Made by a program: the position numbers and the translations under genes. A stretch of 64,000 nucleotides of DNA from Gordonia paraffinivorans NBRC 108238 (lineage in GTDB: Bacteria; Actinomycetota; Actinomycetes; Mycobacteriales; Mycobacteriaceae): the NCBI RefSeq assembly GCF_000344155.1, contig NZ_BAOQ01000028.1:1-64000 (forward strand), read 5' to 3'. The stretch's first letter is position 1. Every line of letters begins with the position of its first letter. This document shows, one piece after another, positions 1-64,000 of the stretch. The notes under the pieces were generated by a model. The model searched no databases. It saw nothing but the letters and a program-made list of their open reading frames with translations, and had not been told where the DNA came from.

Positions 1-1382
1 GGCTCGGGCGGCACCGGCCGGGCTGCCGCCGACGGCGCGTCGGGTGCCGGCCGCATCGGTTGCGCGACTGGAACCTGTTCTGCCACATCGGCTTCGGCGG
101 CCTCGGCCGCAGCGCGCCGGGCTTCCTCGGCGGCCCTGGCCTCCTCCATCGCCTTGCGCTGCGAGGGCCGGATGAACTTCGGTTCCGGTTCGGGTTCGGC
201 CGGTTTCGGCGGCACCGGGATCGACGTCGTGCCGACGCCGGACTCGAGGCGTTCGAGTCGTTGCAGCAGCGCGGCGTCGTCGGCGGATGCGGCCGGGAGC
301 AGCATCCGCGCGCACATCACCTCGAGCAGGAGACGCGGCGAGGTGGTGCCGCGCATCTCGCCGAGCGCGTCGTGCACGATCTCGGCGAACCGCGTCAACG
401 ACGCGGGACCGAGCTTGGCGATCTGGGACTGCATCCGCGCCAGCTGATCACCCGGCGCCTCCACGAGTCCGCGGTCGGCGGCGTCGGGGACCGCCTGCAG
501 CAGGATGAGATCGCGCAGGCGCTCGAGCAGGTCGACGGCGAATCGCCGTGGATCGTGCCCGGCGTCCACGACCTTCTCCACGGCGCCGAACAACGCGGCG
601 CCGTCGGCCTCGGCCAACGCCTCCACGGCGGTGTCGATGAGTGCGATGTCGGTGACGCCGAGCAACGCGAGCGCGCGCTCGTAGGCGACGCCGTCCTCGT
701 CGGCACCGGCGAGGAGCTGGTCGAGGATCGACAGCGAGTCACGGGGCGATCCGCCGCCGGCGCGGATGACCAGCGGGTAGACCTCGGGCGCGACGCGCAC
801 GCCCTCCTTCTCGCAGATCTTCTCCAGGAGGCCGCGCATGACGGGCGGCGCGAGCAGGCGGAACGGGTAGTGGTGCGTGCGCGACCGGATCGTGGGCAGC
901 ACCTTCTCCGGTTCGGTGGTCGCGAACACGAAGATCAGGTGCTCCGGCGGCTCCTCGACGATCTTCAGCAGCGCGTTGAAGCCCGCGTTGGTGACCATGT
1001 GGGCCTCGTCGACGATGAACACGCGGTAGCGCGACTCGGCCGGCGCGTAGAACGCCCGGTCGCGGAGTTCACGGGTGTCGTCGACACCGCCGTGGCTGGC
1101 GGCGTCGAGTTCGATCACGTCGAGGTTGCCGGGGCCGCCCGGGGCGAGCGCGACGCAGGATGCGCACACACCGCAGGGACGGGATGTGGGGCCTTCGACA
1201 CAATTCAACGACCGCGCCAGGATTCGCGCCGACGACGTCTTGCCGCAACCGCGCGGACCCGAGAACAGGTACGCGTGGTTGATGCGCCCCGAGTCGAGGG
1301 CGCGGCTCAACGGTTCGGTGACGTGCTCCTGCCCCACGACGTCGGCGAAGGTAGCCGGGCGATAGGTGCGATACAGAGCCAC
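1..1382 (-). CDS. dnaX: DNA polymerase III subunit gamma/tau (3' end outside window)
   Basis: Clamp-loader ATPase subunit of the replicative polymerase. The visible 460 codons hold the N-terminal AAA+ module: Walker A GPRGCGKTSSAR near residues 38-50, then a zinc site with cysteines in LNCVEG and PCGVCASC near residues 60-78. The part nearest the window edge is Ala/Pro/Glu-rich, as expected for the tau linker. The GTG start gives the standard family N-terminus (VALYRTYRPATF). A TACTCT -10 box lies 6 nt before it, so the mRNA may be leaderless. The C-terminus is cut off at base 1. Next to an Rv3722c-type aminotransferase gene, as in M. tuberculosis (Rv3721c-Rv3722c). Confidence 0.95.
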   Translation of the reverse strand, partial: MALYRTYRPATFADVVGQEHVTEPLSRALDSGRINHAYLFSGPRGCGKTSSARILARSLNCVEGPTSRPCGVCASCVALAPGGPGNLDVIELDAASHGGVDDTRELRDRAFYAPAESRYRVFIVDEAHMVTNAGFNALLKIVEEPPEHLIFVFATTEPEKVLPTIRSRTHHYPFRLLAPPVMRGLLEKICEKEGVRVAPEVYPLVIRAGGGSPRDSLSILDQLLAGADEDGVAYERALALLGVTDIALIDTAVEALAEADGAALFGAVEKVVDAGHDPRRFAVDLLERLRDLILLQAVPDAADRGLVEAPGDQLARMQSQIAKLGPASLTRFAEIVHDALGEMRGTTSPRLLLEVMCARMLLPAASADDAALLQRLERLESGVGTTSIPVPPKPAEPEPEPKFIRPSQRKAMEEARAAEEARRAAAEAAEADVAEQVPVAQPMRPAPDAPSAAARPVPPE

Positions 1383-1388
1383 GCGTCG

Positions 1389-1394
1389 AGAGTA
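1389..1394 (-). promoter_or_regulatory. -10 box of a likely leaderless dnaX promoter
   Basis: On the minus strand TACTCT stands 6 nt before the dnaX GTG, which places the transcription start at or next to the start codon. No Shine-Dalgarno sequence is seen. No good -35 box is visible. Confidence 0.45.
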
Positions 1395-1425
1395 CCGGCG
1401 GACGGTGACACCCGAGGACCCTGCC

Positions 1426-2874
1426 TCACACTGCCGGGGTGGCCCCCGTGTCCGGGTTGTCGGCCATCGGCTCGCCGGCCGTTCCGACCAGGTCATCACC
1501 TCTGGCGGCGGCATCCCGCGTGCCCGCGTCCACCGGTCGACCATCGCCGTCGGACGAGGACGCGGCCGGTTCCGCGGGCAGGCCGCCGTCGGCGATCACG
1601 GCCGCTGCGACGCCCCTCGCGATGACCGGCGCGGTCGGGTCGGCCGTCGCGCCACGACGCCCGGACACCCGCAGCGCGACGACGGCGGCGACCAGGATTC
1701 CGAGGTAGCACCAGAGGTAGGGGCTGACGGTGAACCAGTTCATCCAGGTGACGCGGGTCTTCACGTACAGGCCCGTGTAGTAGGCGTCGGGCACCAGCTC
1801 GGGCACGTGCGTCGGCCACGCGAACACGATCAGGAACAGGGCGATCGCCCCGGCCGCGGCGAGTCCGCGGCGTACCGGGGCGAGCCGGGCGTCGAGGGCC
1901 AGGTGGACGCCGATGACGATGACCGGCACGAACCACACCCAGTGGTGACCCCAGGACATCGGGGACACCACGCACGCGGTCATGCCGACGATGCTCAGCG
2001 CGAGCAGCTCCTGCCCCTTGCGGTGGGCGTAGGTCGCGACCGCGAACCCGGCGACGAGAGCGGCCAGCGCCAGCCCTCCGTACAGCAGGGTCGGCGGGTG
2101 ATCGGTGTCGAGGTGGTTGGCCAGCATCCCGCGCAGGGACTGGTTGCCGCGCAGCTGCGCGGAGCCGACCCGTTCGGACTGGAACAGCTTGTCGGTCCAG
2201 TACGCCCAGGAGTCCCGCGGGAGCACGGCGAAGCCGACCAGCACGGTCAGCGCGAACCCGCCGAGGACGCCGCTGAACGCCCGCCAGTTCCGCTGGACGG
2301 CGTAGTACCCGGCGAAGATCAGCGGGGTGAGCTTGATGCCCGCCGCGATGCCGGCGCCGAAACCCTTGGTCCGCGAGGTGTCCGGACGCGTCAGGTCGGC
2401 CAGGATCAGCAGCATCAGGAAGACGTTGATCTGCCCGTACCAGATGGTCGTGCGCACCGGCTCGAGCAGCATCGACGCCGCGACCAGCGACATCGCGACG
2501 ACCCGCAACGGCCAGGTCGGCGTCCGGCCGAGGGCGCGGAAGCTGAGCATGACCACCGCGTAGAGCGCCACGACGATCCCGATGGTCCAGATCCAGCGCG
2601 CGACGTCGAAGGAGATCAGCGCCAAGGGTGTGAAGAGCAACGCGGAGAACGGCGAGTACGTGTAGTCGAGGTCGCCGATCATCTTCATGTCATAGAGGTT
2701 CGCGCCCTCGGTGACCGCCTCCGCTCCCTGTCGGTAGACGGCCAGGTCGATCTGATTGTTCATCAGACCCCAGAACTGGGCTCCCCAGGGCACGACGACA
2801 TCCTGGAGTGCCAGAGCGACGACCCCGAAGATGGCGAACCCGGATGCGAGAAGAACCGGCCTGGGCAGATTCAC
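1426..2874 (-). CDS. GT87-family polyprenol-phosphate mannosyltransferase (DUF2029)
   Basis: Integral membrane glycosyltransferase of 482 aa with a GT-C fold. The family (PimE, Rv2181) adds alpha-1,2-mannose from polyprenyl-phosphomannose to PIM or lipoarabinomannan on the outer face of the membrane. It has an N-terminal membrane anchor, a periplasmic loop with the conserved acidic segment NQIDLAVYRQGAEAV, and roughly ten further hydrophobic segments. The last 60 or so residues are hydrophilic and Ala/Pro/Asp-rich, which is a tail beyond the usual family length. Start is GTG. The exact acceptor cannot be told from sequence. It lies between dnaX and the aminotransferase, all on the minus strand. 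Confidence 0.8.
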   Translation of the reverse strand: MNLPRPVLLASGFAIFGVVALALQDVVVPWGAQFWGLMNNQIDLAVYRQGAEAVTEGANLYDMKMIGDLDYTYSPFSALLFTPLALISFDVARWIWTIGIVVALYAVVMLSFRALGRTPTWPLRVVAMSLVAASMLLEPVRTTIWYGQINVFLMLLILADLTRPDTSRTKGFGAGIAAGIKLTPLIFAGYYAVQRNWRAFSGVLGGFALTVLVGFAVLPRDSWAYWTDKLFQSERVGSAQLRGNQSLRGMLANHLDTDHPPTLLYGGLALAALVAGFAVATYAHRKGQELLALSIVGMTACVVSPMSWGHHWVWFVPVIVIGVHLALDARLAPVRRGLAAAGAIALFLIVFAWPTHVPELVPDAYYTGLYVKTRVTWMNWFTVSPYLWCYLGILVAAVVALRVSGRRGATADPTAPVIARGVAAAVIADGGLPAEPAASSSDGDGRPVDAGTRDAAARGDDLVGTAGEPMADNPDTGATPAV

Positions 2875-2983
2875 GATTTACAAGACTGTCATAAGAGACG
2901 GTCCATACCGGGATGCTCGCCCGCCAATGAGATCAATCTAACTCCGCCACCGCGTTTCGCCGACGGCGTGTCGCGTCGGCCGG

Positions 2984-4638
<1,655 letters not shown>

Positions 4639-4683
4639 AACGCTGGCGATGATAGCGGCCTGACGTCCGCTCGCCCAAACCGC

Positions 4684-4711
4684 TTGCGACCCGCGTCACC
4701 CGCATTAGGGT
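4684..4711 (+). promoter_or_regulatory. Promoter for the NmrA-family gene
   Basis: TTGCGA (4684-4689) and TAGGGT (4706-4711) are 16 nt apart. The -10 box ends 7 nt before the ATG at 4719 and no ribosome-binding site is present, so the transcript is probably leaderless. Confidence 0.5.
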
Positions 4712-4718
4712 CGAAGCC

Positions 4719-5567
4719 ATGTCCGATTCCTCTCCCGTCGTCGTGATCGGGGCAACCGGAGGCCAGGGCGGCGCCGTGGTCGACGCGCTGCTCGAGGCCG
4801 GTTTCGGAGTGCGGGCCCTGGTCCGCGATGCGGTGTCGTCGAAGGCCGCGACGCTGGCCGGGCGCGGAGTCGAGATCGCCGTCGGCGACGTCGTCAGCGG
4901 CATCGGGCTCGCGGACGCGTTCACCGGCGCCTCGGGGGTGTTCGCGATGACGACGCCGTTCGAGTCCGGGGTCTCCGCGGAGATCGCGCAGGGCAGGGCG
5001 CTGATCGAGGCGGCGACGTCCGCGTCGGTTCCCTACCTGGTGTTCTCGTCGGTGGCCTCGGCCGACCGCGGCACCGGGGTGCCGCATTTCGACTCGAAGT
5101 TCGAGGTCGAGCAGATGCTGGCGGCCACCGACATCCGGCACACCGTCGTCGCCCCGGCGTATTTCTACGACAACCTGCTCGCGAGCTCGGACGCGCTGGC
5201 CGCCGGGGTCATGCCGATCGCGATGCCGGCCGACAAACCGCTGCAACAACTCTCGCGCCGTGACCTCGGCCGGTTCGTCGCCGGCCTGTTCGCGACACCC
5301 GACGACCACGTGGGCGAGCGCATCGAGATCGCCTCCGATCAACCCACCCCGAACGAGATGGCCCGGATCGCCGGCGAGGTCCTCGGCACCCGGGTGATCG
5401 CGGAATCATATGATCCCGAACGCATCCCGTCCCCGGACATGAGCGCGATGTTCGCCTTCCTCGGCGATCGCGGCTACGAGGTCGACATCCCGGCCCTGCA
5501 CGCCCGCTTCCCCGACGTCGGCTGGCAGTCCTTCGCCAACTGGGCGGCCGAGGCCCTGCATCGGTGA
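4719..5567 (+). CDS. NmrA-like NAD(P)-binding protein
   Basis: Atypical short-chain dehydrogenase of 282 aa. The nucleotide-binding motif GATGGQGG is at residues 11-18, followed by the Rossmann elements VRALVRD and VEIAVGDV. The family includes NmrA redox sensors and quinone or azo-group reductases. The usual SDR Tyr-x3-Lys catalytic pair is not obvious; YFYDN occupies a similar place. Substrate unknown. Transcribed alone from a likely leaderless promoter. Confidence 0.8.
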   Translation: MSDSSPVVVIGATGGQGGAVVDALLEAGFGVRALVRDAVSSKAATLAGRGVEIAVGDVVSGIGLADAFTGASGVFAMTTPFESGVSAEIAQGRALIEAATSASVPYLVFSSVASADRGTGVPHFDSKFEVEQMLAATDIRHTVVAPAYFYDNLLASSDALAAGVMPIAMPADKPLQQLSRRDLGRFVAGLFATPDDHVGERIEIASDQPTPNEMARIAGEVLGTRVIAESYDPERIPSPDMSAMFAFLGDRGYEVDIPALHARFPDVGWQSFANWAAEALHR

Positions 5568-5585
5568 TCCGGCGGCACCGCCGAT
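5566..5585 (+). terminator. Weak hairpin after the NmrA-family gene
   Basis: GATCCGGCGG pairs with CCGCCGATC around a 2-nt tip with one bulged C, directly after the stop codon. There is no T run, so termination is uncertain. Confidence 0.3.
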
Positions 5586-5679
5586 CCCGCGAACTCGGCG
5601 CGGCGCGCTGCCGTCCGATGCCGCATGATCGTCGGGTGCACACCCACCGAGCCCAGCATCTGACGAGTCGGGCGCACGC

Positions 5680-6636
5680 ATGCTCGTAGACGCAGGACTG
5701 GTCGTCGCGGGCCTCGCCGGGCTCGTCATCGGCGCGGAGTTCCTCGTCCGCGGCGGATCGGCGATCGCCACCCGGCTCGGGGTGTCCCCGCTGCTCGTGG
5801 GCCTCACCATCGTGTCGGTCGGGACGAGCATGCCCGAGCTGGCGGTCGGCATCGACGCGACGCTCAACGACGCCGGGCCCCTCGCGGTCGGCAACATCGC
5901 GGGCACCAACATCGTCAACATCCTGCTGATCCTCGGCCTCTCCGCGGCGATGGTGCCACTGGCCCTGGGGAAGCAGACCCTGCGCCTCGACCTGCCCGCC
6001 ATGTCGATCAGCGCGGTGCTGATGCTGGTGCTGAGCCTCAACGGCTCGCTCGGGCGGATCGACGGCGTGATCCTCCTGCTCCTCGGCATCGGCTACACGG
6101 CCGCGGCGATCCGGTCGGAACTCCGGGAGCGGGCCACCCCCGTGGAGGAGGAGATCGCCGAGGAGCTGCCCGCGAAAGGCGGCCCGCTGTGGCTGCGCGC
6201 CCTCGAACTCCTCGGCGGCATCGCGGCGGTGGTGGTGGCGGCGGACTGGCTGGTCGACGGGTCGGTGTCGATCGCGACCGACCTCGGGGTGAGCGAGGCG
6301 TTCATCGGCCTGACCATCGTCGCGATCGGCACGTCGGCGCCCGAACTGGTCACGACCCTGATGTCGACCATCCGCGGCGACCGCGACCTCGCGATCGGCA
6401 ACCTGATCGGCTCCAGCGTCTACAACATCGTGTTCATCCTGGGCGTGACCGCGCTGGTGAAGCCGATCGAGGTGACCAGCGACCTGATCCGGGTCGACAT
6501 TCCGTTGATGACCGCCGTCGCCGTGCTCTGCATCCCGGTGTTCGTCTCCGGCCGGCGCGTGTCGCGGCTCGAGGGCATCGGGTTCGTGGCGTTGTACGTG
6601 ATCTACCTGGTCGTCCTGCTCGTGTTCCGCACGTAG
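5680..6636 (+). CDS. Calcium/sodium antiporter, CaCA family (YrbG-like)
   Basis: Cation/Ca2+ exchanger of 318 aa in the inner membrane with about ten membrane segments in two inverted halves. Each half has the family alpha-repeat: VSVGTSMPELAVGI then GNIAGTNIVNILLILG near residues 45-90, and VAIGTSAPELVTTL then GNLIGSSVYNIVFILG near 225-265. The Glu in each PEL motif is the ion ligand. A charged cytoplasmic loop (RSELRERATPVEEEIAEELPAK is its core) separates the halves. No Shine-Dalgarno is evident before the ATG. Convergent with the polD1/ligC pair. Confidence 0.9.
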   Translation: MLVDAGLVVAGLAGLVIGAEFLVRGGSAIATRLGVSPLLVGLTIVSVGTSMPELAVGIDATLNDAGPLAVGNIAGTNIVNILLILGLSAAMVPLALGKQTLRLDLPAMSISAVLMLVLSLNGSLGRIDGVILLLLGIGYTAAAIRSELRERATPVEEEIAEELPAKGGPLWLRALELLGGIAAVVVAADWLVDGSVSIATDLGVSEAFIGLTIVAIGTSAPELVTTLMSTIRGDRDLAIGNLIGSSVYNIVFILGVTALVKPIEVTSDLIRVDIPLMTAVAVLCIPVFVSGRRVSRLEGIGFVALYVIYLVVLLVFRT

Positions 6637-6680
6637 CCCGTCGGTGTTCGGCCCGTCGGTGTTCGGCCCGTCGGTGATCG
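6636..6680. repeat. Three tandem 15-bp repeats
   Basis: GCCCGTCGGTGTTCG occurs at 6636-6650 and 6651-6665, and GCCCGTCGGTGATCG at 6666-6680. The array starts at the last base of the antiporter stop codon and ends before the convergent PolD1 gene. It is a minisatellite in non-coding DNA. Confidence 0.9.
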
Positions 6681-6691
6681 CGGCCGCGAGG

Positions 6692-7783
6692 TCAGTCCGC
6701 TATCCGATTGCCCTTCTCGTCCCAGTGCGAGGCGACCTTCTTCGACGGCTGCACCCGCGGCGGCTCCCCCGGCATCTTCGGGTAGCTCGGCGGATACGGC
6801 ATGTCCCCCAGCCCGTTCTCGTCGTCGCGGTGGACCATCTCGAGCAGCTTCTCGATCCCGCGGCGGTGGTCGGCGATGTCGGCCCACGGGTCGCCGCGCT
6901 CGGCGAGCATCTTCGGGACCGTCGCCATCGTGCAGTCGTCCGGGTTCACCTCGGCCAGCTCCGCCCAGGTCACCGGCGCGGAGACCCGCCCGATCGCGCT
7001 GCGCCGCACCGAGTACGGGGCCGCCATCGTCCGGTCGCGGGCGTTCTGGTTGAAGTCGATGAAGATGCGTTCCCCGCGTTCCTCTTTCCACCACGACGTG
7101 GTGACGTTGTCGGGGTCGCGGCGTTCGAGTTCGCGGGCGATCGCGATGACGCAGCGCCGGGTGGCGATGAAATCCCACAGCGGCTCGATGGGCACGTACA
7201 CATGGATGCCGCGTCCGCCGGACAGCTTGACGAAGCCGCTGTAGCCGAGCTCGTCGAGCAGCGGCTTCAGCCCCTCGATGGCCACCCGGCGCACGTCGTC
7301 GAATGTGGTCCCCGGCTGCGGGTCCAGGTCGATGCGCAACTGGTCGGGGTGATCGTTGTCGGGGTGGAGGGTCGGCCAGGTGTGGAAGGTGACGGTGCCG
7401 AGGTTGGCCGCCCACACCAGGTCCGCGGGGACCGTGGGGCGCAGGGCATCGGCGGTTCGCTTGGAGGGGAACACGATCGGCGTCGCCTGCACGTGCTCGG
7501 GCCGTTTCTTGGCGATGTGCTTCTGATAGATCTCCTCGCCCTCCACGCCGTCGGGGAAGCGCTGCAGGAACGTGGGCCGGTCCCGCGTCGCCCGCATCAG
7601 CGGGCCGTCGCCTCCGCCGTCGACGCCGAGCGCCACCGTCTGGTAGTAGCCCACGAGATCCCGTTTGCGACCGCCGTTCTCGCCGAGTTCGGGGAAGTAG
7701 ATCTTGTCGGGGTTGCTCAGACGCACGGCGATCCCGTCGACGTCGAGTTCTTCTGCGGGAGAACGAGATGGCATGGGCGTCAT
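6692..7783 (-). CDS. LigD-like primase-polymerase domain protein (PolD1/Rv3730c type)
   Basis: Stand-alone archaeo-eukaryotic primase-type polymerase of 363 aa, related to the polymerase domain of LigD. It adds ribonucleotides or fills gaps at broken DNA ends. Motifs in order: LRIDLDPQPG with the metal-binding DLD, SGGRGIHVYVP for nucleotide binding, and FIDFNQN with the third metal ligand. A C-terminal extension after about residue 300 is basic and proline-rich. The ATG overlaps the ligase stop by 4 nt (ATGA), so the two are co-translated. In M. tuberculosis the same two functions are neighbours (Rv3730c, Rv3731). Confidence 0.9.
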   Translation of the reverse strand: MTPMPSRSPAEELDVDGIAVRLSNPDKIYFPELGENGGRKRDLVGYYQTVALGVDGGGDGPLMRATRDRPTFLQRFPDGVEGEEIYQKHIAKKRPEHVQATPIVFPSKRTADALRPTVPADLVWAANLGTVTFHTWPTLHPDNDHPDQLRIDLDPQPGTTFDDVRRVAIEGLKPLLDELGYSGFVKLSGGRGIHVYVPIEPLWDFIATRRCVIAIARELERRDPDNVTTSWWKEERGERIFIDFNQNARDRTMAAPYSVRRSAIGRVSAPVTWAELAEVNPDDCTMATVPKMLAERGDPWADIADHRRGIEKLLEMVHRDDENGLGDMPYPPSYPKMPGEPPRVQPSKKVASHWDEKGNRIAD

Positions 7784-8832
7784 TCCCCTTCGAGGACGTC
7801 GTGCAGGTCGTAGGTGAGCGGGACCTCGAGTTGGTCGTAACCACAGCTCTCGGGGTCGCGGTCCGGCCGCCAGCGCAGGAACTTCACGGTGTGCCGGAAG
7901 CGCTGTTTCTCCATCTGGTCGTAGGCGAATTCGGCCACGAGCTCCGGGCGGATGGGTATCCACTCCCCCGATCTCTCCGACCGCCAGCGGGTGGGCTCCC
8001 CGGGCGATGCCTTGTCCGGGTCGAGCCGCATCGGCTCGAACATCTCCTGCAGTTCGATCCGCTTGGCGTCGGAGAAGGCGCCGGCGCCGCCGACCATCCG
8101 GAGTTCGCCGTCGTCGCCGTACAGTCCGAGCAGCATGGAGCCGAGTCCGGTGCCCGACTTGTGAATCCGGTAGCCGATGATCACGCAGTCCGCGGTCCGC
8201 TTGTGCTTGACCTTGAGCATCTCCCGCTTGTTCTCGACGTACGGGCCGTCGAGGCGCTTGGCCACCACGCCGTCGAGGCCGGCGCCCTCGAATGCGGAGA
8301 ACCAGTCCTCGGCGACGGCCGGGTCGGTGGTCACCCGGCTGACGTGGAAGCTGCGATCGCGCTCGGGGCGCCCCACCGCGCGCAGCAGCGCCTCGCGCCG
8401 GACCTCGAACGGCTCGTCGGCCACCGAGGTGTTGCCCAGCGCGAGCGCGTCGAACCCGATGAAGATCGCCGGCGTCTTCTCGGCGAGCATGGTCACCCGC
8501 GACTCGGCGGGGTGGATGCGCTGGGTGAGCGAGTCCCAGTCGAGACGGTGGGTGCCGCCGATGAGCGCCGGCACCCCGATCTCGCCGTCGAGCACGACCT
8601 TGTCCGGCAGTTCGGCCCTGGCCGCCTCGACGATCTCCGGGAAGTATCGCGCCAGGTCCTTGCCCCCGCGCGAGCCGATGACGACCTCGTCCCCGTCCCG
8701 GAACACGAGCGCCCGGAATCCGTCCCACTTGGGCTCGTACGAGAAGACCGTCTCGCCGTCGGGCTGATGGGGCACGGCGGTGACCGCCTTCGCCAGCATC
8801 GGGGCGACGGGTGGCATCACCGGGAGATCCAT
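7780..8832 (-). CDS. ligC: ATP-dependent DNA ligase (LigC type)
   Basis: Nick-sealing ligase of 350 aa. The adenylated lysine is K35 in motif I (EPKWDGFRA). Further motifs: SRGGKDL, VLDGEIG (III), GLDGVVAKRLDGPY (IV) and LKVKHKRTAD (V), then an OB-fold. There is no phosphoesterase or polymerase domain, as in LigC and unlike LigD. The start MDLPVMPPVAP is preferred over ATGs further upstream because family similarity begins there. First gene of a two-gene unit with the polymerase. No Ku gene is in the window, so a role in end joining or in base-excision gap repair is inferred from family knowledge. Confidence 0.9.
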   Translation of the reverse strand: MDLPVMPPVAPMLAKAVTAVPHQPDGETVFSYEPKWDGFRALVFRDGDEVVIGSRGGKDLARYFPEIVEAARAELPDKVVLDGEIGVPALIGGTHRLDWDSLTQRIHPAESRVTMLAEKTPAIFIGFDALALGNTSVADEPFEVRREALLRAVGRPERDRSFHVSRVTTDPAVAEDWFSAFEGAGLDGVVAKRLDGPYVENKREMLKVKHKRTADCVIIGYRIHKSGTGLGSMLLGLYGDDGELRMVGGAGAFSDAKRIELQEMFEPMRLDPDKASPGEPTRWRSERSGEWIPIRPELVAEFAYDQMEKQRFRHTVKFLRWRPDRDPESCGYDQLEVPLTYDLHDVLEGE

Positions 8833-9003
8833 GGGTTCACTGTTCCTCACATCTCGTGGCGGGCGCAACGATTCGGGCCGGCATCGCGGCGGCCGCCGCG
8901 GCAGGGTCATGCTCGGGTGGGTGCATCGTGAGGGACAGACCGGCGAGGCCCCGATTTCTCATCGCCCGACCCGGGCGCGCCGGATTCGCCGCCTCCGAAG
9001 CGG

Positions 9004-9009
9004 TACCCT
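9004..9009 (+). promoter_or_regulatory. -10 box of a likely leaderless gluQRS promoter
   Basis: TACCCT ends 7 nt before the ATG at 9017, with no Shine-Dalgarno between. No clear -35 box. Confidence 0.4.
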
Positions 9010-9016
9010 CGACGCG

Positions 9017-9931
9017 ATGTCGACACAGCACGCAGCGGGCCGGTACGCCCCGTCGCCCTCCGGTGACCTGCACGTCGGCAACCTCCGTACCGCTGTGCTC
9101 GCCTGGTTGTTCGCACGGACCACCGGCCGCCGCTTCCTCATCCGGATGGAGAACCTCGATCGAGCCGTCGACGGGGCCGACCGGCGCCAGCTCGACGACC
9201 TCGCCGCCCTGGGCCTCGACTGGGAGGAACCGGTCGTCTACCAGACCGACCGGCGCGCGATCTACGCGGGGATCATCGACGAACTGCGTTCTGCCGGGCG
9301 CACCTTCGAGTGTTTTTGCACTCGTCGCGAGATCCTCGAGGCCCCGTCGGCGCCTCACGCGCCGCAGGGCGCCTACCCCGGTACGTGCCGCGACCTCACC
9401 GACGCACAGCGCGCCGAGAAGATCGCCGCGGGTCGACCCCCGGCCGTCCGCATCCGCGCCGAGACCAGCGAGTTCACCGTCACCGACCTGCTCCACGGCA
9501 GCTACACCGGGATGGTCGACGACTTCGTCATCCAGCGCAACGACGGGACCCCGGCCTACAACCTCGCGGTGGTGGTCGACGACGCGGCACAGGGGGTCGA
9601 CCAGGTGGTCCGCGGCGACGACCTGCTCTCCTCGGCCCCGCGTCAGGCCTACCTCGCCACCCTGCTCGGCGAGACGCCGCCGACATACGCGCACGTGCCG
9701 ATGGTGCTGAACCCCGAACACGTGCGCCTGTCGAAGCGCGACGGCGCGGTGACCCTCGCCGACCTGGCGGCCCGGGGCGTGTCGTCCGAGCGGGTGCTGG
9801 CGCACATCGCGCGGTCGCTCGGGCTCGCCGCGCCCGGCGAGGTCGCCGACCTTCCCACGCTCGCGGAGCGCTTCGACCCCGCAGCACTCCCCCGCACTCC
9901 CTGGATCCTGCATCCGGGAGAGTGGGACTGA
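9017..9931 (+). CDS. gluQ: Glutamyl-Q tRNA(Asp) synthetase
   Basis: Truncated glutamyl-tRNA synthetase paralogue of 304 aa that attaches glutamate to queuosine at position 34 of tRNA-Asp. It has the class I catalytic core only: the HIGH-type motif in PSGDLHVGNLRTA near residue 17, zinc ligands CFC and YPGTC near residues 100-120 as in E. coli GluQRS, and the KMSKS-type RLSKRDGA. The anticodon-binding domain of GltX is absent, which rules out a normal GltX. The enzyme needs Q-modified tRNA, and tgt lies 2.7 kb away; tRNA-Asp(GTC) is also in this window. Confidence 0.92.
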   Translation: MSTQHAAGRYAPSPSGDLHVGNLRTAVLAWLFARTTGRRFLIRMENLDRAVDGADRRQLDDLAALGLDWEEPVVYQTDRRAIYAGIIDELRSAGRTFECFCTRREILEAPSAPHAPQGAYPGTCRDLTDAQRAEKIAAGRPPAVRIRAETSEFTVTDLLHGSYTGMVDDFVIQRNDGTPAYNLAVVVDDAAQGVDQVVRGDDLLSSAPRQAYLATLLGETPPTYAHVPMVLNPEHVRLSKRDGAVTLADLAARGVSSERVLAHIARSLGLAAPGEVADLPTLAERFDPAALPRTPWILHPGEWD

Positions 9932-9940
9932 CCCCGCCCC

Positions 9941-10951
9941 CTACGCCGCTGTCGCCAGCAGCCGCTGCAGGAGGTCGTTGAGGGTCACCAGACCGATCGC
10001 GCGACCGGAGTCGGTGACCAGCGCCAGGTGGGCACGGCGTTCGCGCATGGCGGCCAGGGCCTCGTACACCGGCCGGCCGGCGTCGATCCGCAGGACCGGT
10101 CGCATCAGGTCGGCGGCCGTGGTCCCGGCCGGGGCCTGCAGGCTGTCGCGGACGTGCACGACTCCGTGCACGGTTCCGCCGCCCGGCTCCCGCACGAGCA
10201 GCCGCAGATGCCCCGAGGTCCGCCCGGCCGTCTGGATGTCGGCGGGGCCGGCCGCCGGCGGGACCGAGCCGAGCCGGTCGCGGGGGGTGACCACGTCGCC
10301 GAGGGTGAGCGATTCCAGTTCCAGCGCGCTCGTCAGGTGGGCGTGATAGCGCTCGTCGATGGTGCCGACCGTCGCCGAGTGCTCCACCAGGTGCCGCAGC
10401 GCGTCGCTGTCCTGGCCGGCCGCGACCTGGTCGACCGGTTCGACACCCACACGCCGAAGGCACCAGTTGGCGAGACGGTTCAGCTGCACGATCACCGGGC
10501 GCGTCACCCACATGAAGGCGCGCATCGGCAGGGCCAGCACGATCGCCGACCGCTCCGGGTGCGCGATCGCCCACGACTTCGGCGCCATCTCCCCCACCAC
10601 CAGGTGCAGGAAGGTCACGATGACCAGGGCCAGCACGAAGCCCGCGATGTCGGCCGACCAGTAGGGCAGTCCCCAGCCGGTGAACAACGGCGTGAGCCAA
10701 TGGTGCACAGCCGGTTTGGTGACCGAACCCAGCGCCAGGGTGCAGACGGTGATGCCGAGCTGCGATCCCGCGAGCAGGACCGAGAGCTCCGACGCGCTGC
10801 GGAGTGCGGCGCGTGCGCTGCTGCTCGACGCCGCGGCGTCCTCGAGCCGGTGGCGTCGGGCCGCGATGAGGGCGAACTCGACGGCGACGAAGAATGCGCT
10901 CGCGGCGATCAGGACCACCGTGAGCACCGCGACGATCCACGGGTCACTCAT
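9941..10951 (-). CDS. CNNM/HlyC-CorC family membrane protein with CBS pair (short form)
   Basis: Protein of 336 aa with an N-terminal DUF21 membrane domain (hydrophobic segments near residues 5-27, 60-80 and 95-125) and a cytosolic CBS-domain pair. The family is linked to Mg2+ homeostasis. It ends soon after the second CBS domain and lacks the C-terminal CorC_HlyC domain found in its upstream neighbour. The ATG overlaps the end of that neighbour by 8 nt, so the two are one operon. This matches the Rv1841c/Rv1842c pair of M. tuberculosis. Confidence 0.85.
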   Translation of the reverse strand: MSDPWIVAVLTVVLIAASAFFVAVEFALIAARRHRLEDAAASSSSARAALRSASELSVLLAGSQLGITVCTLALGSVTKPAVHHWLTPLFTGWGLPYWSADIAGFVLALVIVTFLHLVVGEMAPKSWAIAHPERSAIVLALPMRAFMWVTRPVIVQLNRLANWCLRRVGVEPVDQVAAGQDSDALRHLVEHSATVGTIDERYHAHLTSALELESLTLGDVVTPRDRLGSVPPAAGPADIQTAGRTSGHLRLLVREPGGGTVHGVVHVRDSLQAPAGTTAADLMRPVLRIDAGRPVYEALAAMRERRAHLALVTDSGRAIGLVTLNDLLQRLLATAA

Positions 10952-12374
10952 CGTCGGCCTCCTGCCCTGCGCCGGCCCCCGCGACGAGATCGCGGGCCTC
11001 GCCCGCCTCCGGTCGCATGGACACGAGTGCGGGGACGTGCTTGTCGACCTCGAGGACCGTCACCCGGACGACCCGAGGGTCGGGCTCCTCGTCGTCGAGG
11101 ATCGCGGCGGGGTCGGGTTCGATGGTGACGGTCACCGTCTCCCCCTCCTGCGGCAGGCCGACGTACACGGCGATAACCAGACCGGCGACGGTCTCGTAAT
11201 CCCCTTCCGGCAGTTCGAGTCCGATCGCCCGCGACACCTCGTCGACGTGGGCGTCACCGCGCACGATCCAGCCGTCCCCGGTCTTCTCGACGACGGCGGA
11301 CGTCTCGGGATCGTGTTCGTCATCGATCTCGCCGACCAGTTCCTCGGCGATGTCCTCGGCGGTCACCACGCCGGCGAAGCCGCCGTACTCGTCGATCACG
11401 ATCGCCATCTCCTCGTCGGCGTCGGACAGGGTCTCCAGCACCTCGGGAAGGGGCAGTGTCGAGGGCACGACGACCGCCGGACGGCACAGGCTTCCGGCCG
11501 TCGCATGCGGGTCGGCCTGCGCCGGGGTCGTCGTCATCGCGTGCGACCAGTCGAGCAGATCGTGCAGGTGCACCACGCCCAGCACCTCGTCGCCGGGGCC
11601 GGCCACGACCGGGTAGCGGGTGTGTCCGCCGCCCATCAGCGCGAGCAACTCCTCGGCGGTGACCGAGGCGTCGACGTGGTCGGTGTGCGGACGCGGGATC
11701 ATCGCGTGTTCGGCCGTGCGCGTGGGGAACTCGAGAACCCGGTCGAGCAGGACCGACAGATCGGCGGGCAGTTCGCCGGCGTCGCGGGACTCCGCGACGA
11801 TGTGCTCGAGGTCGCGCACCGAGGCCGAGTGCTCGACGTCGTGCACCGGTTCGATCCGCAGGGCCCGCAGCAGCAGGTTCGAGGCCTTGTCGAAGAGCGC
11901 GATCAGCCAGCCGAAGAGAGCGAGGTAGACGGTGGTCGACCTCGCCAGCCACAGGGCGACGGGCTCGGCGCGCGCGATCGCGAGGTTCTTGGGGAAGAGT
12001 TCGCCGAAGACCATCTGCATGACGGTCGAGAAGCCGATCGCGACGACGGTGCCGATCGCCACACCCACGCCGAGCGGGATGCCGACCTCGCCGAGCAGGT
12101 CGCCGATCCCCGAGCCGATCAGCGGTTCGGCGACATAACCGACGAGCAGGCCGGTGACGGTGATGCCGAGCTGGGCCCCGGAGAGCATGAACGACGTGCG
12201 ACGGGTGACGGAGAGCGCGCGCCGGGCGGCGGGGTCACCCGATTCGGCGCGGGCTTTCAGGCGGGAGCGGTCGACCGCCATGTAGCCGAATTCCTGGGCC
12301 ACGAAGTAGCCGGTCAGGGCGGTGATCAGCAGGACCACCAGCACCCCGAGGCCGATGCCTGCGATCGTCAGCAC
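10944..12374 (-). CDS. CNNM/HlyC-CorC family membrane protein with CBS pair and CorC_HlyC domain
   Basis: Protein of 476 aa: DUF21 membrane domain (about residues 1-200), two CBS domains (about 210-345, including IDEYGGFAGVVTAEDI), then the CorC_HlyC domain (about 355-440, with WIVRGDAHVDEVSRAIG). Proposed role is Mg2+/divalent cation efflux or homeostasis in the cytoplasmic membrane. GTG start. First gene of the pair. The partner lacks the last domain, so a hetero-oligomer is plausible. Confidence 0.87.
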   Translation of the reverse strand: MLTIAGIGLGVLVVLLITALTGYFVAQEFGYMAVDRSRLKARAESGDPAARRALSVTRRTSFMLSGAQLGITVTGLLVGYVAEPLIGSGIGDLLGEVGIPLGVGVAIGTVVAIGFSTVMQMVFGELFPKNLAIARAEPVALWLARSTTVYLALFGWLIALFDKASNLLLRALRIEPVHDVEHSASVRDLEHIVAESRDAGELPADLSVLLDRVLEFPTRTAEHAMIPRPHTDHVDASVTAEELLALMGGGHTRYPVVAGPGDEVLGVVHLHDLLDWSHAMTTTPAQADPHATAGSLCRPAVVVPSTLPLPEVLETLSDADEEMAIVIDEYGGFAGVVTAEDIAEELVGEIDDEHDPETSAVVEKTGDGWIVRGDAHVDEVSRAIGLELPEGDYETVAGLVIAVYVGLPQEGETVTVTIEPDPAAILDDEEPDPRVVRVTVLEVDKHVPALVSMRPEAGEARDLVAGAGAGQEADDE

Positions 12375-12650
12375 GAGAGCGTCCGATCGTCGGCGACGAG
12401 GAGAGCGTCAGGGTGGGAGTCCCCGCGGGCGGCCGCGGGGTCGGGACTCGATTCAGGTCTGTGTGCCGGGTGGTGCCGTCGGCGTTTTCGGCGCTTGGCG
12501 CGTCTCATCTTTCTCTCTCGCTGGGCTCGGGTACCCGTACAGGGTGCCGAGTCGTCGACCGGTCGCGCAAGTCTGCGCTGGTCAGACAACGTGCGGCACC
12601 GCGGCCGGGTTCCGTGACCCGCCCCACATCCGCCGGTGGGTCCGGAACGC

Positions 12651-13910
12651 TCAGTCCTTCTTCGAGGCGTAGTAGCGACGCAGGAACTCGTCGCGGTACT
12701 CGACGTAGTTCCCGTCCTCGATCGCCTGGCGGGCCCGATCGACCAGCTGAACGATGAACGACACGTTGTGCAGGGTCGCGAGAGTCGCGGCGAGCCCCTC
12801 CTTCGCCTTGAACAGGTGATGGATGTAGGCGCGGCTGTACTGCGAGGTGTAGTTCTCGATCTCGGGATCGAGCGGACGGAAGTCGTTGCGGTACTTCGCG
12901 TTCGTGATGTTGTACCGGCCGTCGAGCGAGTAGATGGCGCCGTTGCGGGCCACGCGGGTGGGCGAGACGCAGTCGAAGGTGTCCACGCCGTTCTCGATGG
13001 CGGTGAAGATGTCGTCCGGTTCGCTGATGCCCAGCAGGTGCTTCGGCGCGTCCTCGGGCAGCTCGTCGTTGACCCAGCCGACGATCGTGCCGAGGTTGTG
13101 CTTCTCGAGCGCCCCGCCGATCCCGTACCCGCCGAAGCCCTTTCCACCGGCGGCGCGGTCCGCCTCGCTGAGGGCGACGAGATCGCGGGAGGCCTTGCGC
13201 CGCAGGTCCTCGTACTGCGCCCCCTGCACCACGCCCCACAGCGCCTGCTGCGGGCGATGCGCGCGCTCGGCACTCAACCGGTTGTGCTCGGCGAGGCAAC
13301 GAATCGCCCACAGCCGGGTGCGCTCCAGCGAGTTCTCCTGGTATGCACGGGTGTTCATCAGAGTGGTCAGCTCGTCGAAGGCGAAGATGATGTCGGCGCC
13401 GAGCTGGTGCTGGATCCGCATCGACACCTCCGGCGTGAACCGGTGCGCCGACCCGTCGAGATGCGACTTGAAGGTCACGCCGTCGTCGTCGACGCGCGAG
13501 AGCCGTTCGCGGCCGTTCGCGGTCAGCGTGTCGTCGGGGTTGCCGACCTCCATCGCGATGACCTTCTTGAAGCCCGCCCCGAGGGACATGACCTGGAAGC
13601 CACCGCTGTCGGTGTAGGTGGGCCCGTGCCAGTTCATGAACTTGCCGAGGCCCCCGGCCTGGTCGATGATCTCCGGGCCGGGCTGCAGGTACAGGTGGTA
13701 GGCGTTGGCCAGCACCGCCTGCGCCCCGAGGTCGGCGACCGACTCGGGCAGGACGGTCTTCACCGTGGCCTTGGTGCCCACCGGGATGAAGGCGGGCGTG
13801 CGGATCTGTCCGTGGGGAGTCGAGATCACCCCGGTGCGCCCCCGGGTGCCGGGCAGGGTGGTGCCGACGGTGAAAGGACGATCGGCGACGAAACTCTCGG
13901 TACTGCTCAC
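12651..13910 (-). CDS. tgt: tRNA-guanine transglycosylase family protein lacking three zinc ligands
   Basis: Exchanges guanine 34 of GUN-anticodon tRNAs for a queuine-type base. 419 aa from GTG. Seen: D101 in TDSGGFQVMSL (general acid/base), FDELT at 179-183, WGVVQG at 225-230, GGALEK at 265-270 and the nucleophile D313 in FDCVSPTR. In E. coli the zinc site follows as PLDPE-CDCYTC plus a later His. Here residues 351-356 are IENYTS, so all three cysteines are gone while H381 remains. The GGLAVGE base-recognition loop is also changed. It could salvage queuine rather than use preQ1. No queC/D/E/F genes are visible. Confidence 0.88.
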   Translation of the reverse strand: MSSTESFVADRPFTVGTTLPGTRGRTGVISTPHGQIRTPAFIPVGTKATVKTVLPESVADLGAQAVLANAYHLYLQPGPEIIDQAGGLGKFMNWHGPTYTDSGGFQVMSLGAGFKKVIAMEVGNPDDTLTANGRERLSRVDDDGVTFKSHLDGSAHRFTPEVSMRIQHQLGADIIFAFDELTTLMNTRAYQENSLERTRLWAIRCLAEHNRLSAERAHRPQQALWGVVQGAQYEDLRRKASRDLVALSEADRAAGGKGFGGYGIGGALEKHNLGTIVGWVNDELPEDAPKHLLGISEPDDIFTAIENGVDTFDCVSPTRVARNGAIYSLDGRYNITNAKYRNDFRPLDPEIENYTSQYSRAYIHHLFKAKEGLAATLATLHNVSFIVQLVDRARQAIEDGNYVEYRDEFLRRYYASKKD

Positions 13911-14020
13911 CGCAGCATCTTCGCAGGTCGCCGACGCCCATCCCAAACCGGCGACGCGGGCGGGTCCCGGCATCGGCCTGCGTCGCCGCGACGACGCGAT
14001 GGCGCGACGGCGCCGTTCGA

Positions 14021-14026
14021 TACGGT
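14021..14026 (+). promoter_or_regulatory. -10 box of a likely leaderless lipoprotein promoter
   Basis: TACGGT lies 6 nt before the ATG at 14033 in the divergent space between tgt and the lipoprotein gene. No Shine-Dalgarno. Confidence 0.35.
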
Positions 14027-14032
14027 GGGACC

Positions 14033-14527
14033 ATGTCGAGCCCACGAGTGCTGACCCGCCCGAGGAAGATCGCCACCGGTGTCGCCACCGCGGCAGTGGG
14101 CGCGTCGTTCGCCCTGCTGACCCTCACCGCGTGCGGCGGCGAACAGGATGTCACCGACACGGCCACCTCGAGCGCCGCGGTTGCGCCGGCGAGCCCGAAC
14201 GCCTCCGCGCCCGTCGTGGCCGGGCGCAAGCCCGCGACGACACCCGCGACCTCCCGCACCACGACCTCCGGGGCGACCGCCTCCGAGGCCGGCGGTCCCG
14301 GCACCCAGTGCGGCACCGTCCCCGGCCCCGACGGCGCACTGACCGTCACGATCCTCGCCGGCGACGTGAGCTGCGAGACCGCCGACGAGATCGGGGCGGA
14401 GTACGGCCCGAAGATCGCCACCGGCACACAGCACGAGGTGTCGGGCTGGACCTGCGGCCCGTCTCAGCTGCGCGGTGTCCTCTCCGCGTGCCAGAAGGGC
14501 GAGTCGGTCATCGGCTTCGCGCCCTAG
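14033..14527 (+). CDS. Putative lipoprotein of unknown function
   Basis: Protein of 164 aa. Basic N-terminus, a hydrophobic stretch at residues 14-32 and lipobox LTAC, with the lipid-bearing Cys at about residue 34. A Ser/Thr/Ala/Pro-rich linker follows, then a small domain of about 80 residues with four cysteines (in TQCGTV, VSCET, WTCGPS and SACQKG) that could form two disulfides. The domain resembles small secreted mycobacterial proteins of unknown role. Divergent from tgt. No function assigned. Confidence 0.75.
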   Translation: MSSPRVLTRPRKIATGVATAAVGASFALLTLTACGGEQDVTDTATSSAAVAPASPNASAPVVAGRKPATTPATSRTTTSGATASEAGGPGTQCGTVPGPDGALTVTILAGDVSCETADEIGAEYGPKIATGTQHEVSGWTCGPSQLRGVLSACQKGESVIGFAP

Positions 14528-14548
14528 CCCCTGCCCGGCGCGCAGGAC

Positions 14549-14579
14549 TTGACCCTGACGCGGCGTCAGGCCCGAAGGT
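14549..14579 (+). promoter_or_regulatory. TipA/MerR-type operator within a promoter
   Basis: TTGACC (-35, 14549-14554) is followed by the perfect palindrome CCTGACGC-G-GCGTCAGG (14554-14570). A possible -10, GAAGGT (14574-14579), is 19 nt from the -35. A long spacer filled by a palindrome is the hallmark of MerR-regulated promoters, so the gene probably controls itself. Confidence 0.65.
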
Positions 14580-14586
14580 GAGCGAT

Positions 14587-15384
14587 GTGAGTGATGGGGA
14601 AGGCTCCCGACGAGCACGACCGACGCCGCCGCTGACGGTCGGAGCGGTCGCCGGCATGGCCGGTGTCAGTGTCCGCACGTTGCATCATTACGACCGGATC
14701 GGACTGGTCACGCCCTCGGCGCGCACCCCGGCCGGGTACCGCGTCTACGACGCCGCCGACGTCGAGCGGCTCTACCGGGTCCTGACCTATCGGGAACTCG
14801 GCTTTCCTCTCGAGCAGATAGCGACCCTGCTCGACGATCCCGATGCGGACGAACTGCATCACCTCCGCGCCCAGCGCGACATGCTCACGAAACGGATCGA
14901 TCGCCTCCGTCGGATGGTCGCGGCCGTGGAGGAGATGATGGCCACCAAGAAGCAGGGAATCCGGTTGTCCGCCACCGAGCAGGCGGAGATCTTCGGCGAC
15001 GACTGGAACGGGGACGCATACGCCGCCGAGGCGGAGGAACGCTGGGGCGACACCGATGCGTGGCGCCAGAGCCAGACGCGCGCGTCCGAGTACTCGAAGG
15101 AGGACTGGAAGCGCATCAAGGCCGAGTCAGACGACCTCGAGCGCCGTCTGGCCGACGCCATGCTGCGCGGGGTGACGCCGGGATCGGCGGAGGCCGACGC
15201 ACTGGCAGAAGAACATCGCGCGCAGGTCGGGCGGTTCTACGACTGCAGCCACGAGATGCACGTGGGCCTGGCCGACATGTACGTCGCCGACCCGCGTTTC
15301 ACGGCGCACTACGACGAGGCGGCCCCAGGCCTCGCGGTCTACCTGCGCGAGGTGATCCGGGCCAACGCCGCGAAGCGCGGGTGA
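14587..15384 (+). CDS. MerR-family regulator with TipAS effector domain
   Basis: Transcription activator of 265 aa. The N-terminal MerR helix-turn-helix and wing cover about residues 15-85 (VGAVAGMAGVSVRTLHHYDRIGL, then YRELGFPLEQI), then a dimerisation coiled coil. The C-terminal TipAS domain covers about 130-262 and has the hallmark FYDCSHEMHVGLADMY, whose Cys matches the residue that traps thiopeptides in Streptomyces TipA. GTG at 14587 is chosen because GAAGG lies 8 nt upstream; GTG 14578 is possible. Likely senses multiple drugs and regulates itself through the palindrome just upstream. Confidence 0.88.
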   Translation: MSDGEGSRRARPTPPLTVGAVAGMAGVSVRTLHHYDRIGLVTPSARTPAGYRVYDAADVERLYRVLTYRELGFPLEQIATLLDDPDADELHHLRAQRDMLTKRIDRLRRMVAAVEEMMATKKQGIRLSATEQAEIFGDDWNGDAYAAEAEERWGDTDAWRQSQTRASEYSKEDWKRIKAESDDLERRLADAMLRGVTPGSAEADALAEEHRAQVGRFYDCSHEMHVGLADMYVADPRFTAHYDEAAPGLAVYLREVIRANAAKRG

Positions 15385-15424
15385 TCCGCGGCATCGGCCC
15401 GCATCCCGGCCGTGGCGGCCGGCC

Positions 15425-16240
15425 TCACTGTTCCAGGTAGCGCTCCCGAAGCTTCTCGGGAACCGACGCATCCAGCCCCAGGCCTTTGGTGAAGTAGCCG
15501 TCGATATCGCCGAACTCCTTGGCCATCTCGTCGAAGGCGCCTTCGAGGTACTCGCGCCGGACGCCGAGGAGCGCCGACAGCACATCCGGGTCGCCGCCGG
15601 CCTTCTCGAAGGCCGCGAAGATCGGGTGCAGGGCGGGGATGAGTTCGTCGTTGGTCAGCAGGTAGTCCTCGAAGACCTCGTCCCGGCTCACGCCCAGCAC
15701 GGTGAGGAACGTGGCCGTCGCCCAGCCGGTGCGGTCCTTGCCGGTGGTGCAGTGGAAGAGCGCCGCACCCGAGGTCGACGGCTCGGCCAGCTCCTCGTAG
15801 AACTTCCGGTAGGCCGCCCGGGCGCTGGGCAGGGTGACGATCTGGCGATAGGTGCCCTCGATCAGGCTCTCGGCCTTGCCGCCGCCGAGTGCCTCGTTGG
15901 CCTTGGCGACCATCGCCGGGTCTGCGAGCACCGCGTTGAGGTGGGCCGGGATCGCCGTCGCGGAGTCGGCCAGAACGTCGAGCGGCACGTCGGTGACCCC
16001 GGGCAGGTTCGGATCGGGCGCGGCCTGCCGCTCCGCCGCGGTCCGCAGATCGAAGATCAGCGTGATGCCCAACTCCTCGAACTTCGTCCGGTCGTCTCCG
16101 GCGAGACGGTGGAGTTCGGTGGACCGGTAGACGCGGCCGGTCTGCACCTTCCGACCGTCGGCGGTCACCCAGCCGCCGAGGTCGCGGAGATTGGGAACGG
16201 TCGCGAGTTCGATGGCGTGAGCATGTTTCGGTTGGGTCAT
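15425..16240 (-). CDS. Tyrosine/dual-specificity protein phosphatase, PtpB type
   Basis: Protein of 271 aa in the Y_phosphatase3 family (M. tuberculosis PtpB). The P-loop is HCTTGKDRTG near residues 161-170, fitting CX5R with Cys as nucleophile and Arg binding phosphate; the Lys and Asp after it are typical of PtpB and phosphoinositide-active members. The N-terminal NLRDLGGW and IFDLRTAAER are also family marks. No signal peptide. Convergent with the MerR gene. Substrate unknown. Confidence 0.88.
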   Translation of the reverse strand: MTQPKHAHAIELATVPNLRDLGGWVTADGRKVQTGRVYRSTELHRLAGDDRTKFEELGITLIFDLRTAAERQAAPDPNLPGVTDVPLDVLADSATAIPAHLNAVLADPAMVAKANEALGGGKAESLIEGTYRQIVTLPSARAAYRKFYEELAEPSTSGAALFHCTTGKDRTGWATATFLTVLGVSRDEVFEDYLLTNDELIPALHPIFAAFEKAGGDPDVLSALLGVRREYLEGAFDEMAKEFGDIDGYFTKGLGLDASVPEKLRERYLEQ

Positions 16241-16633
16241 GGCGACGATTCTGACAGTTCCCCGATCGTCCCGATCCCGCGTATCCGAGGAAGAAAGCGG
16301 ATATCGTGCCGCTCAAGAGCCGCCCGCGGACGGCTCGGCGGCGGATGCGGCCCGCCGAAGCCCGACAACCCCTGGAAGATGGAGCTTCCCGGCCGGTAAG
16401 TGAAATCGCGTGCCATCTTGCCGACACGCGCTCCGACACCGTTGCGACAGCGCTCGAGGGGCAGGAATCGGGCGTCGGCCGCCGGCCCGGCAACCTGAAA
16501 ATGGCCCCCGAGCACCGCACTGTCGTCGCAGCCAGAGCAGGGTTGTCCGGTCTCGGCGACCCTCAGGGACAGCGTTACGGCGGTCGGAGCAAAATCCGTG
16601 CCATCACAGATGCTGCATGTTGCACGCAATCCG
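16241..16633. other. Intergenic stretch with no recognised gene
   Basis: About 390 bases between the divergent phosphatase gene and the gad-cluster promoter. Open frames here are short or have no family-like features. It presumably holds the phosphatase promoter on its left edge. Nothing else is supported. Confidence 0.5.
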
Positions 16634-16663
16634 TTGAACCCGCCGAAGGCCGTGGGCTAGGTT
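16634..16663 (+). promoter_or_regulatory. Promoter of the gad-cluster leader
   Basis: TTGAAC (16634-16639) and TAGGTT (16658-16663) are 18 nt apart. Transcription should start about 7 nt after the -10 box, at the ATG of the 52-aa ORF (16671). This is the best promoter match in the region. Confidence 0.6.
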
Positions 16664-16670
16664 CCATGCC

Positions 16671-16829
16671 ATGTCCTGGAAAGTGGCAGTTCACGGTGGC
16701 GCATCCCGCGCCACCGTGCGGTTGCGGAAGAATGCGTCCCGAGAACTCCTCGATGGCACGGACCTTTACGTCGGCGCCCTGACGAATCCCGCATCCACTG
16801 CCGGAACCACTCCCCGAAAGATTCTCTGA
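16671..16829 (+). CDS. Possible leaderless 52-aa small protein or leader peptide
   Basis: Small ORF beginning MSWKVAVHGGASRATVRLRK and ending TTPRKIL. The ATG is placed where the TTGAAC/TAGGTT promoter should start transcription, so it would be translated leaderless. The peptide is basic, with no membrane segment or known domain. About two thirds of codons end in G or C, clearly below neighbouring genes, so it may be a regulatory leader rather than a conserved protein. An 11-bp hairpin lies inside it (codons 8-16) and a 13-bp hairpin follows the stop. Translation could decide how these fold. Confidence 0.4.
   Translation: MSWKVAVHGGASRATVRLRKNASRELLDGTDLYVGALTNPASTAGTTPRKIL
16692..16718 (+). 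promoter_or_regulatory. Leader hairpin 1 with AUCCC loop
   Basis: CACGGTGGCGC pairs perfectly with GCGCCACCGTG around the loop ATCCC. It lies inside the small ORF. No T run follows, so it is more likely a regulatory structure than a terminator. Confidence 0.6.
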
Positions 16830-16837
16830 TTCTTCTC

Positions 16838-16868
16838 CGGTTGTTCGGCCATCCCGGCTGAGCAACCG
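16838..16868 (+). promoter_or_regulatory. Leader hairpin 2 with AUCCC loop
   Basis: CGGTTGTTCGGCC pairs with GGCTGAGCAACCG (13 bp, two G-T pairs) around the same ATCCC loop as hairpin 1. It starts 9 nt after the small ORF stop and ends about 65 nt before the next gene. Confidence 0.6.
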
Positions 16869-16933
16869 AGAACCTGTGCTCGAAGTACGACGAAAGAAAG
16901 TTGGACGATGTGCGGCCTTCAGAACGGGCGACG

Positions 16934-17665
16934 ATGAGTGACGTCCCGGAGCCGAGCGGCTCCTCCTCCGGCCTTCCGCTCCTGGAAGCTCGCGGCCTCA
17001 CGGTGAACGCCTCGTGGGGGCACATCTTCGGGCCGGTCGACTTCACCGTCGCCGAAGGCGGCGTCACCGTGTTCGCCGGGCCGGAGAGCCGCGGACGCGC
17101 CGCGCTGCTGCTCACCGTGGCCGGCCGGATGCGCCCGAGCAGGGGAGAGCTCACCGCCTTCGGCCGGACCAATGACGCCCAGCACCTCTTCAACCGCGCC
17201 GCGGTCGCGTGGATCGACGAGGTCGACGGCATCCAGCAGGCCATCCGCATCCGCGACGTCGTGACCGAGCTCAAGCGCTGGTCTTCTCCCTGGTGGAAGT
17301 GGGTCACGCCGGCAGGTGAGGACGACCTCGAGCGCGTCTGCCGCCCGGTCTTCGGCTCCTACCCGCTCCCGGACCTCGAGGCCTTCGTGGAGGAGCTGCC
17401 CGAGCTCAGCTCCGCGCTGTTCCGCATCGCCGTGGGCAACCACCGGCGTCCCCCGCTGCTGGTCATCGGCGGCGTGGACAGGCTCACGCGGCGCGAGAAC
17501 CAGGTCCTCCTGATGGAGCGGCTCGTCGATCTGGGCCGGACGCAGACGGTCATCACCGCCGACGTCAACGCCGTGGCACCCGCGGGCGGCGTGCGCGCCG
17601 TGATCCCCGTCGACAACCTGACAGAAGGCCAGTTCCTCGGCCTCGACCACGAAGATCGGACCTAG
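16934..17665 (+). CDS. Degenerate ABC-transporter ATPase-like protein
   Basis: Protein of 243 aa with the outline of an ABC nucleotide-binding domain (LEARGLTVNASWGHIFGPVDFTV at its start is the A-loop/beta region) but broken motifs. The Walker A place reads GPESRGRAALLL without the lysine; the signature place reads PELSSALFRIAVG instead of LSGGQ; Walker B is LLVIGGVDRL without the usual Asp-Glu pair. ATP hydrolysis is doubtful. It ends 5 nt before the YhgE-type membrane gene and is probably its partner. Starts at TTG 16901 or GTG 16910 are possible; GAAAGAAAG lies at 16892-16900. Confidence 0.7.
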   Translation: MSDVPEPSGSSSGLPLLEARGLTVNASWGHIFGPVDFTVAEGGVTVFAGPESRGRAALLLTVAGRMRPSRGELTAFGRTNDAQHLFNRAAVAWIDEVDGIQQAIRIRDVVTELKRWSSPWWKWVTPAGEDDLERVCRPVFGSYPLPDLEAFVEELPELSSALFRIAVGNHRRPPLLVIGGVDRLTRRENQVLLMERLVDLGRTQTVITADVNAVAPAGGVRAVIPVDNLTEGQFLGLDHEDRT

Positions 17666-17670
17666 AGAAC

Positions 17671-19632
17671 ATGTTTGCCGCATTCTCCCCGGGCAGCGAC
17701 ATCAAGCGGTACTACCGCGGCACGATGCCCCGGCTCGCACTGGTCGTCATCATGCTCATGCCGCTCCTCTACGGAGCGATGTACCTGTGGGCCTTCTGGA
17801 ACCCCTTCGCCGCCGCCGACAAGATCCCGGTCGCGCTTGTGAACGAGGACCGGGGCGCCGTGGTGATGGGCGAGAAGCTCAACGCCGGCGAGCAGGTCGC
17901 CAAGGGCCTGATCGAATCCAAGCAGCTCGACCTGCACGAGGTCTCGCCTGCCGAGGCCGCCGACGGCGTCGCCCACGGCAAGTACTACTTCTCGATCACC
18001 CTGCCCGAGGACTTCAGCGAGGCGATCGCGTCCCCGACGAGCGACTCCCCGAAGTCCGCACAGCTGGTGTTCACCTACAACGACGCCAACAACTACCTGG
18101 CCACGATCATCGGCCAGGATGCCGCTCAGCAGGTCGTCAACAAGGTGAGCGCCCAGGTCGGCACCCAGACCTTCGACATCGTCCTCAACGACGTCGGCGG
18201 GGTGACCGGCAAGCTGACCCAGGCCGCCGACGGCGCGAACGAACTCGCCTCCGGGCTCAAGACCGCCAACACCGGCGCGGATGAGATCGCCACCAACATG
18301 GTCACCGCCAAGAACGGCGCCGATCAGCTCGCTAGCGGCCTCGGCGAGCTCGACTCCGCGCTCATCAAGGCGACCGATCCGCTGTTGAACGCTCTCGGCG
18401 CCGACCAGACCGGACTCTCCGCAGCCGAGGTCAACGCCGCCGCAGATCGTCTCGCGCGCAATGCCGGCGCGGCCTCGAAGGAACTGAGCGCCGCGGCCAA
18501 CCAGCAGTCCCAGGCCAGCCAGGCGCTGGACAACGTGGTCAGCCAGCTGAGCGCGTCGTCGGACCCGACCGTGCGCGGCCTCGCCAATGCGCTCGCCCCG
18601 GCACAGCAGTTCCTGCGCACCAGCGGGCTCGGCCCCGATGCGAACAACCAGCTGAGCCAGCTCAACACCGACGCCACCGTCTTGTCGCAGCAGCTCGGCA
18701 ACCCGAACAGCCCGCTGCGCCTGGGCCTCTCGCTGGCCGAGAACGGCGGCCTGCGCAACGACATCCTGGCGGCCCGCGGCGCGGCCAACGAGCTCGCGAG
18801 CGGCTCCGCCGAGCTCGCCACGGGCCTCGGCGAACTGAGCGCCGGCGCCGACCAGCTGGCCTCCGGCATGAAGGAACTGGCCTCCGGCTCCCAGGAACTC
18901 GCATCCGGCCTCGACGAGGGCGTCAAGGCCATCCCGGCGTGGACCAAGCAGCAGAAGGAAGAAATCGCCGCGACCCTCGCCGACCCGGTCGCGCTGAAGG
19001 AGGACTACACCCACGAGGCGCCGACCTTCGGCACCGGCTTCGCCCCGTTCTTCATGTCCCTCGCGCTGTTCGTGGGCGGCATCATCACCTGGATGCTGCT
19101 GACGCCGCTGCAGTCCCGCCCGATCGTGCAGGGCTTCTCGTCGATGCGCGTCGTCCTCGCCTCGTACGCCCCGGCGTTCACGATCGGCTTCGCCCAGGCA
19201 GCCATCCTGTACTCGGTCGTCACCTTCGCGGTGGGCCTGCGCGCCGTCCATCCGATAGCGACGTTCTTGTTCCTGTTGTTGGTGGTCGCGACCTTCATGG
19301 CGATGATCCAGATGTTCGACGCCGTGTTCGGCATAGCCGTGGGACGCGTTGTGACACTGGCATTCCTCATGGTCCAGCTGGTGTCCGCGGGCGGCATCTA
19401 TCCGGTGCCCACCACCGCGAAACCGTTCCAGTACATCCACTACGTCGATCCGATGACCTACACCGTGGAAGGCCTGAGACAGCTCACGGTCGGCGGCATC
19501 GACTATCGACTCTGGCTGGCGATCGGCGTGCTCGCCGGTATCACCATCGTCTGCCTGCTCATCTCCGCATGGGCCGCGCGACGAAACCGCCAGTACACGA
19601 TGGATCGGCTGTATCCGCCGGTGGAAGTCTAG
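17671..19632 (+). CDS. YhgE/Pip-domain ABC-2-like membrane protein
   Basis: Protein of 653 aa. One membrane segment near residues 23-47, then an outer domain with the family motif VALVNEDRGAV, a long region (about 180-430) of repeats built on LASGL/GADQL/ELASG, and five membrane segments at the C-terminus (about 450-640). This is the layout of YhgE/Pip proteins, which share the ABC-2 permease fold; relatives include the phage-infection protein Pip and EsaA of type VII secretion. Substrate unknown. Tightly linked to the ATPase-like gene upstream, and followed by gadB after 120 nt. Confidence 0.88.
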   Translation: MFAAFSPGSDIKRYYRGTMPRLALVVIMLMPLLYGAMYLWAFWNPFAAADKIPVALVNEDRGAVVMGEKLNAGEQVAKGLIESKQLDLHEVSPAEAADGVAHGKYYFSITLPEDFSEAIASPTSDSPKSAQLVFTYNDANNYLATIIGQDAAQQVVNKVSAQVGTQTFDIVLNDVGGVTGKLTQAADGANELASGLKTANTGADEIATNMVTAKNGADQLASGLGELDSALIKATDPLLNALGADQTGLSAAEVNAAADRLARNAGAASKELSAAANQQSQASQALDNVVSQLSASSDPTVRGLANALAPAQQFLRTSGLGPDANNQLSQLNTDATVLSQQLGNPNSPLRLGLSLAENGGLRNDILAARGAANELASGSAELATGLGELSAGADQLASGMKELASGSQELASGLDEGVKAIPAWTKQQKEEIAATLADPVALKEDYTHEAPTFGTGFAPFFMSLALFVGGIITWMLLTPLQSRPIVQGFSSMRVVLASYAPAFTIGFAQAAILYSVVTFAVGLRAVHPIATFLFLLLVVATFMAMIQMFDAVFGIAVGRVVTLAFLMVQLVSAGGIYPVPTTAKPFQYIHYVDPMTYTVEGLRQLTVGGIDYRLWLAIGVLAGITIVCLLISAWAARRNRQYTMDRLYPPVEV

Positions 19633-19752
19633 GGAGGTCAAAACACCAAACCCCCACGAGAAACGGCTGTTTCGGGTAACACCGAGTGCAGTCGTCCGAC
19701 CCCCGAAATCGGCACCAGTGAACCCGCATTGAAAGATCCAGGAGGAAACACC

Positions 19753-21150
19753 TTGACTTCCCAAGCTCGTGCGAACACGAACATCGGCGACGACCTGAAC
19801 CTGCGCACCGTCTTCACCCGACCGGGCGAGGCGACCGATCTGCCGAAGTTCAAGCTCGCCGACAACATGTTGCTGCCCGAGACCGCCTACCAGATCGTCC
19901 ACGACGAGGCGATGCTCGACGGCAACGCGCGCCTGAACCTCGCGACCTTCGTCTCCACCTGGATGGACGACGAGGCCAAGCGGCTGTACGCGGAGTCGGT
20001 CGACAAGAACATGATCGACAAGGACGAGTACCCGCAGACCGCCGCGATCGAGGATCGCTGCTGGCGCATCATCGCCAACCTGTGGCACAACCCGGACGTC
20101 GACAACGCCATCGGCACCTCGACGATCGGTTCGTCGGAGGCCTGCATGCTCGGCGGTCTCGCCCTCAAGCGCCACTGGCAGGCCCGCCGCAAGGCCGAGG
20201 GCAAGTCCATCGAGAAGCCGAACCTGGTGCTGTCCACCGCGGTCCAGGTGTGCTGGGAGAAGTTCTGCAACTACTTCGAGGTCGAACCCCGCTGGGTCCC
20301 GATCAGCGAGGAGCACCTGGTCCTCGACGGCCATGACCTCGAGAAGTACGTCGACGAGAACACCATCGGCGTCGTCGCCATCATGGGCCAGACCTACACC
20401 GGCATGTACGAGCCGGTGAAGGAGATCGCCGCCAAGCTCGACGAGATCCAGGCCAACACCGGCCTCGACGTCAAGATCCACGTCGACGGCGCGTCGGGCG
20501 CGATGATCGCCCCGTTCTGCCAGCCCGATCTGGAGTGGGACTTCCGCGTCGAGCGCGTCGTCTCCATCAACACCTCGGGCCACAAGTTCGGCCTGGTCTA
20601 CCCGGGTGTCGGCTGGGTCGTGTGGCGCAGCGTCGAGGACCTGCCGGAGAGCATGGTCTTCCACTGCAGCTACCTCGGCGGCAACATGCCCACCCTGGCG
20701 CTGAACTTCTCGCGTCCGGGCGCCCAGGTCCTGCTGCAGTACTACCAGTTCCTGCGTCTCGGCTTCGAGGGCTACCGCCAGGTCCAGCAGGGTTCGCTCG
20801 ACGTCGCCCAGTGGCTGTCGTCGGAGATCGCCAAGATCGACGCCTTCGAGCTGGTCAGCAAGGGCGACACCATCCCCGTGTTCGCCTGGCGCATGAAGAA
20901 GGGCCACACCGACAACTGGAACCTCTACGACCTGTCGGATCGCCTGCGCATGAAGGGCTGGCTGGTTCCCGCCTACCCGATGGCCGACGACCTGGCAGAC
21001 ATGACGGTCCAGCGCATCGTCGTCCGTGCCGGCCTCAGCCATGACCTCGCCCGCGCTCTCATCGCCGACATCAAGACCGAGGTCGAGTTCCTCGAGCGCC
21101 TCGAGGGCCCGATCCCGGCCGAGGGCGAGCGCAGCCACTTCCACCACTGA
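19753..21150 (+). CDS. gadB: Glutamate decarboxylase
   Basis: PLP enzyme of 465 aa that converts glutamate to GABA and CO2, consuming a proton. The PLP lysine is K278 in NTSGHKFGLVYPG; the upstream IHVDGASGAMIAPF gives the PLP-binding Asp, and TSTIGSSEACMLGG binds phosphate. The C-terminus ends SHFHH, like the His-bearing tail that shuts E. coli GadB at neutral pH. The start is TTG 19753, because AGGAGGA lies 7 nt upstream; other starts lack such a site. No GadC antiporter is present. A YhgE-type membrane protein and a small membrane protein flank it instead. Confidence 0.95.
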   Translation: MTSQARANTNIGDDLNLRTVFTRPGEATDLPKFKLADNMLLPETAYQIVHDEAMLDGNARLNLATFVSTWMDDEAKRLYAESVDKNMIDKDEYPQTAAIEDRCWRIIANLWHNPDVDNAIGTSTIGSSEACMLGGLALKRHWQARRKAEGKSIEKPNLVLSTAVQVCWEKFCNYFEVEPRWVPISEEHLVLDGHDLEKYVDENTIGVVAIMGQTYTGMYEPVKEIAAKLDEIQANTGLDVKIHVDGASGAMIAPFCQPDLEWDFRVERVVSINTSGHKFGLVYPGVGWVVWRSVEDLPESMVFHCSYLGGNMPTLALNFSRPGAQVLLQYYQFLRLGFEGYRQVQQGSLDVAQWLSSEIAKIDAFELVSKGDTIPVFAWRMKKGHTDNWNLYDLSDRLRMKGWLVPAYPMADDLADMTVQRIVVRAGLSHDLARALIADIKTEVEFLERLEGPIPAEGERSHFHH

Positions 21151-21170
21151 TCGCCAGATCATCGCCAGTC

Positions 21171-21209
21171 GAGGTCCCCGGCCCGGGCCCCCGCCGGGCC
21201 GGGGACCTC
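21171..21209 (+). terminator. 15-bp hairpin between gadB and the next gene
   Basis: GAGGTCCCCGGCCCG pairs perfectly with CGGGCCGGGGACCTC around a 9-nt loop, 20 nt after the gadB stop. There is no T run. It may stop or weaken transcription into the membrane-protein/AraC pair, or protect the gadB mRNA end. Confidence 0.6.
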
Positions 21210-21246
21210 GTCGCAAACAGGCTCGTCGCAGACAGGTAGGTAGACA

Positions 21247-21924
21247 ATGAGCGTTGCCGCGTCGACCCCCGGGCGCAGCACAGTGTTCGTCCCGACACTG
21301 AACAAGCAGTGCTGGGGCTTCATGATCGGGTCGTCCCTGTTCGCGCTGAGCTCGGCACCCGGCTTCGGCTCTTGGGCCGGCTCCGGCGCCGTCAACCTGT
21401 GCTGCTTCATCGGAGCCTGGTTCTTCACCGCGGCCGGCCTGATCCAGCTGATCCTCAGCGGCCCGGTGACCACCAAGGTCGACTACGGCAGCGGCGTCAT
21501 GGTGCGGGCCGACTGGCTCGCCGCCTCGACGCAGTCGCTGGGCACCGTCCTGTTCAACGTGAGCACCACGGCGGCCCTCACTGCACATTCGATTCCGTCG
21601 CAACGCGAGTTCGTGTGGTCGCCGGATGCCGGCGGTTCGATCCTCTTCCTCATCAGCGGCTTCCTCGCGGTGCGCGGCTACCGGCACGCGCACACCTGGT
21701 TCGATCCCCGATCGGCCGACTGGTGGTCGGTCCAGATCAACCTCATCGGCTGCATCGCCTTCGGCGTCGCCGCCGTCGGCGCCTACGTCTCCAAGGCCGG
21801 GGTCACCGTCGACACCGCGATGGCCAACTGGGGCACCTTCATCGGCGCCATCTGCTTCTTCCTGTCCTCGCTCGTCGTTCTGCCCGCGTGGACCCGCAGC
21901 AAGCCGGAGGCTGCAGCAGCATGA
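21247..21924 (+). CDS. Multi-pass membrane protein of unknown function in the gad cluster
   Basis: Protein of 225 aa with about six hydrophobic segments (near residues 22-42, 48-70, 92-112, 127-147, 160-182 and 193-213). Trp/Phe/Ser-rich loops and a repeated NxxGxxxF-like spacing suggest two similar halves. No transporter motif was recognised. AGGTAGGTAG lies just before the ATG. The stop codon overlaps the AraC start by 4 nt. It could be a GABA/glutamate or stress-related membrane factor, but that is only from location. Confidence 0.7.
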   Translation: MSVAASTPGRSTVFVPTLNKQCWGFMIGSSLFALSSAPGFGSWAGSGAVNLCCFIGAWFFTAAGLIQLILSGPVTTKVDYGSGVMVRADWLAASTQSLGTVLFNVSTTAALTAHSIPSQREFVWSPDAGGSILFLISGFLAVRGYRHAHTWFDPRSADWWSVQINLIGCIAFGVAAVGAYVSKAGVTVDTAMANWGTFIGAICFFLSSLVVLPAWTRSKPEAAAA

Positions 21925-22973
21925 CCGAACTGTTCGATGACGCAATGGATTTCGGCATCCCGACGCCAGTCGTCGAGTCCTGGCGTGATCGGATCGGCGC
22001 AAACCGGAACGAGGGACGAGCCCAACCGCTCCGCCTCTCCGGGCCCGAGGGCGTGGAGAACTACAGTCCGATCATCGAGGTACAGGTCGAGGACCCCGAG
22101 AAGTTCGACTCGCTCATCTACACGCGGCAGTTGTCGTTGATCACGACATTCTGCGCCCTGCACACGCCATTCCAACTGACCCGCACACCGCAGCTCGTTC
22201 TCGATACCCCCTCTGACGACCTCATCATCGCCGTCCACACCATGCGGGGCCGCCACACCGTCCGCCAAGGCACACGCGACTACGCATATCGGCCGGGGCA
22301 GTTGGCATTCGTCAGCAATGCGGCGCCCTACGTCGAGCGCACCTACGAAATCAACGACCCCGCCGGACTCATCGTCCCTCTCGAACTACTCGGCAGTCAG
22401 CGCCGCATCGCCGAGCAGGCGCGACGCCCGGTCGCGTCCGGCACTCTGCTGGCCCGCGCCACCGCGTCCTTCATCCTCCAGTTCACCTCCGACACGGCAG
22501 TCGAGGTCGCCGAGGCCACCGAGGAAACCGAGATGGCCGCCATCGAACTCGTGCGTGCCGCACTCGGTCAGCTCGACTTCGAGCAGCGCCCCATCACCGA
22601 CAACGCGCTCTTCGTGCGCGAGGCGGTGAGCGACCTCATCGAACGCCATCACCGCGATCCGTCGTTCACGCCGAACCGGCTCGCGCGTCTTCTGCACATC
22701 AGCCGCCGACAGCTCTACCGCCACTTCGAGGACACCGAGGACTCGCTGGCCGCACGTATCGCGGATCGACGACTCAAGACCGCGTGCGAGCTCCTGCGCA
22801 CACGTCCGGACCTGTCGGTCGCCGACGTCGCGCGCCTCTCCGGATTCCCGTCCAGTCCCACGATGCGCAACCGGTTCCGTGCCGAGTTCGGTTGCGGTCC
22901 CAGCGAATACCGTACCCGGGCCGCCTTCGAGGACGGGGTGATCCACCTCGGGCGCAACAAAGCCGCCGACTGA
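21921..22973 (+). CDS. AraC-family transcriptional regulator
   Basis: Protein of 350 aa. The N-terminal effector or dimerisation part (about 1-220) resembles the AraC-binding-like domain. The C-terminal double helix-turn-helix covers about 240-335: SFTPNRLARLLHISRRQLYRHF and LSVADVARLSGFPSSPTMRNRF, ending with the typical FGCGPSEYR. ATGA overlap with the membrane-protein gene shows co-translation. The obvious targets are the leader promoter at 16.63 kb and the gadB region, in analogy with GadX/GadW, but no site is proven. Confidence 0.87.
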   Translation: MTELFDDAMDFGIPTPVVESWRDRIGANRNEGRAQPLRLSGPEGVENYSPIIEVQVEDPEKFDSLIYTRQLSLITTFCALHTPFQLTRTPQLVLDTPSDDLIIAVHTMRGRHTVRQGTRDYAYRPGQLAFVSNAAPYVERTYEINDPAGLIVPLELLGSQRRIAEQARRPVASGTLLARATASFILQFTSDTAVEVAEATEETEMAAIELVRAALGQLDFEQRPITDNALFVREAVSDLIERHHRDPSFTPNRLARLLHISRRQLYRHFEDTEDSLAARIADRRLKTACELLRTRPDLSVADVARLSGFPSSPTMRNRFRAEFGCGPSEYRTRAAFEDGVIHLGRNKAAD

Positions 22974-22990
22974 GGGTCGCACCGGCGCGC

Positions 22991-24295
22991 TCAGCCCAGC
23001 AGTGCCTGCGCGACGCGTTCCAGGGCGGCGACACGGCTGCCCTTGACCAGCACCGCATCCCCGGGCCCCAGGTCGTCGAGCGCGGCCACTGCCTCGTCGA
23101 TGCCCGAGACGTGCCGTGCCGTGTCCCCGTAGTCCGGCTCGTCCACTGCGACGAGAGCGATCCCCAGGCCCGCGGCCTGCTCCGCGATCGCGAGGTGCTC
23201 GCGCGCCGAGTCGTCGCCGAGTTCGGCCATCGTGCCGAGCACCGCGACGCGCCGTCCCGCGGGCAGCGCCGCCAGCGACCGCAGTGCCGCCGACATCGAC
23301 GTGGGGTTGGCGTTGTAGGCGTCGTTGATGATCGTGACGCCGCCGCTCGACCTCCCCAGTTCCATACGGAGACCGGACAGCTCGGCGGCCGACATCCCCG
23401 ACGCGATGTCGGCGACCGACACCCCCAGTCCCCCGCCGGCCGCCGCGGCCGCCAGGGCGTTGGGCACCTGGTGCTCGCCGCGCGCGCCGAGACGCACGTC
23501 GGTGGATCCCCACGGGGTGTGCAGACGGAACGACGCTCGCAACTCGTCGTCGAGGACGATGTCGGAGGCGTACACGTCGGCGTCCGGGGACAGTCCGTAG
23601 CGCAGCACCCGCGCCGAGGTGCGCTCGGCCATCGGGGCGACGTACGGGTGGTCGTTGTTGAGCACCGCGATGCCGTCGGCGGGCAGGGCCTCGACGAGTT
23701 CCCCCTTGGCGCGGGCCACGGATTCGATGTCGCCGAACAGTTCGAGGTGCGCGCCCTCGACGCGGGTGATCACGCCGACCGTCGGGCTCGCGATCGAGCA
23801 CAACAGCTCGATGTGCCCGATCCCGCGGGCGCCCATCTCCAGCACGACGGCCTCCACGTCGTCGTGCGCGAGGGCCAGGGTCAGCGGCAGCCCGAGCTCG
23901 TTGTTGAAGGACTTCTCGCTGGCCGCGGTCCGGTAAGTGGTCTTCAGGACCCCGGCGAGCAGATCCTTCGTGGAGGTCTTGCCGACGGAGCCGGTGATGC
24001 CGACGACGCGGTCCGGGATGCGGCGGCGCACCGCGCGTCCGAGATCGGCGAGTGCGAGCGCGGTGTCGGCGACGCGGATCGCGGTGCCGCCGGCCGTCTC
24101 GGGCCTCGAGGTGAAGTAGGCCGGCGCCCCCGCCTCGAGCGCCTTGCCGATGAAATCGTGGCCGTCGCGCTCGGCGACGATGGGGATGAACAGCTGACCC
24201 GGGCGGATGTTGCGCGAGTCGATGCTCGCACCGTCGATCCGGACGTCGGGACCCGACAACTCGCCGCCGGTCGCCGCCGCGACCTCACTCGCCAT
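22991..24295 (-). CDS. murF: UDP-MurNAc-tripeptide:D-alanyl-D-alanine ligase
   Basis: Mur ligase of 434 aa that adds D-Ala-D-Ala to the peptidoglycan precursor in the cytoplasm. The N-terminal substrate domain (DGASIDSRNIRPGQLFIPI) is followed by the ATP P-loop GITGSVGKTSTKDLL near residue 110, the central EKSFNNELGLPLTL and VLEMGARGIGHI, and the C-terminal DAYNANPTSM typical of MurF. It is on the short side for MurF and stands outside any dcw cluster. Divergent from ddl, which makes its substrate. The ATG (MASEVAAATGG) is chosen; GTG 24313 is possible. Confidence 0.88.
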   Translation of the reverse strand: MASEVAAATGGELSGPDVRIDGASIDSRNIRPGQLFIPIVAERDGHDFIGKALEAGAPAYFTSRPETAGGTAIRVADTALALADLGRAVRRRIPDRVVGITGSVGKTSTKDLLAGVLKTTYRTAASEKSFNNELGLPLTLALAHDDVEAVVLEMGARGIGHIELLCSIASPTVGVITRVEGAHLELFGDIESVARAKGELVEALPADGIAVLNNDHPYVAPMAERTSARVLRYGLSPDADVYASDIVLDDELRASFRLHTPWGSTDVRLGARGEHQVPNALAAAAAGGGLGVSVADIASGMSAAELSGLRMELGRSSGGVTIINDAYNANPTSMSAALRSLAALPAGRRVAVLGTMAELGDDSAREHLAIAEQAAGLGIALVAVDEPDYGDTARHVSGIDEAVAALDDLGPGDAVLVKGSRVAALERVAQALLG

Positions 24296-24467
24296 GAAAT
24301 GCACGTGCTCCACGCTAGCCGACGGCGCCGCCCGGCCCCTTCGGCCGACCGGGGCACCCTGCTCGTCGGCGCCGGCGTGCTCGCGGAGGAGGTATGCCAG
24401 GCGGCGGGCGACCGTGTCGAACTCCACATCCGCGCCGACTCCGCGAGAACCCGCTCGCCGGTGCCCG

Positions 24468-24473
24468 TATCGT
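24468..24473 (+). promoter_or_regulatory. -10 box of a likely leaderless ddl promoter
   Basis: TATCGT lies 7 nt before the ddl ATG at 24481 with no Shine-Dalgarno between. No clear -35 box. Confidence 0.45.
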
Positions 24474-24480
24474 GACAGGC

Positions 24481-25557
24481 ATGTCATCCCGGCTGTTGCG
24501 TCTTGTGGTCCTCTACGGCGGAGTCTCCGCCGAACACGATGTGTCCCGGGTGACAGCCGCTCACGTCCTGGCCGCCGCCGATCGGACGAAATACGACCTG
24601 GTCCCCATCGGCATCGCCAAGGACGGCACCTGGCTCCGCAACGACAAGGCCATCGCCGCCCTCGCCGACGGCACCGCCCTGCCGGACTCGCTCGAGGTGG
24701 CGGGCACCGCCATCGACCCCCTCACCGAACTCCGCGGCCACGCCGGCGAGGCCGTCACCGTCGTCCTGCCGCTGTTGCACGGGCCGCACGGCGAGGACGG
24801 CACCATCCAGGGCATGCTCGAGCTGTTCAAGCTGCCCTACGTGGGCTCCGGCGTGCTCTCGTCGGCGCTCTGCATGGACAAGGCCATGGCGAAGATCGTC
24901 GCCGCCCAGGCGGGCATCCCGCAGTGCCGCTGGATCGAGTTCCGCGACGGCGTCGACGACCCGCGCGCCATCGTCGGACGCGTCGTCGAGGAGCTCGGCC
25001 TCCCGGTCTTCGTCAAGCCCGCGAACCTCGGGTCGTCGGTCGGCATCAGCAAGGCCCACGACGCCGCCGAGGTCGACGAGGCGATCAACCTCGCCCTCCG
25101 CTACGACAACGTGGTGATCATCGAGGAGAACGTCGACGGCCGCGAGATCGAGATCGCCGTCCTCGGCGACACCGCGCCGGAGACATCCCTGCCCGGCGAG
25201 ATCGAACCCGGCAGCGATTTCTACGACTACGAGGACAAGTACGTCACCGGCGCCGCGAAGCTCGTCATCCCCGCCCCGCTGCCCGACGAGGCGGTGGCAC
25301 AGGTCCGGGAGCTCGCCGCGCGGACGTTCACCGCGATGCGCTGCAGCGGCATGGCCCGCGTCGACTTCTTCTACGAGGAGTCCGGACGTGGGTGGCTGCT
25401 CAACGAGGTGAACACCATCCCCGGATTCACCCCCGGCTCGATGTACCCGAAGCTGTGGGAGGCGACCGGGATCGCCTACCCCGATCTGATCGACCAGCTC
25501 GTCACCTTCGCGCTCGACGTCCATCGACGCCGCGTCGGGTTCTCGACCGAGCACTGA
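24481..25557 (+). CDS. ddl: D-alanine--D-alanine ligase
   Basis: ATP-grasp ligase of 358 aa that makes D-Ala-D-Ala. N-terminal VLYGGVSAEHDVS, the central LPLLHGPHGEDGTIQGMLEL, ATP-binding VFVKPANLGSSVGISK, the omega-loop FYDYEDKYV and the metal site NEVNTIPGFTPGSMYP. The Tyr in the omega-loop FYDYE motif is the mark of D-Ala-D-Ala enzymes rather than D-lactate (VanA-type) ligases, so no vancomycin-resistance precursor is predicted. Divergent from murF, which uses the product. Confidence 0.95.
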   Translation: MSSRLLRLVVLYGGVSAEHDVSRVTAAHVLAAADRTKYDLVPIGIAKDGTWLRNDKAIAALADGTALPDSLEVAGTAIDPLTELRGHAGEAVTVVLPLLHGPHGEDGTIQGMLELFKLPYVGSGVLSSALCMDKAMAKIVAAQAGIPQCRWIEFRDGVDDPRAIVGRVVEELGLPVFVKPANLGSSVGISKAHDAAEVDEAINLALRYDNVVIIEENVDGREIEIAVLGDTAPETSLPGEIEPGSDFYDYEDKYVTGAAKLVIPAPLPDEAVAQVRELAARTFTAMRCSGMARVDFFYEESGRGWLLNEVNTIPGFTPGSMYPKLWEATGIAYPDLIDQLVTFALDVHRRRVGFSTEH

Positions 25558-25564
25558 CCTCCCC

Positions 25565-25597
25565 GGCCGGGGCCCGTGCACCCGCCCCCGGCCGGAC
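25565..25597 (+). terminator. GC-rich hairpin after ddl
   Basis: CCGGCCGGGG can pair with CCCCCGGCCGG across about 12 nt, 8 nt after the ddl stop. There is no T run, so strength is uncertain. Confidence 0.4.
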
Positions 25598-25649
25598 GGC
25601 AATCGCCACTCCGGTTGGCCAACTCCCCGAAGCGGACGCCGAACGGCGG

Positions 25650-25655
25650 TAGCAT
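25650..25655 (+). promoter_or_regulatory. -10 box of a likely leaderless receiver-gene promoter
   Basis: TAGCAT lies 7 nt before the GTG at 25663. No Shine-Dalgarno and no convincing -35 box. Confidence 0.4.
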
Positions 25656-25662
25656 CGCTGCC

Positions 25663-26082
25663 GTGACCGACACCCTGCCTCCCCGGGCGCTGCGCGTGCT
25701 GGTCTACTCCGACGATCCCGACACCAGGGCGCAGGTCATCGCCGCCCTGGGATCCCGCCCGTCGAGCGCCCTGCCAGAGCTCGCCTTCACCGAAGTCGCC
25801 ACGGCTCCAATGCTGTTCAGCCAGCTCGAGGCCGGCGTCGTCGACGCGGTGATCGCCGACGGCGAGGCGACCCCGTACGGCGGCATGGGCGTCGCGAAGC
25901 AGATGAAGGACGAACTCGACCCCTGTCCGCCCGTCCTGGTGCTGCTCGGTCGCGCCGACGACCGATGGCTGGCCGACTGGTCGCGCGCCGACGCGTATGC
26001 GCACCTGCCCGTCGATCCGATCGCCCTCCCCGAGGCCTTCGTCGAGATGCTGGGAAACGCCGAACTGTCCCAAAATGGCTGA
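25663..26082 (+). CDS. Stand-alone response-regulator receiver protein, Rv3143 type
   Basis: Protein of 139 aa with a CheY-like fold and no output domain. LRVLVYSDDPDTRAQV gives the acidic pocket and AVIADGEATPYGGMG the phospho-acceptor Asp. The conserved Lys of the KP motif is replaced (AHLPVDPI), so signalling may be atypical. The same protein precedes nuoA in M. tuberculosis (Rv3143), which suggests a link to complex I or respiration. Start is GTG. It is separated from nuoA by 148 nt carrying a likely GlxR/CRP site. Confidence 0.82.
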   Translation: MTDTLPPRALRVLVYSDDPDTRAQVIAALGSRPSSALPELAFTEVATAPMLFSQLEAGVVDAVIADGEATPYGGMGVAKQMKDELDPCPPVLVLLGRADDRWLADWSRADAYAHLPVDPIALPEAFVEMLGNAELSQNG

Positions 26083-26107
26083 CGCCCGCCAGACGACCAC
26101 CTAGGCT

Positions 26108-26123
26108 TGTGTCGTAGCTCACA
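26108..26123 (+). promoter_or_regulatory. Putative CRP/GlxR binding site before nuoA
   Basis: TGTGT-CGTAGC-TCACA differs by one base from the CRP/GlxR consensus TGTGA-N6-TCACA. It is centred about 115 nt before the nuoA GTG. Cyclic-AMP receptor proteins control respiratory genes in mycobacteria and corynebacteria, so control of nuo is plausible. No clear -10 box was found downstream. Confidence 0.5.
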
Positions 26124-26230
26124 TACGTGTGGGAGGGGCCGGACCGGCCGCCCGCGCGATGAGGACAACCGCCGAACCGATCCACCCACCAGGTGGATGC
26201 CGGCACCCTGAGCGAGGAGGAGTCCACGCT

Positions 26231-26623
26231 GTGAACGCCTACGTCCCGATCATGATCCTCGGGGCAATCGGCGTGGCGTTCGCCGTCTTCAGCGTGTTCG
26301 TCGGCGTCGCGATCGGGCCGAAACGGTACAACCGCGCCAAACTCGAGGCCTACGAATGCGGCATCGAACCGGTTGAGAAGAGCTATCTGGCCCCCTCGGG
26401 CGGGGCGGGCGCGGTCCGCCAGGTCCAGCGTGTGCCGGTCAAGTACTACCTGACCGCGATGTTGTTCATCATCTTCGACATCGAGATCGTCTTCCTCTAT
26501 CCGTGGGCGGTCGCATTCGACTCGCTCGGATGGTTCGGCCTCGCCGCGATGCTGTTGTTCATCGTCAACGTCTCCGTCGCGTACGCCTACGAGTGGCGAC
26601 GGGGCGGACTGAGCTGGGATTAG
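26231..26623 (+). CDS. nuoA: NADH-quinone oxidoreductase subunit A
   Basis: Membrane subunit of complex I, 130 aa, with three transmembrane helices (about residues 5-30, 72-95 and 100-122). Family marks: the loop [10 protein letters not shown] with the conserved Cys and Glu-Pro near residue 45, and [12 protein letters not shown] in the second helix. GAGGAGG 8-13 nt before the GTG sets the start. First gene of a complete nuoA-N operon. Confidence 0.95.
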
Positions 26624-26664
26624 GGGCTTTTCGCCGGTTCACGACCGTCACCAGGAGGTGAGAG

Positions 26665-27219
26665 ATGGGACTCGAGGAACGTCTGCCGAGCGGCTTCCTG
26701 CTGAGCACCGTCGAGGAGCTGGCCGGTTTCATGCGCAAGGGGTCGCTGTGGCCGGCGACCTTCGGGCTCGCCTGCTGCGCGATCGAGATGATGTCGACCA
26801 CCTCCGGACGATACGACCTGGCCCGATTCGGCATGGAGGCCTTCCGCGCCTCGCCCCGGCAGGCCGACCTGATGATCGTCGCCGGCCGAGTCAGCCAGAA
26901 GATGGCGCCGGTGCTGCGCCAGATCTACGACCAGATGGTCGAGCCCAAATGGGTTCTGGCGATGGGCGTCTGCGCGTCGTCGGGCGGGATGTTCAACAAC
27001 TATGCCATCGTCCAGGGCGTCGACCACGTGGTCCCGGTCGACATCTACCTACCCGGGTGCCCACCGCGGCCCGAGATGCTGTTGAACGCGATCCTCGAGC
27101 TGCACGAGAAGATCCAGGAGATGCCCCTCGGGGTCAACCGCGAGGAGGCGGTCTGGGCGGCCGAGCGCGCCGCCCTGGAGGCGACCCCGACCATCGAGAT
27201 GAAGGGGCTGCTGCGATGA
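26665..27219 (+). CDS. nuoB: NADH-quinone oxidoreductase subunit B
   Basis: Peripheral-arm subunit of 184 aa that holds the N2 [4Fe-4S] cluster, the last electron carrier before quinone. Ligands: the tandem Cys in [10 protein letters not shown], Cys in [10 protein letters not shown] and Cys in [20 protein letters not shown] precedes the ATG. The stop overlaps nuoC by 4 nt. Confidence 0.97.
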
Positions 27220-27967
27220 AGCCCGACGACCTCGACCCCACACGCGGCGACCCGGCCCACACGGGCCCCGCACACCTCGGCCCCGAACCCCCGACACCAG
27301 AACCGGATCCACCCGATCCGGAGGTGATCGGCGTCCGGCACGGATTGTTCGGGACACCGGGCACCGGCGACACCTCGGGCTACGGCGGACTCGTCCAGCC
27401 GATCACCCTGCCACCGAGCTCGACGCGCCCCTACGGCGGGTACTTCGACGAGATCGCCGACGCCCTCGAACGCGAACTCGCCGACCGGTACGACGCCGCC
27501 GTGGAGAAGATCGTGATCTTCCGCGACGAGATGACGATCCACGTGCGGCGTGACCACCTCCCCACAGTCGCTCTCACACTTCGTAATTGCCCCGACCTCC
27601 GCTTCGAGCTCTGCCTCGGCGTCAACGGCGTCCACTACCCGGGCGATCCCGGACGCGAACTCCACGCGGTCTATCCGCTGGCCTCCCTGACCCACAACCG
27701 CCGGGTCCGTCTGGAGGTGTCGGCGCCGGACGCCGATCCCCACATCCCGAGCATCTGCGACATCTACCCCACCAACGACTGGCACGAGCGGGAGACCTAC
27801 GACTTCTTCGGGATCGTCTTCGACGGGCACCGCTCGCTCACCCGGATCGAGATGCCCGACGACTGGGAGGGACACCCCCAGCGCAAGGACTACCCGCTCG
27901 GCGGGGTGCCGGTCGAGTACAAGGGGACCCGCGTCGACCCACCAGACCGGAGGAGGTCGTACAGCTG

Positions 27968-27968
<1 letters not shown>
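27216..27968 (+). CDS. nuoC: NADH-quinone oxidoreductase subunit C
   Basis: Peripheral-arm subunit of 250 aa (30-kDa type). The family signature is at the C-terminus: [19 protein letters not shown] followed by the RKDYPLGG motif. The first 75 residues are acidic and Pro-rich, as in mycobacterial homologues. ATGA overlap with nuoB; the stop shares one base with the nuoD start. Confidence 0.95.
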
Positions 27969-31400
<3,432 letters not shown>

Positions 31401-31404
<4 letters not shown>

Positions 31405-33812
31405 CCCTCACCCACGGCAGCGACCCGTCCACCGAGGCAGACAACCTCGTGGGGATCGTCATCGACGGCCGGCCGGTCCGGGTTCCGAAGGGCACCTTGT
31501 TGATCCGCGCCGCCGAGCAGATCGGGATCACCATCCCCCGCTTCTGCGATCACCCGCTCCTCGATCCGGTCGGCGCCTGCCGACAGTGCCTCGTCGAGGT
31601 GGAGGGGCAGCGCAAGCCCCTCGCCTCGTGCACGACGGTCGCCACCGAGGGCATGGTGGTGCACACGCAGATGAGCTCGAAGGTCGCCGCCGACGCCCAA
31701 CGCGGGGTGATGGAGTTGCTGCTCATCAACCATCCGCTCGACTGCCCGGTCTGCGACAAGGGCGGCGAATGCCCGTTGCAGAACCAGGCGATGGCCACCG
31801 GGCGCAGCGAGTCCCGGTTCGACGGGGTCAAGCGGACGTTCGTGAAACCGGTGCCGCTGTCGTCGGAGGTGCTCCTCGACCGCGAGCGGTGCGTGCTCTG
31901 CGCGCGGTGCACGCGCTTCTCCACCCAGGTCGCCGGCGACCCGCTCATCGAGTTGGCCGATCGCGGTGCGCTGCAACAGGTCAGCATCTACCAGGACGAG
32001 CCCTTCGACTCGTACTTCTCCGGCAACACCGTGCAGATCTGCCCGGTGGGCGCCCTGACCGGCGCGCAATACCGTTTCCGCGCACGGCCCTTCGACCTCG
32101 TGTCCACGCCGAGCGTGTGCGAGCACTGCGCCAGCGGGTGCGCGCAACGCACCGACCATCGTCGGGGAAAGGTGCTGCGCCGCCTCGCCGGCGACGATCC
32201 CGAGGTCAACTCCGAGTGGAACTGCGACAAGGGCCGCTGGGCCTTCGCCTACGCCACCGCCGCCGACCGGATCACCGCCCCGCTCGTGCGCGATCGTCAC
32301 GGGGATCTGCGCGAGTCCAGCTGGGCCGATGCGATCCGCGTTGCCGCAGAAGGCCTCTCGACGGCGATCGGGAACACCGGCGTCCTGACCGGCGGTCGGC
32401 TGACCGTCGAGGACGCGTATGCGTACTCGCGGTTCGCCCGCACGGTGCTGCGCACCGACGACATCGACTTCCGGGCCCGCGTCCACAGCAGCGAAGAGGC
32501 CGACTTCCTCGCCGCCCGCGTCGCCGGGCGCGGACTCGAGACCACCTACGACGACCTGTCGGCCGCTCCCGCGGTTCTCCTCGCCGGCTTCGAGCCGGAG
32601 GAGGAATCGCCGATCGTCTTCCTGCGATTGCGGCGCGCCGTCCGCGCCGGCGGGTTGCGCGTCGCGACGGTGGCGCCGTTCGCCAGTCGCGGGGTGCGCA
32701 AGCTCGATGCGCAGCTGTTCACCGCCGTGCCCGGCGCCGAGCGGTCCGTCCTGAGTTCCGCCGAGGCGACCCACCATCTCCGCGAACCGGGTTCGGTGCT
32801 CATCGTCGGCGAGCGTCTCGCAGCGAGCCCGGGAGCGCTGACCGCGGCCGCAGACCTCGCCGACCGGACGGGCGCGCATCTCGCGTGGATACCGCGGCGC
32901 GCGGGTGAACGCGGTGCGCTCGAGACCGGGGCGCTCTCCGGGCTGCTGCCGGGCGGACGCCCCCTCGCCGATCCGGAGGCCCGGGCGGCGGTGGCCTCGG
33001 TGTGGGGCGCCGACCTCCCCACACGGGCCGGCCGCGACACCACCGGCATCCTCGACGCGGCCCGGTGTCACGGGCTGTCGCTGCTGATCGCCGGCGTGGA
33101 CCTCGACGACCTGCCCGACCCTGCCGCGGCGGCCGAATCACTCGCCGCCGCACCATTTGTCGTCAGCCTGGAGCAGCGGCACTCCACCGTCACCGCCCAC
33201 GCGGACGTGGTGTTCCCCGTCGCGGCGGTCGCCGAGAAGGAGGGCACCGTCGTCGACTGGGAGGGCCGCCCGCGCAGCTTCACGACCGCGCTCACCGAGA
33301 CCGGGCACCTGCCCGATCACCGGATCCTCCACGCGCTGGCGCGTCGCATGGGCGTCGATCTCCGGTGCGACGGCCCGCAGACCATCCACATGGACCTTCG
33401 TCGCATCGGCGCCTGGGCGGGCAAGCGGACGGCCATCGCCGCCCACGACCGTCCCCGGCACACCCCGGCGGCCGGCCAGGCGGTCCTGGCGACCTGGCGC
33501 ATGCTCCTCGACCTCGGACGCCTGCAGGACGACGAGCCGTACCTCGCCGGCACGGCGCGCACCCCCGTCGCCCGGATGTCGCCGGCCACCGCGGCCGAGG
33601 CGGGCGTCGCGGTCGACGGCCGGGTGCGGATCAGCACCGCCGACGGCGCCATCACGCTGCCGGTCGAGCTCACCGACATGCCGGACCGGGTCGTGTGGGT
33701 CCCGCTGAACTCCCCCGGCTCCCGGGTCCACCCCGACCTGCGTGCGCAGGCGGGCGACCTGGTGGCTCTGTCGCCCGCCTCGGCGGCCGACGTCCCCGGA
33801 GGCGACCGATGA
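31401..33812 (+). CDS. nuoG: NADH-quinone oxidoreductase subunit G
   Basis: Largest peripheral subunit, 803 aa. N-terminal [2Fe-2S] ferredoxin domain ([19 protein letters not shown]), the His/Cys cluster [17 protein letters not shown], a ferredoxin-like [11 protein letters not shown], and the N7-type site [12 protein letters not shown] molybdopterin-oxidoreductase-like domain without cofactor follows. Carries electrons from NuoF towards NuoI and NuoB. ATGA overlaps on both sides. Confidence 0.95.
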
Positions 33813-35176
33813 TCCTCGCCGCCGACGCCGCCACCCTGGCCATCGACTATCCCGACCTCGCCGACTTCGGGCACGACCCGATCTGGCTCGTGATCCTCAA
33901 GGCCCTCGGCGTCTTCGCGTTCCTCGTCCTCAACCCGCTCGCGGCGATCCTCCTCGAGCGCAAGATCATGGCGCGGATGCAGGGCCGCATCGGCCCCAAC
34001 CGCGTGGGACCCCGCGGGATCCTCCAGAGCGTCGCCGACGGCGTGAAACTCGCACTGAAGGAAGGAATCATCCCGGCGGGAGTCGACAAGGTGATCTATC
34101 TCCTCGCACCGATCATCGCGGTCGTGCCGGCCGTCGTGGCGTTCGCGGTGATCCCCTTCGGGCCGATGGTGTCGGTGTTCGGCCACCAGACCCCGTTGCA
34201 GCTCACCGACCTGCCGGTCGGCATCCTCTACGTGCTCGCCGTGACGTCGGTCGGGGTCTACGGCATCGTGCTGGCCGGGTGGTCGTCGGGCTCGACCTAT
34301 CCGCTCCTCGGCGGCCTGCGCTCGACCGCACAGGTCATCTCGTACGAGATCGCGATGGGACTGACGTTCGCCGCGGTGTTCCTCGACGCCGGGACCATGT
34401 CCACCTCGGGGATCGTCGCCGCGCAGGAGCACCACTGGTACTTCATGCTCCTGCTGCCCTCGTTCGTGATCTACGCGATCTCGATGGTCGGCGAGACCAA
34501 CCGTGCGCCTTTCGATCTGCCCGAGGCCGAGGGCGAACTCGTCGGCGGGTTCCACACCGAGTACTCGTCGCTGAAGTTCGCGATGTTCATGCTCGCCGAG
34601 TACATCAACATGGTCACCGTCTCCGCGCTGGCCACGACGATGTTCCTGGGCGGCTGGCAGGCGCCGTGGCCGTTGAGCGCCTTCGACTGGGCCAACTCCG
34701 GGTGGTGGCCGATCCTCTGGTTCACCCTGAAGGTCTGGGCGTTCATGTTCGTGTTCATCTGGCTGCGCACCAGCCTGCCGCGACTGCGCTACGACCAGTT
34801 CATGAACCTGGGCTGGAAGGTCCTCATCCCCATCTCGCTGGCCTGGGTGATGGTCGTCGCGATCATCCGGGTCTCGGCCGGCGACCACACGCTGGTGCGC
34901 GCCCTCGTCTCCACGGCCGCGGGACTGGTGGTGACCGCGCTGATCGGTTACGCGATCTGGCGGCTGATGCGGGTCCCGACCGACCCCGACGCACCCGACC
35001 CCGGGTCCGACCGGGCGGGCCCCGGCCGGTCCGAGCCGTTCGACCCCATGGCCGGCGGCTTCCCCGTCCCGCCCATGCCGGGGCAGGTCGTCGACCCGAA
35101 GGCGACCGGGTCCGCCGCCACATCCCCACCGGCCGGTGTCGAGCCGGCGCCGAGCAGGGAGACCACCGATGCCTGA
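33809..35176 (+). CDS. nuoH: NADH-quinone oxidoreductase subunit H
   Basis: Membrane subunit of 455 aa with about eight helices that joins the peripheral arm and shapes the quinone channel. Conserved loops: [20 protein letters not shown] and [20 protein letters not shown]. The C-terminus has about 65 extra residues rich in Pro, Asp and Gly, which make the protein longer than usual. It overlaps nuoI by 8 nt. Confidence 0.96.
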
Positions 35177-35774
35177 TTTCCTCAAGCCGGTCGACGGCTT
35201 CCGCGTCACGTTCGGCGGCATGTTCTCGCCGACGATCACCGAACAGTACCCGGAGGAGAAGCGGCCCACCGCTCCCCGGTATCACGGTCGGCACCAGCTC
35301 AACCGCCACCCCGACGGGTTGGAGAAGTGCATCGGCTGCGAGCTGTGCGCCTGGGCCTGTCCCGCCGACGCCATCTACGTCGAGGGCGCCGACAACACTC
35401 CAGAGGAACGGTATTCGCCCGGTGAGAGGTACGGGTGCGTCTACCAGATCAATTACCTGCGATGCATCGGCTGCGGCCTGTGCATCGAGGCCTGCCCCAC
35501 CCGCGCACTCACCATGACCAACGACTACGAGCTGGCCGACGACAACCGAGCCGACCTCATCTACGAGAAGGACCGTCTGCTCGCACCGCTCCCGCCGGGC
35601 GCCGAGGCGCCCCCGCACGACATGGCGCCGGGTTCGACGGAGGAGAACTACTACCGCGGAGAGATCACCGCGGAAGGAAGGCTGGTGCCGCGCACCGGAT
35701 CTCCCGGTGCGCCGCCGAGTGCGACGACCGGCGACGACGTCCGACCCGACGATGCCCGGGGGTCACGGGCATGA
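35169..35774 (+). CDS. nuoI: NADH-quinone oxidoreductase subunit I
   Basis: TYKY-type ferredoxin subunit, 201 aa, with two [4Fe-4S] clusters (N6a and N6b) bound by [12 protein letters not shown] and [12 protein letters not shown], each completed by the last Cys of the other motif. The tail after residue 150 is polar and low in complexity. The start [11 protein letters not shown] fits the family; the stop overlaps nuoJ by 4 nt. Confidence 0.96.
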
Positions 35775-36592
35775 CCGGTTGGGACACGGCCGGCACGCTG
35801 GGCCTGCTGGCCGCGGAATCGGTGCGCACCTCGACCGGCGAGGCCATCCAGTTCTGGGTCCTCGGCGCCGTGGCCGTCGCCGGCGCACTCGGGGTCGTCT
35901 TCGCCACCAAGGCCGTGTACTCGGCGATCTTCCTCGCGACCACCATGATCGTTCTCGCGGTGTTCTACGTGGCGCAGGGCGCGCTGTTCCTCGGCGTCGT
36001 GCAGGTCGTGGTCTACACCGGCGCGGTGATGATGCTGTTCCTGTTCGTGCTGATGCTCATCGGCGTCGACTCGTCGGATTCGCTGAAGGAGACGCTGCGC
36101 GGACAACGGTTCGCCGCGGGACTGATCGGGATCGGCTTCGGCGTCCTGCTGATCGCCGGGATCGGCAGCGCGACCGTCGCGGTCACCGCCGGCGCCACCG
36201 AACCGTATGCCCTGGCCAGTGACAGCAACTCGGCCATCGAGTCGATCGCCGAACTGATCTTCGTGCGCTATCTGTGGGCGTTCGAGCTGACCGGGGCCCT
36301 GTTGATCGCCGCGACCCTCGGCGCGATGGTGCTGGCCCACCGGGAGCGCTTCGGCCCGCGGCTCACCCAGAAGGAGCTGTCGAAGGCCCGGTTCCGCAGC
36401 GGCGTGAACCTCACCCCGCTGCCGAGTCCCGGTGTCTACGCGCGACACAACGCGGTCGACGTCCCGGCGCGGCTGCCCGACGGGAGCCCCTCGGACCTGT
36501 CGGTGAACGCGATACTGGCCGCCCGAACGCTGCGTCGTCCCGGCGATCGCCGGCCTGCGGGCGAGGACCGACCCGGCTCGGATCGGCGGTGA
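35771..36592 (+). CDS. nuoJ: NADH-quinone oxidoreductase subunit J
   Basis: Membrane subunit of 273 aa with five predicted helices. The third helix region has the conserved [17 protein letters not shown], which includes the pi-bulge segment. The C-terminal 80 or so residues are a cytosolic extension typical of actinobacterial NuoJ. It ends 4 nt before nuoK. Confidence 0.94.
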
Positions 36593-36596
36593 GGCG

Positions 36597-36896
36597 ATGA
36601 ACCCGGAGAACTACCTCTACCTCTCGGCCCTGCTGTTCACGATCGGCGCCTCCGGTGTCCTGTTGCGCCGCAATGCGATCGTCGTCTTCATGTGCATCGA
36701 GCTCATGCTCAACGCGGCCAACCTGGCATTCGTGACCTTCGCGCGGATGACGCAGTCGTTCGACGGCCAGGTGATCGCCTTCTTCACGATGGTCGTCGCC
36801 GCCGCAGAGGTGGTCGTCGGACTGGCCATCATCATGACGATCTTCCGGTCACGCCGTTCGGCGTCGGTCGACGACGCGGATCTGCTCAAGCGGTAG
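36597..36896 (+). CDS. nuoK: NADH-quinone oxidoreductase subunit K
   Basis: Small membrane subunit of 99 aa with three helices, homologous to MrpC. Two conserved membrane Glu residues are present: one in [13 protein letters not shown] and one in [12 protein letters not shown]; both are on the proton path. The ATG follows GAGGCG. Confidence 0.95.
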
Positions 36897-36907
36897 AGGA
36901 GGACTGG

Positions 36908-38821
36908 GTGAACGCCGAACTGACCGCGTCGCTGCTCTGGCTCGTTCCCGCGCTCCCCCTCGCCGGGGCGGCGGTCCTCCTGCTCGGCGGCCACGCCACC
37001 GACCGGTGGGGTCATCTGCTCGCCACGACGACCGCCGTCGCGTCGTTCCTGGTCGGGGCGGCGATGTTCGTCGGGATGGCGTCCCGGTCCGCCGACGGCC
37101 GCGGCGTCTCCGACATCCTGTTCAGCTGGGTCCCCGTCGGAGAACTCCAGGTGGACTTCGGTTTCCGCCTCGATCAGTTGTCGATGTGCTTCGTCCTGCT
37201 GATCACGGGCGTGGGCGCGTTGATCCACGTCTACTCCATCGGGTACATGGCGCACGACCCGGATCGGCGACGGTTCTTCGCCTACCTCAACCTCTTCCTC
37301 GCGGCGATGCTGGTCCTCGTGCTCGCCGACAACTACCTCGGCCTCTACCTGGGCTGGGAGGGAGTCGGTCTCGCGTCCTACCTGCTGATCGGCTTCTGGC
37401 AGCACAAGCCGTCGGCGGCGACCGCCGCGAAGAAGGCGTTCGTGGTCAACCGCGTCGGCGACATCGGCCTGGCCGTGGCGCTGATGATCATGTTCGCGAC
37501 CTTCGGGTCGGTGTCGTTCGCCGCGGTCTTCGACGGTGCGCCGCAGGTCAGCGAATCCACCCTCACCGCACTGGGATTCATGCTCCTGCTCGCCGCGTGC
37601 GGCAAGTCCGCCCAGGTGCCGCTGCAGTCCTGGCTCGGCGATGCCATGGAGGGCCCAACCCCGGTCTCGGCGCTCATCCACGCCGCGACCATGGTGACCG
37701 CGGGCGTCTACCTGATCGTGCGGTCGGGGCCGGTCTTCGACCTGGCGCCGGGGGCCCGGGTGGGCGTCGTGGTCGTCGGTGCGGTGACATTGCTGTTCGG
37801 CGCCGTCATCGGGTGCGCGAAGGACGACATCAAGAAGGCACTGGCGGCGTCGACGATGAGCCAGATCGGGTACATGGTGCTCGCGGCCGGCCTCGGACCC
37901 GCCGGTTATGCGTTCGCGATCCTGCACCTGCTCACCCACGGCTTCTTCAAGGCCGGGCTGTTCCTCGGCGCCGGCTCGGTGATGCACGGCATGGACGACG
38001 AGACCGACATGCGCCGGTTCGGCGGGCTGCGGACTCTCATGCCGATCACGTTCGCCACCTTCGGGGTCGGCTACCTCGCGATCATCGGCGTGCCGCCGTT
38101 CGCCGGGTTCTACTCCAAGGACCACATCATCGAGGCGGCGTTCGGCGAGGGCGGAGCGAAGGGGCTGATCCTCGGCGGCGCCGCGCTGCTCGGCGCCGGC
38201 ATCACCGCGTTCTACATGACCCGCGTGATGCTGTTGACCTTCTTCGGCGAGAAGCGCTGGCATGACGGTACCGACGCCCCCGCTCCGCACCCGCACGAGT
38301 CGCCGCGGGTGATGACCGTCCCGATGATCCTCATCGCGATCGGATCGGTGGCCTCCGGCGCGCTCCTCGCGATCGGCGGGACACTGGAGCACTGGCTGGC
38401 CCCCGTCGTCGGCGAACACACGCCGCATCACGTGCTGCCGGTGTGGGCGATGACGCTCATCATCCTCGCCGTCGTCGCCGTCGGCGTCGGGGTCGCCTAC
38501 CGGCAGTACGCGACCCACCCGGTGCCCGTCACCGCCCCCGAGGACGTCTCCCTGTTGACCGTCGCCGCGCGGCGTGACCTGTACGGGGACACCGTCAACG
38601 AGGAGCTGCTGATGCGGCCCGGCCGACGCGTGACCGCCGGCCTCGTCGCGGTGGAGTCCGACGGCGTCGACGGGCTCACCGGCGGTGTGGGCACCGCGAT
38701 CGCCCGGACGTCGCGTCGAATACGGGGGTGGCAGAACGGCTACGTGCGTTCCTACGCCCTGTCCATGTTCGCGGGCACCGCGGTGGTCCTCGCTCTCGTG
38801 ATGGCGGTGAACGTGCTGTGA
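36908..38821 (+). CDS. nuoL: NADH-quinone oxidoreductase subunit L
   Basis: Antiporter-like proton-pumping subunit of 637 aa with about 15 helices plus the lateral helix. Key features: [17 protein letters not shown], the ion-channel segment [26 protein letters not shown], and the helix-12 lysine and His region [18 protein letters not shown]. The GTG follows AGAGGAGGA. The stop overlaps the nuoM GTG by 4 nt. Confidence 0.95.
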
Positions 38822-40446
38822 GCATCCCCTGGCTGACCGTTCTGTGGCTCGTCCCCGCGATCGCCGCGGGCCTGGTGCTCGCCGTTCCGGCGAACCGACC
38901 GGTGATCGCGAAGTGGTTCGCGCTGACGGTGAGCGTCCTCGTGCTGGCCGTCGGAGTGGGACTCGCCATCGGCTTCGACCCGGCCGGCGACCGTTACCAG
39001 TTCGTGGAGGACGTCAGCTGGATTCCCGCACTCGGAACCCGCTATTCGCTCGGACTCGACGGGATCGGGCTCGCGCTGATCCTGCTGACCGCAGCGCTTC
39101 TCCCGCTGCTCCTGCTGGCCGGGTGGAACGACGCCGACACGGCGGGTTCGCTCGATCACGCGGGCGGCCTCGCACGCAAGAACCCGCACATCTACCTCGC
39201 CCTGTTCCTCGCGACCGAGGCGATGGTGCTGATGAGCTTCGTCGCCCTCGACATCCTGCTGTTCTACATCTTCTTCGAGGCCATGCTCATCCCGATGTAC
39301 TTCCTCATCGGCGGCTTCGGCAACGGCCCCAACCGATCCGGTGCGGCGGTGAAGTTCTTGCTGTACAACCTGTTCGGCGGCCTGATCCTGCTCGCCGCGG
39401 TCGTCGGGCTGTACGTGGTCACCGCGCAGAACGGGGTCGACGGGGGCACGTTCGCGCTGACCGACGTCGTGGCGGCGGTGTCGAGCGGCCAGCTCGACGA
39501 CTCGACCGGCCTCGCGAAACTCCTGTTCCTCGGGTTCATGTTCGCCTTCGCGGTGAAAGCCCCGCTGTGGCCGTTGCATTCGTGGCTTCCCGACGCCGCG
39601 GTGGCCGCCACCCCGACCTCCGCGGTGCTGATGATGGCGGTAATCGACAAGGTCGGCACCTTCGCGATGCTGCGGTTCTGCCTGCAGCTGTTCCCCGACG
39701 CATCCCGGTGGTTCGCCCCGTTGATCTGTGCGCTCGCCGTCGTCGGCATCGTCTACGGCGCGATCCTCGCGATCGGCCAGACCGATGTGATGCGGCTCAT
39801 CGCCTACACGTCGATCTCCCATTTCGGATTCATCATCCTGGGCATCTTCGCGCTGACCGCGCAGGGCCAGACCGGCTCGACGCTCTACATGGTCAATCAC
39901 GGGATCTCCACCGCCGCACTGTTCCTCATCGCCGGGTTCCTGGTGTCGCGGCGCGGCAGCCGGCTCATCGCCGACTACGGCGGGGTCCAGAAGGTGGCCC
40001 CGGTCCTCGCCGGAACCTTCCTCGTCGCCGGTCTCGCCACCCTCTCCCTGCCCGGACTGGCGCCGTTCATCAGTGAATTCCTGGTCCTCGTCGGAACGTT
40101 CACGCGGTACCCGGTCGCGGCCGTCGTCGCGACCTCGGCGCTGGTCCTGTCCGCGATCTACATCCTGTGGACCTACCAGCGGATGATGGGCGGCCCGCCG
40201 AAGAGCGGGGACTCGGCGGCGCCCGGCATCCGTGACCTCGCCGGGCGCGAACTGGTCGTCGTGGCCCCGCTGATGGCCCTGTTGCTCGTCCTCGGCATTT
40301 ATCCGAAACCGCTGATCGACCTCATCGAACCGGCCGTGCAGAACACGCTCACCACAGTCGGGGTCACCGCTCCCGAGCCCGCGGTCGCAGAGCCCGGAGA
40401 CGGCCGAACACACGGCACCACAACCGAAGCGGAGGGACACCGATGA
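38818..40446 (+). CDS. nuoM: NADH-quinone oxidoreductase subunit M
   Basis: Antiporter-like proton-pumping subunit, 542 aa, about 14 helices. Conserved: [14 protein letters not shown] with the essential membrane Glu, [22 protein letters not shown], and [14 protein letters not shown]. The GTG start is set by its 4-nt overlap with nuoL; the next in-frame starts would cut into the first helix. Overlaps nuoN by 4 nt. Confidence 0.95.
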
Positions 40447-42239
40447 GTTCCACCGGCCTCACCCCCGTCTCCTCGACTCCGACCACCCTGGCCGCGATCG
40501 AGGCGCCGAGCATCGCCTACGGCGCGCTGTCGCCGATGCTCGTCGTCTTCGGGGCCGCGGTGATCGGCGTCCTGGTGGAGGCCTTCGCCCCGAGACGCTT
40601 GCGCTATCCGGTCCAGCTCGTCCTCTCGCTCGGCGGCCTCCTCGTCGCGCTGGGCGCCCTGATCGCGGTCGCCGCCGCCGAGACCTCGAACGGCGCCAAC
40701 GGACAGATCACGATGTCCGGGGCGGTGGTGATGGATCGCCCGACCCTCTACCTGCAGGGACTGCTGCTGGTGGTCGGGATCATCGCCGTCGGCTTCATGG
40801 CCGAGCGCCGGCTCGAACGCGTGGTGGCGCCGGTGGACATGCGCCGGTTGGCGGGCGCGTCGGTCGGCGACGACCGTTCCGGCAGAACCGGGGTCAGCGG
40901 CGGTGGCGGTGGAAACGGCGGCGTCGACGCCGACATGTTCACGCCGTCGGGCGCGGCGGTCCCCAACACCGACGCCGAGTTCGAGGCGACCCGCGCCGGC
41001 GCGGTCACCACCGAGGTGTTTCCGCTGGCGCTGCTGGCGCTCGGCGGGATGATGCTGTTCCCCGCGTGCGGCGACCTGTTGACGATGTTCATCGCGCTCG
41101 AGGTGTTCTCGCTACCGCTGTATCTGCTCTGCGGTCTCGCCCGGCGTCGTCGCCTCATCTCGCAGGAGGCGTCGCTGAAATACTTCCTGCTGGGTGCGTT
41201 CTCGTCGGCGTTCTTCCTGTTCGGAGCGGCATTCGTCTACGGCGCAACGGGTTCGCTGAACCTGGCGGCCATCGGGGCGTCGATCGGCGAGGTCGCCGGC
41301 CTGGGCGGCGACACCACGCTCGCCCTCATCGGCCTGGCGATGCTGGCGGTCGGCATGCTGTTCAAGGTCGGTGCCGTGCCGTTCCACGCGTGGATCCCCG
41401 ACGTCTACCAGGGCGCCCCGACCCCGGTCACCGCGTTCATGGCGTCGGCGACCAAGATCGCCGCGTTCGGCGCGCTCCTGCGGGTGTTCTACGTGGGTTT
41501 CGGCGCGTTACGCGACCAGTGGGAACCTGTGATGTGGGCGGTCGCGATCGCGTCGATGGTGATCGCGTCGGTGATGGCGGTGACCCAGACCGACGTCAAG
41601 CGCATGCTCGCGTACTCGTCGATCGCCCACGCGGGCTTCATCCTGCTGGGACTCATCGCCTTCGACGACGCCGGACTCGGCGCGACCCTGTTCTACCTGG
41701 CCGCCTACGCGTTCACCACGTTGGGCGCGTTCGCCCTCGTCGCGGTGATCCGCGAACCCGACGCCGACGCGACCGCATCCGCCCGCGCCGCAGCGATCCG
41801 CGGGCCGTCGGCGCCGGTCCGCAACCCACACCTGTCCGGGCGCGAGGCGACCGACCTCACCCAGTGGTCGGGACTCGGGCGTCGGTATCCGTTGGTGGGG
41901 GCCATGTTCGCGGTCTATCTGCTCTCCTTCGCCGGCATCCCGCTGACGAGCGGCTTTATCGCCAAGTTCGACGTCTTCGCCGCGGCCGCCGGGAACGGTG
42001 GCGGAGTACTGGTGGTCATCGGCGTCGTCAGCAGCGCGATCGCCGCCTACGTCTACATCCGGATCATCGTCGCGATGTTCTTCGACGACGTGCCGGTCGA
42101 CGGCGCCCCGCACGTGGTGAGGCCCAGCGTGCTGACCATGTCCGGTGTCGCGGTATGCACCCTGGTCACGGTCGTGCTCGGCATCTTCCCCCAACCAGTG
42201 CTGGACCTCGCCGACGCCGCGGCATCGTTCCTGCGGTGA
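40443..42239 (+). CDS. nuoN: NADH-quinone oxidoreductase subunit N
   Basis: Third antiporter-like subunit, 598 aa. Conserved: FIALEVFSLPLYLLCGLARR, LLFKVGAVPFHAWIPDVYQGAPTPVTAFM (in two parts) and SSIAHAGFILLG. A glycine-rich hydrophilic insert (about residues 138-185, including SGGGGGNGG) lies in a loop between helices and makes the protein longer than average. Last nuo gene; a hairpin follows about 150 nt downstream. Confidence 0.95.
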   Translation: MSSTGLTPVSSTPTTLAAIEAPSIAYGALSPMLVVFGAAVIGVLVEAFAPRRLRYPVQLVLSLGGLLVALGALIAVAAAETSNGANGQITMSGAVVMDRPTLYLQGLLLVVGIIAVGFMAERRLERVVAPVDMRRLAGASVGDDRSGRTGVSGGGGGNGGVDADMFTPSGAAVPNTDAEFEATRAGAVTTEVFPLALLALGGMMLFPACGDLLTMFIALEVFSLPLYLLCGLARRRRLISQEASLKYFLLGAFSSAFFLFGAAFVYGATGSLNLAAIGASIGEVAGLGGDTTLALIGLAMLAVGMLFKVGAVPFHAWIPDVYQGAPTPVTAFMASATKIAAFGALLRVFYVGFGALRDQWEPVMWAVAIASMVIASVMAVTQTDVKRMLAYSSIAHAGFILLGLIAFDDAGLGATLFYLAAYAFTTLGAFALVAVIREPDADATASARAAAIRGPSAPVRNPHLSGREATDLTQWSGLGRRYPLVGAMFAVYLLSFAGIPLTSGFIAKFDVFAAAAGNGGGVLVVIGVVSSAIAAYVYIRIIVAMFFDDVPVDGAPHVVRPSVLTMSGVAVCTLVTVVLGIFPQPVLDLADAAASFLR

Positions 42240-42385
42240 TCTCCGACGTAGCCTCAGGCACCGACATCCCGTGTCCCAGCGTGGGTCGCCACGTGTCGTG
42301 CGGCCGGGCTTCTGGTCTGTCGCTCTCGGCTCCCGGCCGGCAAACGGATTGGTGGACGGCCTGATCGAGCACCGAGTGGTCTCGC

Positions 42386-42409
42386 AGGGCCACGGTTGTC
42401 GGTGGCCCT
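42386..42409 (+). terminator. Hairpin downstream of the nuo operon
   Basis: AGGGCCAC pairs with GTGGCCCT around an 8-nt loop, followed by only one more T. It lies 147 nt after the nuoN stop and before the next gene. Moderate terminator candidate. Confidence 0.4.
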
Positions 42410-42483
42410 TCGCCTCGCGGCCTGGACCACGCCAAACGGCGAGTCCGCGCGGTCGACGGCAAATCCGTGCCACCCTGGAAACC

Positions 42484-44349
42484 GTGGATCTCATCAGGCA
42501 CCCGCGACCTTCGACCACCGGAGCCGAGAAAGTCCACGTCGGGGAGGCGAGAAGCCGCCCGGAGCGTCGATGCACACAGCGCCGATGGCCGGCAATCCTG
42601 GGCGTGATCCTCTTGGCCGTCGGCACCCTGTCGGGGTGCTCGCTGTTCTCCGACTCGCCAGAGGACACCCTTCGGTCATTCGCGGAGAACCTGCAGAAGG
42701 GTGACGTCGCAGCTGCCGCAGGCCTCACGGATGACCCGCCGGCCGCTCGCGCCGCGATCCAGTCGATGTTCGACGGCATGGGATCCAAGCCGAAGCTGAG
42801 CGTCTCCGCCGACCTCGTCGACGACAAGCAGGTGACCGGCACGCTCGAACACCGCTGGCAGATCCGAGACGACACCGTCGAATACCAGACAGATGCGACG
42901 CTGGTGGACAGCGGCTCCGGCTGGCGCATCCGCTGGCAACCAGCGGTGCTGCACCGTCAGCTCCGCGACGGCCAGACGTTCTCATACAGCGACGACCGCG
43001 CCTATCGCACCCCGGTTCTCGACGTCAACGGACAGCCGCTGATGACCTGGCAGGCCGTCTCGCTCGTCGACCTCGATCGCGCACAGATCGGTTCGGCGGA
43101 CGCGCTGGCCAGGGCGTTGCGCCCCGTCGAACCGGATATGACCGGCGCCGGGATCCGAAAGCTGTTCGACGGCAACGACGCGGCCAAGCAGAACGTGATC
43201 AGACTGCGGGAATCGGACTGGAAACGCGTGCAGCGCGCCGTCCAGTCCATCCCGGGTGTGACCACGTCCGAGCAGGGCGCCCTGCTCAGTGCGACGAAAT
43301 CCCTTCATTCCCCGGCGATGTCGGGGCTCGAGGGGATCTGGCGCCAAACCATCGACGCAACCGCGGGTTGGTCGGTGTTGCTGGTCAACGACGACGGATC
43401 CGCGGCACACCTCGTGGATTCAGCGCAACCCCGGCCGACCCCACCCGTGCAGACCTCCATCGACCGCGACATCCAGACCCAGGCCCAGCGCGCCGTCGAC
43501 GCCGAGCGACGGCCGGCGATGATCGTCGCGATCGCACCGTCCACCGGCGGGATCGTCGCCGTGGCGCAGAACGACGCCGCCGACAAGTCGGGGCCCGTCT
43601 CGCTCAGCGGCCTGTACCCGCCCGGTTCGACCTTCAAGACGGTGACCACCGCCGCCGCGCTCGCCGACGGGGTCGTGCAACCCACGTCGCAGGTCCCGTG
43701 CCCCGGCCGCACGACGATCGAGGGCCGCACGATCCCCAACGAAAACGACTTCGATCTCGGAACAGTGCCACTCGCGACGGCTTTCGCCCGATCCTGCAAC
43801 ACCTCGATGGGCGCGCTGGCCAACAAGCTGCCCGAGAACGCGCTGACGGACATGGCACGCCGATTCGGCATCGGCGCCGACTACGACGTCCCCGGCCTCA
43901 CGACGGTGACCGGCAGGGTTCCCGTCGCCGATTCCCCGGCTCTGCGCGTCGAGAACGGCATCGGCCAGGGCACGGTGACGGTCAGTCCGTTCGGGCTGGC
44001 GCTGGCCGAGGCGAGCCTGGCGCGCGGCGAGACCGTCTCCCCGGTGCTCGTCGACGGACAGAGCACCAGCGGGGACGTCGAACCGAGGAAGATCCCCGAG
44101 GAGGTCACCGGCCCGCTGCGGAGCATGATGCGCGACACCGTGACCCGCGGCACCGCCACCGCGCTACGCGACGTCCCCGGCCTGGGCGGCAAGACCGGGA
44201 CGGCGGAGTACGGCGACAACAAGAACCCGCACGGCTGGTTCGCCGGGATCGCCGGCGATCTGGCGTTCGCGACGCTGGTCGTCGGGGGCGGATCGTCGGC
44301 ACCGGCCGTGGGTGTCACCGGGGAGTTCCTGCGACCGCTTCGGAACTAG
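42484..44349 (+). CDS. Penicillin-binding lipoprotein with NTF2-like and transpeptidase domains
   Basis: Class B penicillin-binding protein of 621 aa, similar in layout to M. tuberculosis Rv2864c and to PBP2a. Lipobox LSGC with Cys52, a MecA_N-type NTF2-like domain (about 60-175), a dimerisation region, then the transpeptidase domain with S382-TF-K385 (active serine), RSCNTS as the SxN motif, and GKTGTAEY as the KTG motif. Cross-links peptidoglycan outside the membrane. The start is uncertain: no in-frame ATG precedes the membrane segment, and GTG 42484 has a weak GGAA before it. Confidence 0.85.
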   Translation: MDLIRHPRPSTTGAEKVHVGEARSRPERRCTQRRWPAILGVILLAVGTLSGCSLFSDSPEDTLRSFAENLQKGDVAAAAGLTDDPPAARAAIQSMFDGMGSKPKLSVSADLVDDKQVTGTLEHRWQIRDDTVEYQTDATLVDSGSGWRIRWQPAVLHRQLRDGQTFSYSDDRAYRTPVLDVNGQPLMTWQAVSLVDLDRAQIGSADALARALRPVEPDMTGAGIRKLFDGNDAAKQNVIRLRESDWKRVQRAVQSIPGVTTSEQGALLSATKSLHSPAMSGLEGIWRQTIDATAGWSVLLVNDDGSAAHLVDSAQPRPTPPVQTSIDRDIQTQAQRAVDAERRPAMIVAIAPSTGGIVAVAQNDAADKSGPVSLSGLYPPGSTFKTVTTAAALADGVVQPTSQVPCPGRTTIEGRTIPNENDFDLGTVPLATAFARSCNTSMGALANKLPENALTDMARRFGIGADYDVPGLTTVTGRVPVADSPALRVENGIGQGTVTVSPFGLALAEASLARGETVSPVLVDGQSTSGDVEPRKIPEEVTGPLRSMMRDTVTRGTATALRDVPGLGGKTGTAEYGDNKNPHGWFAGIAGDLAFATLVVGGGSSAPAVGVTGEFLRPLRN

Positions 44350-44374
44350 ATGCACGCAGACCATGTCTGCACTT

Positions 44375-44451
44375 TGGCGACCCTGACGGGGCTCGAACCC
44401 GCGACCTCCGCCGTGACAGGGCGGCGCGCTAACCAACTGCGCCACAGGGCC
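44375..44451 (-). tRNA. tRNA-Asp (GTC)
   Basis: Cloverleaf on the minus strand with acceptor arms GGCCCTG and CAGGGTC (one G-T pair), discriminator G and an encoded CCA (44375-44377). The anticodon loop CTGTCAC gives GTC; the T arm has GGGTTCGAGCCC. This is the tRNA whose G34 is the target of Tgt and whose queuosine is the target of GluQRS, both encoded in this window. Confidence 0.96.
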
Positions 44452-44541
44452 TTGCTGCGAACAAAGTACTGCATCCCGTCACCCGGGTTTCGACCACCCC
44501 CACCAGTGCGATCACGGGCGCCTTCCCCGGGCCCACGCCGG

Positions 44542-44957
44542 TCAGCGCTCGCCCGCCTCCCCGAGCTCCGCGGAGCCGGCGAGCAGGAACGGGAAGACGG
44601 CGTCCCGGAGCAGCGGGGCCACGGTCTCGTCGTCGAGGTCGCGCCAGGACACCTCCGCGATCTCGGCCTTCGGGGCGGCGACCTCCACGTAGGGGTGCTC
44701 GAACACGTCGGCGATCACCCGCCGCCCGCTCTCGTTGGCCGCGGCCGCCTCGAACTCGCCGAGCGCTCCAGGTCGTCGGCCGAGATCGACACCCCGAGCT
44801 CCTCGAGGCACTCGCGCACCGCCGCGTCGACGGGTCGCTCACCGGGATCGGGCTTTCCGCCGGGGAACATGAACATGCTCGTGCCGCGCTTGCGAACCGT
44901 CAGCACCCTCCCGTCGGCGTCACGGATCACCACTGCACTGACCCGGATCGGCTCCAT
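44542..44957 (-). pseudogene. NUDIX hydrolase broken by a one-base frameshift
   Basis: The first frame (MEPIRVSAVVIRDADG) carries a full NUDIX box, GKPDPGERPVDAAVRECLEELGV, near residues 34-56, and then runs into a wrong frame near base 44763. The second frame continues as LGEFEAAAANESGRRVIADVFEH and reads to 44542 as a normal NUDIX C-terminal half. One added base (GAGCGC-C-TCGGC on the minus strand) restores a single protein of about 138 aa. Members hydrolyse nucleoside diphosphate-linked compounds. It is a recent pseudogene or a sequencing error. Confidence 0.8.
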
Positions 44958-45132
44958 GCGGCCACTCCCCTTCCCGTTGCGCGGTCGTCTGGGCCATCAT
45001 GTCGCAGATCTCCGGCAGCCCGTCGGGCACACCGGGACCGCAGCTCCGCGCCGGGACCTGCCCGGCGACGGCCGCCTGCCAATCCGTGCCCGACTTCTTG
45101 ACCCGGTGTTCGCGATCGGCTCAGATGAACCC

Positions 45133-45357
45133 ATGAGCGACGAACTGTTCGAGCACAAGGCCAAGACCACGCTGACGCGCGAGGACGCGGCGAAGCGACT
45201 CCACGCACTCGCCGACGCGATCGCGCGCCACAACGAGGTGTCATACGTGCAGAACGACAAGACCGTCCGTATCGACGTCCCGGCAGAGGTCGAGCTGAAG
45301 ATCGAGTTCGAGAGCGGCGAGGGCGAGGGCGAGATCGAGGTCGAGATCTCCTGGTGA
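45133..45357 (+). CDS. Amphi-Trp domain protein
   Basis: Small acidic protein of 74 aa. It has the amphi-Trp pattern: FEHKAKTTLTREDAAKRLHALADAI, then beta strands TVRIDVPAEVELKIEFE and the closing ISW. Function is unknown; the family often occurs beside stress or signalling genes. Starts at ATG 45133, since upstream codons in frame cross the tRNA and NUDIX region. A strong terminator follows. Confidence 0.82.
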   Translation: MSDELFEHKAKTTLTREDAAKRLHALADAIARHNEVSYVQNDKTVRIDVPAEVELKIEFESGEGEGEIEVEISW

Positions 45358-45371
45358 GCCCTGAAGACCAC

Positions 45372-45402
45372 ACGGGCCGGTGACACAGCGTCACCGGCCC
45401 GT
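45372..45402. terminator. Bidirectional terminator
   Basis: ACGGGCCGGTGAC pairs perfectly with GTCACCGGCCCGT over 13 bp around the 5-nt loop ACAGC, followed by TTCTCGTC. It lies between convergent genes (amphi-Trp and the DUF5995-like gene) and can serve both. Confidence 0.8.
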
Positions 45403-45421
45403 TTCTCGTCGTGGGTGGAGA

Positions 45422-46266
45422 TCAGATCTTACCGAGGTTCTCCATCTGATCCAGGGCGAACAGCGAGGTGCGGTACATCGCGTCGATCTCGGCGACCGTC
45501 GCACCGCGGGTCGCCGGGTTCTGCAGACCGAAGTTGTTCACGAGCGCGACGGTGCGCGTCGACTGGAACAGCAGGGTCGTGGCCTGGCTGTCACCGATCA
45601 CGTCGCCCAGGAACCAGGCGGTGAAGAGCGGATGCAGGTCCACGCCGTAGGTCTTCTTCACGTCCCGACGATGGTCGGGGTGGCGTCGACGAGCGCGTTG
45701 CCGAAGGCGTAGTAGTCACGCGTGTGTTCGGCGGTGGTGCCGATGTTCTCCAGCGCATACGGGAAGTCGACGATCAGGTGGGCGAAGATCTGCCCGAGGA
45801 GGACGCGGCCGGGACTGCGGTCGCACTTCTTGGTCAGCTTGAAGGCCTCGGCCCAGTGCGCCTGCGGGGTGCCGCCGGTGACGAACTCGTGGAGGTTGCC
45901 CACGTACAGCCGCACGACCTCGACTGCCAGGGCCTCGGCCCACTCGGGATCGTCGTAGGTCCCCGAGGCGATGCTCGGACCGACGAGTTGCAGGATGTTG
46001 TCGAAGGCGATCGGGAACGTGCCGAGATAGTTGTCCGACGTGCTGAGTTCCTTGCGCAGGTTGCTGATCGCGGTGCGCGCATCGTCGAAGGTCTTGATCC
46101 CGGATACGTCGGTGAGTTCCGCGAGGCGCTTCTCGCTCTCGGGAGTCGACGCGGGCACACAACGGGTCGCCGGCGCGGCTGCGGCCTCCGCTCCGACGAG
46201 GCCGGCTCCCCCGACCAGGACAGAAGCGGCCACGAGGCCTGCGCACAGGGCACGTCTGACGTTCAT
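45422..46266 (-). pseudogene. Secreted DUF5995-like protein split by a frameshift
   Basis: First part (46266 to 45658): signal peptide MNVRRALCAGLVAASVLVGG and an AAAAPAT cleavage region, then a helical domain that runs to NALVDATPTIVGT-stop. Second part (45661 to 45422): VKKTYGVDLHPLFTAWFLGD to MENLGKI. One extra G in the GGG run at about 45666 gives a single protein of about 280 aa. As it stands the second part starts at GTG in a GTGA overlap, which could be coupled translation, but then it would have no export signal. The family assignment is tentative. Confidence 0.65.
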
Positions 46267-46461
46267 GACGGGTCGGCATATGCACGGCACGTAAGTCGAC
46301 CTACACACCCCGACCGATATGTCCCGTTTCCGTGGTCGCTATCATGTGGCGGCGAGATTTCCTGTGTGAAAGTAGCGTTCGTTCACTCTGGCACACTTTG
46401 GAACGGGTCGGGAATGGACAGCCGTCCCAGTGCACCGGACGCATTGCCGCGCTCCCCGAGA

Positions 46462-48120
46462 TCACACCCCGATTCCCAGACGACGGGCTACCTGCGGTCC
46501 GCCGACCTCGCACACGAAGTCCGGGTCGCCACACACGACGAGTTCGTCGCGCGCCCGGGACAGGCCGACGTAGAGACGCTCACGTGACCGGTCCCAGGCC
46601 TTCTTCTCGTTGAGCGCCAAGACGACGACCCGGCGCTCGAGCCCCTTGAAACCGAGGACGTGCCCGTAGAAGACCTGCTCGTCGTCCCAGAACGACGCCC
46701 AGTAGGCCTTGTTGCCCTCGGCCTGCCGAGCCTTCTGCTCGGGATGGCGGCTTCCGGTGGTCAACAGCGCGATATCCTCCGGACGCCACCCCTCGTCGAG
46801 CAGCAGATCGATCTGGTCGTCGGCGACGTCGAGCGCCTCCTCCGGAGAACACGGGATGAACCGGACCTCGGGACCGTCGCCGCCGTGCAGCTGCATCCGT
46901 TGCCCGACAAGCGGTTTGAATGTCTCGGCGATCTGCTTGGTGTTGCGCAGGTTGTGGTCGAGGACCAGCGGGACGAGGTCGACCGGCGGCGAACCCTGCC
47001 GCGCGAAGACCCGCTGCGCCTCGTCGATGAACACGTAGATGCCCCCGTTCTCGGGGTCCTTCAGGCAGGCCAGCAACGGCTTCCACCAGTCGTCGGCGAA
47101 GTCCTGCGCCTCGTCGACGACGATCGCGTCGAACCGCTTTCCCGGCGGGAGTTGCTGTGCCAGTTCGTACATCTGACGCGGCAGAGTGTGCTCCCAGAAC
47201 TCCTGGGCGGCCTCGGTGCGCTCCCGTTCGTCCGGACCCGTCGCCGCACCCCAGGTGATGCCGAGCTCGTGGAACTCCCCCACGTAGGCGGGACGTTCCT
47301 TGTGCCCCCATGTGGCGGTGAGCCTTTCGAGATAGGACGCCAGCCCGTGGGAGTAGCAGACCAGGGCCACGCGCCGGCCCGACTTCGCGAGGCGCCGCGC
47401 CTGCTCGACGGCCAGAAACGTCTTCCCGCTGCCGGCCCCGCCCCGGACCTCGACGCGGTTGAGCTGGGTGATCGCCCGCAGGATCACCGCCTGGTGGGAG
47501 GTCAGCGTGTCGGCGACGCTCTCGTTCTCGAGCGCCCTGGCCACGACGTCCCGCTGAGGCAATCCCCTGCCGCCCAACGCGATACCGAGTTGATGGATGC
47601 CGTCGGCGTCGATCGGCGGCAGGTCGAGGCCCCTCTTCAGCACGACGCTGCGGATCAGCGGCATGAGCTGGTCCAGCTGGGTCCGGTCGACGATCTTCCA
47701 CCGGGGGCAGTCCGGGAGCGCGAACGCCGGACCCACCTCGGTGTGGGGCAACACGACGACGTGATCCCAGCGGAGTCGGCCGACGGTCCAGCGCGGGTCG
47801 GACTCGACGAACTCCCTCAGCGCGTAGCAGGCCTCCCGCGCCTGCGCGACCGGGTCGATGGGCTTCGGCGCCTGCCCGACCCGCTCCTGCCACCACGACT
47901 CGCCGTCGTGCCAGACCTCGCCGCCCTTGACCTCCACGCAGACGATCCCGGCGCCCTCGATCGCCACGACGAAGTCGATCTCGTGATCTTTCACGTGATC
48001 GGTGACCCGCTGCCCGACGACGAGCAGGTCCTCGTCGGCGAGCTGGGCGGCCAAGGCGTCGAAGACGATCTCTTCGCTGGCTGCCGCGAAGCGCGGGTTC
48101 GCGGGGATCACCGTCGGCAT
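46462..48120 (-). CDS. NERD-domain nuclease fused to a UvrD/Rep-type SF1 helicase
   Basis: Protein of 552 aa. N-terminal NERD domain (about 15-125) with the PD-(D/E)xK-like pattern DHEIDFVVAI then VCVEVKGGEVW. SF1 helicase follows: Walker A VRGGAGSGKTFLAVEQARR (about 225-243), motif II IVVDEAQDFAD, motif III FIDEAQRVF, motif IV LDHNLRNT, and motifs V-VI VLGFKGLERRVVVL with LYVGLSRARDELV. Probable DNA repair or DNA-defence enzyme. It stands alone. The start MPTVIPANPRF is preceded by GGGAGGA 12 nt away. Confidence 0.88.
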   Translation of the reverse strand: MPTVIPANPRFAAASEEIVFDALAAQLADEDLLVVGQRVTDHVKDHEIDFVVAIEGAGIVCVEVKGGEVWHDGESWWQERVGQAPKPIDPVAQAREACYALREFVESDPRWTVGRLRWDHVVVLPHTEVGPAFALPDCPRWKIVDRTQLDQLMPLIRSVVLKRGLDLPPIDADGIHQLGIALGGRGLPQRDVVARALENESVADTLTSHQAVILRAITQLNRVEVRGGAGSGKTFLAVEQARRLAKSGRRVALVCYSHGLASYLERLTATWGHKERPAYVGEFHELGITWGAATGPDERERTEAAQEFWEHTLPRQMYELAQQLPPGKRFDAIVVDEAQDFADDWWKPLLACLKDPENGGIYVFIDEAQRVFARQGSPPVDLVPLVLDHNLRNTKQIAETFKPLVGQRMQLHGGDGPEVRFIPCSPEEALDVADDQIDLLLDEGWRPEDIALLTTGSRHPEQKARQAEGNKAYWASFWDDEQVFYGHVLGFKGLERRVVVLALNEKKAWDRSRERLYVGLSRARDELVVCGDPDFVCEVGGPQVARRLGIGV

Positions 48121-48378
48121 GTCGTGTCTCGTCCTCCCACAATCTGCTCGCTCGAATCCCGGGGCCACCGCGCCCGCACCCGTCACTCGGCGGGCGCCTC
48201 GTCGGATTCCGGCCTCGCCGCACGCTACCGCGTCCGGGCGACGGGTCCAGCGCGCCGCGGGCAGATGCGTCTCGATTCCTCCGATCGGACCAATCGCCTG
48301 TCCCGGGCTAACGACTCGCTCCCGCGGCGGGATCTACCGTTCGCCCGACAAACGCAGCCCCAGGAGATCGAAGACATC

Positions 48379-48828
48379 ATGCGCAGCAGCTTCGTCCCGC
48401 TCGCCGCTGCGGTGAGCGTCTCGCTCGCCGCGGCCACGGCCTGCGGCGCAACCACGGACGAAAGGTCCGGGGCCGCCGTGACGTCACCGCTGCCGACGAC
48501 CACCGTGACGGAGACGGTGACCGGCACGACCCCGGCGCCCGCCCCCGGACCGGCCCGACGAAGCCAGACCGAGACGCCGCCACCACCCACCACCGGTGCG
48601 CCGATCATGCCCGACGTGGTCTGCATGAACCTCCAGGACGCGCAGGACAGGATCCAGGAGGCCGGCGTGTTCTTCTCCCGCAGCGAGGACGCGACCGGCC
48701 GGCGACGATCGCAGATCCTCGATCGCAACTGGATCGTGGTGGGCCAGACACCGAGTCCCGGAACGCCTTTCGGTGAGGGAGAGGCCGTTCTCGCCGTCGT
48801 CAAGATCGGCGAGCCCCACGACTGCTGA
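48379..48828 (+). CDS. PASTA-domain lipoprotein
   Basis: Protein of 149 aa. Short signal peptide with a Cys at residue 22 (AAATACGA, a lipobox-like site), a Thr/Pro-rich linker (about 30-75), then one PASTA domain (about 76-145: MPDVVCMNLQDAQDRIQEAG, VVGQTPSPGTPFGEGEAV). PASTA domains bind muropeptides or beta-lactams in PBPs and PknB; here the domain is alone on the cell surface. The PASTA domain carries two cysteines (VVCMN and the C-terminal HDC), probably a disulfide. Confidence 0.8.
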   Translation: MRSSFVPLAAAVSVSLAAATACGATTDERSGAAVTSPLPTTTVTETVTGTTPAPAPGPARRSQTETPPPPTTGAPIMPDVVCMNLQDAQDRIQEAGVFFSRSEDATGRRRSQILDRNWIVVGQTPSPGTPFGEGEAVLAVVKIGEPHDC

Positions 48829-48966
48829 CCGCGAGGTCGACGGATCGTCGCCCGACCCGCCTGCGAAGCACGGCTGTCCGACTAGCATTTCCTCCGAGAC
48901 CGGCCACGTGGCGGCCCCGGACATCGGCCGCCCCGGTTCGCGGAGGGGGAGGTCGTACTCGGGACG

Positions 48967-49788
48967 ATGACGACCATTGCGGTGGGGCTCGACCACAGCC
49001 CGGAGTCGGAGGCGGCAGCTCGTTGGGCCGCGCCGGCGGCGATCCGTCGTGATGCCCGGCTGCTGCTCGTCCACGGCTATGCGCCGACGGGAACGGCGCA
49101 GGGTCTCGCCGAGTTCGACATCGAGAACATCCGCGACGCCGCCATCGCGCGCGCCGACGCCGTCGCCGCCGCCCTACGCGACGACCATCCGACCCTGCGC
49201 GTGGACACCCTCATCCGGCCGGATCTCCCCATCCCCCTCCTGCTGAAGGTGTCGGAGGAGGTGCGGCTCCTGGTCCTGGGGCACCATCGGGCCGGCTGGC
49301 TCGAGCGGCTCACCGCCGGCAGCGTCAGCGCCGCGGTCGCGGCCCGCGCGAAGTGCAACGTGGTCACGGTTCCGTTCGGCAACCTCTGCTTCGACGGGCC
49401 GGTCGTCGCGGCGATCGACGTCGACGCGCCGTCGGAGCAGGCGCTCCAGGGCGCCTTCGACGTGGCCCGTGAGATCGACCAGCCGGTGACCGTCATCTCC
49501 GCGATCTCGGATGATGCTGCGCCGGAGGAGATCTCCGATGCCTATGCGCGCGCAGAGGCGCTTCTCGCGCCATGGCGGCAGCGCTACCCCGACCGGCATG
49601 TGACCATCCAGCTCATCAACGGCGACCCGCATCGTTCGCTGGCCGAGGCCGTCCCGCACGCGTCGCTGCTGGTGATCAGCCGCCCGCGGTCCGGCGTCTT
49701 GTTCCCCGCCTGGATCACGTCGGTGACACGCGCCGCCCACCACGCGTCGAAGTACCCGGTGGCGGTGGTCGACCACTCCGTGTCCTGA
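48967..49788 (+). CDS. Universal stress protein with two Usp domains
   Basis: Protein of 273 aa: two tandem Usp domains (about 1-138 and 145-273). The first has the strand IAVGLDHSPESEAAARWA and the ATP-loop-like LLVLGHHRAGWLERLTAGSVSAAVAARAKC (GX2GX9GS form in part); the second reads AAIDVDAPSEQALQGAF and LLVISRPRSG, with a weaker nucleotide motif. Such proteins belong to dormancy and stress regulons in mycobacteria. The ATG has GGGAGGT 14 nt upstream. Confidence 0.87.
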   Translation: MTTIAVGLDHSPESEAAARWAAPAAIRRDARLLLVHGYAPTGTAQGLAEFDIENIRDAAIARADAVAAALRDDHPTLRVDTLIRPDLPIPLLLKVSEEVRLLVLGHHRAGWLERLTAGSVSAAVAARAKCNVVTVPFGNLCFDGPVVAAIDVDAPSEQALQGAFDVAREIDQPVTVISAISDDAAPEEISDAYARAEALLAPWRQRYPDRHVTIQLINGDPHRSLAEAVPHASLLVISRPRSGVLFPAWITSVTRAAHHASKYPVAVVDHSVS

Positions 49789-49883
49789 CTTCGGCGAGTT
49801 CGGATCACCGTGACGCTGAACGGTGTCCGCTCCCGGTTCTACGGCTAGCTTCGTCGGCACCGGATCCCACGCGAAGGAGCACC

Positions 49884-50402
49884 ATGACCGAGACCGCCAC
49901 CCGCCTCAACGACGTCGACATCGCCGCCGTCGGGCATCTCTTCGAGGGCATCCGCGCCGACGAATCCAAGGCGCAGACCACCTGGGCGGCCCATGTCCAG
50001 TGGAACGGCGCGTTCGCCTCGCAGGCCCGCGTCCGCAATTTCTCGCCCATCGCGTCCGACGAGCCGACGGCGCTCGGCGGCGGCGACACCGCACCCAACC
50101 CGGTCGAACAGCTGCTGGGCGCCCTCGGCAACTGCCTCGCCGTCGGGTACGCGGCCAACGCCACGCTCGCCGGCATCGAGCTCAAGGATCTGCGCATCGA
50201 CCTGAAGGGCGACCTCGACCTGAGCGTCTTCCTCGGACTCGCCGAGGGACACGCCGGCTTCACCTCGATCACCGCGAAGGTCACCATCGACTCCGACGCC
50301 CCGCAGGAGAAGCTCGACGAGCTGCACGCCCGGGTCAAGGCGAGCTCGCCCGTCGGGCACACGCTGGGCAACGCGGTGCCGGTGGACATCGTCCTCAACT
50401 GA
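49884..50402 (+). CDS. OsmC/Ohr-family protein with one conserved cysteine
   Basis: Protein of 172 aa. The OsmC core has PNPVEQLLGALGNCLAVGY, holding the peroxidatic Cys. The second cysteine position reads VKASSPVGHTLGNAV with Ser in place of Cys, so the two-Cys peroxidase cycle of OsmC and Ohr is not possible in the usual way. GAAGGAG lies 6 nt before the ATG and TAGCTT at 49846 may be the -10 box. A strong terminator closes the gene. Confidence 0.87.
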   Translation: MTETATRLNDVDIAAVGHLFEGIRADESKAQTTWAAHVQWNGAFASQARVRNFSPIASDEPTALGGGDTAPNPVEQLLGALGNCLAVGYAANATLAGIELKDLRIDLKGDLDLSVFLGLAEGHAGFTSITAKVTIDSDAPQEKLDELHARVKASSPVGHTLGNAVPVDIVLN

Positions 50403-50452
50403 TCGCAGCCACCGACCTCGGGCCCGGCGACCGTTCGGCCGGGACCTGAAAG

Positions 50453-50489
50453 ACAGCCGGCGAGCACTCCGATGGTGCTCGCCGGCTGT
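50453..50489 (+). terminator. Rho-independent terminator after the OsmC-like gene
   Basis: ACAGCCGGCGAGCAC pairs perfectly with GTGCTCGCCGGCTGT over 15 bp around a 7-nt loop, followed by TTGCTCGT. The clearest terminator in the window. Confidence 0.88.
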
Positions 50490-50560
50490 TTGCTCGTCGT
50501 GGCCGCCTCACATGCCGCGCCACTGTCGGGATCTGCACTGCCTCATGGCTCCACCACTCA

Positions 50561-50566
50561 TAGACT
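50561..50566 (+). promoter_or_regulatory. -10 box of a likely leaderless HNH-gene promoter
   Basis: TAGACT lies 7 nt before the GTG at 50574, with no Shine-Dalgarno. The -35 box is not clear. Confidence 0.45.
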
Positions 50567-50573
50567 CTGACCC

Positions 50574-51659
50574 GTGCCCCTGACCGTCGATCCGCTCACG
50601 CTCGGCCAGCGGCTCGTCGCCGTCCTCGAGGACGGACGGCGCACCGCCACCTACAAACTCGCGGTCCTGATGGCCTTGCTGGATCTGGCGGTCGAATCGG
50701 TTCCCGAGGACCCCGATGCCGCCGTGGACATCGATCTCGACGAGCTCACGACACGCGTCATCGAGCTGTATTGGCGGCAACTGCGTCCGCTCGACGGACA
50801 TCGACTGCGCCAGTCCAACGACGGACGCGGCGTCATCTTCGACGCGCTTGCCCGCCTGGCGGAGGACGCCGCGGCGGGTCGGCGACCACCAGGTCTCCGC
50901 GCCGTGGCGGCTTCTCACCCGGACGAGTACCTCGCCACACACCTCCGCGTGAAACGAACCCTGGTGCGCTACCCGCTGAAGCTGGTGCAGAACCTCACCT
51001 CCGGGGGTTCCGAGGAGCGCTTTCTCTACGACGACTCGTGGATGGGAACGGATTCGGTGAAGCGCATCGCCGAGCACGGAAACAAGCTGACCCTCTATCC
51101 CGGTGTCTGTCACACGATTGCCCGCCTGGCACCGCTGCTGAAGCCCGCCTTCCAGCTCGCGTGGGTCGACGACGTCCGACGCATGAACAAGGACTTCCTC
51201 TCCGACGGCCCCGATCTGGCGCAACACCTGTTCGGGGCCGACCGGATCTCGCTCCAACGCGCCGGCGACGTGCTGGCCGAGGCGTTCGATCCCTCCTGCT
51301 TCTACTGCAACGCGGCGGTCCGACGGTCACGCCACGTCGATCACGTGTTGCCATGGTCGCGTGTGGGAATCGACGGGCTGGCGAACCTGGTGTTGGCCTG
51401 CCGAGGCTGCAACAGCAGCAAGTCCGACCGGTTGCCTGCACCGGCCCATGTCACCCGCGCACTCGACCGGGGGCGCGGCACCCTCGATGAACTCGCCGCC
51501 CAGATCAACTGGCCGAGCCAGTACGACCGGGTGGTGGCAGCCGGACACGGCCTGTATCTGACCCAGCCGATCAACACCCCGGTGTGGGAGGGGCGGTCCG
51601 CCGTGCGAGCGCTCACTCGCGCCGATATCTCCTGGTTCCACGACCACCTGCCGCTCTGA
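50574..51659 (+). CDS. HNH endonuclease domain protein
   Basis: Protein of 361 aa. The first 240 residues are a helical region without a recognised domain (includes GVIFDALARLAEDAAAG). The HNH nuclease lies at about 240-290: zinc Cys pair CFYC, catalytic HVDHVLPWSR, then NLVLACRGCNSSKSDRLP with the second CxxC and the Asn. It is a stand-alone gene with no methylase nearby. Similar proteins occur in defence islands and as single accessory genes; the role is unknown. GTG start, leaderless. Confidence 0.8.
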   Translation: MPLTVDPLTLGQRLVAVLEDGRRTATYKLAVLMALLDLAVESVPEDPDAAVDIDLDELTTRVIELYWRQLRPLDGHRLRQSNDGRGVIFDALARLAEDAAAGRRPPGLRAVAASHPDEYLATHLRVKRTLVRYPLKLVQNLTSGGSEERFLYDDSWMGTDSVKRIAEHGNKLTLYPGVCHTIARLAPLLKPAFQLAWVDDVRRMNKDFLSDGPDLAQHLFGADRISLQRAGDVLAEAFDPSCFYCNAAVRRSRHVDHVLPWSRVGIDGLANLVLACRGCNSSKSDRLPAPAHVTRALDRGRGTLDELAAQINWPSQYDRVVAAGHGLYLTQPINTPVWEGRSAVRALTRADISWFHDHLPL

Positions 51660-51685
51660 GGACCAGACGACTCGGCCCGGTCTCG

Positions 51686-52207
51686 TCACACGGAAGTCGC
51701 AGGGTCGGCGCCCGCATGGGCGGCGAGGACGTATCCGCACACCACCACCCCGGCACTCACCGCCGCGGCCTGCATCCCCATCGCGGCGGCGGTCAGTCCC
51801 ACCGCGGACAACCGGGCCGCGTGATCGCCGGCGTCGAATCCCGTCAGCACCGCGGTGACGGCGACCAGCACCGTGGAGACCGACAGGACCGAGACCAGCC
51901 TGGAACTCCAGCCCGCCGGCCCCGCCCGCAGGAACAGGCTCGCGACCCCTGCTCCGGCGATGAACGCCAGCAGCGCGAGGGCCGGCGAGAACACCGGCAA
52001 CCCATGGGCACCGGCCGCTCCCATGCCCAGGATCAGCACGTTTCCGGTCATGTTGCCGAGGAACACCGTGTCGAACGCGAGGAAGCCTCCGGCGTCGACG
52101 ATCCCGGTGGTGAAGGTCAGAACGAGCATGAGGACGAGGTCACGGGTACCGCCGGTAGGCCTCGGTGGCGGCGCGGGCGAACTCGCGGCGATCTCGTCTG
52201 TGCCCAC
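51686..52207 (-). CDS. DUF1275 (YoaK-type) membrane protein, C-terminally short
   Basis: Protein of 173 aa. It has the DUF1275 start: VLTFTTGIVDAGGFLAFDTVFLGNMTGN, where the first helix and the NMTGN motif are family marks, and five hydrophobic segments. Family members are usually about 220-240 aa and continue after MGMQAAAVR with a T-rich helix. Here the family pattern stops at AAAMGMQAAAVSAG and a new tail ends 26 nt from the HNH gene stop. GGGAGGAG lies 6 nt before the GTG, so the start is firm. Probably a truncated version. Confidence 0.75.
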   Translation of the reverse strand: MGTDEIAASSPAPPPRPTGGTRDLVLMLVLTFTTGIVDAGGFLAFDTVFLGNMTGNVLILGMGAAGAHGLPVFSPALALLAFIAGAGVASLFLRAGPAGWSSRLVSVLSVSTVLVAVTAVLTGFDAGDHAARLSAVGLTAAAMGMQAAAVSAGVVVCGYVLAAHAGADPATSV

Positions 52208-52298
52208 GCTCGACTCCTCCCGCGATCGCACGATCCAGCAGATCGTATGCCGGTTCGTCCGCCTCCGCGACCGGCGGAGTGCACACCACGTCGCCGGG

Positions 52299-52304
52299 TA
52301 TCGT
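52299..52304 (+). promoter_or_regulatory. -10 box of a likely leaderless GNAT-gene promoter
   Basis: TATCGT lies 6 nt before the GTG at 52311, between divergent genes. No Shine-Dalgarno. Confidence 0.4.
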
Positions 52305-52310
52305 CGTCCC

Positions 52311-52943
52311 GTGGCCGGATACGACGACGAATCCGCGGCTCCGACACGGCCTTCCGACGACGCCGCGCTCGACAATCCCGCGTGGTTCTCGCTCAGCGGC
52401 CCCCACGCGGGGCTCGCACAGCGCGTCGGGCGCGCGGTCCGATTCCACCCCGGCGTCGCCCCGATCGCCGCGCTGCCGACCGCACCGACGGGGAGCGACT
52501 GGTCCGATGCCGCCGAACTCGTCGGCCCCGGCGGGGCACTGCTCCTGTTCGCCGTCCCCGAAGCGGTGCTCCTCACCACCGACGACGTCCCCGAGATGAC
52601 AGACCTGGCACGACGAACCCGACCCGGCCCCTTTCGGCCCCGCACCATCGAACTCGGCACATATCTGGGAATCCGGCACGACGACAGGTTGGTTGCGATG
52701 GCCGGAGAACGACTGCGCCTGCCGGGCCATACCGAGATCAGCGCGGTGTGCACCGATCCCGACCATCGGGGCCGAGGTCTCGCGACACGCCTGGTTCTCG
52801 CACTCGTGCAGCAGATCCGGGACCGCGGCGAGACACCGATCCTGCACGCCGACGGACGGAACACCACCGCGATCAGGCTCTATGAGCGTCTCGGGTTCGT
52901 CGTGCGCATGGAGGTCGTGTTCCAGAGGGCGGTGGCACCCTAG
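52311..52943 (+). CDS. GNAT-family N-acetyltransferase (FR47 type)
   Basis: Protein of 210 aa. The acetyl-CoA binding site is VCTDPDHRGRGLATRLVLAL (R/Q-x2-G-x-G/A form) near residues 143-162, followed by HADGRNTTAIRLYERLGFVVR, the typical C-terminal strand and helix. The N-terminal half is a second, degenerate GNAT-like fold. Substrate unknown. GTG 52311 is the only reasonable start before the conserved part. Its stop overlaps the stop of the next, convergent gene. Confidence 0.84.
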   Translation: MAGYDDESAAPTRPSDDAALDNPAWFSLSGPHAGLAQRVGRAVRFHPGVAPIAALPTAPTGSDWSDAAELVGPGGALLLFAVPEAVLLTTDDVPEMTDLARRTRPGPFRPRTIELGTYLGIRHDDRLVAMAGERLRLPGHTEISAVCTDPDHRGRGLATRLVLALVQQIRDRGETPILHADGRNTTAIRLYERLGFVVRMEVVFQRAVAP

Positions 52944-53896
52944 GAACCCGGGATCACGTCGCGTTTCAGCGATCTCGCGAGCGGCGCGATCTCGTCGAGG
53001 TAGATCGACGCGAGGATTCCCGACTCGTCGGCCATGTTGCGAACCCGATCGCCCTCGGCCCGATCGCGTTCGGCGTCGATGGCGTGCTCGAGTTCGTCGA
53101 TCGCGCTGACCCGGTCGAGCCACGCCTGCTTCTCCTGACGCTGCTGGATGCGCGCGACGATCTGTTCGTAACTCGCAAAGGCCTCCAGACGTTCGACGAG
53201 ACCGTCCAGCCGGGTCGAGAGCAGCCCCGCCTTCTCCGCGTAGGTCGCCATCACCTCGTCGTCGGTGCCGAGTGGACCGTCCGGCGGGTCGCCGAGGATC
53301 GCGAGCTGGTCGCGGATCCGGGTGGCGGCCCGGGCGATCGCGGTCACCTCGCCGGCCAGGTCGACGCGCACGGAATGCAGGTCGAAGAACTCCAGCCCCC
53401 AGGCCGGGTTCCGGCTGACGCGGTCGGCGACGAGCGCTGTGGTCCACGCGATCCGGCCGACCGGGTCCCGCACCATGTTCTCGAGTTCGGCGCGTTCCTC
53501 CCGGCCCGGCCGGTGGCGACGGGTGGACTGCGAGATCTGCTGGTCGTCGAGCGGACGGCCCGCCCAGATGTCGAGGGCGAGCACCCCGAAGTCGCCGACC
53601 CCGTCGTCGTCGGGACGTCGTGAGCCCTCGAGACGCTGCTGGATGTCCTGGCAGGCGGTCCAGCGGCGTGCGCGCGCGAGGCGCAGCCGGTCGGCGAGAT
53701 CACCCGCGGCGTCGGCGGCGCCGACCAGACGTGCCGGGCGTTCGTCCGCGGTGACGGCGGCACCCGAGCGGCGGCGGCCGAGGTCCCTCTTCATGCCGCC
53801 GAACATCGCGGAGAAGGCTCCGATGGCCGCCGACGCGAGGAGGACGAGGGCCACCGCGAGCACCACCACGAAGACGGCCACCGCGACGAACACCAT
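52940..53896 (-). CDS. Membrane-anchored coiled-coil protein of unknown function
   Basis: Protein of 318 aa with one N-terminal membrane helix (residues 2-28, rich in Val, Ala and Leu) and a long, charged, mostly helical cytosolic part. Coiled-coil-like stretches lie near residues 195-215 and 225-290. No enzyme motif was recognised. It resembles hypothetical actinobacterial proteins. ATG 53896 puts the membrane helix at the very start. The stop codons of this gene and the GNAT gene overlap. Confidence 0.7.
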   Translation of the reverse strand: MVFVAVAVFVVVLAVALVLLASAAIGAFSAMFGGMKRDLGRRRSGAAVTADERPARLVGAADAAGDLADRLRLARARRWTACQDIQQRLEGSRRPDDDGVGDFGVLALDIWAGRPLDDQQISQSTRRHRPGREERAELENMVRDPVGRIAWTTALVADRVSRNPAWGLEFFDLHSVRVDLAGEVTAIARAATRIRDQLAILGDPPDGPLGTDDEVMATYAEKAGLLSTRLDGLVERLEAFASYEQIVARIQQRQEKQAWLDRVSAIDELEHAIDAERDRAEGDRVRNMADESGILASIYLDEIAPLARSLKRDVIPGS

Positions 53897-54021
53897 GAGT
53901 CCAGTAGAGCACGACGAGCCCACCGTCGGAGCAGTTCTTTAGCACCGATAACGAGGCGTCGCGGGCCTGTCGTACCCCGGGCCTAACGTGCCTTGTGTCC
54001 ATCCCGATCGGAGGTCATCGC

Positions 54022-55011
54022 ATGCCCGTCACCGTCACCGAGAGATCCCTCGATTTCGCCTTCCCAGAACTCCACGCCGACGCACGTCTCCGCATCAACG
54101 TCATGCGCACCCTTCGCGTCCCCGACGACGACACCACCTACGGATTGCCGCCGGGAATGGGCACATTCGAGTTGCGCACCGCCGCCGACACCTGGTCACG
54201 CGCGCACGGTTGGACACCGACCGACGTGGTGCTCCCGATGTGGCAGGCCGAGGCCGCGTGGTTCAGCTTCCACTGCCCGTCCGACTACCCGTTCCTGGTG
54301 CGGATCTCGGTCGGCGGGGTGAACGCCGTCACCGGCGAGGACTTCGCCGAGGAGATCGACTTCTTCGGCGAGGACTATTTCGAGGTGCCGGAGCAACCGT
54401 GGCTCGACGGGTTCCGCGTCGACGCCACGACCGTTCGGCAGTTCGTCGCGATGCCGCTCGGCCGCGGCTACACCGCCGCCGAGCAACTGACCGGCGACGA
54501 CGACGGATCGATCCGAATCGAGGTCACGCCGCTGCGCGCCGACGTCTGGGAGGAGCGGGTCGCCGCCCGGCACGACATCGCTACCCCGGGGATGCCGGCC
54601 GGCGCGGTGTTCGACGGCCTCCTGTGCGAGGGTGTGCCCGACCCGGACGGGGCGACCGGCATGGGCCTTGGCGCCGGGGGCACGATCACCCAGTCGATCG
54701 CGACGCCGGTCGAGCCGCGCGGCAACTGGGACACCACCGCGACCAGCCGGTCGACCCTGCGCATCGTCAACAGCGCCGACTGGGAGGCCCTCACCGGCAC
54801 CCGGCCGCACCACGAGCCGCCCACGATTGCCGAGTACGTCGAACACGGCTACCCGTGGTTCGAGTGGTACGACGACTCACTCGCCCGCCAGGGCGACTCG
54901 AAGTTCTCGTCGATCAAGACGGTGAAGGAGATCGGCGCAGAGAAGGGCGAGTCGCCGCTGCCGGACAACACGAGCTTCACCCCGCCGCAGCCGCACGTCG
55001 TCGGATCATGA
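54022..55011 (+). CDS. Conserved hypothetical protein, 329 aa
   Basis: Soluble acidic protein with no signal peptide or membrane segment. Notable segments: FSFHCPSDYPFLVRISVGGVNAVTG, VPEQPWLDGFRVD and PLGRGYTAAEQLTGDD. These suggest a beta-rich fold of the kind seen in uncharacterised actinobacterial proteins. GGAGG lies 7 nt before the ATG at 54022, so the upstream ATG-like starts are not used. No function assigned. It stands alone between convergent neighbours. Confidence 0.7.
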   Translation: MPVTVTERSLDFAFPELHADARLRINVMRTLRVPDDDTTYGLPPGMGTFELRTAADTWSRAHGWTPTDVVLPMWQAEAAWFSFHCPSDYPFLVRISVGGVNAVTGEDFAEEIDFFGEDYFEVPEQPWLDGFRVDATTVRQFVAMPLGRGYTAAEQLTGDDDGSIRIEVTPLRADVWEERVAARHDIATPGMPAGAVFDGLLCEGVPDPDGATGMGLGAGGTITQSIATPVEPRGNWDTTATSRSTLRIVNSADWEALTGTRPHHEPPTIAEYVEHGYPWFEWYDDSLARQGDSKFSSIKTVKEIGAEKGESPLPDNTSFTPPQPHVVGS

Positions 55012-55054
55012 TCGGGCATCCACAGGATGTCATTTACGTCCCCTGACCGCGCGA

Positions 55055-55089
55055 GGTCGCCGGCCCCGATGTTTCCGGGACCGGCGACC
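55055..55089. terminator. Hairpin between convergent genes
   Basis: GGTCGCCGG pairs perfectly with CCGGCGACC, with extra inner CCC/GGG pairs. It lies between the 329-aa hypothetical gene and the end of the monooxygenase gene. No T run. Confidence 0.5.
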
Positions 55090-55151
55090 CCGCACTCGTC
55101 ATGCCCTCCTGGGGCGGCCGCCCTCGCCACCGGGTGGTGGCACCGGCCGGA

Positions 55152-56615
55152 TCAGTCCGCGCGCGTACCGAGTCGACGGGCCACCTTGGTGGCGACCAGG
55201 TAGGGGGTGGCACCCAGCGGCCACTGGGAGACGATCCTGCCCTTGCCCGATTTCGCGCGGAAGTAGTTGGAGGTGTCCGCCCAGACCGTCTTCGCCAGCT
55301 GGTCCTGCAGCCACTCGTTGTACATGGCGTAGGCGCGCTCGCGTACCCGGACCCGGGTCAGGGACTTGTCGCGCAGCTTCGCGATCAGGCCGGCGGCGAA
55401 CTTCGCCTGGGACTGGTAGAAGGAGACGAGCGGAACCGAGTTGGTGTTCGGGCCGTACATGATGAAGAAGTTGGGGAAGTTCGGCACCATCATGCCGAGC
55501 AGAGCGTCGGGTTCACCGGCCCACTGCTCGTGTAGATCGGCCCCACCCTCGCCATGCACCTCGAAGTTGCCCAGGTAGTTCGCCGCGTCGAAACCGGTTG
55601 CGAGCACGATGATGTCGAGATCATGCTCGTCGCCGTTCGCGTCGATCGCACCTTGCTTGGTCAGCCCCTTGACACCATGCGGGACGAGCGTCACGTGCGG
55701 ACTCTTCAGCGCCTTGTAGTACGTGTCGCTGAGGACCGTCCGGCGGCCCTCGAACGCGAACTTCGGGGTGGCCATCTCCAACAGCTCCGGATGGGAGCCC
55801 AGCTCGCTCTGCAGGAACGCCAGCGACTGTGCGTACCGCATTCGGTTCGGCCGCCCGTTGGCGCGGGCGTGGCCGGCGAAGAACTGGCGCTTGTCGTAGT
55901 CGAAGTACAGCCGCAGACGGCGGTACCAGTACACCGGGGCGAACCGGTTCAGGCGACGCTCGGTCGCGGTGAACTCCCGGGCGTTCTTCGGCAGGATCCA
56001 GTTCGGCTCGAGCTGGAAGATCTTGACCTCGGAGGCGACCTTCTCCGCCTCGGTCACAATCTGCACCGCAGACGAGCCGGTGCCGACGACACCCACCTTC
56101 TTGCCGGCCATGTCGAGTCCCTCGATCCAGCGCGACGTGTGGCAGATGGCGCCCTCGAAATCGTGGTCGCCGCGAGCGAAGGGCGGGATGAGCGGGATGT
56201 TCAGGAATCCGACGGCGCTGATCACCGCGGTGAACGGCCCGTGGTCCTCACCCGAGCTCGTCTTGATCGTGTACTGGCGCTTCTCGTCCGACCAGGTCAC
56301 GTCCTCGACCGCCTCGTTGAACCGCATGTGCTCGATCAGCCCGTGCTTGGCGGCCACGTAATTGAGGTAGCCGAGCAGCTCCTGCCAGTCGACGTGGGTG
56401 CGGGACCAGTCGTAGCGCTCATACGAGAACGAGTAGATGTGGGACTCCAGGTCCACCTCCGCCCCGGGGTACCGGTTGTAGAACCAGGTGCCACCGAGGC
56501 CGGGGGCCTTCTCGAACATGACGAAGTCGTCGATTCCCTTGCGCTGCAACTCGACGGCCGCGGCGATACCACTGAACCCGGTTCCGATGATCGCCACTCG
56601 TACTGGTGTTGCCAT
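55152..56615 (-). CDS. FAD/NADPH flavin monooxygenase (Baeyer-Villiger/FMO-like)
   Basis: Class B flavoprotein of 487 aa that uses NADPH and O2 to oxidise ketones, amines or sulfides. FAD site IGTGFSGIAAA near residue 10, the family stretch FEKAPGLGGTWFYNRYPGAEVD, and the NADPH site VVGTGSSAVQI near residue 175. The Baeyer-Villiger fingerprint FxGxxxHxxxW(P/D) appears as FEGAICHTSRWI, so the last position is Ile rather than Pro or Asp. Last gene of a catabolic operon on the minus strand. A 123-nt gap with its own strong promoter separates it from the SDR gene. Confidence 0.9.
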   Translation of the reverse strand: MATPVRVAIIGTGFSGIAAAVELQRKGIDDFVMFEKAPGLGGTWFYNRYPGAEVDLESHIYSFSYERYDWSRTHVDWQELLGYLNYVAAKHGLIEHMRFNEAVEDVTWSDEKRQYTIKTSSGEDHGPFTAVISAVGFLNIPLIPPFARGDHDFEGAICHTSRWIEGLDMAGKKVGVVGTGSSAVQIVTEAEKVASEVKIFQLEPNWILPKNAREFTATERRLNRFAPVYWYRRLRLYFDYDKRQFFAGHARANGRPNRMRYAQSLAFLQSELGSHPELLEMATPKFAFEGRRTVLSDTYYKALKSPHVTLVPHGVKGLTKQGAIDANGDEHDLDIIVLATGFDAANYLGNFEVHGEGGADLHEQWAGEPDALLGMMVPNFPNFFIMYGPNTNSVPLVSFYQSQAKFAAGLIAKLRDKSLTRVRVRERAYAMYNEWLQDQLAKTVWADTSNYFRAKSGKGRIVSQWPLGATPYLVATKVARRLGTRAD

Positions 56616-56666
56616 GTGGATGTCTCCCTGCTGATGATCCGACGCCGACCACTCACGGCGGTTGTT

Positions 56667-56707
56667 GACTATTGGCCTAGTCTTTAGACCTTATTTGGAT
56701 GTGTCAA
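56667..56707 (-). promoter_or_regulatory. Consensus promoter and palindromic operator before the monooxygenase gene
   Basis: On the minus strand TTGACA (56702-56707) and AAGACT (56679-56684) are 17 nt apart. The inverted repeat GACTA-N6-TAGTC (56667-56682) overlaps the -10 and start region, and GTCT-AA-AGAC is also present. The stretch is notably AT-rich against the background. It looks like a repressor-controlled promoter. Confidence 0.65.
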
Positions 56708-56738
56708 GGGCCTCTTGTGCCCTACTCGGACACCTTCC

Positions 56739-57470
56739 CTACTTGACCTGCACGCTCCAGCCGCCGTCGACGACGAGGTCCGTGGCAGTGATGAAAGATG
56801 CCTGATCCGACAGCAAGAATGCGATCGCTGCGGCGATTTCCTCGGGGTACCCCAGCCTGCGCATCGGCGTGCGCTCCTCCATGTCGGTCCGGCGCGCCGG
56901 ATCCTCCACGTAGAGATGTTCGATCATGGGCGTGAGGATCGCGCCCGGGCAGACCGTGTTGCACCGGATGTTCTCCGGAGCCAGTTGCAGTGCGAGAGAC
57001 CTGGACAGCGACACGATCGCCGCCTTGCTGACCTGATACGCGTCCAGGGGCGAATCCATCCCCCGCGTGCCGGCGATGCTGGCGACATTGACGATGCTGC
57101 GTCCCTTGCCCTTCCGCAGCGCCGGGACGGCCGCGGAGATGAGCGCACGGGTTGCGTGCAGGTTCACGCCGAGCGTCACATCCCACACCGCCTCGTCGGC
57201 GTCGAGCGCCGACCCGTCCCGGTCGAAGAACGCCACGCCCGCGGCGTTGACGAGGTGGTCCAGGCCGCCGTCGGCGAACGGACTCAGCAGCTCGTCCAGA
57301 TCACCGGAACGCAGATCCAGGGGCACGTACCGCACATCGTCGGGCAGCGAGGCGGGCCGCTCCGGCTTGATGTCGGTCGCCACCACGCGGCAGCCGTCGG
57401 CGGACAGACGCTGCGCGGTGGCCAGTCCGATCCCGCCACCCGCCCCGGTGACCAGCGCGGTGCGGCTCAT
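56739..57470 (-). CDS. Short-chain dehydrogenase/reductase
   Basis: NAD(P)-dependent oxidoreductase of 243 aa. Cofactor motif TGAGGGIG near residues 8-15, NAAG in the fourth strand (VNAAGVAF), catalytic Ser in VNVASIAG and the YQVSK form of Tyr-x3-Lys. Classical SDR length; it oxidises alcohols or reduces carbonyls. It overlaps the hydrolase gene by 4 nt, so both act in one pathway. Substrate unknown. Confidence 0.9.
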   Translation of the reverse strand: MSRTALVTGAGGGIGLATAQRLSADGCRVVATDIKPERPASLPDDVRYVPLDLRSGDLDELLSPFADGGLDHLVNAAGVAFFDRDGSALDADEAVWDVTLGVNLHATRALISAAVPALRKGKGRSIVNVASIAGTRGMDSPLDAYQVSKAAIVSLSRSLALQLAPENIRCNTVCPGAILTPMIEHLYVEDPARRTDMEERTPMRRLGYPEEIAAAIAFLLSDQASFITATDLVVDGGWSVQVK

Positions 57471-58399
57471 CGGGTTGCTCCCGTCGCGAACGCCTCACGC
57501 AGGCGCTTGCCGGCGAACTCCATCGCCTCGGACGCGGTCGGGAAGATCTGGTCGAGCCCGAAGAATCCGTGGATGAGCCCCTCGCTCTCGAACACCTCCA
57601 CGGGCACGTCCGCCTCGCGGAGGGCCTGCGCGTAGAGCTCGCCCTGCGGACGAATCGGGTCGCACTCGGCCAGGATCACGGTTGCCGCCACGAGACCCTC
57701 GAGCTTCGCGTCGAGCACGGAGACCCGCGGATCGGTGGCCCAGTCCGGGCCCGGGAGGTAGTTGTCCTGGTGCCACTGCATCTCGTCGCGCTCGAGCATG
57801 ATGCCCTCGTACTCGTCGTCGAAGCCCTTGCCGAGGTCACAGGTGGTCACCGGGTAGATCAGCAGTTGATGCGCGAGCGGAGCCATCCGGTCACGCGCCT
57901 CGAGCGCGACCGCGGCGGCCAGGTTGCCGCCGGCGCTGTCGCCCGCGACGGCCACTCGCGAGACGTCGACCGGCAGGTTCCCGGGCACACGCGCCCATTC
58001 GAGGGCGTCGATGGCGTCGTTCACCGCGGTCGGGAACCGGTGGTCCGGTCCGCGGCGGTAGTCCACCGACAACACGGCGGATTCCGATGCGGTGGCGAGG
58101 AGCCGGGTCGTGACATCGTGCGAATCGATGCTGCCCAACAGCCACCCGCCACCGTGGTAGTAGACCGTGAGCGGCGGGTCCTCGGCCCCCGAGGGCAGGT
58201 ACAGCCGTCCGCGGATGGTCTCACCGTCACGAGTGGGGATCGCGACGTCGCGGGTCTCGTGGATCGGCGGCTTCTCCAGCGCGGCGAAAGTGTTCTCGAA
58301 GTTCTCCCGCGCGGTCTCCACCGGCAGGAGGTGGGCATTCGGACGACCCGAGGCCTTCGAGTCGTCGATCATCTTCTGGGCGATCGGATTGAGGGGCAT
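57467..58399 (-). CDS. Alpha/beta hydrolase, hormone-sensitive-lipase family
   Basis: Esterase or lactonase-type enzyme of 310 aa. Oxyanion motif YHGGGW (about 80-85), nucleophile GDSAGGN (about 154-160), then ECDPIRPQGELY with the acid and GLIHGFF with the His of the triad. AGGAAGGA precedes the ATG by 5 nt. It may open an ester or lactone made by the monooxygenase encoded downstream in the same operon. Substrate unknown. Confidence 0.9.
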   Translation of the reverse strand: MPLNPIAQKMIDDSKASGRPNAHLLPVETARENFENTFAALEKPPIHETRDVAIPTRDGETIRGRLYLPSGAEDPPLTVYYHGGGWLLGSIDSHDVTTRLLATASESAVLSVDYRRGPDHRFPTAVNDAIDALEWARVPGNLPVDVSRVAVAGDSAGGNLAAAVALEARDRMAPLAHQLLIYPVTTCDLGKGFDDEYEGIMLERDEMQWHQDNYLPGPDWATDPRVSVLDAKLEGLVAATVILAECDPIRPQGELYAQALREADVPVEVFESEGLIHGFFGLDQIFPTASEAMEFAGKRLREAFATGATR

Positions 58400-58432
58400 G
58401 ACAGTCCTTCCTGGTGGGAATTCCGGTGCGGG

Positions 58433-59815
58433 TCAGACGCGCTCGTAGTAGCGCTTCTTCTCCCAGTCGGTCACCGCGCCGGAATCGAAGGCGAGCAGTT
58501 CGTTCTGTGAGGAGACGAGAAGATGTTCGAACTCTTCGTCGCCGAAGGCCGCGCGCAGCATCTTGCACTCGGCGAACCGGTGGAGTGCTGCGTGCATGGA
58601 GGTGGGTACCGTCTCGATCTGATGTGCGTCGTCCCAGGCGTTTCCGGAGAACACCTCGGGGGTCGGCAGGTCGCGCTGGACACCGTCGAGCCCGGCGGCG
58701 ATGGTGGCGGCATAGGCGTAGTACGGATTGACATCCGCCCCCGGGATCCGGTTCTCGACGCGGAACGACGCGCCCTCGCCGACCAGCCGGAACGCGCAGG
58801 ATCGATTGTCGGCACCGAGCGCGATCGCCGATCCGGCGAACTGATCGGGCTGGAACCTCTTGTAGGAGTTGATCGTCGGCGCGAACATCAGGACCACGTC
58901 GGCGGCGTGTTCGATCTGGCCGGCGACGAACGACCCGAACTTCTCCGACATGCCGCCGCCCTCCTTCGCCCAGCACAGCGGGGCGGGCGTGGGATCGGTG
59001 CTCCACATGCTCACGTGCAGATGACACGAGGAGCCGACCTCGTCGATGGCGGGTTTCGCCATGAAGGTGACGGTCAGGTCCGACTGGTTGGCCAACTGCT
59101 TGACCCCGTACTTGAAGAGCACGTGCCGGTCGGCCATCTCCAGTGCGCCGCAGTAGTCCAGCGTGATCTCCTGCTGCCCCAGGCCCCATTCGGGCTTGGA
59201 CGACTCGATCGGGATGCCGAACTCGGGCATCATGTTCCGGATCTGGCGGATGAACCAGTCGTCGCGGGCGGACTGGATCAACTGGTAGTCCGACCGGTAA
59301 TCGGACGTCATCGCCAAATTCTGGTATCCGAGCTCCCAGGCCTTGCGCGGCGGCGTCTGGGACAGGAAGAACTCGAGCTCGGAGGCGAACTGGAAGGCCA
59401 GTCCCTCCTCGGCCGCACGCGCTATCTGCTTCTTGAGGATCGTGCGCGGCGCAACCGACAGCAGCTCGTCGCGGTCGGCCTCGTAGGCGTCACAGATGAC
59501 CATGGCACAGTTCGGTTCCCACGGAACACGGCGGAGGGTCGCCAGGTCGGGGACCAGGCGGATGTCCGCCCACCCGTTGGACGCGTTGGACACCGGCAGG
59601 TCGAGAGGGTTCATCTCGAGGTCGACCGCGAACACGAAGCTGCTCGCGTTGACACCGCCACCGTTCAGGCACAGCGAACGGAAGGCGTTGACGGTCAACC
59701 GCTTTCCGACCGTTCGTCCGTAGGGGTCGGGTGCGGCGCAGATGACCGTGTCGATCGTTCCGTCGGCGACATGTGCGTCGAACTCGTCGAGGGACAGGAT
59801 TCCGGAATGTGTCAC
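58433..59815 (-). CDS. Glutamine-synthetase-like ligase 1 (gamma-glutamylamide synthetase type)
   Basis: Protein of 460 aa with a GS catalytic domain. Metal ligands in ASELEFFL and PEWGLGQQEI, substrate His in SSCHLHVSMW, NSYKRFQPDQF, and VENRIPGADVNPYYAYAA with the catalytic Arg. The ammonia-binding DGSS segment of true GlnA is missing; the place reads SNASNGWADI. Such paralogues (PuuA, GlnA3, GlnA4, IpuC) join glutamate to amines. GTG start overlaps the second GS-like gene by 4 nt (GTGA). Confidence 0.88.
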   Translation of the reverse strand: MTHSGILSLDEFDAHVADGTIDTVICAAPDPYGRTVGKRLTVNAFRSLCLNGGGVNASSFVFAVDLEMNPLDLPVSNASNGWADIRLVPDLATLRRVPWEPNCAMVICDAYEADRDELLSVAPRTILKKQIARAAEEGLAFQFASELEFFLSQTPPRKAWELGYQNLAMTSDYRSDYQLIQSARDDWFIRQIRNMMPEFGIPIESSKPEWGLGQQEITLDYCGALEMADRHVLFKYGVKQLANQSDLTVTFMAKPAIDEVGSSCHLHVSMWSTDPTPAPLCWAKEGGGMSEKFGSFVAGQIEHAADVVLMFAPTINSYKRFQPDQFAGSAIALGADNRSCAFRLVGEGASFRVENRIPGADVNPYYAYAATIAAGLDGVQRDLPTPEVFSGNAWDDAHQIETVPTSMHAALHRFAECKMLRAAFGDEEFEHLLVSSQNELLAFDSGAVTDWEKKRYYERV

Positions 59816-61101
59816 TGGTGCTCCAGGTGTCGTTGAAGTTCCCACGGCGTGATGAACGTGCGCATCCACGCCTCGTATCGCTGGTGCTCGGCTCTGCGGG
59901 TGGACGCGAATGCCTCGACGAACGCCTTGCCGAGAGTCTGTGCGGCATACCCGGAGTTCTCCAGGGCGGTGATCGCATCGCCCAGATTGTCGGGAAGTGC
60001 CTTCGCCCCGACGGGCCCGGCCTCCGGTAGGGGCAGCTGGTCCTGAAGTCCCACCAGTCCGCCCGCGAGCAGGGCCGCGGCGACGACGTAGGGGTTCGCA
60101 TCGGCGCCGGGACGGCGGTGCTCGATCCGCGCCGCCTTCGTGCTCCCCAGAAGGGCTCGACACGTCGCGTTTCGGTCGTCGCTCCCCCAGAATGCCCGGT
60201 CGCCGACGAACATCGCCGGATCGGCCCGCTTGAACGAGTTGACGTACGGGCTGAACAGCACCGTGAAGTCCGTCATCGTCTGCAGCAGACCGGCCAGGTA
60301 TCGCGAGCCCACGTCGGAGAACCTGCCCGGTTCGTCGACCATCACGTTCGCACCGTCTCGGACAAGACTGGAGTGCACGTGCCCGCCGGCCCCGGAGAAG
60401 CCGCCGAACGGCTTCGCCATGAAACTCGCGCGGAGCCCGTGCTCGGCACACAGGTCGCGGAGATACTGGCGCGCGCGGGCGGCGCCGTCGGCCGCCTCCT
60501 TGGCCGGCGCCGGCGCGAGCGCGAACTCGAAGAACCCAGGTCCGAGCTCGGAGTGGAAGGCCTCGACCTCGATACCGACGTGCGTCATGCGGTCGATGTA
60601 CTCCGACGCCAGTTCGTCGGCCTCCACGGATCTGGTCAGGCTGTAGGCGTTGTGGGTTCGGCCGAGCGGGGTCAGTCCGGAGGTGCCGTGGAACTCCGCG
60701 CCCGGGGTCTCCCGGAAGATCCACACCTCGTACTCGTATCCGAGAACGGGCTCGAGATCGAGCGAGCGATACTCGTCGATCAGGCCCAGGAGCACACCGC
60801 GCGCCGAGGGGCCGAACGGCCGGCCGTCCGCGTCCACGAAGTCGGCGATGACCGCATCGGTCCCCTGCCGCCAGGGCAGCTCGACCCGGGTGGCCTCATC
60901 GGCGACGACCACCCCGTCGGGATATCCGTTCTCCGCGTTGCTGAACGGCGTGTCACTGGCGTCGTCCACCAGCGACAGCCCGTACGCGATGGTGCAGAAC
61001 GCCATCCCCGAGTTCGTCTTGTCGGAGCGGACGAGTTTGCCCCGCAGGCCGAGGTCGTAGTCCGGGACCTCGATCTGGGTCATCGGCCTGAGTCTGCTCA
61101 T
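59812..61101 (-). CDS. Glutamine-synthetase-like ligase 2 (gamma-glutamylamide synthetase type)
   Basis: Protein of 429 aa, clearly different from ligase 1. Metal and substrate motifs: LGYEYEVWIF, ELGPGFFEFAL, SGAGGHVHSSL, NSFKRADPAMF and IEHRRPGADANPY. The N-terminal beta-grasp part is present but lacks the DGSS ammonia-site motif. Probably ligates glutamate to an amine. The two genes are side by side and co-translated, so they may form mixed rings or act on two intermediates. GGAGGAAAG lies 2 nt before the ATG. Confidence 0.87.
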   Translation of the reverse strand: MSRLRPMTQIEVPDYDLGLRGKLVRSDKTNSGMAFCTIAYGLSLVDDASDTPFSNAENGYPDGVVVADEATRVELPWRQGTDAVIADFVDADGRPFGPSARGVLLGLIDEYRSLDLEPVLGYEYEVWIFRETPGAEFHGTSGLTPLGRTHNAYSLTRSVEADELASEYIDRMTHVGIEVEAFHSELGPGFFEFALAPAPAKEAADGAARARQYLRDLCAEHGLRASFMAKPFGGFSGAGGHVHSSLVRDGANVMVDEPGRFSDVGSRYLAGLLQTMTDFTVLFSPYVNSFKRADPAMFVGDRAFWGSDDRNATCRALLGSTKAARIEHRRPGADANPYVVAAALLAGGLVGLQDQLPLPEAGPVGAKALPDNLGDAITALENSGYAAQTLGKAFVEAFASTRRAEHQRYEAWMRTFITPWELQRHLEHQ

Positions 61102-62150
61102 GCCTTTCCTCCACGGTTTCCAGGGGTCCGTCCGACGCGGTGATAGACGCTGTCGGGGACCAGCGAGGGGTCTCGGTACACCCACCACGTGCACGCTGTC
61201 GCGGCACCGGGTTGTCCGGTCCAGATCGGCGGATCGATGACGCGCGTGGGGAATCCGATCCGGTCGATCGGCATCACCACGTTGAGCTGGCAGCAGTGGA
61301 CGCAGTAGGAACAGATCCCCACCTCGTTCCACGCCCAGTCGTGCCGACGCGTCGTGGTGGCGAAGCCGTAGGGCGCCGCCGATCGCGGTTCGCCGCCGGT
61401 CACCTCGGCGTCGAGCATCCGTCCGCCGGAACCGCAGGGCGCGAAGCGGAAGCCGATACGGTCGGGTTCCTCGATCATCTCGATGTCTCCCTGGCGATCC
61501 CGCCCGACCAGGTGGGCGTGGAACCCGTCGACGATCGCGACCATCAGCTGGTTCGCCGACACCTGCCACGGTTGGTTCTCCGGGGAGAAGCGCCGCTCGT
61601 GCGCGTCGTACCAGTCGGCCATGAGGAAGTCCCAGAGTTCTCCGAGGATGTCCTCGCCGCAGAGCCGGACCGCGATGTCGATGTGTCCGGCGACCCGATC
61701 CACGGCACGGTCGTGGATGCCGAGCCAGATGGCGTGCACCTCGTCGACGAGTTCGATCGCGCGACTGTCGCCGTCGCGGCATCGTCGGGCGGCGTCGAGG
61801 GCCGCGTCGCGGTACTCCGGCCACTCGGCCTGGATACCGGTCATGGCGACGTCGCCGATGACCGAACGCAACCGGTCCTGCTCACGTTCCAGTTCGGCGG
61901 GATCCACGCCCCGTCCGGTGAGCCACCGGGCGACCTCTGCCGGCCACCGCTCGTAGACGTCGCGGAGTTCGTCGGCCTCCTCGAGCGACACCTCGAGGAG
62001 GTCGGCCGCCGCTCGGTGGTCGCCGGCCTCGATACGCGCCTTGGCCGCCCTGAAGGTCCCCTGCGACAACTCGTCCCACGAACCGATGCGGGCCGGGCGC
62101 CCGAGGAACGTGCTGTGCGCGACGACCGGTGAATCCTGGCCCACGGTCAT
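61098..62150 (-). CDS. Cysteine-rich protein of unknown function in the catabolic operon
   Basis: Protein of 350 aa. The N-terminal half is helical (ELSQGTFRAAKARIEAGDHR, then ELEREQDRLRSVIGDV); the C-terminal part has RFAPCGSGGRMLDAE followed by VGICSYCVHCCQLN, a CxxCxxCC cluster that probably binds metal or an Fe-S cluster, and ends with the aromatic TACTWWVYRDPS. A similarity to amino-thiazoline-carboxylate hydrolase-like proteins was considered but not established. ATGA overlaps with both neighbours mean it is part of the pathway. Confidence 0.7.
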   Translation of the reverse strand: MTVGQDSPVVAHSTFLGRPARIGSWDELSQGTFRAAKARIEAGDHRAAADLLEVSLEEADELRDVYERWPAEVARWLTGRGVDPAELEREQDRLRSVIGDVAMTGIQAEWPEYRDAALDAARRCRDGDSRAIELVDEVHAIWLGIHDRAVDRVAGHIDIAVRLCGEDILGELWDFLMADWYDAHERRFSPENQPWQVSANQLMVAIVDGFHAHLVGRDRQGDIEMIEEPDRIGFRFAPCGSGGRMLDAEVTGGEPRSAAPYGFATTTRRHDWAWNEVGICSYCVHCCQLNVVMPIDRIGFPTRVIDPPIWTGQPGAATACTWWVYRDPSLVPDSVYHRVGRTPGNRGGKA

Positions 62151-62917
62151 GTGAGCTCGAACCCGCCGTCGACCAGCAGTTCCGCACCGGTCGTGTACGA
62201 AGACTGATCGCTGAGCAGGAACGCCGCCGCGTGCGCGATCTCGTCGGGTCTGCCGAACCGCCCAGTGGGCACCCGCCGCTGCAGGCTGTCCGGCAGACGG
62301 GAGGTGTCACCGTGCGCCGCGGCCATCGGCGTGGCGACGAACCCGGGGGCGATGGAGTTCACCCGGATGCCCCGTGAGGCCAGCGCACGGGCCGCGGTCC
62401 GCGTGAGCATCGACAGCCCGGCCTTCGACGCCGCGTACTGCGGCGTCGGGTCTGGATCGGTCAGGGCCACGACGCGATGCGATTCGATCGAGCTGATGTT
62501 GACCACCGCTCCGCGACCGGACCGCTCCATGTGCGGCGTGACGGCGTCGATCAGGTTGTAGGTGCCGACCAGGTTCACATCCAGGGCCCGGCTCCACGAG
62601 TCCTGGCTCACGCCGGCGAAGCCCGTCGTCTCGAGCATGCCCGCGCAGTTGACCACGTAGCTCAGGCCTTCGCCGGCATGTTCGTCGACGATGTCCTGCA
62701 GGCCGCGACGATCGCGGACGTCGACCGCACACGGCACGTGGAGGTGGGCACGTGGGCCACTGACCTGTTCGGGTTCACGCAGGTCGAGTGCCAGCGTCCG
62801 GATTCCGGCGTCGATCAGCACCGCGGTCACGGCCGCGCCGATACCCGACGCCGCGCCGGTGACGACGGCGCCCTTCCCCGAAAAGGTCAGGGCCATGTGT
62901 GCGGTCGACGGGCTCAT
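62147..62917 (-). CDS. Short-chain dehydrogenase/reductase 2
   Basis: Classical SDR of 256 aa. TGAASGIG near residues 17-24, VNCAGML, catalytic Ser in NISSIES and YAASK. The loop after the Ser has an insertion (HRVVALTDPDPTPQ) and may shape the substrate site. ATG 62917 overlaps the stop of the upstream DUF1116 gene by 4 nt. Different from SDR 1 in sequence, so probably a different step. Confidence 0.9.
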   Translation of the reverse strand: MSPSTAHMALTFSGKGAVVTGAASGIGAAVTAVLIDAGIRTLALDLREPEQVSGPRAHLHVPCAVDVRDRRGLQDIVDEHAGEGLSYVVNCAGMLETTGFAGVSQDSWSRALDVNLVGTYNLIDAVTPHMERSGRGAVVNISSIESHRVVALTDPDPTPQYAASKAGLSMLTRTAARALASRGIRVNSIAPGFVATPMAAAHGDTSRLPDSLQRRVPTGRFGRPDEIAHAAAFLLSDQSSYTTGAELLVDGGFELT

Positions 62918-64000
62918 CGCGCTCCGTACCTTTCCTCGAACGCGGCCATGGCATTCTCGAAGCACTCACGCGGCGCGCGGATGACACCGGCACCGATCTG
63001 CCCGCCGTCGCGGCCCGCCAGGCCCACGTCCATCACGGGGTAGATGTCCTTCTCCAGGACCATCCGGGCGTCGACGCCGGTCGGGGTGCCGCGGAAGGAG
63101 AACAGCGGAATCCGGTAGGTGCCGTTCTCACCGTGGGTGATGGAGTACATCTCCCGATTGCGTTCGATCATCACGTCGGGAGATCCTCCCTGATAGTCCT
63201 GCAGCGACAGCGCGCAGGCCTGTGCGAAGCCTCCCAATCCGACGGTCTCTGTGATCGGGCTCTCGCCGCCCATCCAGGTGATCTCGTCCTCGGTGTGACC
63301 GGCGAACAGCTTGCCCTCGTGAACCGGCGGCGGTCCCTCGAACCACTGGTCGCCGAGGCCGGCGAGCTTGATGGCGAAGCCGCGGCAGCTGAACGCCATG
63401 GCGGACACCAGGGTCGAGCCCTCGACGACCATGGCGTCGGCGGACGCCTTCGCCGCGGCCATCGAGAGCCGCAGGAAGAAGTAGTCGTTCTCCGCGAGAT
63501 GCAGCATCGTCTCCTGCACGCCGGGCACGCCTTCACCGACCATGCCCAGGACCGCGGGCAGGATCTCCCGGTTGAAGAGGATCGACGCCGCGGCGTTGCG
63601 GCTGTGGACCTCGTCGCCCATCCGCAGCGCCCGGGCGATGAGCGGCTTCAGCGCGATCCCGCCGCTGCGGCGGATCGCCTCGCCCACAACGGGCGCCAGC
63701 ACGGTGTTGACGTGCAGCAGGCGCTCGTGGACCCCCTCGTCGTAGCAGCCGTAGTTGAGGCGGCGCGGTTCCTTGCCCTCGTAGAAGTTGCAGAACCCGA
63801 CGTTGCCGTGGGCACGGTTCTCGACGACGAACACCGGCATCGAGGCCGTGTAGATGCCGGCCAGAGATCCCACCGCCGCGTAGTCATGGCAGGCGCCGAT
63901 CTCGATGCGTCCACTGGCGAAGCCCTCGATGGCCTCCTCTCGGGACGTCGCGAGGCCTTCGAACAGCGCGCCGCCGATCAGCGCCTCACGCTGGCCTCCC
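62914..64000 (-). CDS. DUF1116/AllG-like protein (5' end outside window)
   Basis: About 360 residues of the C-terminal part; the frame is open to base 64000. Family marks: CHDYAAVGSLAGIYTASMPVF, YGCYDEGVHERLLHV, LKPLIARALRMGDEVHSRN and the C-terminal GAGVIRAPRECFE. DUF1116 proteins (E. coli YlbE/AllG) work with FdrA/AllF and AllH as oxamate carbamoyltransferase, which phosphorolyses a carbamoylated substrate to carbamoyl phosphate. First visible gene of the operon; an FdrA-like partner would be expected just outside the window. Confidence 0.82.
   Translation of the reverse strand, partial: GGQREALIGGALFEGLATSREEAIEGFASGRIEIGACHDYAAVGSLAGIYTASMPVFVVENRAHGNVGFCNFYEGKEPRRLNYGCYDEGVHERLLHVNTVLAPVVGEAIRRSGGIALKPLIARALRMGDEVHSRNAAASILFNREILPAVLGMVGEGVPGVQETMLHLAENDYFFLRLSMAAAKASADAMVVEGSTLVSAMAFSCRGFAIKLAGLGDQWFEGPPPVHEGKLFAGHTEDEITWMGGESPITETVGLGGFAQACALSLQDYQGGSPDVMIERNREMYSITHGENGTYRIPLFSFRGTPTGVDARMVLEKDIYPVMDVGLAGRDGGQIGAGVIRAPRECFENAMAAFEERYGAR

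Follow-up and report, generated by a model that had tools for sequence, protein, structure and literature searches.

The closest described systems are the Puu putrescine pathway of E. coli, the alicyclic ketone routes built on a type I Baeyer-Villiger monooxygenase (BVMO) and an esterase, in which a short-chain dehydrogenase (SDR), the BVMO and an ester hydrolase are encoded in one cluster, the tpd tetramethylpyrazine pathway of Rhodococcus jostii TMP1, which covers ring opening, and the AllFGH oxamic transcarbamylase. To our knowledge, morpholine, isopropylamine and cyclohexylamine are broken down by enzymes other than those encoded in the module described here, and these routes were set aside. 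For E. coli, one report (PMC11326118) states that full oxamic transcarbamylase function requires AllF and AllH, that each single deletion stopped oxamate production and that restoration by partial gene pairs reached 7% and 16%.

The window, a stretch of 64,000 nucleotides of contig NZ_BAOQ01000028.1 from the soil actinobacterium Gordonia paraffinivorans NBRC 108238, was originally predicted to carry an eight-gene catabolic operon at its end. Eight minus-strand open reading frames were verified within 55152-64000, the first of them crossing the window edge. Pfam agreed with the families that had been named, and the Cys-rich protein gave no Pfam match. The features, in window coordinates, are:

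62914..64000, minus strand: lone AllG/DUF1116 homolog of 428 aa, starting beyond the window at contig position 64200 (Pfam PF06545, E 2.9e-73; full frame L002:2915-4201)
62147..62917, minus strand: short-chain dehydrogenase, gene 3 (PF13561/PF00106)
61098..62150, minus strand: Cys/His-motif protein of 350 aa (no Pfam or NCBIfam match; alignment)
59812..61101, minus strand: GS1, GS-like, probable gamma-glutamyl-amine ligase (PF00120; active-site residues)
58433..59815, minus strand: GS2, GS-like, probable gamma-glutamyl-amine ligase with a GTG start (PF00120; active-site residues)
57467..58399, minus strand: HSL-family alpha/beta hydrolase (PF07859; HGGG and GDSAG motifs in 10/10 orthologs)
56739..57470, minus strand: short-chain dehydrogenase, gene 8 (PF13561/PF00106)
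56664..56692, no strand assigned: two overlapping operator-like sites 5' of the BVMO gene (matrix from other genomes, by which they rank fifth and sixth on the 93,688-base contig)
55152..56615, minus strand: putative type I BVMO by its fingerprints, FEGAICHTSRW and GGTWFYNRYPGAEVD (BVMOs among the best PDB matches)

Five junctions show the predicted 4-base stop/start overlaps (62914-62917, 62147-62150, 61098-61101, 59812-59815, which reads GTGA, and 57467-57470), and the gaps are 33 bases between GS2 and the HSL hydrolase and 123 bases between the SDR and the flavoprotein. An additional SDR at contig 64194-64925 overlaps the AllG gene by 7 bases, so that the run comprises nine genes. Past the window end, this SDR is accompanied by an FCD-GntR regulator, a glutaminase, a permease, a fourth SDR (SDR4) and a PuuD-like C26 hydrolase, and the module as a whole consists of 14 genes at contig 55.0-70.4 kb, including the eight in the window. 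The transporter and regulator that the original prediction proposed to look for beyond 64000 are present as the permease and the FCD-GntR protein; no carbamate kinase was found among the module genes.

Using the Cys protein gene as marker, 14 further loci were gathered from Gordonia, mycobacteria, Nocardioides and Rhodococcus plasmids, of which 12 are complete, with all nine genes, and two are partial. All 12 complete loci retain the order and strand of the nine genes, which excludes chance. The permease, regulator and C26 hydrolase each occur in 12/12 complete loci, and the glutaminase in nine, not being found in the sequence examined around the other three. Under our coverage and best-match rules, SDR4 is whole in 8/12 and absent or in pieces in the remaining four. 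One of the partial loci, L009, retains only the BVMO, Cys and GS2 genes of the module, and one sister genome carries other DNA in the module's place, beside the same tRNA-Ser.

A palindromic operator-like motif recurs at module promoters and, with a matrix built from other genomes, the eight top-scoring sites of the 93.7-kb contig all lie within three module promoter regions. We infer that the FCD-GntR protein is the binding protein and probably controls the module via this shared operator. Because the flavoprotein gene has its own operator-like sites upstream, it is probably a separate transcript in the same regulon. The sequence supports the original claim in the form of one co-regulated catabolic module.

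Active-site residues of the two GS-like proteins were examined in GlnA numbering in ten orthologs each, from the window and nine loci. Both proteins retain E129, E131, E212, E220, H269, R321, R339, R344, R355, E357 and R359 in 10/10 orthologs, and ammonium-site E327 is replaced by Phe or Tyr in 10/10 of each (Tyr in PuuA). S53 and Y179 are lost, N264 is Ser or Val (Ala in PuuA), K352 is variable and Y397 is not retained. Retention of the metal, ATP and glutamate residues with loss of E327 is the pattern taken as PuuA-like, suggesting that GS1 and GS2 are probable gamma-glutamyl-amine ligases and supporting the predicted gamma-glutamylation of an amine. Type I BVMOs are recognised by two fingerprints, FxGxxxHxxxW and GGxWxxxxYPGxxxD, and both are present in 10/10 flavoprotein orthologs, the residue after the Trp being Ile in nine and Pro in one. 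The flavoprotein, residues 6-44 of which also matched part of the DAO family, is thus likely to be a type I BVMO, in line with the predicted oxidation. Cleavage, likewise predicted, is supported by the esterase and by the C26 hydrolase (PF07722), whose CRG and WHPE motifs are intact in the module protein and the nine orthologs read.

These features point, tentatively and with slightly less than an even chance in our estimation, to a pathway that handles a small vicinal amino alcohol or alpha-amino ketone by way of gamma-glutamylation. As type substrate we propose 3-amino-2-butanol or 3-amino-2-butanone, compounds of the sort that opening of an alkylpyrazine ring should yield. The reactions and the order of steps that we infer would be as follows. 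The permease would bring the amine in, and GS1 and GS2 would attach glutamate via its gamma-carboxyl, which would also prevent amino-ketones from condensing to pyrazines. SDRs would oxidise the alcohol to the ketone, and the BVMO would join the carbonyl to the nitrogen-bearing carbon through an inserted oxygen. Hydrolysis by the HSL esterase would then free acetate to leave an N-(1-hydroxyalkyl)glutamine, which would break down to an aldehyde and glutamine. Glutaminase would convert the glutamine to glutamate and ammonia, and the acetate would be consumed by an acetate-CoA ligase on the plasmids. The C26 hydrolase, conserved as it is, would not be needed by this scheme, nor would the AllG homolog or the Cys protein; the hydrolase probably strips glutamate from off-pathway conjugates. 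Two GS-like enzymes and four SDRs also exceed the strict needs of the scheme.

Among 72,556 plasmid records, AllG (80-90% identity), the Cys protein (60-62% identity, 80% or more of the length covered) and TpdA (at least 79%) were each found in the same three, all Rhodococcus plasmids with tpdABC-tpdR homologs upstream of the module. Two of the three are 95% identical over 27.7 kb, and the module plasmids fall in two diverged lineages. The LuxR gene of Rhodococcus opacus 1CP measures 2364 bases, the length given for tpdR in PMC6099782. An acetate-CoA ligase gene, acs, lies downstream of the module in two of the three plasmids; the JS3073 copy of acs is a fragment, with a 41% homolog after it. 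The Gordonia genome yielded no TpdA (best LLM match 26% identity), and the same search returned 100% (the query source itself) and 79% on two plasmids. TpdB was found in 0/251 family genomes in a search run without a positive control, and the pyrazine link is therefore limited to the three Rhodococcus plasmids. TpdA-like proteins (39-42%) on the module contig of Mycobacterium locus L014 and on another contig of M. porcinum were not counted, having no adjoining TpdB or TpdC homolog; nor was an amidase of L018 counted that lies close to the module and is 37% like TpdC. The cyclic N-compound of the original prediction is only an indirect fit, by way of the plasmid modules lying near alkylpyrazine ring-opening genes, but TpdA was not detected in this genome. 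That negative result, the lack of homologs of either TpdA or TpdB in the sequence examined at the nine complete loci outside plasmids, and enzyme types that permit many substrates would all suit a gamma-glutamylation and Baeyer-Villiger pathway for another amine, such as an alicyclic or aryl amino-alcohol, with the tpd neighbourhood a clustering of unrelated catabolic genes. We regard this as quite possible, if on balance doubtful, given that the module plasmids and those with TpdA coincide across two diverged lineages, and that acs and glutaminase suit acetate and glutamine as products.

GS-like ligases and BVMOs are found in biosynthesis too, and the top NCBIfam match of the flavoprotein is a neopentalenolactone-synthesis BVMO, at 147 bits far under the 1100-bit cut-off. 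A gamma-glutamyl-tagged metabolite, made by the ligases and modified by the SDRs and the BVMO, is nevertheless very improbable, since the permease, glutaminase, C26 hydrolase and plasmid acetate-CoA ligase indicate uptake and breakdown and the plasmid module is linked to degradation genes. Carbamoyl transfer, the last predicted step, would have the AllG homolog move a carbamoyl group to phosphate as an oxamic transcarbamylase, in a pathway ending in carbamoyl phosphate. The PF06545 match places the protein in the AllG subunit family, it retains residues such as D196, H199 and R201 that are conserved in the aligned family rows, and 3clq is the only solved relative among the matches listed. However, AllH (PF11392) was not found in this genome, with the E. 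coli control positive, and the E. coli FdrA query for AllF found nothing in this genome or in G117, both with the module, the remaining 6/8 genomes being positive. With both partners required for full function in E. coli, the homolog in a separate clade (support 100/100) and no carbamate kinase in the module, carbamoyl transfer via AllFGH was dropped as the best reading, and we consider it hardly tenable.

The lone-AllG clade recurs adjoining GS-like genes, and it is conceivable, though unlikely, that it represents a new carbinolamide lyase converting N-(1-hydroxyalkyl)-gamma-glutamylamides to aldehyde and glutamine, so that nitrogen would leave as glutamine. Such a lyase would recur where an oxygenase hydroxylates or cleaves beside a gamma-glutamylated nitrogen, acting here downstream of BVMO and esterase action, and in L102 following a Rieske oxygenase that supplies glycerate-type enzymes. 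Among the other AllG rows, five (L097-L101) gave no match to E. coli AllF in their neighbourhood.

In the Cys protein, C239, C283, H285, C286 and C320 are invariant in 24/24 aligned rows. A possible relation to ATC hydrolase (PF14196) was suggested by sequence patterns; hhalign with shallow alignments gave a probability of 2.7% (core alone 4.7% local, 1.2% global), which does not support it. The AlphaFold2 model has mean pLDDT 75.8 and pTM 0.75; residues 241-273 fall below 50, and the model is thus poor over some of the Cys motif region. Foldseek returned no PDB match at E <0.001, the best being a designed protein (E 0.11), and VIA-align rows mostly pair the N-terminal helical part with helical bundles. 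Several weak Foldseek rows are H-NOX domains. Distant homologs occur in 14/396 genomes, the window's own included, and their neighbours vary (SDRs, zinc alcohol dehydrogenases, Amidohydro_2), pointing to no function in the 13 of 17 stretches compared. This conserved Cys/His family lacks a Pfam model and, with AllG, provides a named, testable candidate enzyme.

Compared with the AllFGH oxamic transcarbamylase, the module shares the AllG subunit family and differs in clade, in neighbours and in a genome without detectable AllF or AllH, the clade being tied instead to glutamate-tagging genes. With the Puu pathway it has in common an APC-type permease, which shares 22% identity with PuuP across 453 aa, a GS-like ligase with an altered ammonium-site glutamate, as in PuuA, and a C26 gamma-glutamyl hydrolase with Cys and His-Glu motifs. 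Unlike Puu, it has two ligases instead of one, and none of the module genes scanned matches an aldehyde dehydrogenase or encodes a separate oxidase of the DAO type, in the place of PuuC and PuuB; instead there are the SDRs, the BVMO, the esterase, the glutaminase, the lone AllG and the Cys protein. Relative to the BVMO and esterase routes for alicyclic ketones, the module would add gamma-glutamylation, and glutamate tagging joined to Baeyer-Villiger cleavage was not found in the literature searched. If the amino-alcohol or amino-ketone reading is right, two known strategies are combined here, and the module, coming after the ring opening covered by tpd, would provide a genetic route for the steps after a pyrazine ring is opened and, more generally, for amino-ketones.

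All eight open reading frames and their stop/start overlaps were found at the positions originally predicted, and the family names proposed for them were the same in Pfam and NCBIfam. The source genome comprises 4.63 Mb in 111 contigs, of which the contig carrying the window (C84:1-64000) is 93,688 bases long, with the remainder of AllG lying beyond position 64000. Extension past this point, which had been suggested in order to look for a transporter or regulator, revealed both an APC permease and an FCD-GntR regulator among the following features (contig coordinates):

64194-64925: SDR, ninth gene of the run
65145-65879, opposite strand: FCD-GntR regulator
65883-66821: glutaminase
67024-68655: APC permease
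about 68796-69575: SDR (SDR4, the fourth short-chain dehydrogenase)
end at 70341: Peptidase_C26 protein (C26)
70401-70491: tRNA-Ser(cga), after C26, at the edge of a segment with differing content between same-genus genomes

In G852, a genome of the same genus, matches to positions 53789-55002 and 70388-74653 of our contig enclose 14.2 kb of other DNA, for which no match of at least 80 bases to the window's contig was reported. Because the flanks match in G852 but the interior does not, the 15.4 kb with all 14 genes can be regarded as a variable segment ending at tRNA-Ser, a comparison covering this locus only and two genomes, G852 and G850; the latter matched at the tRNA-side flank only within the fetched stretch. 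tRNA-Ser adjoins the module in Gordonia namibiensis too.

With the Cys protein as marker, 5/251 family genomes gave a match, which was strong in three (the window's own included), and a single scan of genome contigs gave 10 loci. Together with L009 and three Rhodococcus plasmids these provided 14 further loci, each with a Cys relative of at least 43%, although L012 comes from the same genome as the G. namibiensis locus L008 and L170 (plasmid pR1CP1) is 95% identical to L172 over 27.7 kb. In the search for the same gene order elsewhere, suggested alongside the original prediction, the full nine-gene run is present in 12 of the 14, with order and strand kept in every one. The permease, regulator and C26 accompany it in 12/12 complete loci, glutaminase in 9/12 and SDR4 in 8/12; since loci are cut at their edges, a gene absent from one may sit outside. 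The two partial loci contain BVMO, Cys and GS2 (L009) and, cut by a contig end, Cys, GS1, GS2, SDR, a third GS-like gene and a BVMO-like piece (L020).

A search for a palindromic motif across 45 promoter stretches from 12 loci, the window's among them, reached a score of 260.6, whereas two shuffles gave 20.3 and 21.1. This score overstates the evidence, given that a single intergenic region serves both permease and glutaminase and that the sequences are related to one another. For a second test, a matrix was built from 21 sites, leaving out the window's genome and its close relative; these sites were chosen from the motif learned on all 12 loci, the window's included, so the matrix is not fully independent. 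Its best eight sites on the 93,688-base contig all fall in three module regions:

64985, 65006, 65068: operator-like sites, regulator/operon region
66892, 66900, 67009: operator-like sites, glutaminase/permease region
56664, 56677: operator-like sites upstream of BVMO

The ninth-ranked site (68805) lies where the SDR4 gene begins. From these sites we infer that BVMO, permease and glutaminase belong to one regulon, with the adjacent FCD-GntR protein as putative binder of the operator. In loci L169 and L170, the 170 bases preceding BVMO and those preceding glutaminase contain no site above the threshold of the motif search.

On pR1CP1 of R. opacus 1CP, the module is preceded by genes for an LLM oxygenase, TpdB (annotated as tetramethylpyrazine oxygenase), an amidase, a LuxR protein (2364 bases), a flavin reductase, an SDR and a dimethylformamidase-like protein, and followed by an acetate-CoA ligase gene. 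SB3094 has the same gene kinds with insertion sequences interspersed, a tpdA-C26 distance of about 19 kb and acetate-CoA ligase after BVMO, while JS3073 is similar to 1CP except that it has a fragment of acs with a 41% homolog behind it. A search of 72,556 plasmid records found AllG (80-90% identity), Cys (at least 80% of length) and TpdA (at least 79%) in three records each, and these are the same three. A tpdABC operon with its regulator tpdR, 2364 nt, has been described in R. jostii TMP1 (PMC6099782). The window's genome yielded no TpdA (best match 26%), and no TpdB was found in any of 251 family genomes, in a search run without a positive control.

In 10/10 orthologs the flavoprotein shows the two fingerprints of type I BVMOs together with the ATGFD motif, and cyclohexanone, steroid and phenylacetone monooxygenases are among its best-matching solved relatives. 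HGGG and GDSAG are present in 10/10 HSL hydrolase orthologs, and the Cys and His-Glu motifs in C26. Two neighbouring C26 genes, one short and probably a fragment, are annotated on pR1CP1 (L170:11236-12542), and additional C26 pieces occur at the equivalent place in JS3073.

In the tpd pathway the ring is reportedly cleaved oxidatively, with a diacetamide hydrolase and an aminoalcohol dehydrogenase also taking part (Kutanovas, 2013), and on account of these enzymes the product is expected to be an amino alcohol or its acetamide. In the proposed scheme, an amine would be imported and gamma-glutamylated, its alcohol oxidised to a ketone, and oxygen inserted by a Baeyer-Villiger reaction on the nitrogen-bearing side; ester cleavage would then give acetate and a carbinolamide, the latter collapsing to an aldehyde and glutamine, after which glutaminase would act on glutamine and acetate would be activated. 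Taken as a whole, the scheme accounts jointly for the permease, both GS-like ligases, the SDRs, the BVMO, the esterase, glutaminase and acs. It gives no reason for C26 in 12/12 loci, nor for AllG, nor for the Cys protein.

PF06545 occurs in 66/246 class genomes, with one copy in the window's genome, where the FdrA/AllF and AllH partners sought under the original prediction were not found. A search with E. coli FdrA was positive in 6/8 genomes, the only negatives being the two with the module. Against 396 phylum genomes, the window's AllG matched in 50; genome G476 holds the two nearest of the relatives listed (58% and 56%), and the others listed are at 43% or less. In a tree of 54 rows, 14 lone AllG rows (13 distinct) lie on one side of a long-stemmed branch with support 100/100. 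This clade has a non-module member in locus L102, 56% identical to the window's AllG, whose neighbours (L102:6193-17980) encode a Rieske oxygenase, a GS-like ligase, a C26 hydrolase, a 3-hydroxyisobutyrate-dehydrogenase-like protein, a glycerate kinase and a 2-hydroxyacid dehydrogenase, and look like a different amine pathway. A second kind of lone-AllG cluster is L139 (G476:C327:1-20000), with two lone-AllG and three GS-like genes, a PocR/PucR-type regulator and an FmdA-type amidase within 20 kb. Lone AllG and GS-like genes thus occur together in all three neighbourhood kinds seen; from this, and because carbinolamides resemble compounds of the ureidoglycolate type, our guess is that lone AllG might be a carbinolamide lyase.

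C239, C283, H285, C286 and C320 of the Cys protein are invariant in 24/24 aligned rows (13 of alignment A2 plus one each from 11 of 17 distant stretches), and profile searches and structure comparison gave no family, clear fold or function. In six loci from other phylum genomes (L052-L057), homologs lie inside ORFs of about 500-590 aa, with a second short Cys match in L052-L054 and L056 and a weak B12-binding-like N-terminal match in L054 (E 0.0064). A 23% homolog in L010 (G230:C4) lies near dihydrolipoamide-dehydrogenase-like, SDR and AMP-ligase genes, and an R. jostii RHA1 plasmid has one of the same length and place.

No paper was found on a DUF1116 and glutamine synthetase operon, on Baeyer-Villiger monooxygenase joined with gamma-glutamylation in catabolism, on pyrazine linked to glutamine synthetase and Baeyer-Villiger chemistry, or on 3-amino-2-butanol and Rhodococcus; as most subscription papers fall outside the literature searched, these negatives are weak evidence of novelty.

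Following the residue roles of GlnA, 11 metal-, ATP- and glutamate-site residues are intact in 10/10 GS1 and 10/10 GS2 orthologs. S53 and Y179 are absent from both ligases, D50 is retained (E in one GS2), K352 is variable, Y397 is not retained and N264 is replaced by S or V (A in PuuA). At E327, which in glutamine synthetase closes the ammonium site, GS1 and GS2 carry F or Y and PuuA carries Y, so that the position is changed in the module ligases and PuuA alike.
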